Made by a program: the position numbers and the translations under genes
Assembly (NCBI GenBank): GCA_028712225.1
Contig: JAQTQN010000008.1
Coordinates: forward strand, 1 to 36,115
Source: Methylobacter sp.
GTDB lineage: Bacteria > Pseudomonadota > Gammaproteobacteria > Methylococcales > Methylomonadaceae
Reading direction: 5' to 3'
DNA length: 36,115 bases
Part shown: one piece after another, positions 1-36,115 of the stretch
Numbering within the stretch: the first letter of the stretch is position 1
Layout: every line of letters starts with the position of its first letter
Notes under the pieces: model-generated
What the model was told of the DNA's origin: nothing
What the model saw: the letters and a program-made list of their open reading frames with translations, nothing else
The model's database searches: none

Positions 1-760
1 CGTGGCTTTTTTCAATCCAGCTATACAATGCTGCCTGCGGCTCTTCCAATAAAATTGCCTGACTCAAACCGACCGCGCGCGCGGCTTCAACCGTTAATTC
101 ACGTGCTGCCGGATCAAACGAAGCCGGCACGGTAATTACCACATCCTGCTGTGCCAAAGGCGCATCCGGATGTTGGCTGTGCCAAGCATCAACAAGATGC
201 TGCAAATACGCTGTAGTTGCCTGAAATGGCGAGACTCGCTCGATTTCGTCCGGCGCATCGGCGGGTAAAATCGGCGCCTTGCAATCTACCCCGGCATGGC
301 ACAACCAACTTTTAGCACTAGACACCAAGCGAATGGGGGTTTTGCTACCCAGATTGCGGGCAATCTCGCCGACCAAATACTGAGGCCTTGACGTCCAGGG
401 TAAGCCTGTTGAACCTTCGGCGAGTTCGGCGGAATGAGCCAGATACAAAAAAGACGGTAATTGCAGTTTATCTTCGACACTGCCCGGTGCAGTCAGTTGC
501 GGAATCGCCATCACTTGCTGAGAAAACTCAGCATCGTCAACGCCATTAATCTTTGCATAAGACAACACGCAATGCGTAGTGCCTAAGTCAATACCCACCG
601 AAAACCAAGGTTGGCCGTTGTCAGCGGAGAATTGCGGTTGTGCGTAACTGTCAACGTTGGGCAGCGACTCGAACGCACTTGTCGATGCAATTGTTTCTGG
701 TGCCACAGATGGTGGTGACTGGGTGTCTTCGTCAGACACATGGCCGAATAATCCCTTCAT
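1..760 (-). CDS. Hsp70-family (DnaK-like) chaperone ATPase, 3' part outside window
   Basis: This is the first 253 codons of an Hsp70/actin-fold ATPase; the reading frame is open to the window edge, so the C-terminal part is missing. Phosphate-1 motif VGIDLGTTH is at residues 55-63, and the Hsp70 signature VVITVPASFDPAARE follows near residue 218, then EAARAVGL. In DnaK the GIDLGTT motif is at the extreme N-terminus. Here about 50 residues rich in Ser, Pro and Gln come before it, as in divergent Hsp70 relatives rather than housekeeping DnaK. The ATG at 758-760 overlaps the stop of the upstream DUF2760 gene (ATGA), so the two are translationally coupled. Hsp70-like genes next to DUF2760 genes are a known conserved pairing. 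Client and function are unknown, and no GrpE or DnaJ gene is visible nearby. Confidence 0.9.
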   Translation of the reverse strand, partial: MKGLFGHVSDEDTQSPPSVAPETIASTSAFESLPNVDSYAQPQFSADNGQPWFSVGIDLGTTHCVLSYAKINGVDDAEFSQQVMAIPQLTAPGSVEDKLQLPSFLYLAHSAELAEGSTGLPWTSRPQYLVGEIARNLGSKTPIRLVSSAKSWLCHAGVDCKAPILPADAPDEIERVSPFQATTAYLQHLVDAWHSQHPDAPLAQQDVVITVPASFDPAARELTVEAARAVGLSQAILLEEPQAALYSWIEKSH

Positions 761-1413
761 AACTCTACCTCTGCAGCCGCGATAATTTTGGCATTATAGC
801 CTTGCGTCAATTTGGGCAGGCGAAGTTCGGTCACTTGCCAACCTTTATGTACCAAGGTGCCGGTAAAGGGCGCAGAGCCGACGATATTGCCGGTCAGGCG
901 CACGCTGCCGGCATCAAAACCTGCCGGCAAGGTAACCTTGCTGCCTTCCGACTCGGAGCGCACAGTTGCCAAGGTAAAATGTTCGTTAATGGCTTTGTTA
1001 CATCCCTCATGCACAACCCTTGCTGCCACACCAATATCGGCGTCGCTATAGCTGCCAATATCTTCTTTGATGAAATCAATAAAGCGGGCTTCTTTTTGCA
1101 ACAAGCCAAGTAATTGCAGTGCCGCATCCGGTGTTGCTTCTTTTAAAATCACCGGTTCAGGTGCTGGAGCCTGGACAATTTTTTCAACTTCAACGATTTT
1201 TTCTACCACTTTAATGATGGGTTCAGGCGCCACAGTTAACGGTTGCGCGGCAGATTCAGCCGGTTTTTTATTGCTGCGTGCAAGACTGATCACCATGGAT
1301 AGCAACAAAACAATCAGAATCAGTGCTAACAAGGCAACCGTGCCTGCCAAACACACATGCCATAAATCGAACGTGGTCGGTTTAAGTGATAAATCAATCG
1401 TGTAATTATTCAT
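757..1413 (-). CDS. DUF2760-family membrane-anchored protein
   Basis: The protein has 218 residues. A short N-terminal segment is followed by one strong transmembrane helix at about residues 17-45, ending in the basic SLARSNKK. A Pro/Val/Glu-rich linker at about 50-95 contains the charged repeat IIKVVEKIVEVEKIV. The C-terminal domain (about 96-218) has the family features LLGLLQKEARFIDFIKEDI, DADIGVAARVVHEGCNK and a final YNAKIIAAAEVEL. I assign it to DUF2760 by this pattern; the domain has no established biochemical function. The positively charged stretch after the helix suggests that the C-terminal domain is cytoplasmic, where it could meet the Hsp70-like protein whose start codon overlaps its stop. 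It may tether or serve as partner of that chaperone, which is inference. A weak AAAGAG precedes the ATG. Confidence 0.85.
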   Translation of the reverse strand: MNNYTIDLSLKPTTFDLWHVCLAGTVALLALILIVLLLSMVISLARSNKKPAESAAQPLTVAPEPIIKVVEKIVEVEKIVQAPAPEPVILKEATPDAALQLLGLLQKEARFIDFIKEDIGSYSDADIGVAARVVHEGCNKAINEHFTLATVRSESEGSKVTLPAGFDAGSVRLTGNIVGSAPFTGTLVHKGWQVTELRLPKLTQGYNAKIIAAAEVEL

Positions 1414-1453
1414 TGCAAATACTCTTTGTTATTGTTGTCACGTTGCACATCAT

Positions 1454-1498
1454 CAAAAAGCCCCCTGCTCTCGCCAATTCGGGCGAACGCAAGAGGCT
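1454..1498 (-). terminator. Rho-independent terminator after the small exported protein gene
   Basis: Read on the minus strand, an imperfect GC-rich stem (outer AGCC/GGCT arms, inner TTCGCCC pairing with GGCGAG-like sequence) is followed by a run of five T. It sits just after the stop of the 127-residue gene and before DUF2760, so the two genes are probably separate transcripts. Confidence 0.65.
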
Positions 1499-1509
1499 GT
1501 CATGGTTAG

Positions 1510-1893
1510 TTATTGTTGTTGGTTGGATTTACGGGCGGCTTCGGAGAACATCATGCCTTGCAAGGCCGTACGTGTGGTTTGGATGCGCATTTGTTTCAAA
1601 TGCCGGTCGGCAATCACTTCGGGTACTTTTTCAGCAATATAGATCTCGCGCATCTTAGCCAGACCCGGCTCGCAATGTTTGATAATTGCCTCAGTTGAGA
1701 CACGGCTTTCTTTGGTTTGATATTCAGGTTTTTGCATTTCATCACCTACACATCGTTTGTATTGGTATCTGGCTTCTTGGATTTTTTTCATGGTCTCTTC
1801 AGACAAAGTGGTGTTTTGCCACTCATCTTTGCTTTCTTCCGCATAAGCGCTTGCTGACAACAGCAACAGGCTTAGAAAAATAACTTGTTTCAT
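1510..1893 (-). CDS. Small exported protein of unknown function
   Basis: The protein has 127 residues and I do not recognise its family. Residues 1-18 form a typical Sec signal peptide (MKQVIFLSLLLLSASAYA, cleavage before EES), so it is expected in the periplasm. The mature part is highly charged and probably helical. It contains exactly two cysteines, C48 (YKRCVGDEMQ) and C74 (IIKHCEPGL), which could form one disulfide. The C-terminus ends in QQQ. A good Shine-Dalgarno (GAGGAAG) lies just before the ATG at 1891-1893. The gene has its own terminator and no obvious operon partner. Confidence 0.75.
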   Translation of the reverse strand: MKQVIFLSLLLLSASAYAEESKDEWQNTTLSEETMKKIQEARYQYKRCVGDEMQKPEYQTKESRVSTEAIIKHCEPGLAKMREIYIAEKVPEVIADRHLKQMRIQTTRTALQGMMFSEAARKSNQQQ

Positions 1894-2271
1894 GTTCTTC
1901 CTCGATAGGGTTAGTGATCTGCGGACAATTTTACGCGAAGCACAACAAAAACAATAACATTTAAGCTGCAGGGTTAACCTTACCCAAGGCTATTTAGCTG
2001 TCAATGCAGATCAATCCAATCCAGTGCAATCGCCCTAACTGCCGCACAACAATAAGGCATTATTACACGCTATCATGCCTGCAAAATTGAACATAAATAA
2101 CTCATAAGTCATTGTAATTAAAAATAAAAGATCAGCACAACATGGCAATAGCTATCCTGGCATGACGATTGCTGAATTGATTATGGGAACAGCAAGTTCA
2201 TACCACTACACCCGAGCATTGCTGCAACCGAATCAGATCGAACACATTCACTCAAATTAGGAAGGTGGGTT
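1894..2271. other. Divergent intergenic region
   Basis: This 378-base AT-rich stretch separates the small exported protein gene (minus) from the membrane cytochrome gene (plus). It contains the sigma-54-like promoter at 2158-2173 and the plus-strand Shine-Dalgarno AGGAAGG at 2259-2265. I see no open reading frame, tRNA or long repeat in it. I could not define an enhancer-binding-protein site upstream of the sigma-54 box. Confidence 0.6.
2158..2173 (+). promoter_or_regulatory. Sigma-54 (RpoN) type -24/-12 promoter
   Basis: The sequence TGGCATGACGATTGCT matches the RpoN consensus TGGCAC-N5-TTGCW. The invariant GG and GC doublets are separated by exactly ten bases. It would start transcription near 2184-2186, giving a leader of about 87 bases before the ATG at 2272. 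Position and strand fit the downstream cytochrome gene, implying control by an ATP-dependent enhancer-binding activator. No such activator is encoded in the window. Confidence 0.65.
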
Positions 2272-3417
2272 ATGGAAAAACGTTGCTTAAGATTTCAAGA
2301 TATTTCAGTCAGCGAGAAGATGCTTTATTCGCTGTTTTTAATGACCATCGGCATCGGTTATTTGTTCGCGTTAACGCATATGTATTACACCCATCAAATG
2401 CGTGACGGTAAGCCCGGCATGTCCATTCAAGATGTGATGATTGCTTATTACGGATCTCAAGACCAAACCCGGCTGGGGTCTGCCATCAACGGTGGCCCAA
2501 TGGAGCCCAATCTAAAATCTGCCAATGACAAAGAAAAGATTCTGGTTTGGCTAAGCACCGGTAAATCAAAAACCGATTTTGAACAGGACATCGCCCCAAT
2601 CCTGACGAAGGACTGCACCCTTTGCCACAATGGTGAAACCAATCCCGGCTTGCCCAACTTGACTACCTACGAAGGTGTGATGGAAGTCGCTTCATCAAAA
2701 GCAGCATCGATACCTGGGCTGGTCAAAGTCTCCCACATACACCTATTTGGTATCGCTTTTATTCTATTGTTTGTAGGCAGAATATTTATTTATTGCCGGA
2801 TGAACGTCACTTTAAAACGCGTTATTGTGGTGATTCCGTTTTTATCGATGCTGATTGATACGCTGTCCTGGTTTGTCACCCGCAACAACCCAAGCTTTGC
2901 TTATGTTGTCGTGGCTTCCGGCGCGTTGATGGGATTATCGATGGGGGCACAAATTGTTATCAGCCTTTATCAAATGTGGGCCGAGACTTTTTATCCGCGC
3001 TTAAATCTTTCAACTAACCAGCAACTGCTGCTGAAAAAAGTTGTCGTATCATTTAAGCAATTAGCGTCACCTATAGTTTCGGCCAGCAAAGCCTATTTAC
3101 TGAAATTCGCACCAATCATTTGGCAGCAACTGCGCATAGCAGCGGTTCAAATCAGTCTGAGTTTGTATCACGCAGCTCGATACCAACTCCACCCCAAGCT
3201 GAGCTTATCTGCTGAGGATCAACTTAAAGCCCGGCAATACGCACAATCATTGACTGAATCAGGTTATAGCGTTTGGTTTGCCGGCAGTGGCTGGCTGGTG
3301 AAAGAATCGTTATTAACTTGGTTGTTTTTTAACTCGATTGACGCGCTTGAACTCTATATTCAACACTTACCTTATCAACAACCTGCTTCGGCTGAGCCTT
3401 CTGAATATAAGGTTTAA
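2272..3417 (+). CDS. Membrane protein with a single c-type haem motif
   Basis: The protein has 381 residues and no functional name I can defend. An N-terminal transmembrane helix at about 17-38 is followed by a roughly 115-residue loop carrying one CxxCH haem-attachment motif (CTLCH, 115-119) in a DIAPILTKDCTLCHNGE context typical of cytochrome c. Three further helices lie at about 152-173, 183-201 and 207-233; the second helix begins SHIHLFG, whose His residues (155, 157) are candidate haem or quinone-site ligands. A soluble or amphipathic tail of about 145 residues follows. Haem attachment would need the loop to be periplasmic. The start is fixed by the Shine-Dalgarno AGGAAGG seven bases upstream. 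It has its own sigma-54-like promoter and ends at a strong terminator, so it is probably monocistronic. An electron-transfer or redox-sensing role is inference. Confidence 0.8.
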   Translation: MEKRCLRFQDISVSEKMLYSLFLMTIGIGYLFALTHMYYTHQMRDGKPGMSIQDVMIAYYGSQDQTRLGSAINGGPMEPNLKSANDKEKILVWLSTGKSKTDFEQDIAPILTKDCTLCHNGETNPGLPNLTTYEGVMEVASSKAASIPGLVKVSHIHLFGIAFILLFVGRIFIYCRMNVTLKRVIVVIPFLSMLIDTLSWFVTRNNPSFAYVVVASGALMGLSMGAQIVISLYQMWAETFYPRLNLSTNQQLLLKKVVVSFKQLASPIVSASKAYLLKFAPIIWQQLRIAAVQISLSLYHAARYQLHPKLSLSAEDQLKARQYAQSLTESGYSVWFAGSGWLVKESLLTWLFFNSIDALELYIQHLPYQQPASAEPSEYKV

Positions 3418-3431
3418 TAGCTAATAAACTT

Positions 3432-3466
3432 AAAAGCCTCCCTCGTTTAACTCGAGGGAGGCTTTT
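3432..3466. terminator. Bidirectional terminator between convergent cytochrome genes
   Basis: A perfect 14-bp inverted repeat, AAAAGCCTCCCTCG with its complement, encloses a 7-base loop. Its A- and T-rich ends give a U-tract on either strand. It lies 14 bases after the stop of the plus-strand gene and 9 bases after the stop of the minus-strand gene, so it can serve both. Confidence 0.9.
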
Positions 3467-3475
3467 ATCGGTTTC

Positions 3476-4900
3476 CTAATGCTTTCTAGCTTTTTGCCAA
3501 TTGCGCCAAGTTTCCCAAAAATCTTCTTTCGCCCCCTTCAATAACTGCGGATTTTTGTCGGTTTCGACGGCGGCATAATTCATTAACGCCCCTTCCATGA
3601 AGGTACTGTAATCCAACGCTATCGCACCCGGCTCTTTGCTTTGCGGAACAGTGCCGGGCCGGTTTTGAAACCACTCATTCCACTCGACTGAGCCGGGGGT
3701 ATACATTGTCCAAGGCGTGGTCAACGGCATCTTTACCGGATAGAAAAACGTCAGCGCCTGGTACGATCCCGGATGAAAACTGGACGTGCCGTGACAGCTT
3801 AGGCAAGATGAACTGGCTAGTTTGGGAACAATCTTGCCATCGACATTAACATTGGTTTTAACGGCAATGTCGAACGGCCCCGACAAGCGACCGCCATACC
3901 CCAAGGTGACTTTTGAATACGCAGGCGCAGCCGGATTGACATAGGTTTGCTGCAACGCTTGATCCGGATGCTGTGCAGAATTAACGTCAGGATCGTTACC
4001 CCACATCGCCCCAAACGGCACCATTCGATCCCAGGCGTCGTTACCGGGCGCATCTTTATCGTAAACCAATGTGGTAAATACCCAGCCGGTTTCCGGAGAG
4101 GCAACGCTATCTTTGACGATAATGTCGAAGATACCGACATAAATATTCGTCACTACCGGCGGCTTACCGGGAATGGTGCCGTGTAAATCAAACGGCGGAC
4201 GATAAATTTGCCATGTCGCAGCACCCTGCATTACCGGCCATTGTTCCCCTGATGCAGTCACGCCGGCGGACTTGACGACCAACGATCCTTCATCAAATTG
4301 GGCGGCATTATTGTCCAACGTCGGCGCACACTCTTTCTGGCCTTGATGACATTTTTGCCAGACGCGCTGCAAGGTATTTGCGGCAACAGTGTTGTAATAG
4401 ATAGTGGCATGATTGCGAATATCGACTTTTAACCCGGATTCAGCATAGGTCGCTGCCGGTAGAATTTGTCCGGTATAAGTACCGTAAATTGCCTCGCGCC
4501 CTTCCCAGCCGGATTTTTCTATCGCCTCACCAGCCCATAACATGCTGTACCAATTGTGATCTGTGGAATTCCATTCTTTAGGCTTGGTTACCATCACACG
4601 CATATCCTTTGCGACTGCTTGCTTCAAGGCTTCGATATAGGCTTGAGCATTATCTTTGTTGAGCGGCTTACCATTCAGCACTTTGGTCCATGGTCGCTCC
4701 GACTGAGCTGTAGTTTGCGAATAATCATGATTGAAACGCCAAAGCGGCCCGTTATATTCTGCTTTAGACGGAATCTGGCCGTCATTGATTGCATACGGGT
4801 CGATGGTTGCAGCCGATTGCAAGGCCTGTGCAGCCCCGCTACTCAGCAGCAATAAGCTGGTGGTAAATATGCTTAATGGCTTGTTGTTTATAAACGGCAT
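3476..4900 (-). CDS. Exported c-type cytochrome-like protein of unknown function
   Basis: The protein has 474 residues from the ATG at 4898-4900. That start is chosen because AGGAG lies just upstream and residues 1-26 (MPFINNKPLSIFTTSLLLLS and on to AQA) form a good signal peptide. An in-frame extension to 4996 is possible, but it reads through a dispersed inverted repeat (peptide LAERSRSQ) and would spoil the signal. The mature protein is rich in Trp, Tyr and Pro. It has one CxxCH motif (CLSCH, 366-370, in SSSCLSCHGTSSFHPGS) near the C-terminus and a Cys pair near C184/C191. The size is far above a class I cytochrome c, and the large N-terminal part is unassigned. It is predicted to be periplasmic. 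It converges with the other single-haem gene across a shared terminator. A periplasmic electron-transfer or haem-enzyme role is inference. Confidence 0.75.
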   Translation of the reverse strand: MPFINNKPLSIFTTSLLLLSSGAAQALQSAATIDPYAINDGQIPSKAEYNGPLWRFNHDYSQTTAQSERPWTKVLNGKPLNKDNAQAYIEALKQAVAKDMRVMVTKPKEWNSTDHNWYSMLWAGEAIEKSGWEGREAIYGTYTGQILPAATYAESGLKVDIRNHATIYYNTVAANTLQRVWQKCHQGQKECAPTLDNNAAQFDEGSLVVKSAGVTASGEQWPVMQGAATWQIYRPPFDLHGTIPGKPPVVTNIYVGIFDIIVKDSVASPETGWVFTTLVYDKDAPGNDAWDRMVPFGAMWGNDPDVNSAQHPDQALQQTYVNPAAPAYSKVTLGYGGRLSGPFDIAVKTNVNVDGKIVPKLASSSCLSCHGTSSFHPGSYQALTFFYPVKMPLTTPWTMYTPGSVEWNEWFQNRPGTVPQSKEPGAIALDYSTFMEGALMNYAAVETDKNPQLLKGAKEDFWETWRNWQKARKH

Positions 4901-4918
4901 CAATAATCTCCTGTTATT

Positions 4919-4942
4919 TTGGCTTCGGCTCCGCTCAGCCAA
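4919..4942. repeat. Short inverted repeat of dispersed-repeat type
   Basis: TTGGCT and AGCCAA arms enclose a 12-base loop. The whole sequence resembles a short GC-rich element (gcttcggctccgctc core) that recurs between genes in many proteobacterial genomes. It lies 18 bases upstream of the cytochrome start codon, within its leader, and it argues against the longer N-terminal extension of that gene. Confidence 0.45.
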
Positions 4943-5040
4943 CGATAGATAGATTTTTTTTGAAAAAATCGCGAAAGACGATGCTGATACACTCAAGCAC
5001 CGCCGGACATAAGCTTAGCAATATTCAGAAAAATAGCCGG

Positions 5041-8000
5041 TCAGACGACTATTTTTTGGATAATGCCGTTACGACCGTTTTCTTTAACTTGATAAAGCGC
5101 ATCGTCGGCAGTCTTGATTAACAAGGCCGGAGAACAGTGGTGATGGGGCATTGCAACGGCAGTGGCAATGCCAATACTGAGGGTCACAAATTCTGCTACT
5201 TGCGAACCTTGATGAGATATTTGCAAATCAAGCACTGCTTGCCTGATTAAATCAGCGACTTGTAACGCACCATTTTCATCGGTGTGCGGCATGATCACAG
5301 CAAACTCCTCGCCGCCATAGCGGGCTGCCAGATCGGTGGGACGCCGTAATGCGCTTGTAATCGCTTGAGCTACTTTTATTAAACAATCGTCACCGGCCTG
5401 ATGTCCGTAATGATCGTTATATTTTTTGAAGTAATCTATATCGCACAAAATCATTGCCAGCGCCGTTCCGTCTCGCGCCAAGCGCTGACATTCGATTTCC
5501 AGGTATTCATCGAAATGGCGGCGATTGCCGATATTGGTCAAACCATCAACCATCACCAAACGCTCTAATTCTTCATTTGCTATTTGCAAATTGCGTTCTG
5601 CGACCCGGCGCTCCCAGTTTTCACTCTGCAAGCGTTCATTGAGTGCTTGGATAGTGGTGTTATGGGCTTCCAGTTCGGAGTTTTTTTCTTCTAAAACGAC
5701 TTTTTGGGTTTCGATATGCTTAGTTCGCTCAGTAACTTTATCTTCCAGCAGCTGGTAGCCAAGCGCGTTATCTATAGAAATAGCGATTTGGCCGCTCAAA
5801 TGTTGCAACAAAAACACACGCTCGCCTGTAAACACCGCATCTGCGGCATTATTTTCCAAATAAAGAACACCTTGCAGCTCGCCCCCCAACAGCAAAGGCG
5901 CGCACAGCACCGAGCGCACCTGACGTTCGACAATATCTTTATCTCTGCCGTAGACAGCGCTATGTCCGGCATTTTCCAACACTACGGATTCTTTACTACG
6001 GGAAACGTAATTGATGACGCTTTGCGGTAGGTCGCCAGCAGCCGATAACAGCAAGCCCTGCATCACTGCCACCTGTTCTACATCAATCTGGGCTTCGGCC
6101 TGAATCAACAAGCCGCCGTGTTCTTGCAGTAATAATACGCCGCGCTGCGCGCCGGCATTCTCAATCACAATATGCATCAAGGTTTGCAATAACTGCGGCA
6201 AGCGTCGTTCTGCAGCAATAGTTTCTGCGGCTTTAATGAGCGTGACGGTATCTAACGCCAACTTTGTGCCTTGTCGTGTCGAAACCGTATGATTACTTAG
6301 ACGTATCGCGCCACCTCGTTTTGGTACGATCTTAAACTGCTGTAAATAACCGGTTGCTCCCCAGCGCCGATAACAATAAACAGCCTCTTCGAAATGAAAT
6401 TTTGCCAGGCGTTCTTGACCTAAATCAGCATGCAACCGCGCGGCCAGTTCATTTGCCAAGGCCTCCAAATGTAATTGCCCGTTGGCTTCGGCATCGTTGG
6501 CGGCATGCTGATAAGCCAGTAACGCCAGCTCCGGATGATGACGTAATCGCTGAATTTCTCCTGCCAGCAAATGGTAGCGACTCTGAAAATTTTGCGGACA
6601 CCGCCGCGCCCAGTGGCGCAATTTTTTTTCGGTGCGCTGAATCTTACCCAGGGCTTTATAACGATCGAGCCGCGCCAGCCCTGGATAAAGCTTGGCTAAA
6701 ATCAACGCGTAATAAAAATGATGTTCAACGCCATGTAACATGCCCGCCGAATCTTTCAAATAACCTGCGGAAAGCCGACTCAACTTTAATGCACTGTCAT
6801 ACTCACCCCACAAATATAAGCAGTGCATTTTATTGACGAAATAATAGTGCGCAAAATGCCGTGTACCATAACCAGACAATGACTCAACAAACGCCGCCTC
6901 ATCGAAATCCGTATCGATATTACCGCGCAAAGTTTGTATCGCCTGACGAACACCCAACAGCACACCCAAATGCTCCTGGCTATCGATGCGTTTAAGCGTT
7001 GTCAGCATCCCATCGGTATCGTGCCAAAGTTTATCCAGCGGCACTCCACGCATTAACTGGCTTTGCGCCAGTCCACAGCAAGCGCATCCGCTATGAAACC
7101 AATCGCTACTTTCCAGCCCGGATTCAAGCGCCGCGCGCCAATAGTTTTCGGTATCTGCCGCCGGATGCGTCCAGGAATGGGCAAAATAACCGTAAACAAA
7201 GTTGACTTCTGCCCGTTGCCGCTGATTAGCGAACCTATCTAACAGCCCTAAAGATAAGCGCCCATAATCGTAGCCCGCCTGATGATTACCCAACACACCG
7301 CCGAGAAAAATCACCCCGAACACCATGTAGCCGATCACCGCTTCGGCGTTATTGCCGTATTGCAGACAGCGACTGACCTGTTTAACCGATATGGCCGCAC
7401 ACAGCTCAGGCTGTAACTGATAGGCCACCTTTAATGTGGCCGACAATAATCGAATGGCAATTTCCATCCTGACATCGGTTACCGCAGGCAGCTTAAGCAA
7501 ATCATCGACATTAAAACGTCGCAAGCGATACTTCAGATACAGGAAATCGGCAACAAAAGCCAAGCGATTAAATCGCGCCGGCAAATCAATACCGAACAGT
7601 GCCGACGCTTGTCGACTGACTTGATAAGCCTGTTCAAATTGCGCCAAATCCGCATAAAACTGGATCATTAGTTCAAAGATGCGTGCTTTTTCCAGATCGG
7701 ATTTAGCAAGGGTCACGGCTTGCTCGAAAAACTGTTTGGCTTCTTGATGATAACCACAAAGATGTTCGCATTCGGCGCGATGGCGATAGATAGCCGCCAG
7801 ACCGCCGGCTTGATGCAGCGATTCTTCCAACAACTCAGACGCTTGTCGTAAATAAGGCAACGCCTGTTCAAACGCGCCGCTGTGCTTAGACCATAAACCC
7901 AGTTTAAAGTTATCAGCCCCCAAACTGCGTCGTTCTTCAGCGTCGACCATCAAAACCAGCGCCGCGTTAAGATGCTCAACCGCTTGCACCAATGTTTGCT

Positions 8001-10110
8001 TATCTTGATTATCGCGCGCTATGTTTACCCAATAACGGCCAATTTGCAGCCGGTTGGCTAGTAACTCATGTTCTGCCAACAACGAATGCGCGGCTTGCTG
8101 CACACGGTCATGCGCAAATATATAGTCAATTCGTTCTGTTGCGCCATTGCCGGAACGCTTTATTAGTAAGCCAAGTTTTTCGGCAATCGCCAAATTCTTT
8201 TGCGCAGAAAGATGTTCGCCGAATGCGGCTGCAATCAGCTCAGCATTGAAGCTCGTACCGATGCAGGCTGCCAGTTTCAACAATTCACGCACCGGCTGAG
8301 CTAACGCAGTTATCCGCAATAACATAAAGTCGATGACATTGTCGCTGATAGCGACGGCGCGAATTTTGTCGTTATCGTAGCGCCACTTGCCCGTCGCAGC
8401 ATGGAATCTCAAAATGCCGTCTTGCTGCAACTCTCGTAAATATTGAATGAAAAAAAACGGATTGCCGTGCGTCTTATCGACTATCGCACCGCAAAGCTCG
8501 ATGGCCGAGCCCTCCTCCAGCACCATTGAATCGTTAATCATCTCCACTAAAGCCGATACGGGTAACGGGGCCAGTTCGACGGTTTCGACTTGACCACTGT
8601 CCACGCATAACTTGCTCATCATTTGCGGCAAATCAACAATCTCATCATCCCGGTAGGCGATGATCAACAACAGGTGTTTAACATCTAACAACATCTGTTG
8701 CAGCCACTCAAACAAGGCGGGATCGGCCCACTGTATATCGTCCAAGAACACACACAACGGCCGGTCCGGCCGACAAAATGCTTGTACGAAGCGGACCCAC
8801 AACCGCAATAATCGAGTTTTAGTCTCAGCGGTCGGCAATTTGGGCAACGCCGGCTGCGGCCCCAATAGAATTTCAAGCTCTGGGATAAGTTCAATGATAG
8901 GCTGAGCTTCCGCCCCTAACTGATCGTGTAAACGTTGTTGCCACATAGCCAAGGTTGACGCATCTTCACCCAGCAATTGCTGCAACAAGCCTGTAAAGGC
9001 GGCATGAAATATTTGTGCGGGCGGATTGACTTTATATTGATCGCATTTTGCGGTAATGAAATAACAGTCGACCGACAAAATCTCCCGACTAAAGGCATCG
9101 AATAATCGCGATTTACCGACACCCGAGCGCCCAGAGACCCGACATAAAACCGCGTTGTTACGCCGTGACCGCTCAAACGCCCCTGCCAATTGCGCAAGCT
9201 CGGCCTCACGTCCATATATCCGCCGGGACATTTTTAATAGAGCATGCCCTGATTCAGTCAGCGACGGCCTGTCAACAGGCTCCCCTGTCATCAATATTTG
9301 GTAACAGATTTTTATATCCGACAGCAATTCGGTAGCGGTCGCATAGCGCTCACTGGGATCTTTCGCCAGCATTTTACTGATGATACCCACCACAATTTCC
9401 GGGACATGCGGGCAAAATTCCCGTGGATCGGGAATGCTTTGGGCGATATGTCTATGGATCAAGCCAATAGAATCGGACGATGTAAACGGAGCACGCCCAG
9501 TCAATAACTCAAAAAACGTCAACCCTAACGCATAAATATCAGCTCTGCCATCGATGCCGCGATTCATCCGCCCGCTTTGTTCTGGGGCCAGGTAATCGAT
9601 GTCTCGTGCCGACACTGCATCGTGTTCTGCGTCGTTGCCACATTGCGAGTTAGCCATTGCATGGCTAAAGCCAATCAGCTTCAGCTGATAAGACTCCCGC
9701 TCTATCAAAATATTATCGGGATTAAGATTGCCATGAACGATGCCTCTTTCATGTATCGCCGCAATGATTTCAGCCAACAGCATCACCAATCGGCAAGCCT
9801 CTTGAGAGGACAACATGCGCCCAGCCGCATAATCGCGTAACGTTTTTCCTGGAAAATATTCGCGGACCAAAAGCAAGCGTCTGCCGTGATCCTCCAAGCC
9901 CAAGGCTTGGATAACGGCCGGCATAGCCAATTGCTGCAAGATTTGATGTTCGGAACGAAAATTGGCGAGCATCGCCGGACTAGGATGGCTGTCAGCCAAA
10001 TACTTAACCACTACTTCGCGGCGATTCTGTAAACACTCGCCGCGATAGAGCCGATACCAGCCTCCATCCTGGATGCACTCGTTGATTTGATAACGATCTA
10101 TTCCTAACAA
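5041..10110 (-). CDS. Pseudokinase-AAA ATPase-TPR-GAF diguanylate cyclase
   Basis: This giant signalling protein has 1689 residues. Order: protein-kinase-like domain (about 7-270); AAA/STAND-type ATPase (about 298-600) with Walker A GRSGVGKS at 327-334 and Walker B VFLDD at 454-458; a long helical TPR-like region (about 650-1260); GAF domain (about 1285-1430); coiled coil (about 1430-1520); and a C-terminal GGDEF domain. The cyclase motif is GGEEF (1599-1603), with an RPTD inhibitory I-site five residues before it, so it should make c-di-GMP from GTP and be product-inhibited. The kinase head keeps Lys36 and the APE motif (175-177), but has HGN (126-128) for HRD and GFS (147-149) for DFG, suggesting a non-catalytic scaffold. 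Related proteins often end in a histidine kinase instead. The start is TTG at 10110; an in-frame TGA lies shortly upstream and no ATG or GTG intervenes. Cytoplasmic, with no membrane segment. Confidence 0.9.
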   Translation of the reverse strand: MLGIDRYQINECIQDGGWYRLYRGECLQNRREVVVKYLADSHPSPAMLANFRSEHQILQQLAMPAVIQALGLEDHGRRLLLVREYFPGKTLRDYAAGRMLSSQEACRLVMLLAEIIAAIHERGIVHGNLNPDNILIERESYQLKLIGFSHAMANSQCGNDAEHDAVSARDIDYLAPEQSGRMNRGIDGRADIYALGLTFFELLTGRAPFTSSDSIGLIHRHIAQSIPDPREFCPHVPEIVVGIISKMLAKDPSERYATATELLSDIKICYQILMTGEPVDRPSLTESGHALLKMSRRIYGREAELAQLAGAFERSRRNNAVLCRVSGRSGVGKSRLFDAFSREILSVDCYFITAKCDQYKVNPPAQIFHAAFTGLLQQLLGEDASTLAMWQQRLHDQLGAEAQPIIELIPELEILLGPQPALPKLPTAETKTRLLRLWVRFVQAFCRPDRPLCVFLDDIQWADPALFEWLQQMLLDVKHLLLIIAYRDDEIVDLPQMMSKLCVDSGQVETVELAPLPVSALVEMINDSMVLEEGSAIELCGAIVDKTHGNPFFFIQYLRELQQDGILRFHAATGKWRYDNDKIRAVAISDNVIDFMLLRITALAQPVRELLKLAACIGTSFNAELIAAAFGEHLSAQKNLAIAEKLGLLIKRSGNGATERIDYIFAHDRVQQAAHSLLAEHELLANRLQIGRYWVNIARDNQDKQTLVQAVEHLNAALVLMVDAEERRSLGADNFKLGLWSKHSGAFEQALPYLRQASELLEESLHQAGGLAAIYRHRAECEHLCGYHQEAKQFFEQAVTLAKSDLEKARIFELMIQFYADLAQFEQAYQVSRQASALFGIDLPARFNRLAFVADFLYLKYRLRRFNVDDLLKLPAVTDVRMEIAIRLLSATLKVAYQLQPELCAAISVKQVSRCLQYGNNAEAVIGYMVFGVIFLGGVLGNHQAGYDYGRLSLGLLDRFANQRQRAEVNFVYGYFAHSWTHPAADTENYWRAALESGLESSDWFHSGCACCGLAQSQLMRGVPLDKLWHDTDGMLTTLKRIDSQEHLGVLLGVRQAIQTLRGNIDTDFDEAAFVESLSGYGTRHFAHYYFVNKMHCLYLWGEYDSALKLSRLSAGYLKDSAGMLHGVEHHFYYALILAKLYPGLARLDRYKALGKIQRTEKKLRHWARRCPQNFQSRYHLLAGEIQRLRHHPELALLAYQHAANDAEANGQLHLEALANELAARLHADLGQERLAKFHFEEAVYCYRRWGATGYLQQFKIVPKRGGAIRLSNHTVSTRQGTKLALDTVTLIKAAETIAAERRLPQLLQTLMHIVIENAGAQRGVLLLQEHGGLLIQAEAQIDVEQVAVMQGLLLSAAGDLPQSVINYVSRSKESVVLENAGHSAVYGRDKDIVERQVRSVLCAPLLLGGELQGVLYLENNAADAVFTGERVFLLQHLSGQIAISIDNALGYQLLEDKVTERTKHIETQKVVLEEKNSELEAHNTTIQALNERLQSENWERRVAERNLQIANEELERLVMVDGLTNIGNRRHFDEYLEIECQRLARDGTALAMILCDIDYFKKYNDHYGHQAGDDCLIKVAQAITSALRRPTDLAARYGGEEFAVIMPHTDENGALQVADLIRQAVLDLQISHQGSQVAEFVTLSIGIATAVAMPHHHCSPALLIKTADDALYQVKENGRNGIIQKIVV

Positions 10111-10197
10111 AGGTGGACTCTTTAGTTTTGGCGTGAATCAAAAGCCTAACAGAAAAATAAATTCCTGCCGACATTTACAGTAATTATCAGACGCTTA

Positions 10198-10287
10198 GCG
10201 TTACAACGCGTCACTCCCTCAGTCGAAGCTGTACTTACAAAAGTGATCGTTGGCCGAGTGAGATTAAACCACCTGATTTCAATCAGG
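10198..10287. promoter_or_regulatory. Two small inverted repeats in the divergent signalling promoter region
   Basis: The 248-base gap between the divergent 1689-residue protein gene and the histidine kinase gene holds two perfect short palindromes: GCGTTACAACGC at 10198-10209 and CCTGATTTCAATCAGG at 10272-10287. Either could be a regulator site for one or both genes. I could not identify confident -35/-10 boxes. Confidence 0.3.
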
Positions 10288-10358
10288 CACGGGTATTTTA
10301 ATTGATAAAAGCGCTGTTAATGCTTACCCTGAGTAGTCTGTAACATGGCTGGGTAAAA

Positions 10359-12578
10359 ATGAAATTGCTGATTATTGATGACAATGCCGACCAATGCGCA
10401 TTAACAATTGCCGCATTACGCGGTAAATTTAACGATGTTGAAATCGTTGCCGTCAACACGGCTGTCAGTTGCGAGGAATCACTCAATCAAGCTGATTTTG
10501 AGCTGGTTATTTGTGAATTTAAATTAGCATGGACCGATGGCCTGACGCTGTTCAAAAAAATCCATAGCCGTTTTGCTTGTATTCCTATAATTATGCTGAC
10601 CGGCTTCGGTAACGAAGCAATTGCTGTTGCCGCCATCAAAATGGGGTTTGCCGACTACCTTAACAAACAAAACCGTCACCTGCTGCCGGAGTCTGTAGAT
10701 CGCTGTTTAGTTGAGGCGACAAGTAATAATCAGTGTCCAAACGCTATTGGCAACATACAGTTATGCGAAAAATGGGACCTTGCCATTTCCCGCTTAACCT
10801 CAGATTTTGCATATTCCATGCGTATAGCAGGCGGCGGAAATCCGGTTTTTGAATGGGTCTCCTCGCAGCTCAAAAAGCTAATTCCCGACGACACCAGATC
10901 AACGCTAAAACCCGCTAATCCACTGACCGAATTTGGCTTACCGGTACACCCCGATGATATTGCCATCGTTAGAAAACGCTTTGCTAATTTATTAGCAGGC
11001 AATGAAGACACCAGTGAATATCGAATTGTTTCCGCGCAAGGAGACATCAGATGGTTTAACGATCATGCACTGCCAATTCGTGACTGGCATTCAGGGCAAA
11101 TAGTCCGTATCTATGGCGCGATACAAGACATCACCAATCGCCGGGGAACCGAAGAAAAATTGTATTTGATGCAACATGCAATGGATTCCAGTAATAACGG
11201 CATTATCATTACCGGTCTGGCCGATAGCGACCATGCAATTATTTATGCTAACGATGCCTTTGTCCGTATGAGCGGCTATATCAGGGAAAAAATACTAGGC
11301 CGGAATCCTCGATTTCTGCAAAAAACCGATCGAGAGCAACCCGACATCGACGAACTGCGAATGGCCTTAAAAAATAATCATGACGGCTATGCGGTATTAA
11401 GAAATTACCGGCAAGACGGCAGTTTGTTCTGGAACGAAATCAACATTTCACCCATACGTAACCAACTAGGCAAAATCACTCATTACGTCGGCATACAAAA
11501 CGATGTCACGAGCAGAATAAAAATGGAAACATTGCTGAGTAAAAGTGAGGCTAAATTACGTGATATTTTAAATAACGTTGCTGATGCCATCATCATTTCT
11601 GATGAACATGGCGTCATCGAACTGCTTAATCCTGCTGCAGAAAAAACATTCGGTTTTACTGCCGGTGAACTCACCGGAAAAAATATTCGCGAGCTGTTAC
11701 CTGCATCAGATCGACTGCTACTCGACATTGGCTTGACTCAGCTGTCTGATCAAGCAGCCGTTGCCATTCAGCCCAGTACAATCAATGGTCTAAGAAAAGA
11801 TGCATCAATATTCCCTATAGATTTTGTGCTCAACAAAATTGATGTTGACCAGCGGATATTAATCATCAGCACCATTCATGACATCAGCGAAGCTAAACTT
11901 TCCGAGCAACTATTACGCAACTTTTCCAGCCATGTAGAAGCCGCCACAGAACAAGAAAAGACCCGAATTGCCCGGGAAATTCATGACCAACTGGGGAGCA
12001 TATTGACGGCGTTAAAAATGGATCTAAGTTGGCTTAAAAAACAACCACCGGAAAATCTTGCCGAAAGCCAGTTAAAAATCAACACGATGAAACAGCATGT
12101 TGACGATGCCATGCAAACAGTCAGGGAAATCGCCACGGCACTCAGGCCCAGCATTTTGGACCATCTCGGCTTAGTCGCGGCGATTGAATGGCAATTGGAC
12201 AAGTTTAAACAGCAAACCGGCATTGGCTGTACTTTGTTGACATCTAAAAGTACGATTGAAGTAGATGAACAACCTGCCACAGCCATATTTCGCATTGTGC
12301 AAGAAGCATTAACCAACATTAGCCGACATGCCAATGCGACCAATGTCACCGTCAATATTCACACCATTGACACCGATTTACGGTTATCAATTACCGATAA
12401 TGGTTGTGGTATGAGTCAAACTCAGATGCATAAACTCGGGCGATATGGCATTCTTGGCATGACTGAGCGGGTTCGCCATTTTGGCGGAATTCTCACAATT
12501 GATAGCGTACTTGGCGCAGGAACCAGAATTGAAGTACGTATGCCCCAGCACTTAAGAAACCGTAAAACTCATGATTAA
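10359..12578 (+). CDS. Receiver-PAS-LOV-like-PAS sensor histidine kinase (HisKA_3)
   Basis: The protein has 739 residues and no transmembrane segment, so it is a soluble cytoplasmic sensor. The N-terminal receiver (1-118) keeps Asp7/Asp8, Thr81 and Lys103, but the phosphoacceptor position is Glu53 (LVICEFKL). PAS domains lie at about 140-260, 268-385 and 398-510. The second closely resembles a LOV domain: GRNPRFLQ at 314-321, NYRQDGSLFWNE at 349-360 and GIQNDVT at 378-384. It has Pro317 where photoactive LOV domains have the flavin-adduct Cys. The kinase is of the NarX/DesK type: the phosphorylated His is His542 in REIHDQLG, then the N-box IVQEALTNISRHAN and G-boxes TDNGCGM and GRYGILGM. It overlaps the response regulator gene by 8 bases and is its obvious cognate kinase. 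The signal is unknown; flavin is a candidate. Confidence 0.9.
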   Translation: MKLLIIDDNADQCALTIAALRGKFNDVEIVAVNTAVSCEESLNQADFELVICEFKLAWTDGLTLFKKIHSRFACIPIIMLTGFGNEAIAVAAIKMGFADYLNKQNRHLLPESVDRCLVEATSNNQCPNAIGNIQLCEKWDLAISRLTSDFAYSMRIAGGGNPVFEWVSSQLKKLIPDDTRSTLKPANPLTEFGLPVHPDDIAIVRKRFANLLAGNEDTSEYRIVSAQGDIRWFNDHALPIRDWHSGQIVRIYGAIQDITNRRGTEEKLYLMQHAMDSSNNGIIITGLADSDHAIIYANDAFVRMSGYIREKILGRNPRFLQKTDREQPDIDELRMALKNNHDGYAVLRNYRQDGSLFWNEINISPIRNQLGKITHYVGIQNDVTSRIKMETLLSKSEAKLRDILNNVADAIIISDEHGVIELLNPAAEKTFGFTAGELTGKNIRELLPASDRLLLDIGLTQLSDQAAVAIQPSTINGLRKDASIFPIDFVLNKIDVDQRILIISTIHDISEAKLSEQLLRNFSSHVEAATEQEKTRIAREIHDQLGSILTALKMDLSWLKKQPPENLAESQLKINTMKQHVDDAMQTVREIATALRPSILDHLGLVAAIEWQLDKFKQQTGIGCTLLTSKSTIEVDEQPATAIFRIVQEALTNISRHANATNVTVNIHTIDTDLRLSITDNGCGMSQTQMHKLGRYGILGMTERVRHFGGILTIDSVLGAGTRIEVRMPQHLRNRKTHD

Positions 12579-13227
12579 AGTTGCCATCGCAGATGATCAC
12601 GCCATTGTTCGTAAAGGACTCAAACAAATTCTATCCGATATTCCTGACATGGAAGTTGTTGCTGAAGCCTGTTCAGGTGATGAAGCATTGACGATGATTC
12701 GAGCCGATGGCTGGGATGTACTCTTGTTAGATATAGCCATGCCAGGTAAAAATGTGCTGGAACTTATCAAACTATCCAAACAACAATTTCCGCGTCTCCC
12801 GATACTTATTTTGAGCATGTACCCGGAAGATCAATACGCTGTAAGAATGTTACGCGCCGGTGCCGACGGTTACCTCACCAAAGAAAGCGCCCCTGAACAA
12901 TTGGTAACAGCAATACGAAAAGTGTCAGAAGGCGGCAAATACGCCAGCCCGTTACTTGCAGAAAAACTGGTCGCGGAACTTTTCACTGACTCTGAAAAAC
13001 CGCCTCATACCGCCCTGACCGACAGGGAGTTTCAGGTTTTTAGCGCCATTGCTAAAGGCAAACGACTCACTGATATTGCTCAAGAAATGTCATTAAGCAT
13101 TAAAACCATCAGCACTTACCGCACACGACTACTGAAAAAACTGCGCCTGACCAGCAACGCCGACATTATTCATTACACCCTCAAACACCAATTATTTGAT
13201 CACTCGGATTATTCGTCAAACCACTAA
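12571..13227 (+). CDS. NarL/FixJ-family LuxR-type response regulator
   Basis: The protein has 218 residues. The receiver domain (1-120) has Asp8/Asp9, phosphoacceptor Asp54 in LLLDIAMPG and Lys104 in YLTKES, so it should accept phosphate normally. A LuxR-type helix-turn-helix (about 148-210) contains LTDREFQVFSAIAKGK, DIAQEMSLSIKTISTYR and a final helix with KLRLTSNADII. The ATG at 12571 lies inside the 3' end of the histidine kinase gene (8-base overlap), indicating coupled translation and a cognate pair. Target genes are not shown by the sequence. The repeats upstream of the next gene or in the 10111-10358 region are possible operators, which is inference. Confidence 0.95.
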   Translation: MIKVAIADDHAIVRKGLKQILSDIPDMEVVAEACSGDEALTMIRADGWDVLLLDIAMPGKNVLELIKLSKQQFPRLPILILSMYPEDQYAVRMLRAGADGYLTKESAPEQLVTAIRKVSEGGKYASPLLAEKLVAELFTDSEKPPHTALTDREFQVFSAIAKGKRLTDIAQEMSLSIKTISTYRTRLLKKLRLTSNADIIHYTLKHQLFDHSDYSSNH

Positions 13228-13235
13228 AATTAGGA

Positions 13236-13296
13236 AGCGGACCTTGCCCGCGACAAGCCTGCCATTTTTGCGCCACTATCGCAGGCAAGGCCCGCT
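13236..13296. repeat. REP-like imperfect palindrome
   Basis: Two 18-base arms, AGCGGACCTTGCCCGCGA and TCGCAGGCAAGGCCCGCT, pair at 16 of 18 positions around a 25-base loop. The element begins nine bases after the response regulator stop. Such GC-rich extragenic palindromes are often dispersed in genomes. It could also act as an mRNA-stabilising or termination hairpin, although no T-run follows closely. Confidence 0.6.
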
Positions 13297-13360
13297 CTTA
13301 CAAAAACACAAGATCTTCAAGTTCGTAAGATGCTTAAAGCACAGTAAAACCCATCTCTGC

Positions 13361-13380
13361 AAGAGGCATTAATGCCTCTT
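13361..13380. repeat. Perfect 20-base palindrome
   Basis: AAGAGGCATTAATGCCTCTT is a perfect palindrome. It is followed by TATCCTACAAAAA, while the REP-like element upstream is followed by TACAAAAA, so the two may be versions of one element family. Alternatively it is a dimeric regulator's operator for the downstream GGDEF-EAL gene, about 110 bases away. Confidence 0.5.
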
Positions 13381-13416
13381 ATCCTACAAAAATACGATTT
13401 ATTCCTACTTTTTTAA

Positions 13417-13443
13417 AAGCTAGCATCTGATTTTAAGCTAGCA
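13417..13443 (+). repeat. Pair of direct repeats upstream of the GGDEF-EAL gene
   Basis: AAGCTAGCA occurs at 13417-13425 and again at 13435-13443, with an 18-base period. Each contains the self-complementary GCTAGC. It lies about 50-75 bases before the start codon, where a transcription factor could bind. A longer form, TTAAAAGCTAGC, recurs at the end of the gene (15706-15717). Confidence 0.4.
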
Positions 13444-13490
13444 GTTATTACGCCATACTTTGCAAGGTTTTTTTAGGGCTTAACTTTGCG

Positions 13491-15716
13491 ATGACCAACA
13501 CCCTCAATCTTGATCAAGACGGCATGGCCGTGTTGCTCGATATACATGACATTCTAATGACCTGGAATGCCTCTGAACTATCAGTTCTACAAAAAGTGTG
13601 TGAAAAATTACGTACTTCTCTTCATCTTGATTTAGTGTGGGGCGGACTTATAAGCCCTAATAATAATTTATCCATTTCGGCCGCAGCAGGTGTGGATGCT
13701 GAACAGGTCACAGGCACCCAGCTCACTTATTCTGATGCATTCGAACCTTGCCGGTTAAGGCAATGCATAGACAGCGTATTGCCTGTGTATTTGACCGATG
13801 GACTTATTGCTTTAAACAGCCTGGCATTTGATCAATTATCAGAACAAACCCGTACCTTACCGACCGTGTTGTACCCGTTAAAATTGAATGGTGCCTGCGT
13901 TGGCATACTGGGTATCTCGACCAAAAAACCGCAACAACAAAAACAACACGAACAAGTTCTGTTGCAACTGACTGCGCAACATGCAGGCTTTGCATTGGGA
14001 ATGTTGCGTTCCTTTGTCGCCAAGGATAATGATCAAGGTAATCTAAAGTTAGCTGCAGCAGTCTTTGACAGTTCATTAGAAGGTATTTTTATCACTGATA
14101 CCGTCGGCACCATTTTGGCAGCCAATGCAGCTTGCGGCCGTATCACCGGCTATGATCCGCAGGAACTCATTGGCAAAAATCCTCGGGTGTTAAAATCCGA
14201 TCACCATGGCGAAGAGTTTTATACCGCATTATGGAAAACCGTTAGGCAACAAAATCAATGGGAAGGAGAAATATGGAATAAGCGGAAGAATGGCGATATT
14301 TTTCCGCAATGGTTAAGCATTTCGGCGATAAAAAACGAGCAAGATTTAGTGCAGAACTACATCGGTATTTTTATCGACATCAGCAAGCAAAAAGCCGCCG
14401 AACGTCACCTTGCTTATCTCGCATATCACGATCAATTGACTGAATTGCCCAACCGCGATTTATTTCATGACCGTCTTAACATGGCGGTTTTACAAGCTAA
14501 ACGCAGCCAACAAAATATTGCTGTTCTATTTATCGATCTTGATCATTTTAAATACATTAACGATACCTTTGGTCATGCCATAGGCGATCAATTATTACAG
14601 CAAGTAGCCTTAAAACTGGCCAGTTGCTTACGCGAACAAGATACCCTGGCGCGCATGGGCGGTGACGAATTCACTGTGATTTTACAAGAATTTAACAACC
14701 GTCAAGATGTGGAATTGGCCGCACGTAGAATACTTGATACCTTGGATACGCCATTTTTAGTCGACCATCATGCCTTGTACGTGTCCGCCAGCATTGGCAT
14801 CAGCTTCTTCCCTGAGGATGGCAACGACGCGTCTGAATTGATGAAACGCGCAGATACCGCAATGTACAGCGCCAAGAATGATGGCCGTAGACGCCTGCAC
14901 TTTTTTCAGGCCAGCATGGAAGGTTACTCGCTAAACCGAGTCGCAATGGAACAGCATCTGCGCATAGCACTGGAACAAAACGAGTTTATGGTGTTTTACC
15001 AGCCGCAAATCAATCTTAATAGCGGCCGTATAGTGGGTGCTGAAGCCTTACTGCGTTGGCATCGTCCGGGCATTGGCTTAATTCCTCCCAATCAGTTTAT
15101 TCCGTTGGCAGAAGATACCGGTCTGATACTACCCATAGGTGAATGGGTGCTACGAGAAACCTGTAAACAGCATAAATTGTGGACAAACACCCGAAACTCA
15201 AATTTACGTATCGGCGTCAATTTATCCGGCCATCAATTTAAACAGGCCAACTTAAGCACCACGGTTGCCAACATCCTACAAGAGACAGGCATGAACCCTA
15301 AGTTTCTGGATTTGGAACTAACCGAAAGCGTGGCTATGCAAGATGTTTACACATCATTAAGAACACTTAAAACGCTTAAACACGCCGGTGTGCAAATTTC
15401 CATTGATGACTTTGGCACCGGCTATTCTTCGTTAAGCTATCTTAAGCAATTCCCGATTGATCGTTTAAAAATTGACCAATCATTTGTCGCTGACATTGCC
15501 AGCGATCCCAATAGTGCCGCCATTGTATTGGCTATTATCGCCATGTCTCATAGCCTGGGACTTGATGTAATCGCGGAAGGCGTAGAGACCCAAGAACAAT
15601 TACAGTTCTTGAAAATGCATGGCTGTAATGAAGTACAAGGCTATTTATTCGGCCGTCCCATGCCGGCGGACGAATTTTCTAAATTCTTATCCCAATGGCC
15701 TGACCTTAAAAGCTAG
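13491..15716 (+). CDS. GAF-PAS-GGDEF-EAL c-di-GMP turnover protein
   Basis: The protein has 741 residues, is soluble, and has no signal or membrane segment. Domains in order: GAF-like (about 15-172); PAS (about 185-300, with GKNPRVLKS at 228-236); GGDEF (about 305-470); EAL (about 485-735). The cyclase motif MGGDEF is intact (GGDEF 390-394) and REQD at 381-384 matches the RxxD inhibitory site. The phosphodiesterase domain keeps EAL (518-520), NLSGHQF, ELTES, DDFGTGYSSLSYLKQFPID, KIDQSF and EGVET, the metal-binding and catalytic set. Both activities are therefore possible; which dominates cannot be read from sequence. The start at 13491 gives a complete GAF domain, though there is no strong Shine-Dalgarno. 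It lies between a response regulator gene and a chemoreceptor gene and probably tunes c-di-GMP in response to a GAF or PAS ligand. Confidence 0.95.
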   Translation: MTNTLNLDQDGMAVLLDIHDILMTWNASELSVLQKVCEKLRTSLHLDLVWGGLISPNNNLSISAAAGVDAEQVTGTQLTYSDAFEPCRLRQCIDSVLPVYLTDGLIALNSLAFDQLSEQTRTLPTVLYPLKLNGACVGILGISTKKPQQQKQHEQVLLQLTAQHAGFALGMLRSFVAKDNDQGNLKLAAAVFDSSLEGIFITDTVGTILAANAACGRITGYDPQELIGKNPRVLKSDHHGEEFYTALWKTVRQQNQWEGEIWNKRKNGDIFPQWLSISAIKNEQDLVQNYIGIFIDISKQKAAERHLAYLAYHDQLTELPNRDLFHDRLNMAVLQAKRSQQNIAVLFIDLDHFKYINDTFGHAIGDQLLQQVALKLASCLREQDTLARMGGDEFTVILQEFNNRQDVELAARRILDTLDTPFLVDHHALYVSASIGISFFPEDGNDASELMKRADTAMYSAKNDGRRRLHFFQASMEGYSLNRVAMEQHLRIALEQNEFMVFYQPQINLNSGRIVGAEALLRWHRPGIGLIPPNQFIPLAEDTGLILPIGEWVLRETCKQHKLWTNTRNSNLRIGVNLSGHQFKQANLSTTVANILQETGMNPKFLDLELTESVAMQDVYTSLRTLKTLKHAGVQISIDDFGTGYSSLSYLKQFPIDRLKIDQSFVADIASDPNSAAIVLAIIAMSHSLGLDVIAEGVETQEQLQFLKMHGCNEVQGYLFGRPMPADEFSKFLSQWPDLKS

Positions 15717-15734
15717 CCATACCCCAATAAAAAT

Positions 15735-15811
15735 AGAGTGTCAAACGAATTTGTTGTTTGGGATAATTTCGTTAGAAAAACACACTATGTGCCCAAATTT
15801 TTCTACACTCT
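15735..15811. repeat. Nested inverted repeats between signalling genes
   Basis: AGAGTGT at 15735-15741 and ACACTCT at 15805-15811 form terminal inverted repeats of a 77-base segment. Inside it, ACGAA/TTCGT and TTTGGG/CCCAAA are further inverted pairs. It could be a long hairpin at the 3' end of the GGDEF-EAL transcript or a miniature mobile-element remnant. No target-site duplication is evident. Confidence 0.3.
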
Positions 15812-15925
15812 TTGAAGCCCCCGGTTAATTAGCTTATCGTTGTAACGGCAATTTTGACGCCGATGCACTTTATAGCTATGTGAAACTTAGAATGCTGTAA
15901 TTTTTTACTTTAGGAGAAGCGATCT

Positions 15926-18283
15926 ATGTCTATTGCTGACAATAGCTTTAAACAATTATCCATCAAAACACGTCTATTTATTATTTTGGCTACCTTGGTA
16001 TTAGGATTTGCTGTTTTTGGCTATGCTGCACTCAAGGCAATGAACACGTTAAATGTTAATGGCCCTATCTACCAGAGAATTGTTCAAGGCAAAGATATTA
16101 TTGCGGATGTGTTACCGCCACCGGAGTATATTCTCGAATCCTACGCAGTAGCCTTGCAGTTATCCGGCACTACTAACTCTTCAGAAATTGATGCGCTAAT
16201 CACACGTTTTCAGGCACTCAAAGCAGAATACGATAGTCGGCATCAATATTGGCTGGAGCAATCACTAGAGCAAGAACTCCAAACCTCCCTACTTGAAAAC
16301 TCCTATCAAGCAGCCCAAAGTTTTTATAACGAAGCTGAACAGCACTTTCTGCCAGCGATTAAAGCTGGTAATCGAGAAAATTGGTTATCAAGTCTACAAA
16401 ACATGCGCAAAGCTTATGAACAACACCGTCTTAAAATCGACGAAGTTGTAAGCTTTACCAGCAAGCGCAACTCCCAAGACGAGCTGCAAGCCCGGCAAAC
16501 TATTACCAGCTATAACACAGCCCTGCTGAGTATTTTTCTATTTAGTGTGATTTTAGCCATCGGGGTAACGCTGATAATCTCACATGGCATTTTGAACTCT
16601 CTGCGATCAGTTCGAGACTTAGCCGATTCTATTTCCGCCGGTAATCTTAATTCCAGAATTGATACTACTCAGCGAGATGAAATCGGTGAAATTTTTTGCT
16701 CCATGAACACGATGCAGCAGCAATTATTCGACCGTAACGTGGGGGCTAAAAAACTCATTGATGAAAGCACGCGTCTTAAAATGGCGATGGATAACATCAG
16801 CGTTAATATCATGGTAGCTGATAGTGAACGCAATATTATTTACATGAACCCGGCTGTGCTGAGAATGATGCACTCCTCCAAAGACGATATTAAAAAATCA
16901 CTGCCACACTTTGATGTCCATAAGCTAATGGGCGCCAACATTGATAGTTTTCATAAAGACCCGGCGCACCAAAAAGGCATGCTAGCAAACCTAGTCGGCA
17001 CCCATAAAACTGAAATTAACATTGCCGGACATATTTTTTCGCTAACGGCTAACCCTATTACCGATACCGAAGGTCAACGACTGGGCACCGTGGTCGAATG
17101 GCTGGATAGAACCGCTGAAATATTAATTGAACAAGAAGTTACCAATGTAGTGAGCGCTGCAGTTGCTGGAGATTTCACGCATCAAGTGTCTGAGCAAAGC
17201 AAACAAGGTTTTTCTTTATTATTAGCGCAAAGCATTAATAAGTTGCTAGCTACCAATGCCACCAGTCTAGCCGACTTGGCTAGAGTATTGGATGCATTGT
17301 CCACCGGAGATTTAACAACAAATATCAGTGAAGACTATGCAGGCACCTATGGGCAACTTAAAGACAGCACCAACGCCACAGTAGACAATTTGCGGCAATT
17401 GATTGGTGAAATTAAAGATTCAATTGCCAGTATCAGCATGGCCGCCAAAGAAATTGCCGCCGGTAATAATGATTTATCACACCGTACCGAAGAGCAAGCA
17501 TCCAGCCTGGAGGAAACCGCCGCCAGCATGCAAGAGCTAACCTCCACGGTAAAGCATAATTCAGATAACGCCAAACATGCCAATGAGCTTGCTGTCAGCG
17601 CCTCCGATATTGCAGGTAAAGGTGTCGAAGTCGTTGATCAAGTAGTCGATACGATGGAATCTATCCATGCATCTTCACGCAAAATTGTCGATATTATTTC
17701 GGTAATCGACGGCATTGCCTTCCAAACCAATATCCTCGCGCTTAATGCTGCTGTAGAAGCCGCTCGTGCCGGCGAACAAGGTCGTGGTTTTGCCGTGGTA
17801 GCAGGAGAAGTACGTAATCTGGCGCAACGTGCCGCGGCCGCGGCCGGAGAAATAAAAGGCCTGATTTGTAATTCTGTAGAACAAATTGAAAACGGTACCC
17901 GATTGGTAACACATGCAGGTAAAACCATGGAAGACATCGTCAACTCAATTCGCGGCGTCACGGTCATCATGTCCGGAATCGCCTCGGCATCAGTGCAGCA
18001 AACGTCGGGTATTGAGCAAGTTAACCTAGCCATTGGTCAAATGGATGATGTCACCCAGCAAAACGCCGCCTTGGTCGAGCAAGCAGCCGCGGCTGCTGAA
18101 TCGCTGGAAGAACAAACCCAAAACTTAAACCGCACTGTCGAGCAATTTGTAGTCAATAGCCATGGTACTGCGCGATCTAAAACTGTTGCTTATCCGGCAA
18201 CTAAAAACATCGCCACATTACCTCCCAAAGCCAAAGCACAACCTCAAAAAGTGACGGGCAATGAAGACTGGGAGGAGTTTTAA
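15926..18283 (+). CDS. Methyl-accepting chemotaxis protein with cytoplasmic PAS domain
   Basis: The protein has 785 residues. TM1 is at about 15-38; a periplasmic helical sensor domain of about 155 residues contains the motif LPPPEYILESY; TM2 is at about 197-219. HAMP follows (about 220-272), then a PAS domain (about 283-395), a second HAMP-like segment (about 396-490, with GDLTTNI) and the signalling coiled coil. The kinase-contact tip DGIAFQTNILALNAAVEAAR and GRGFAVVAGEVR are fully conserved, so it should control a CheA kinase through CheW. The protein ends in NEDWEEF, matching the xWxxF tail that binds CheR and CheB in high-abundance receptors. A good AGGAGA Shine-Dalgarno precedes the ATG. 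No cheA, cheW, cheR or flagellar gene is in the window. Ligand unknown. Confidence 0.95.
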   Translation: MSIADNSFKQLSIKTRLFIILATLVLGFAVFGYAALKAMNTLNVNGPIYQRIVQGKDIIADVLPPPEYILESYAVALQLSGTTNSSEIDALITRFQALKAEYDSRHQYWLEQSLEQELQTSLLENSYQAAQSFYNEAEQHFLPAIKAGNRENWLSSLQNMRKAYEQHRLKIDEVVSFTSKRNSQDELQARQTITSYNTALLSIFLFSVILAIGVTLIISHGILNSLRSVRDLADSISAGNLNSRIDTTQRDEIGEIFCSMNTMQQQLFDRNVGAKKLIDESTRLKMAMDNISVNIMVADSERNIIYMNPAVLRMMHSSKDDIKKSLPHFDVHKLMGANIDSFHKDPAHQKGMLANLVGTHKTEINIAGHIFSLTANPITDTEGQRLGTVVEWLDRTAEILIEQEVTNVVSAAVAGDFTHQVSEQSKQGFSLLLAQSINKLLATNATSLADLARVLDALSTGDLTTNISEDYAGTYGQLKDSTNATVDNLRQLIGEIKDSIASISMAAKEIAAGNNDLSHRTEEQASSLEETAASMQELTSTVKHNSDNAKHANELAVSASDIAGKGVEVVDQVVDTMESIHASSRKIVDIISVIDGIAFQTNILALNAAVEAARAGEQGRGFAVVAGEVRNLAQRAAAAAGEIKGLICNSVEQIENGTRLVTHAGKTMEDIVNSIRGVTVIMSGIASASVQQTSGIEQVNLAIGQMDDVTQQNAALVEQAAAAAESLEEQTQNLNRTVEQFVVNSHGTARSKTVAYPATKNIATLPPKAKAQPQKVTGNEDWEEF

Positions 18284-18327
18284 GAACACTCGACTAAGTT
18301 CGAATAAATGAGCCTGTTCCACTCATG

Positions 18328-18373
18328 GTTCGACAAGGCTCTCATGAGCCCTGCCGCAGGGCTCACCACGAAC
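18328..18373. repeat. Dispersed extragenic palindromic repeat
   Basis: Outer GTTCG/CGAAC arms flank an inner series of GGCTC, GAGCC and GGCTC boxes and a CCTGCCGCAGG hairpin. The TTCGACAAGGCTC...CACCACGAACG pattern is characteristic of a widespread intergenic repeat in proteobacteria. It lies between the convergent chemoreceptor and tpx genes, where it may also help end transcription. Confidence 0.6.
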
Positions 18374-18522
18374 GTTTTATATCACCGCTAGGAGCTTAAC
18401 TTTATTCAAATCTAACGCGAAGAAGGGTTTAGCTCGATAAACTCAAACTATCCATGGCATTCAAATTCGGCCCTTGTGGGTAGCCGGAATGACACGCTTG
18501 AAAATAAATCTGACAACCAGTC

Positions 18523-19017
18523 TTAAAGTGCTGCTAACGCGCTTTCGTAATTTGGTTCTTGCGCGACATCATTCACCAGCTGCGTATAAATTACTTGGTC
18601 ATTTTCATCAATGATAACAACAGCGCGGGCAGTCAGTCCGGCTAGTACAGTATCGGCAATTTTGACGCCGTACTCTTCAGCAAAATTGGACCGAAAAGTA
18701 GATAGGGGAATAACGTCTTTTAAGCCCTCCGTCTCACAAAAACGACTTTGTGCAAAAGGTAAATCGGCAGAAACGACTAACACCACGGTGTTATCCAGGT
18801 GCGATGCTTTTTGATTGAATTTACGGGTAGAAGCTGCGCAGGTCGGCGTGTCCAGGCTAGGTACAATATTTAGCACTTTGCGTTTACCGGCATAGTTCGC
18901 CAGCTTAACATCGACTAACTCAGTGCTTACCAGTGAAAAATCAGGAGCTTTGCTACCAACGGCAGGTAGCTCTCCAGAGGTATGCAAAGGTTTACCTAAA
19001 AATGTAATTGTTGCCAT
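18523..19017 (-). CDS. tpx: Thiol peroxidase (atypical 2-Cys peroxiredoxin)
   Basis: The protein has 164 residues, the usual Tpx length. It reduces hydrogen peroxide and, in the family, preferably alkyl or lipid hydroperoxides, with thioredoxin as reductant. The peroxidatic Cys60 lies in [15 protein letters not shown] and the resolving Cys94 in SRFCETEGL, the Tpx arrangement. SKAPDFSLV near the N-terminus and the [19 protein letters not shown] strand are also typical. AGGAG lies upstream of the ATG. It follows der by 22 bases on the same strand and is probably the last gene of that operon, although the strong Shine-Dalgarno and common stress control leave room for a private promoter. Confidence 0.97.
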
Positions 19018-19039
19018 TGTTTACTCCTAAAATATCTAT

Positions 19040-20434
19040 TTACTTATCTTTACTTTTTGCTCGGCGTATTAAGCGTTCGCGTTTTTTGACCTGCCACTCG
19101 GTTAATTTATTTTTTTGTCCGTGGAAAGGATTAACCGGTGATTTAAATACCAATCTAACAGGCGTGCCTGCTAAGCCCATCTTCTCGCGGTAATAATTCA
19201 CCAAAAAACGTTTATAGGATTCAGGCAAGGAATCGGTTTGCACACCATGAATAACTACCACTGGCGGATTGCGACCACCTTGATGCGCGTATTTAAGTTT
19301 GATACGCCGGTTACCCACTAACGGTGGCTGATGGGTACTGGTGGCTTCTTTAAGAATCCTGGTCAGCACTGGCGTTGACATATCAATCATCGCCGAGTTG
19401 TACAAGTGTTGCACCATGTCAAACAACTTACCCACGCCACTGCCATGTAACGCAGAGATGGGATGTTTTTCGGCGAACTCAAGAAATGACAACTTAACAT
19501 CCAGCTGGCGCTTGATGGTTTCCTTTTGATCTGAAGTAATGCCATCCCATTTATTAAGACCGATAATTAAAGCCCTGCCCGCCTCAAGCACTAAGCCTAA
19601 TAGATGGGCATCTTGATCGGTAATACCTTCGCGCGCGTCTATCAAATAAATGACGACATTGGCTTTTTCAATGGCTTGTAGCGATTTAATGACACTGAAC
19701 TTTTCAATGGTTTCCCCAATTTTTGAGCGACGACGCATACCGGCCGTATCGATCAGAGTAAAGGTTTTGCCATTACGCTCAAAAGGGATGTAAATGCTGT
19801 CACGGGTTGTGCCGGGTTCATCAAAAACGATAACCCGTTCTTCCCCTAATAATCGATTAACTAACGTAGATTTACCAACATTAGGTCGACCAACAACGGC
19901 GATACCGATACCTGAATGTGTTTCATTAACATCATCGCTGGCTGGAGGTAATAAATGATTAATTTTTTCCAGTAATTCAGGAACACCACGCCCATGAGAT
20001 GCGGCAATTTTTACCGGTTCACCCAAGGCCAGTGAATAAAAGTCAGTGGCTGCGACATCGGCATCAATCCCATCAACTTTGTTAGTCACCAAAACGACAG
20101 GTTTATCGAGCTTTCTTAAAGTGTCGGCAATTACTTTATCTGAGGCGCTCAAGCCCTCGCGGGCATCCACCATAAAAAACACAATATCAGCTTCTTCTAA
20201 GGCTATCTGAACTTGTTTTCTGGAGACGCTTTCAATGCCTTGAGCATTATCGGCAATACCGCCGGTATCAACCACTAAACAAGGACGATCGCCATGCTTT
20301 ACCCGGCCGTACTGCCTATCTCGAGTCAAGCCGGAAAAATCGGCCACCAAGGCATCGCGACTGCGTGTTAAGTAATTGAAAAGAGTGGATTTGCCCACAT
20401 TGGGCCGCCCGACTAGGGCAATAACAGGTAACAT
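19040..20434 (-). CDS. der: Ribosome-assembly GTPase Der (EngA)
   Basis: The protein has 464 residues with the two tandem GTPase domains unique to Der and a C-terminal KH-like domain. G-domain 1 has GRPNVGKST (9-17), DTGG (56-59) and NKVD (118-121). G-domain 2 has GRPNVGKST (182-190), DTAG (229-232) and NKWD (294-297). The KH-like domain includes the region of RRIKLKYAHQGGRNPP and ends in a basic tail (KKRERLIRRAKSKDK). Der acts in maturation of the 50S ribosomal subunit. It starts two bases after the bamB stop, as in the conserved gammaproteobacterial yfgM-bamB-der cluster, and is followed by tpx. Confidence 0.98.
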   Translation of the reverse strand: MLPVIALVGRPNVGKSTLFNYLTRSRDALVADFSGLTRDRQYGRVKHGDRPCLVVDTGGIADNAQGIESVSRKQVQIALEEADIVFFMVDAREGLSASDKVIADTLRKLDKPVVLVTNKVDGIDADVAATDFYSLALGEPVKIAASHGRGVPELLEKINHLLPPASDDVNETHSGIGIAVVGRPNVGKSTLVNRLLGEERVIVFDEPGTTRDSIYIPFERNGKTFTLIDTAGMRRRSKIGETIEKFSVIKSLQAIEKANVVIYLIDAREGITDQDAHLLGLVLEAGRALIIGLNKWDGITSDQKETIKRQLDVKLSFLEFAEKHPISALHGSGVGKLFDMVQHLYNSAMIDMSTPVLTRILKEATSTHQPPLVGNRRIKLKYAHQGGRNPPVVVIHGVQTDSLPESYKRFLVNYYREKMGLAGTPVRLVFKSPVNPFHGQKNKLTEWQVKKRERLIRRAKSKDK

Positions 20435-20436
20435 AA

Positions 20437-21624
20437 TTATCTAACTCTTAAGGCGGCTAAAGTGCCGTCTTTGGCGTAAACGTAAACAGTGCCGTCAAAC
20501 ATCACCGGTTTGGCTTCGATGGCACTATCGGAAATTTGTATGCGCCCAAGTTCTCTACCATCTGAACTGCTCAACCAATGCACATAACCTTCAAAGTCAC
20601 CCACCACCACATAGCTTTGATAAGCCATTGGCGCGGTCAGTTTTCTCTGATGTAAATCTTTTTGTTTCCATAATGAGGCGCCATTATGTTGATCGACCTG
20701 CCAGACATGACTTTCCGAATCAGTTAAATACAAGTAACTAAAATCATTACTTAAGCCTGAATGCGATGAAGCGGTTTCATTGCGCCATAACACATCGCCA
20801 TCTGCTTCAGAAATAGCAGCCATCCCGCCTTGGTAACTGGCGATATAAATCACACTGTTATTGACGATTGGATCAACGTCCAAATCGACCAGTCTTTCAA
20901 TTTCCGTCCGCCCTTTGGGGATAGCAATACTGGTTTCCCAAACATACTTGCCATCGTTTAAACGCAAGGCGATCAGCTTGCCGTTATCGTAGCCGGCAAT
21001 CACGTTTTCACCAGAAATCAACGGCGATCCGGTACCACGCAAACTTAAGGCCGGCGCATTACGCTCATAACCCCAACGTTTGCCGCCGGTTTGGGTATCC
21101 AGAGCAACGACTTCACCGTCGGTTGAGCGGACAACGACGACATCTTTGCCAACGACCGGCACGGAGAGTACCTCGCTGGATACTTTAGATTTCCAAAGTA
21201 CAGCGCCATTTTCGATATTTAAGGCCAACACCTCAGCATTGCTGGAGCCTAAAATCACGACATCGCGACCTAGGCCAGGCCCGCCGGAAAACTGCACGTC
21301 TGTTTCAGCTTCCCAAACCAATCGTCCGGTTTGCATGTCCCTGGCTTGAACCAAGCCGTCTCTATCGGCTGTAAATATTTTTCCGGCACCAATAGCAGGT
21401 ACCAGTTTTAAGCTTTGCTCGTCTGTGCCAACGCCTATTTTTTCATGCCAGACTTCTTCGATTTTTATTTCCGGTGTGAATTCAAGCAATGGACTGGGCG
21501 GATCAGCATTGTCTTCACCACCTGAAAAATAATCGGAAATACCCGAGACTGATTCACTAACGGCATCCATTGCCGCGCAACCGGTCAAGCCAATAACAAT
21601 TAATATAAGCGTAATAAAGCGCAT
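20437..21624 (-). CDS. bamB: Outer-membrane assembly lipoprotein BamB
   Basis: The protein has 395 residues. A lipoprotein signal with lipobox LTGC (Cys16) is followed by repeated PQQ-like beta-propeller blades, seen as recurring motifs such as GRLVWEAE, GAVLWKSK, GGKRWGYE, GKYVWETS, GDVLWRNE and GASLWKQK. BamB is an accessory subunit of the BamABCDE complex that folds beta-barrel proteins into the outer membrane; it is anchored on the periplasmic side. Its ATG overlaps the yfgM stop by one base (TAATG), showing translational coupling, and der follows after two bases. Confidence 0.97.
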   Translation of the reverse strand: MRFITLILIVIGLTGCAAMDAVSESVSGISDYFSGGEDNADPPSPLLEFTPEIKIEEVWHEKIGVGTDEQSLKLVPAIGAGKIFTADRDGLVQARDMQTGRLVWEAETDVQFSGGPGLGRDVVILGSSNAEVLALNIENGAVLWKSKVSSEVLSVPVVGKDVVVVRSTDGEVVALDTQTGGKRWGYERNAPALSLRGTGSPLISGENVIAGYDNGKLIALRLNDGKYVWETSIAIPKGRTEIERLVDLDVDPIVNNSVIYIASYQGGMAAISEADGDVLWRNETASSHSGLSNDFSYLYLTDSESHVWQVDQHNGASLWKQKDLHQRKLTAPMAYQSYVVVGDFEGYVHWLSSSDGRELGRIQISDSAIEAKPVMFDGTVYVYAKDGTLAALRVR

Positions 21625-22271
21625 TATTTTTGAATTTCAACCTTTTCTGGAGCCGTTAAATCATCTATTTTGAACTGTAACAACGGTGATTGTTGACCGT
21701 TTCTTAATGCATTTTGAAATGACGAGCGCGCTTCATCGAGGCGATTTAATGCCACATATAAATCACCGGTTAGCTCATCGTAACTGCCCGCAAACCCGGA
21801 TTCAGCTTTAGCATCAACGGCATTAATTAGTTGCAATCCTTGTTCGAATTCACCGGTTGCCAGCATCAGTCGCACCAATCTTATTCTGGCGATGTGGCTT
21901 AACTGAGCGTCATTTTTTGCCACCAGCGCTTGCAAAATTTGTTTGGCTGCAGGCAAATCATCTTGATCTACCTTACTTTTAGCTAATAACAATTGGCTAT
22001 ACGTTGAATACTCAGTCGATTGGTATTGCTCTTGTAGACGCGAACTAAGTTTTTCAACACTGTCTTTTTTATTTGCATCAACAGCTTTTAATAACTCTTG
22101 ATAAAGTGCAGATGCCTGCGCTTTTTGCTCTTTTTGGTGATCTTGCCAATAATTCCATCCTAATATGACAATTATCCCCAGTGCTAAGCCAGCCAGCGTT
22201 GCCTGACCGTTTTCTTTCCACCAGCGTTTTAACGCTTCAACCTGTTCTTCTTCTGTATCGTAAATTTCCAC
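21624..22271 (-). CDS. yfgM: YfgM-family TPR membrane protein (ancillary SecYEG translocon subunit)
   Basis: The protein has 215 residues. A short cytoplasmic N-terminus with EEEQVEALKRWWKENG is followed by one transmembrane helix (about 24-42) and a periplasmic TPR-like helical domain. In E. coli, YfgM associates with SecYEG and the chaperone PpiD in handing proteins to periplasmic chaperones. Position between hisS and bamB, and the one-base overlap with bamB, match the conserved cluster and support the name. Confidence 0.93.
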   Translation of the reverse strand: MEIYDTEEEQVEALKRWWKENGQATLAGLALGIIVILGWNYWQDHQKEQKAQASALYQELLKAVDANKKDSVEKLSSRLQEQYQSTEYSTYSQLLLAKSKVDQDDLPAAKQILQALVAKNDAQLSHIARIRLVRLMLATGEFEQGLQLINAVDAKAESGFAGSYDELTGDLYVALNRLDEARSSFQNALRNGQQSPLLQFKIDDLTAPEKVEIQK

Positions 22272-22329
22272 TGTTTTTCTCTAAAGTTAATGGTTTTAAC
22301 AAAGTTGCCAAGATATGGCGTTAATATCA

Positions 22330-23607
22330 TTACGCCTTAAATTGATCGCGTAAAAAGGTAATCAGATCAGTATGGGAGAGCGCTTTTTGCGGAAGATCGT
22401 CACGTAATGCTTTTACAGCAACTTCACCTCGGCTTACTTCATCATCACCCAAAATCAGAGCAAATTCAGCTGCGGTCTTATCCGCTTTTTTAAACTGACT
22501 TTTAAAGCTGCCGCCACCACAATTAACCTGTAATTTTAGGCCGGGGATTTCATTTCTAATGGTTTCTGCCAGGCGCAGGCCGATACGTTCCGCTTGCTCC
22601 CCTGCCATAATCAAATAGACGTCTACCGATCTAGCCACTGGAATATTTTCGAGCGTTTCCATCAATGCCAGCAATCTCTCCATGCCCATGGCAAAACCCA
22701 CGGCATGATTAGGTTTGCCGCCTAATTGTTCAATCAGTCCGTCATAACGACCACCGGCACATACTGTCCCTTGCGAACCCAACTCGGTAGTGACCCACTC
22801 AAAAACTGTCTTGCTATAGTAATCCAGGCCGCGAACCAGACGGGTATTGATAGCGTATGTGATGCCTAAGTCATCCAAAATTGAAGTAATCGCTTTAAAA
22901 TGCTGTAGCGAGTCTTCGCCCAGATAATCCATTAATTCCGGAGCATTCTTAACCACTTCTTGCATGGCCGGATTTTTGGTGTCCAAAATTCTTAGCGGAT
23001 TAGTTTGCAAGCGACGCAAGCTGTCTTCATCCAATTGGTCCAAATGCTTTTGGAAATACTCCACCAGGCTATTGCGATACTCCAAGCGTTCAGCGATGGT
23101 ACCCAGTGAATTCAGCTGCAACGTCACCTTATCGCGGACACCCAGCCTTTTCCATAAACGATCGATCAGTAATATTGATTCGGCATCAATATCGGGTCCG
23201 GCCATGCCGTAAGTTTCAACGCCTAACTGGATAAATTGACGATAACGGCCTTTTTGCGGGCGTTCATGGCGATACATGGGGCCGTAATACCAAAGGCGAT
23301 GCACTTGATTATGCAGCAAACCATGCTCAAGACAGGCTCTCAAACAACCGGCGGTTCCTTCGGGACGCAAGGTTAGAGAATCGCCGTTTCTATCATCAAA
23401 GGTATACATTTCTTTTTCGACAATATCGGTAACTTCACCGATAGAACGTTTAAATAATTCAGTTTTTTCGACAATTGGCAGACGTATTTCGCTATAACCA
23501 TAAGCCGCAAGCACTTCTTTAATTATGCCTTCGGCATATTGCCAGAGTGGCGTCTGTTCCGGCAGGACATCGTGCATGCCGCGTATTGCTTGTATATTAT
23601 TTGTCAT
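22330..23607 (-). CDS. hisS: Histidyl-tRNA synthetase
   Basis: The protein has 425 residues, the normal bacterial length. It is a class II aminoacyl-tRNA synthetase that charges tRNA-His. Visible motifs: N-terminal IRGMHDVLP (motif 1 region), LRPEGTAG (80-87), motif 2 around [20 protein letters not shown] (107-126), the histidine-binding loops RGLDYY (259-264) and AGGRYDGL (284-291), and motif 3 GFAMGMER (304-311). A C-terminal anticodon-binding domain follows. It is placed between pilW (25 bases upstream) and yfgM (58 bases downstream). In most relatives rodZ and ispG lie between pilW and hisS; both are missing here. Confidence 0.98.
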
Positions 23608-23632
23608 GAGTTTTATCGGCCGTTGCGTGCAG

Positions 23633-24367
23633 CTAAGGCTTAATGTTTCTGGCTTCGTTTGAAAGTGGAAACTTTTCTAAGAGTAGTTTTTGGTATTCGT
23701 TTGCAAGTTCATTATTGCCTTGAGCTCGCTCGGTTTGGATAGCAATACCCAGAGTTTCTGAAGTGTGCTCTGCAGTACTTAAATAGCGCTGTAAAAAGCC
23801 TTTTGCGGCCCAATAATCACCTTTTTCAAAGCTTAACTTTTGCATTTCCAACAATGCCGGCGCATAGGTTTGGTCAAGCTGTAGCGCTTGTCTTAAATAA
23901 GCCTCAGCTTGTTGCTTCTGCCCCATCTCTAATTGACAACGACCCGCATTAGTAAGCGCTAACCATGGCCTGTCATTGAGAGGATTTACACTGGCAGGCA
24001 CCAATAAGGCCATGCCTTTTTCATATTCACCATGTTCGCAAAGAAAACGTCCATAGTTGTTTTGCACACCTAGGTCATCTGGTGCCAGATCAATTGCCTT
24101 TGCATATTGATTATGGGCATTATCAGAGTCATTCAACTTTTCGTACAAAAAAGCCAACGCGTTATGAGCTTGAACGTTGCCGGGATCAATATCCAACGCT
24201 TTTAACAAGTTCTCCTTAGCAACGTCTAGTTTATTAAGGCTTAAATAACGAACACCTAATTGCAAATGCACATCTGCGGGATTTTCACTTTTAACATTAC
24301 TATCCGATGTGCATGCAGTGAGCGCTATAAACACTAAAGCAACTAAGGCGCGACTATTTATAATCAT
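23633..24367 (-). CDS. pilW: Type IV pilus biogenesis lipoprotein PilW/PilF
   Basis: The protein has 244 residues. A lipoprotein signal ends in LTAC (Cys19). The mature part is a chain of TPR repeats, for example [55 protein letters not shown] and [18 protein letters not shown]. The protein is the outer-membrane pilotin-type factor needed for multimerisation of the PilQ secretin in type IV pili. The location two bases after rlmN is the standard one for pilF/pilW in gammaproteobacteria. No other pilus gene is in the window. Confidence 0.93.
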
Positions 24368-24369
24368 TA

Positions 24370-25503
24370 CTAAGCTGCTCGTTCATTATTTTGTAATTTT
24401 AACTTGAGATGCCGACGGCTTTTATCTTCAACTTGACCAACCAGCTGACCACAAGCCGCATCAATATCTTCACCGCGTGTTTTTCTTACAGTCGTGACAA
24501 TACCGGCGTCATTGAGCAATGTCTTAAACCGCTCGATAGTGGCTTTACTTGAACACTGATAGGAAGATTGCGGAAATGGATTAAAAGGAATCAGGTTGAT
24601 TTTCGAAGGTACGGTCTTAAGTAACTTTACCAGCCCGCGCGCGTCATCCATGGAGTCATTGATGCCGTTGAGCATCACATATTCAAAAGTAATGGTACGC
24701 CGTGGTGCAATCTTGGCGTTATCACGACATGCCTCCATTAACTCTTTCAATGGATATTTTTTATTGATCGGCACCAACACATCTCTTAATTCGTCGGTGA
24801 CCGCATGCAATGACACAGCCAAACTAACATCACACACTTCTGTTAATCGGTAGATGGCGGGGACCACTCCGGAAGTACTGATCGTCACCCGACGTTTCGA
24901 TAAACCAAAACAAAAATCATCCATCATAAGATTCATAGCGGCAATCACGTTATCAAAGTTGAGTAAAGGCTCGCCCATACCCATCATGACCACGTTGGTA
25001 ATTCTTTTCTCTGATCCTAAGCGCTGTTGCGCAACCATGACTTGACCGATAATTTCCGCAGTAGTCAGATTACGGTTAAACCCTTGTTGTGCAGTAGAAC
25101 AAAACGTACAGGCCAAAGCACAACCAATTTGCGAGGAAACACACAGAGTGCCGCGTCCTTCTTCAGGAATAAAAACAGTCTCTACTCGATTGCCGCAGCT
25201 GGTTTGTAACGCCCATTTGCGGGTGCCATCTGAAGCGATTTGCTCAACGACAATTTCAGGAGTAATGATCGTGCAATTATCTTTAAGATACTCTCGCAAC
25301 GACTTACTTAAATTGGTCATCAGGTCGAAATCTTCAACTCCTTCCTGATAGATCCATTTAAGCAATTGTGTCGCCCGAAACGGCTTCTCGCCTAAACCGA
25401 CAAAAAAGGCCGCTAAGCCTTTTCTGTCGAAATCAAGCAAGTTGATAGTTTTTGGCTTAACGGGTGCGTACACAGATTTCGTTATCCGAGAAAAAGAAAG
25501 CAA
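24370..25503 (-). CDS. rlmN: 23S rRNA/tRNA adenine-C2 methyltransferase RlmN
   Basis: This radical SAM enzyme methylates A2503 of 23S rRNA and A37 of some tRNAs. Up to 377 residues. The 4Fe-4S cysteines are in [13 protein letters not shown] (128, 132, 135). The two catalytic cysteines of the family are represented by Cys121 (TLCVSSQIG) and Cys351 ([13 protein letters not shown]). The start is not settled. The longest frame begins with TTG at 25503 and overlaps ndk by 47 bases. A GTG at 25473 would remove ten residues, reduce the overlap to 17 bases and give an N-terminus closer in length to relatives, where a NLLD motif comes soon after the start. Neither has a convincing Shine-Dalgarno. It is followed by pilW after two bases. 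Confidence 0.95.
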
Positions 25504-25888
25504 TTTCTCTTTTAGCAGTTTCTACGGCATCTGATCCATGGACAGCATTTTCATCAATGCTGCTGGCAAAATCAGCCCGAATTGTGCCGGGAGCTGCTTC
25601 TTTAGGGTTAGTTGCACCCATTATTTCACGATGGTTGAGGACTGCATTTTCACCTTCCAACACCTGCATAATCACAGGACCTGAAATCATGAATGCGACC
25701 AAATCGTTAAAAAAGCCGCGTTCGCTATGCTCTGCATAAAAACCTTCGGCTTGTTCTTTAGTTAGGTGCAGCATTTTAGCCGCAACGATTTTCAAGCCAT
25801 TTTTTTCAAAACGACTGTAAATATCACCGATAACATTTTTGGCTACTGCATCAGGTTTAATGATCGAGAAAGTGCGTTCTATCGCCAT
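25457..25888 (-). CDS. ndk: Nucleoside diphosphate kinase
   Basis: The protein has 143 residues, standard for bacterial Ndk. It transfers the gamma-phosphate of ATP to NDPs through a phosphohistidine. Visible: [12 protein letters not shown] with Lys11 at the active site, [14 protein letters not shown], and the active-site NAVHGSD with His117. A sigma-70-like promoter lies about 40-70 bases upstream and TTGGAG precedes the ATG. It is probably the first gene of a transcript running through rlmN, pilW, hisS, yfgM, bamB, der and tpx. Confidence 0.98.
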
Positions 25889-25926
25889 GTGTTTAAAACT
25901 CCAAGTGAAAAAAATAATGATTGCAG

Positions 25927-25957
25927 ATTATATCTGATTAAAAAGTATCAAGTACAA
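25927..25957 (-). promoter_or_regulatory. Probable sigma-70 promoter for the ndk operon
   Basis: On the minus strand a perfect -10 box TATAAT (25927-25932) is preceded by TTGTAC (25952-25957) at a somewhat long 19-base spacing. It lies in the 103-base gap between secF and ndk, about 40 bases before the ndk start. Confidence 0.5.
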
Positions 25958-25991
25958 CGCAGCTGTTTTAGCTTACTGCGTCATATAAGTT

Positions 25992-26918
25992 TTACGGCAT
26001 TTGATCCAACTCGGAATCTTCTTTGACGGGAATCATCAAATCCGCAGGACTGATACCCAGCAACAAAGCTACCGGGCTGGCTATAAAAATGGAGGAGTAC
26101 GTACCAAAAAACACACCGAATAACAGTACGATAGCGAAATTATGTATCACCTCCCCTCCCAGAAAAAACAAAGAAACCAACACCAATAACACCGTCAAAG
26201 AAGTCATAATGGTGCGGCTTAAGGTGACATTAACCGAAATATTCATGATGTCTTCGGTAGATATGCTTCTTAAAAGTCTAAAGTTCTCCCTAATACGGTC
26301 ATAAACCACAATAGTGTCATTCAACGAATAACCAATTAACGCGAGAACCGCTGCCAATACCGTTAAATCGAATTCCAAACCCAAGATAGAAAACAACCCC
26401 AAGGTCACAACAACATCATGGATTGTCGCGATGATTGCACCAGCTGCAAATTTCCACTCAAAGCGCCAAGCAATATAAGCCAAAATAGCTATCGTCGAAT
26501 ACAGCAAAGCCAAGAAACCATCTTCAGCCAGATCGTCACCAACCTGCGGCCCGACAAACTCAACTCTCTGCAATTCTGCGGGTTCCGCCGTATTTTTATT
26601 AATCGCTTCAAGTACCTTGTTACTTAAATCCGCACTACTCACCCCTTCATGAGGTTTTAAACGAATTAAGACATCTTTTGCCGTACCAAAATTTTGCACG
26701 GTGGCATCGTTAAAACCTTCTGTATTTAACGTATTACGCAGCTGTGTTAAATCTGCCGTTTGCTTATAGCCCACTTGAATCAATGTGCCGCCGGTAAAAT
26801 CTATACCCATCTGCAAACCGTGAACAGCAAGAGACCCTATCGAAAGAATCGTCAGCACGGCAGAAAATGCCAATGCTATTTTGCGGTTACCTATAAAATT
26901 TATATTTGTTTTAGACAT
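25992..26918 (-). CDS. secF: Protein translocase subunit SecF
   Basis: The protein has 308 residues with the SecF plan: TM1 (about 11-32), a periplasmic domain opening with the conserved GIDFTGGTLIQV (38-49), then five clustered helices in the C-terminal half containing GYSLNDTIVVYDRIREN, characteristic of the SecD/SecF/RND family. With SecD and YajC it forms the inner-membrane complex that uses proton motive force to complete protein export through SecYEG. It is the last gene of tgt-yajC-secD-secF, 48 bases after secD. Confidence 0.98.
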   Translation of the reverse strand: MSKTNINFIGNRKIALAFSAVLTILSIGSLAVHGLQMGIDFTGGTLIQVGYKQTADLTQLRNTLNTEGFNDATVQNFGTAKDVLIRLKPHEGVSSADLSNKVLEAINKNTAEPAELQRVEFVGPQVGDDLAEDGFLALLYSTIAILAYIAWRFEWKFAAGAIIATIHDVVVTLGLFSILGLEFDLTVLAAVLALIGYSLNDTIVVYDRIRENFRLLRSISTEDIMNISVNVTLSRTIMTSLTVLLVLVSLFFLGGEVIHNFAIVLLFGVFFGTYSSIFIASPVALLLGISPADLMIPVKEDSELDQMP

Positions 26919-26966
26919 TATTTAATCTTCTATGTGAGAGATGCGAAGCCGATGATTCATCGTCAA

Positions 26967-28814
26967 TTAAATAGATAATTTCTCAACGCTACGGTTACCA
27001 TAAATCCAGTTTATAACCATCCGTGTACCAGTGATTGCAGTAAACATAGATGACAAAATCCCAATGATCAGCGTTACCGCAAATCCTTTAACTGAACCGG
27101 TACCGTAGGCAAATAACACTACTGCCACGACAAGATTGGTAAAGTGAGAATCAAGAATGGTTGCAAAAGCTTTATCATAGCCAATGAATATACTGGCTTG
27201 CGGTGTTATGCCATTTTTAAGTTCTTCTTTAATCCTCTCGAAGATTAATACGTTAGCGTCAACCGACATACCCACCGTCAAGATAATCCCGGCAATACCA
27301 GGCAATGTTAAAGTAGCTTGCAGCATCGACAAAATTGCCACAACAATCACCACGTTAAACGCCAGAGCAAAGTTGGCAATCAATCCAAATAGCCGGTAAT
27401 AAACGGCCATAAACAGCACTACCAATACAAAGCCAACCACAAAAGACAGCATGCCCTTGTTGATATTATCCTGTCCCAAGCTTGGCCCTACAGTACGTTC
27501 TTCAACGATGTCGACCGGCGCAGCCAAGGCCCCGGCCCTTAATAACAACGCTAAGTTTCTGGCTTCTTGTGGACTATCAAGCCCTGTAGTTTGAAAGCGT
27601 TTGCTAAACACACCTTGTATGGTTGCCACACTGATTACTTTTTCTACTTTCTCTTTCTGGCGAATTTTTTCGCCATTAATTATTTTTGTTTCATTTTTGT
27701 ATTCGATAAATACCACCGCCATCGGCTTTCCTACACTTACTTGTGTAAGCTTGCCCATTTTGGCCGCGCCTATACCATTCAGGGTAATTGATACCGAAGG
27801 TCTACCATCTTGATCCATGCCTGAAGACGCATCAACAATTTGGTCACCAGTAACGATAATTCGCCTATCCAACAAAACCGGACTGCCACTTTTATCGTAG
27901 TACAACCTGCTGCCAACCGGGACTCGCCCTGCAACTGCATTTTGAACATCATGTTCAACGTCCACTAGTCGATATTCTAAAGTTGCTGTTGTACCCAGAA
28001 TTTCTTTAGCGCGGGCAGTGTCTTGCACGCCAGGTAGTTGCACAACAATGCGGTTTTCACCCTGCTGTTGAATAACCGGTTCAGCGACACCCAATTCGTT
28101 AACGCGATTACGCAAGGTAGTCATGTTTTGTGCGACAGCGAACTTTTTAATTTCCCGCACTTCCTTTTCGGACATTTTTAACCAGACTTGCTCTTGGGCT
28201 TCTGGCTCAGTCACATCCAATGTTCTGAAATCTTTATTTAACACGGCCATCAGCGCAGGCTTATCTTCAATAGAGCTTAAAGTTACTTTGATATAGCCAT
28301 TGTCTTTGGCAACTGACTGATAACGTATCTTTTCGTTTCTTAAAGACAATCGCACATCGTCGTTGTATCGCTCTTCGGCTTGTTTAACAGCGGCATCCAT
28401 ATCCACTTCAAGTAGAAAATGCACCCCTCCACGCAAGTCCAAGCCCAAGTACATAGCTTTTGCACCCAACGCTTGTAACCAAGCTGGAGTAGTGGGTGCC
28501 AAGTTTAACGAAACCGTAAACTCGTTACCAAGACTATCTCTAAGCAAGTCAGAGACTTTCAGCTGGTCGTCAGTATTATTAAATCGAGCCAAAATATGCT
28601 TGTCGTTAACTTCAAACGCTTTAACAGCAACCCCTGAAGTTTTAATCATTGATTCAATCTTATTGGACTGAATTGTATCCAGCTTGCCCTCTCGAACAGG
28701 CGAAATCTGAACCGAGGGGTCGTCACCATATAAAATAGGCAGTGAGTAAACAGTCCCAATAATAAAGACAATCAGAACTAAGATATTTTTCCAAAGTGGG
28801 AAATGATTTTGCAT
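26967..28814 (-). CDS. secD: Protein translocase subunit SecD
   Basis: The protein has 615 residues. TM1 is at about 8-28; a large periplasmic region carries LGLDLRGGVHFLLEVD (123-138), the hallmark of SecD. Five C-terminal helices follow EERTVGPSLGQDNI and include TVGMSVDANVLIFERIKEE, with the Asp/Arg residues linked to proton coupling in this family. It acts with SecF and YajC in the inner membrane. The spacing is 71 bases from yajC and 48 to secF, in one operon. Confidence 0.98.
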   Translation of the reverse strand: MQNHFPLWKNILVLIVFIIGTVYSLPILYGDDPSVQISPVREGKLDTIQSNKIESMIKTSGVAVKAFEVNDKHILARFNNTDDQLKVSDLLRDSLGNEFTVSLNLAPTTPAWLQALGAKAMYLGLDLRGGVHFLLEVDMDAAVKQAEERYNDDVRLSLRNEKIRYQSVAKDNGYIKVTLSSIEDKPALMAVLNKDFRTLDVTEPEAQEQVWLKMSEKEVREIKKFAVAQNMTTLRNRVNELGVAEPVIQQQGENRIVVQLPGVQDTARAKEILGTTATLEYRLVDVEHDVQNAVAGRVPVGSRLYYDKSGSPVLLDRRIIVTGDQIVDASSGMDQDGRPSVSITLNGIGAAKMGKLTQVSVGKPMAVVFIEYKNETKIINGEKIRQKEKVEKVISVATIQGVFSKRFQTTGLDSPQEARNLALLLRAGALAAPVDIVEERTVGPSLGQDNINKGMLSFVVGFVLVVLFMAVYYRLFGLIANFALAFNVVIVVAILSMLQATLTLPGIAGIILTVGMSVDANVLIFERIKEELKNGITPQASIFIGYDKAFATILDSHFTNLVVAVVLFAYGTGSVKGFAVTLIIGILSSMFTAITGTRMVINWIYGNRSVEKLSI

Positions 28815-28885
28815 TTTTCTATTCCAACGATTATCAACAACTCACTAGTCATCCACGACCAGCTACGTGACTGTCACAGTAGATA

Positions 28886-29230
28886 TTAACTACCTTTTTT
28901 TGTAACTACCTTGTATGTACCTTTCGGCAACAAGGTTTCGATACTTTGTCGTTGCACTTGTATGAAAGTATTATCACTCACCTCAAGTTTGACAAAATTA
29001 TCATCTAAATCAATTACTTTCCCTAAAATACCGCCGGATGTCACCACCTCGACACCTTTATTCAGCGCCGAAATCATTTGTTTTTTCTCTTTTGCTTTTT
29101 TGGCTTGCGGACGCAAAAACAAGAAGTAGAAAAACGCCAAAATTGCCAACGGAAACAGCATGCCTTCAATGCCAGGTTGAGCAGAGGGCGCAGCTGCCGC
29201 TGCCATCGCATCAGAAATAAACAAACTCAT
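28886..29230 (-). CDS. yajC: Sec translocase accessory subunit YajC
   Basis: The protein has 114 residues: a short Ala-rich N-terminus, one transmembrane helix at about 22-39 and a cytoplasmic domain starting with the family motif FLFLRPQAKKAKE. A beta-rich segment (VVTSGGILGKVIDLDDNFVK) follows, as in all YajC proteins. YajC binds SecDF. It lies 39 bases after tgt and 71 before secD, the usual order. Confidence 0.96.
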   Translation of the reverse strand: MSLFISDAMAAAAAPSAQPGIEGMLFPLAILAFFYFLFLRPQAKKAKEKKQMISALNKGVEVVTSGGILGKVIDLDDNFVKLEVSDNTFIQVQRQSIETLLPKGTYKVVTKKGS

Positions 29231-29269
29231 TGTTATCCTCGGTTGTTATTGTTTAAACAAAGCGCGGCA

Positions 29270-30771
<1,502 letters not shown>

Positions 30772-31530
30772 GTGCAAAAACAACTCAACTTACCTTACTT
30801 ATTAAATCGCGAAGTCCCCCCCCGCTCTTTACTTAGTTTGCTGACTATTTTAGTGCTGTTGCTGCACTTAACTGTAATCGTTTGGTTGTTACAACCCAAC
30901 GAGACAGTCCCCGAACAAAAACCCATTAAGGTAATGGAAGTCGCTCTACTTTCTGCGCCTAGCCCAAAACCTGCAACAACAGTAGCGACAGTGGTGCCGC
31001 CTACCCCACCCAAACCTCTGCCCCCACCCAAAAAACAACCTATAAAACAACCCGTCAAAAAAATAGTCCCGGTTGTCGAAAAACAGGCAACACAACCCAA
31101 ACCGCAACCGATTGTTGAAGATCAACCGCCAACGCCACCTGCTGAATCAACTCAAGTTTCTACTCAACCTGTCCCGACAGCACAACCTACTAACAACCAA
31201 GCAAGTAAGCCTGCTGAAAATACCGGCACTGCCGAAGCTAATACCAAAACAGTGGTTTCCGGCATTATTCCATTGGAACGTGTCCCGCCCAGGTATCCAC
31301 CGCGCGCGGCAAATCGGCATATTGAAGGTTGGGTTAAAATTGAATTTACCATCAGCACGACAGGCACGGTAACCGATGCGGTTGTTGTCGATGCGGAGCC
31401 CGCCGACATTTTTAACGATGCTGCATTAACCGCCATTGAGAAATGGAAATTTAAAGAAAAATTAATCAATGGCGTTGCCGTTACCCAGCGTGCCGTGCAA
31501 ATTCTTAAATTTAATTTAAAGAATGAATAA
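30772..31530 (+). CDS. tonB: Energy-transducing protein TonB
   Basis: The protein has 252 residues. A cytoplasmic N-terminus is followed by a transmembrane anchor at about 20-40 containing His32, the conserved TonB helix histidine. A long Pro/Lys/Gln-rich periplasmic spacer (about 42-165) follows, then a C-terminal domain with RVPPRYPPRAANRHIEGWVK, a VDAVVV-like strand and AIEKWKFKEK. TonB spans the periplasm and carries proton-motive-force energy from ExbBD to outer-membrane receptors for iron chelates, vitamin B12 or, in some bacteria, copper chelates. It starts with GTG at 30772 with no clear Shine-Dalgarno; an in-frame TGA upstream rules out a much longer form. exbB and exbD follow, so it heads a tonB-exbB-exbD operon. 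Confidence 0.95.
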   Translation: MQKQLNLPYLLNREVPPRSLLSLLTILVLLLHLTVIVWLLQPNETVPEQKPIKVMEVALLSAPSPKPATTVATVVPPTPPKPLPPPKKQPIKQPVKKIVPVVEKQATQPKPQPIVEDQPPTPPAESTQVSTQPVPTAQPTNNQASKPAENTGTAEANTKTVVSGIIPLERVPPRYPPRAANRHIEGWVKIEFTISTTGTVTDAVVVDAEPADIFNDAALTAIEKWKFKEKLINGVAVTQRAVQILKFNLKNE

Positions 31531-31608
31531 CCCTTAACGCTGCGCAAACTAACCATTTGATATAGCCCAGTAATTTTTAATTTGCCCAACTCAAGCAAGG
31601 AGATCTTA

Positions 31609-32268
31609 ATGTTTAATCTTGTTTCACCCGCAATTATTATCGACGGAACTTTATATACGTTACTGGTGTTTTCGGTAGCAACCTGGACACTCATTATTTT
31701 TAAATCCTGGCAATTCTCAAATAACAGCTATTGGAATCGGCTTTTTAACACTGCGTTTTGGAAAACCGCTACCCTGGCTGAAGCTGAAGGATTACCGGCT
31801 GAAGTCTTCAGAGGACCACAGGCTCGTGTTGCCCGGCAAGGATTAAAATGGCTCACCGAAAATCGCCAATCTCACACCAAGAGCATTAAATTCTTAGGCA
31901 CTCCGAGTGAATTGTTAGAGCAAGCCTTACTCGTGCAAATGCAAGCAGAACAGCATTTAATGGAAAGCGGCCTGACCATGCTGGCCAGTATCGGCAGTAC
32001 CGCACCGTTTGTCGGTCTGTTTGGGACAGTATTCGGCATCATGCATGCTATGCACCAAATCACTGAAAGCGGTTCTTCCAGTTTAGATGTCGTTGCCGGC
32101 CCTATTGGCGATGCGCTGGTCGCCACAGCAATCGGTATTGCAGTCGCTGTACCGGCGGTGTTGGCGTATAACTTTTTATTACGCCGCGTCAAACTGCAAC
32201 GTGCCGGACTAGAAAACTTCGTGACCAGTTTTATGCATGTTGCATTAAGTTCGGACATTAAAAATTAA
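31609..32268 (+). CDS. exbB: TonB-system proton channel subunit ExbB (MotA/TolQ/ExbB family)
   Basis: The protein has 219 residues from the ATG at 31609, chosen because AAGGAG (31597-31602) lies six bases before it; an upstream TTG at 31582 is in frame but lacks such a site. There are three transmembrane helices, with the family motifs LASIGSTAPFVGLFGTVFGIM and GPIGDALVATAIGIAVAVPA in the second and third. With ExbD it forms the proton-driven motor for TonB. TolQ is a close relative; linkage to tonB and the absence of tolA, tolB and pal favour ExbB. Confidence 0.94.
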   Translation: MFNLVSPAIIIDGTLYTLLVFSVATWTLIIFKSWQFSNNSYWNRLFNTAFWKTATLAEAEGLPAEVFRGPQARVARQGLKWLTENRQSHTKSIKFLGTPSELLEQALLVQMQAEQHLMESGLTMLASIGSTAPFVGLFGTVFGIMHAMHQITESGSSSLDVVAGPIGDALVATAIGIAVAVPAVLAYNFLLRRVKLQRAGLENFVTSFMHVALSSDIKN

Positions 32269-32277
32269 GGAATACCC

Positions 32278-32688
32278 ATGGCCTTTAAAACCCAATCGGA
32301 AAACGAAGATGCAATGAGCGAGATTAACGTCACGCCGCTTGTTGATGTCATGCTGGTATTAGTCATCATCTTATTAGTCACTGCGCCATTACTGACGCAA
32401 TCGGTACATGTGACGTTACCGAAAACGACCGAAACCACGGCAAATGTGACTGAACAACCGTTACAACTCGGCATTAACGAGCAAGGTGTAATAACCCTTA
32501 ATAAGCAGCCCATCGAAAATCTGGCCGCATTAGAAACAACCTTGAAGAACGAGCTTGTCAAAAACCCTGAGGTAGCTTTGCATTTATATGCCGACAAAAG
32601 CGTGATTTACGAGAAACTCGCTACAGTCATGGCCACTGTGCAGCATGCCGGCATCGCCAAAATTGCGTTTGTTACTGTAGAGCAATAG
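32278..32688 (+). CDS. exbD: TonB-system subunit ExbD (ExbD/TolR family)
   Basis: The protein has 136 residues. A short cytoplasmic N-terminus with SEINVTPLVDVMLVLVIILL is followed by a single helix containing the essential proton-carrying Asp23, then a periplasmic domain of about 90 residues. It pairs with ExbB. It starts nine bases after exbB, with AAGGAA before the ATG. Confidence 0.95.
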   Translation: MAFKTQSENEDAMSEINVTPLVDVMLVLVIILLVTAPLLTQSVHVTLPKTTETTANVTEQPLQLGINEQGVITLNKQPIENLAALETTLKNELVKNPEVALHLYADKSVIYEKLATVMATVQHAGIAKIAFVTVEQ

Positions 32689-32727
32689 CTCTGTGTCCTA
32701 TTTATTGAGTCCATAAGCAACTTCGCA

Positions 32728-32756
32728 TTGACTGGATAACCCGTCGAAATTATTGA
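32728..32756 (+). promoter_or_regulatory. Possible sigma-70 promoter for the DedA-family gene
   Basis: TTGACT and TATTGA are separated by 17 bases, with the start codon 27 bases beyond. The -35 box is good and the -10 box poor. It would allow the gene to be expressed separately from exbD. Confidence 0.25.
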
Positions 32757-32783
32757 TAACTTTATTACTACAAGCAGACATTT

Positions 32784-33428
32784 ATGGAATTTTTTACCCA
32801 GCTATTTGATTTTTTTATACACCTCAATGCACATCTTGCCGATATTTTGGCGCACTACGGCACATTAACTTACGCCCTATTATTTTTGATTATTTTTTGT
32901 GAAACCGGCTTGATAGTCATGCCGTTTCTGCCAGGCGATTCCCTGCTGTTTGCAGTTGGCGCGTTGGGTGCCAGCACCGGACAACTGGATGTTTATCTGT
33001 TGATTCCACTGTTAATCGTTGCCGCGTTAGCTGGCGACAATCTTAATTATGTCACCGGAAAATTTTTCGGCACCAAAATTAAATCACGCGAACGAATAGG
33101 CTTTTTCAAACAGGAATATATCGAGCAAACAGAAAACTATTATCAAAAACACGGCGGTCGAACCGTGATTATTGCCCGGTTTATACCCATCATCAGAACT
33201 GTTGCGCCTTTTGTAGCGGGTGCGGGCAATATGCACTATCCGCGCTATTTGCTTTTTTGTATCACTGGGGCGTGTTTATGGGTAGGCGGGCTTATCACCC
33301 TGGGTTTTGAATTCGGTAATCTCGAACTGGTGCAAAAGAATTTCGAACTGGTCGTTTTAGGCATTGTGGGCGTGTCATTCTTGCCTGTGTTGCATCAACT
33401 TTCGCAGGGAATACGAGCAAAAAATTAA
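32784..33428 (+). CDS. DedA-family inner-membrane protein
   Basis: The protein has 214 residues and several hydrophobic segments. Family-typical motifs are present: acidic residues in FCETGLIVMPFLPGDSLLF (Glu40, Asp52) and the arginine pair in IARFIPIIRTVAPFVAGAGNM (Arg132, Arg138). DedA proteins are proton-motive-force-dependent membrane proteins; members have been linked to recycling of undecaprenyl phosphate and other lipids and to drug resistance and division. Which subfamily this is cannot be decided here. It is 95 bases after exbD and 67 before kup. Confidence 0.93.
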   Translation: MEFFTQLFDFFIHLNAHLADILAHYGTLTYALLFLIIFCETGLIVMPFLPGDSLLFAVGALGASTGQLDVYLLIPLLIVAALAGDNLNYVTGKFFGTKIKSRERIGFFKQEYIEQTENYYQKHGGRTVIIARFIPIIRTVAPFVAGAGNMHYPRYLLFCITGACLWVGGLITLGFEFGNLELVQKNFELVVLGIVGVSFLPVLHQLSQGIRAKN

Positions 33429-33495
33429 GTATTTTCAGCATCTAATTCCAAATAGTAATTTTTGAAAACTATCAATTTCAGCTCACCTTTAAAAC

Positions 33496-35379
33496 ATGTC
33501 CACAAACCCAAACCACTCTAAACAACAAGTTGCCGGTCTGGCATTGGGTGCAATCGGCGTCGTATTCGGCGACATCGGCACCAGCCCCTTATACGCCCTA
33601 AAGGAAGTATTTCACGGTGGAGTGTCTATCGATAAACTCCATGTGCTTGGCGTACTGTCACTGATTTTCTGGTCGTTGACGCTGGTAGTCACCACCAAAT
33701 ACGCGATATTCATTATGCGTGCCGACAACAAAGGCGAAGGTGGCATCATGGCTCTGATGGCGTTGGCACTACACGGCTCCAAAGACAATCCGGATAGGAT
33801 GCGCTTTATCGTCATCATCGGCTTGCTCGGCGCCGCATTATTCTATGGTGACGGTATGATCACACCCGCCATTTCAGTACTCAGCGCAGTCGAAGGTCTT
33901 AAAGTTGTCTCTCCTAAGTTAGAGCATTATGTACTGCCCATTACTATCGCTGTATTGAGCGTTATGTTTATTGTGCAAGCCAAGGGCACCGGCGCAGTTG
34001 GCAAAATGTTCGCGCCGATTATGTGTTTCTGGTTTGGGTCGTTGGGAGTTATGGGGGTAATCAATATCGTAGAAGACCCCAGCGTTTTGATGGCGGTCAA
34101 CCCTTATTACGGAGTGCATTTACTGTTTGAATTGGGTTGGCACGGCTTCCTAATCATGGGCGCAGTAGTGCTGGCAATTACCGGCGCTGAAGCCTTGTAT
34201 GCAGACATGGGCCATTTCGGCCTTAAACCGATTCGCTATGCCTGGTTCGGCTTTGTATTTCCGGCATTGCTGCTGAATTACTTTGGACAAGGTGCGCTGT
34301 TGATCCAGCACCCCGAAGCAATAGCAAATCCATTCTATTTACTCGCACCGACCTGGGCGCTGTACCCTTTATTGGTACTATCGACGCTGGCAACAGTAAT
34401 CGCCTCGCAAGCAGTCATCTCGGGGGCTTTTTCAGTGACACGCCAAGCGATACAACTAGGTTACTGTCCACGTATGAATATTGTTCACACCTCGGGCGAT
34501 GAAATGGGCCAAGTCTATATCCCTGTCGTCAACTGGCTATTAATGGTCTCAGTGTTTGTATTAGTACTGAGTTTTCAATCTTCATCCGCCTTGGCTTCAG
34601 CCTATGGCATCGCCGTCACCGGCACCATGATTGTTGACACCGTTTTAGCGTTCATTGTCATTCAGGCACTCTGGCGTTGGACAAAGCTCACCAGTATTAC
34701 CTTTTTGACGATTTTTTTAGTGATTGATTTCCTGTTTCTTTCAGCCAACAGCCTAAAAATCCCATCAGGCGGCTGGTTGCCATTGGTCGTCGGGGCTGTA
34801 TTGTTTTTGATACTAACCACATGGATCAAAGGGCGCGAACTATTGGCAGAACATCTGGATGATCGGCGCGTATTGTTCGAAGAGCTGGGCGAAAAAATGA
34901 AAGACGAACTATTGGCAACCGTTCCCGGCTCAGCCATTTATTTGGCTAGAAGCCTGCACGGTGTGCCGCAGGTATTTCTGCATAATCTTGAACATAACCA
35001 TGTACTTCATGAGCAAATCATCATTCTGACAATCGTTACCACCGAAGAGCCTTATGTTAACGAAGCCCACCGAGTCAAAATACGCGAATTTGGTCAAGAT
35101 AGAACTTACTACCGCGTAAAACTTTACTTCGGTTTTAAGCAAACACCCGATGTGCGCCGCGCTCTTGAACTATGCGCTCAAGAAGGCTTGCCTATCGACC
35201 CCAAAGAAGTTTCATTTTTTGTCGGCAGTGAACGGTTATCTTTTCGCAATAAAAGCCCAATGCCGAAATGGCGAAGACCTATCTTCAGATTTTTATTCCA
35301 CAACGCATCAAGCCCGATAGAATTTTTCAAAATCCCCGTCGACCAAGTGATTGAGTTGGGTATTCGCATTGAACTTTAA
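33496..35379 (+). CDS. kup: Potassium uptake transporter Kup
   Basis: The protein has 627 residues, the usual Kup (TrkD) length. It is a K+/H+ symporter of the KUP/HAK/KT family. The N-terminal signature GVVFGDIGTSPLYALKEVF starts the first of about twelve helices; YGDGMITPAISVLSAVEGL and GAEALYADMGHFG are further family motifs. A cytoplasmic C-terminal domain of about 180 residues follows, containing PGSAIYLARSLHGVPQVFLH. It acts in the inner membrane. No clear Shine-Dalgarno or promoter is visible in the 67 bases before it. Confidence 0.97.
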   Translation: MSTNPNHSKQQVAGLALGAIGVVFGDIGTSPLYALKEVFHGGVSIDKLHVLGVLSLIFWSLTLVVTTKYAIFIMRADNKGEGGIMALMALALHGSKDNPDRMRFIVIIGLLGAALFYGDGMITPAISVLSAVEGLKVVSPKLEHYVLPITIAVLSVMFIVQAKGTGAVGKMFAPIMCFWFGSLGVMGVINIVEDPSVLMAVNPYYGVHLLFELGWHGFLIMGAVVLAITGAEALYADMGHFGLKPIRYAWFGFVFPALLLNYFGQGALLIQHPEAIANPFYLLAPTWALYPLLVLSTLATVIASQAVISGAFSVTRQAIQLGYCPRMNIVHTSGDEMGQVYIPVVNWLLMVSVFVLVLSFQSSSALASAYGIAVTGTMIVDTVLAFIVIQALWRWTKLTSITFLTIFLVIDFLFLSANSLKIPSGGWLPLVVGAVLFLILTTWIKGRELLAEHLDDRRVLFEELGEKMKDELLATVPGSAIYLARSLHGVPQVFLHNLEHNHVLHEQIIILTIVTTEEPYVNEAHRVKIREFGQDRTYYRVKLYFGFKQTPDVRRALELCAQEGLPIDPKEVSFFVGSERLSFRNKSPMPKWRRPIFRFLFHNASSPIEFFKIPVDQVIELGIRIEL

Positions 35380-35495
35380 GGGAGTACACTTCATTTAATC
35401 TTAACTGCTTGTTGTATAGAATAGGCCGACGAGTAAAGCCCATGCTATGCGCTGATTGCTCAAGCAGTTTAAATAAGGTGATAGCAAAAACAGCG

Positions 35496-36115
35496 ATGGT
35501 AATAAGAATAATAAATTTTTTAAAAACCGATATTTGGTCGCTACCTGAGCACCAACTCCCGCCATTTAAAGCCGCTCTTATAAAATCGCTGAAAATAGCT
35601 TTATTAGCTTATCAAGGGTTCACGAAAGATCTTTGCCCATTACGCGCCTCGGCACTCACACTTTATACCTTACTCGCTGTTGTGCCTGTCATAGCCATGT
35701 TGTTTGGGATTGCAAAAGGTTTTGGTCTTGAAACAATGCTCCAACAGCAGTTACTTGAGCAAATACCTCACCAAGATACTACCGTACTGACGTTAATAAG
35801 CTTTGCCCAAAATCTACTCGATAGCACAAAAGGTGAAGTGGTGGCGGGCATTGGCGTAGTGGTATTGCTATGGTCGGTAATACATATGATTGGTAATATT
35901 GAGGAGTCGTTTAATTATATTTGGAAAATAAATAAAGGCAGGTCATTTTCTCGAAAACTAAGCGATTACCTATCATTAATGTTATTAGCGCCAGTTTTAT
36001 TAATAATTGCAAGTAGTATTACCGTTTTTTTAAATACTAAAGTAACCTGGTTGACGAAGGTAATTACCTTACCTAAATTTGGTGAAAGCTTATTAATTGG
36101 CGCCTTAAGTTATTC
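35496..36115 (+). CDS. YihY/BrkB-family membrane protein, 3' part outside window
   Basis: The first 206 codons are visible and the frame is open to the window end. The sequence shows the YihY/BrkB pattern: SLKIALLAYQGFTKDLCPLR, ASALTLYTLLAVVPVIAMLFG (first strong helix), then a helix ending WSVIHMIGNIEESFNYIWKI, followed by more hydrophobic segments. These proteins were once called ribonuclease BN by mistake; their actual role is unclear. The ATG at 35496 gives the best N-terminus; an in-frame GTG at 35478 would add six residues. It lies 116 bases after kup. Confidence 0.9.
   Translation, partial: MVIRIINFLKTDIWSLPEHQLPPFKAALIKSLKIALLAYQGFTKDLCPLRASALTLYTLLAVVPVIAMLFGIAKGFGLETMLQQQLLEQIPHQDTTVLTLISFAQNLLDSTKGEVVAGIGVVVLLWSVIHMIGNIEESFNYIWKINKGRSFSRKLSDYLSLMLLAPVLLIIASSITVFLNTKVTWLTKVITLPKFGESLLIGALSY

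Follow-up and report, generated by a model that had tools for sequence, protein, structure and literature searches.

The window analysed here, a 36,115-nucleotide stretch of DNA from the 83.7% complete, metagenome-assembled genome of a methanotroph of the order Methylococcales, carries a gene that is probably induced by nitrogen limitation through NtrC and sigma-54 and that would encode an electron-relaying cytochrome c of the inner membrane (Table 1). In the proposed mechanism, phosphorylated NtrC would bind two tandem upstream sites and loop to sigma-54 polymerase at the –24/–12 box, so that the gene would be switched on under nitrogen limitation. The product would be an inner-membrane cytochrome c that holds haem c on the periplasmic side, in the loop joining helices 1 and 2, and has a small alpha/beta domain in its cytoplasmic tail. 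It would pass electrons between quinones, or some other donor in the membrane, and a periplasmic cytochrome c, where both quinol and the direction of transfer are presumed. This role is modelled on relatives that adjoin mtrAB and Cyc2-like genes; the present cytochrome would have been uncoupled from such outer-membrane conduits and put under nitrogen control. On balance, we favor electron relay as the main function. The needs it may serve in nitrogen starvation are surplus reductant, respiratory protection, or electrons for nitrogen fixation, nitrate assimilation or mineral export.

Table 1. Features of the cytochrome gene and its surroundings (window coordinates).
Feature	Position	Strand	Basis or remark
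NtrC-like site 1, CAATCCAATCCAGTGCA	2012–2028	+	glnK-amtB position weight matrix (PWM); left half degenerate
NtrC-like site 2, CGCACAACAATAAGGCA	2043–2059	+	glnK-amtB PWM; right half degenerate
Conserved CATTGTAATTA element between NtrC sites and –24 box	2110–2120	+	aligned orthologues
Sigma-54 –24/–12 box, CTGGCATGACGATTGCT	2157–2173	+	consensus match, conservation in orthologues
Expected transcription start	2184–2186	+	inferred from –12 GC position
Ribosome binding site, ggaaggt	2260–2266	+	sequence; kept in orthologues
Gene for 381-aa four-helix (4-TM) monohaem cytochrome c	2272–3417	+	ATG at 2272
CTLCH haem c motif, residues 115–119, TM1–TM2 loop	2614–2628	+	sequence; periplasmic by positive-inside rule
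SHIHLFG, residues 154–160, near TM2 start	2731–2751	+	family alignment
Long linker helix of tail, residues 248–306	3013–3189	+	AlphaFold2 model
Alpha-beta-beta-beta-alpha domain of tail, residues 314–364	3211–3363	+	AlphaFold2 model and family alignment; pLDDT ~90
Stem-loop between convergent genes	3431–3467	.	likely terminator common to both genes

The cytochrome, its tail domain and its family

The initial annotation had described the product as a four-helix membrane protein with a single CxxCH motif, and an AlphaFold2 model of the 381 residues, built with a 32-sequence alignment, indeed contained four helices (residues 13–40, 147–172, 179–205 and 207–240), with the one haem motif situated between the first two. 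By the positive-inside rule, with which the charges of the N-terminus, the helix 2–3 loop and the tail are consistent, both termini are predicted to be cytoplasmic and the haem loop periplasmic. The CxxCH motif is invariant in the family alignment, as are S154, H155, H157, L158, F159 and G160, and haem is presumed to be attached. The tail (residues 241–381), consisting of a long linker helix followed by a compact domain, is a genuine domain and is conserved. Neither Pfam nor NCBIfam returned a family above cut-off for the protein, a sequence search of solved structures returned nothing beyond short haem-motif matches, and Foldseek gave no match at E < 0.001. Two structural matches were set aside as weak and not indicative of kinship, i.e., a helical-bundle match to mPGES-1 (helices 2–4; Z 6.9, 93 residues, 2.6 Å) and a match of the tail to T7 Gp1.2 (Z 4.8, 59 residues, 2.6 Å).

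The gene would form a single-gene transcription unit. Its convergent neighbor on the minus strand (window positions 3479–4906) encodes a probably secreted protein of ~476 aa that matches nothing in Pfam or NCBIfam and has a single CxxCH close to the C-terminal end (SCLSCHGTSSFHPG).

Of 61 close genomes, 52 gave family matches, a count that includes weak hits to a short paralogue of 165 aa; across the class, 58 of the 369 sampled genomes did so. One branch comprises 241-aa proteins encoded directly after mtrA (with 10 CxxCH motifs) and mtrB in many Methylococcales; the family profile recovers these mtr-linked members at E ~1e-75. A Methylobacter locus for extracellular electron transfer (EET) has been reported to hold an inner-membrane monohaem cytochrome c with four helices and no signal peptide, Methylobacter_1_02048 (PMC13322032), and the mtr-linked branch fits this protein, the identity resting on gene order. 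Neither mtrA nor mtrB lies beside the cytochrome gene in the window, which marks the present cytochrome as a paralogue and not a component of an EET locus.

A second branch, of ~245 aa, shares ~60% identity with the window protein over residues 3–240. Genes that often adjoin these paralogues carry the sequence AxPxFARQT, with the FA positions varying in some, which corresponds to the Cyc2 haem motif AxPxFAR[Q/K][T/Y] that precedes CxxCH (PMC8406198); a model of the Cyc2-like neighbor had 16 strands at low confidence (mean pLDDT 56). Example loci in which 4-TM cytochromes occur with mtrA-mtrB or with Cyc2-like cytochrome-porin genes are L157–L181 (e.g., L161:763-1488), L048:6989-9185, L051:4499-6732 and L057:4968-7080. 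That one 4-TM family is associated with both kinds of genes suggests that two different outer-membrane conduits have an inner-membrane partner of the same type.

More distant members were also encountered. A 308-aa paralogue with ~36% identity and a C-terminal extension of its own (L062:3739-4665, source genome C196, and relatives) is carried by most of the genomes sampled from the same family, where its neighborhoods are unrelated. The gene for a membrane protein of 165 aa, whose similarity to helices 2–4 of this family is weak (L063:300-797 with 797-1342, source genome C150; L050:4959-5998), adjoins one for a small predicted secreted protein, and the neighbor in L050 matches FMN_bind.

In a midpoint-rooted tree, of which the bootstrap values are not fully settled, the tail-bearing proteins fell, inside the ~60% group, into a single clade (100/100) that also holds two proteins which lost the tail. 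Nested in this tail clade was a subclade (98/97) of the members under putative sigma-54/NtrC control, including L037, which has no box. L037 and L007 lack the tail domain while their membrane part is kept, and L007 has in-frame stops. This nesting suggests that a Cyc2-type membrane cytochrome probably gained first the cytoplasmic domain and then nitrogen control. Eight genomes from g1 and g22 with the NtrC-type gene were searched for Cyc2, and seven yielded none; neither MtrB nor Cyc2 was found in G002 and G144 (96 and 99% complete), where that gene is present. The NtrC type thus seems to be independent of both outer-membrane conduits and, with g1 and g22 mostly devoid of Cyc2, the neighbors of other branches may mislead about its function.

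The tail domain could give the protein a role other than that of a plain relay: either sensing, based on redox or haem, or the docking of a cytosolic enzyme of nitrogen assimilation (e.g., nitrate reductase). This is rather unlikely: the domain is conserved in a clade mostly without a Cyc2 link and found partly in or near nrt and urease genes, but no signalling domain or partner was identified, and L037 and L007 dispense with the domain yet keep the membrane part. In a specific form, which we consider quite improbable, a transmembrane haem protein induced by nitrogen starvation would sense the periplasmic or quinone redox state and signal to a cytosolic nitrogen-assimilation partner via the alpha-beta-beta-beta-alpha domain. 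If true, this would constitute a direct molecular link from respiratory redox state to nitrogen assimilation in methanotrophs.

The occurrence of relatives in mtrAB loci (cf. PMC13322032) could also mean that the cytochrome serves extracellular electron transfer as its inner-membrane component, through which surplus methane-oxidation electrons would be exported when nitrogen limits growth; ferrihydrite-dependent methanotrophic nitrogen fixation has been reported (PMC10960957) and provides context for such a role. However, G002 and G144 have the NtrC-type gene without any sign of MtrB or Cyc2, and this proposal is unlikely. The preferred reading remains that of an inner-membrane electron relay under nitrogen control, and its regulatory half rests on the promoter region.

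The sigma-54 box and the upstream NtrC-like sites

A –24/–12 element with GG-N10-GC geometry, some 98 bases before the start codon, had been proposed from the window alone, and both particulars were confirmed: GG is found at 2159–2160 and GC at 2171–2172, and exactly 98 bases separate the box from the ATG. The box deviates from YTGGCACGN4TTGCW at one position. By itself it proves nothing, since loose matches to the simple consensus (up to three mismatches) occur at the chance rate in the window (198 vs. 194.7 expected) and another one-mismatch box is located within the gene at 5041–10110. The tighter pattern TGGCAYRN4TTGCW occurred seven times in the 3.1-Mb genome vs. once for a reversed control; nifH and an nrtA-like gene are among those with another match in their promoters, which indicates that the organism uses such boxes. 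RpoN is encoded in the genome (PF04552, E 1.5e-66).

What makes the box convincing is its conservation. The initial annotation had named its presence upstream of homologues as a check, and the box was kept, with one or two mismatches, in eight of eight examined orthologues from genera g1 and g22 (i.e., the window, L004, L005, L006, L084, L085, L036 and L039), at –81 to –115 relative to the ATG; in the orthologue alignment, the spacer of the box and other upstream DNA diverge. The orthologues L037/L089 and L088 are without a box of their own, and the tail-less shorter paralogues checked (L008–L032) had no box with up to two mismatches within up to 400 bases upstream. The sigma-54 promoter is thus almost certainly real.

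Further sigma-54-like elements were noticed elsewhere in the source genome. A strong –24/–12 box precedes a methyltransferase-like and carbonic-anhydrase-like gene pair (L042:1500-3016 with L073:1063-2622, C132), which is divergent from an enhancer-binding protein gene with an N-terminal part of no assignment. Two more strong boxes precede genes for predicted exported proteins (L040:1500-3016 and L041; C4 and C127), and the one in L040, the case tested, is without NtrC sites.

The orthologue alignment contained two more conserved upstream blocks, GTGCA and (T)GCACAAC, lying ~14 bases apart, which we read as the inner halves of two candidate 17-base NtrC sites. These tandem sites had escaped the initial annotation. 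When the promoters were scanned with an NtrC matrix trained solely on the glnK-amtB promoters of relatives, and hence on independent genes, a candidate pair with sites 30–31 bp apart appeared in eight of eight promoters, 101–115 bp before the box. Pair scores ranged from 17.5 (the window) to 26.6, and a clean background of 59,901 segments held none that scored as high as the lowest of the eight. In all five promoters so tested, a spacing of 30–31 outperformed every other spacing from 18 to 59. The same two-site arrangement is present in the organism's own nrtA-like promoter (L044) and in the glnK-amtB promoters of relatives. Two cruder searches were abandoned: an NtrC palindrome pattern with three mismatches was too loose for genome-wide use, and a UAS-like 16-mer by itself (31 genome matches with up to two mismatches vs. 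nine in the control) was set aside as evidence. The conserved CATTGTAATTA element, on its other strand, differs from the IHF consensus at two positions, which is a weak test.

Gene neighborhoods in relatives touch on nitrogen as well. The genus-g8 orthologue L088 (locus L182) follows nrtA, nrtB and nrtCD and is oriented like them, and this nrtA has a one-mismatch box; co-transcription is uncertain because of a 345-base gap. The stretch between these nrt genes and the cytochrome gene (L182:9347-9692, genome G224) contains palindromic MITE-like ATTCCGGC repeats. Another orthologue (L038/L184) adjoins urease genes and has a near-perfect NtrC palindrome, TGCACAAGAATGGTGCA, with a three-mismatch box.

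With candidate NtrC sites in eight promoters, and with both RpoN and NtrC (TIGR01818, 731 bits vs. a cut-off of 559) encoded in the genome, alongside NifA, the cytochrome promoter is most likely a nitrogen-limitation promoter. The earlier suggestion that RpoN control reflects some specific signal is thereby supported and, judging from the tandem sites, narrowed to nitrogen limitation. NtrC itself is very probably the activator. Nevertheless, both sites are imperfect half-palindromes in most orthologues, the window included, and the best single-site scores in orthologues were 10–15 vs. 15–20 in the training sites, so that a different enhancer-binding protein is possible. Under that proposal the sigma-54 promoter would be real and answer to a signal other than nitrogen, through another of the roughly dozen activators in the genome, which encodes 12–13 clear Sigma54_activat domains. 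The degeneracy of the sites relative to glnK-type NtrC sites speaks for it, but in half-site sequence, in the 30–31 bp between sites and in their distance from –24 the arrangement agrees with that of NtrC promoters within the order, and relatives have nrt and urease neighbors, which renders another activator improbable. That the box is a chance match, with the gene read from an unrecognised sigma-70 promoter, is hardly credible: one of the two one-mismatch boxes in the window does lie inside a gene, but eight orthologues keep the box together with the upstream sites, and no forward sigma-70-like promoter was found from position 1894 to the cytochrome gene.

Significance and comparison with known systems

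NtrC/sigma-54 promoters and 4-TM monohaem cytochromes are each already known. In the open-licence literature searched, we found no report of NtrC/sigma-54 control of such a cytochrome, and no description of the combination of the two with an added cytoplasmic domain. The window gene had initially been taken as a possible undescribed redox module; this is only partly right, as a distant branch of the family has been described (PMC13322032). Nitrogen starvation and electron transfer at the membrane seem to be linked in this methanotroph, so that the nitrogen regulon would reach beyond transport and assimilation into membrane electron transfer. A gene under NtrC/sigma-54 control would offer a named, deletable handle on the question of where methane electrons go under nitrogen limitation. 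Moreover, the mtr-linked, Cyc2-linked and stand-alone 4-TM cytochromes are united here as one family, for which the Pfam and NCBIfam copies searched hold no entry.

Among known systems, NapC-type quinol dehydrogenases such as CymA, which has a single helix, would occupy the same proposed place between membrane quinol and periplasmic cytochrome. The likeness is one of functional analogy alone, as CymA is tetrahaem (PMC13322032) whereas the present cytochrome is monohaem. With Methylobacter_1_02048 it shares four transmembrane helices, one CxxCH, the lack of a signal peptide and the Methylococcales background; in contrast, the mtr-linked branch is a separate, distant clade (~32–35% identity) without the tail, and no nitrogen control is described for that locus (PMC13322032). 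The ~245-aa Cyc2-adjacent cytochromes have the same invariant CxxCH and SHIHLFG motifs, but are without tail and sigma-54 box and often adjoin a Cyc2-like gene.

For the promoter, the closest parallels are the glnK-amtB and nrtA promoters of Methylococcales as well as glnAp2 of E. coli and further NtrC/sigma-54 promoters, where two tandem NtrC sites lie about three helical turns apart upstream of a –24/–12 box. The window promoter has this same layout, whereas its candidate sites are weaker half-palindromes and its target is a membrane cytochrome gene.
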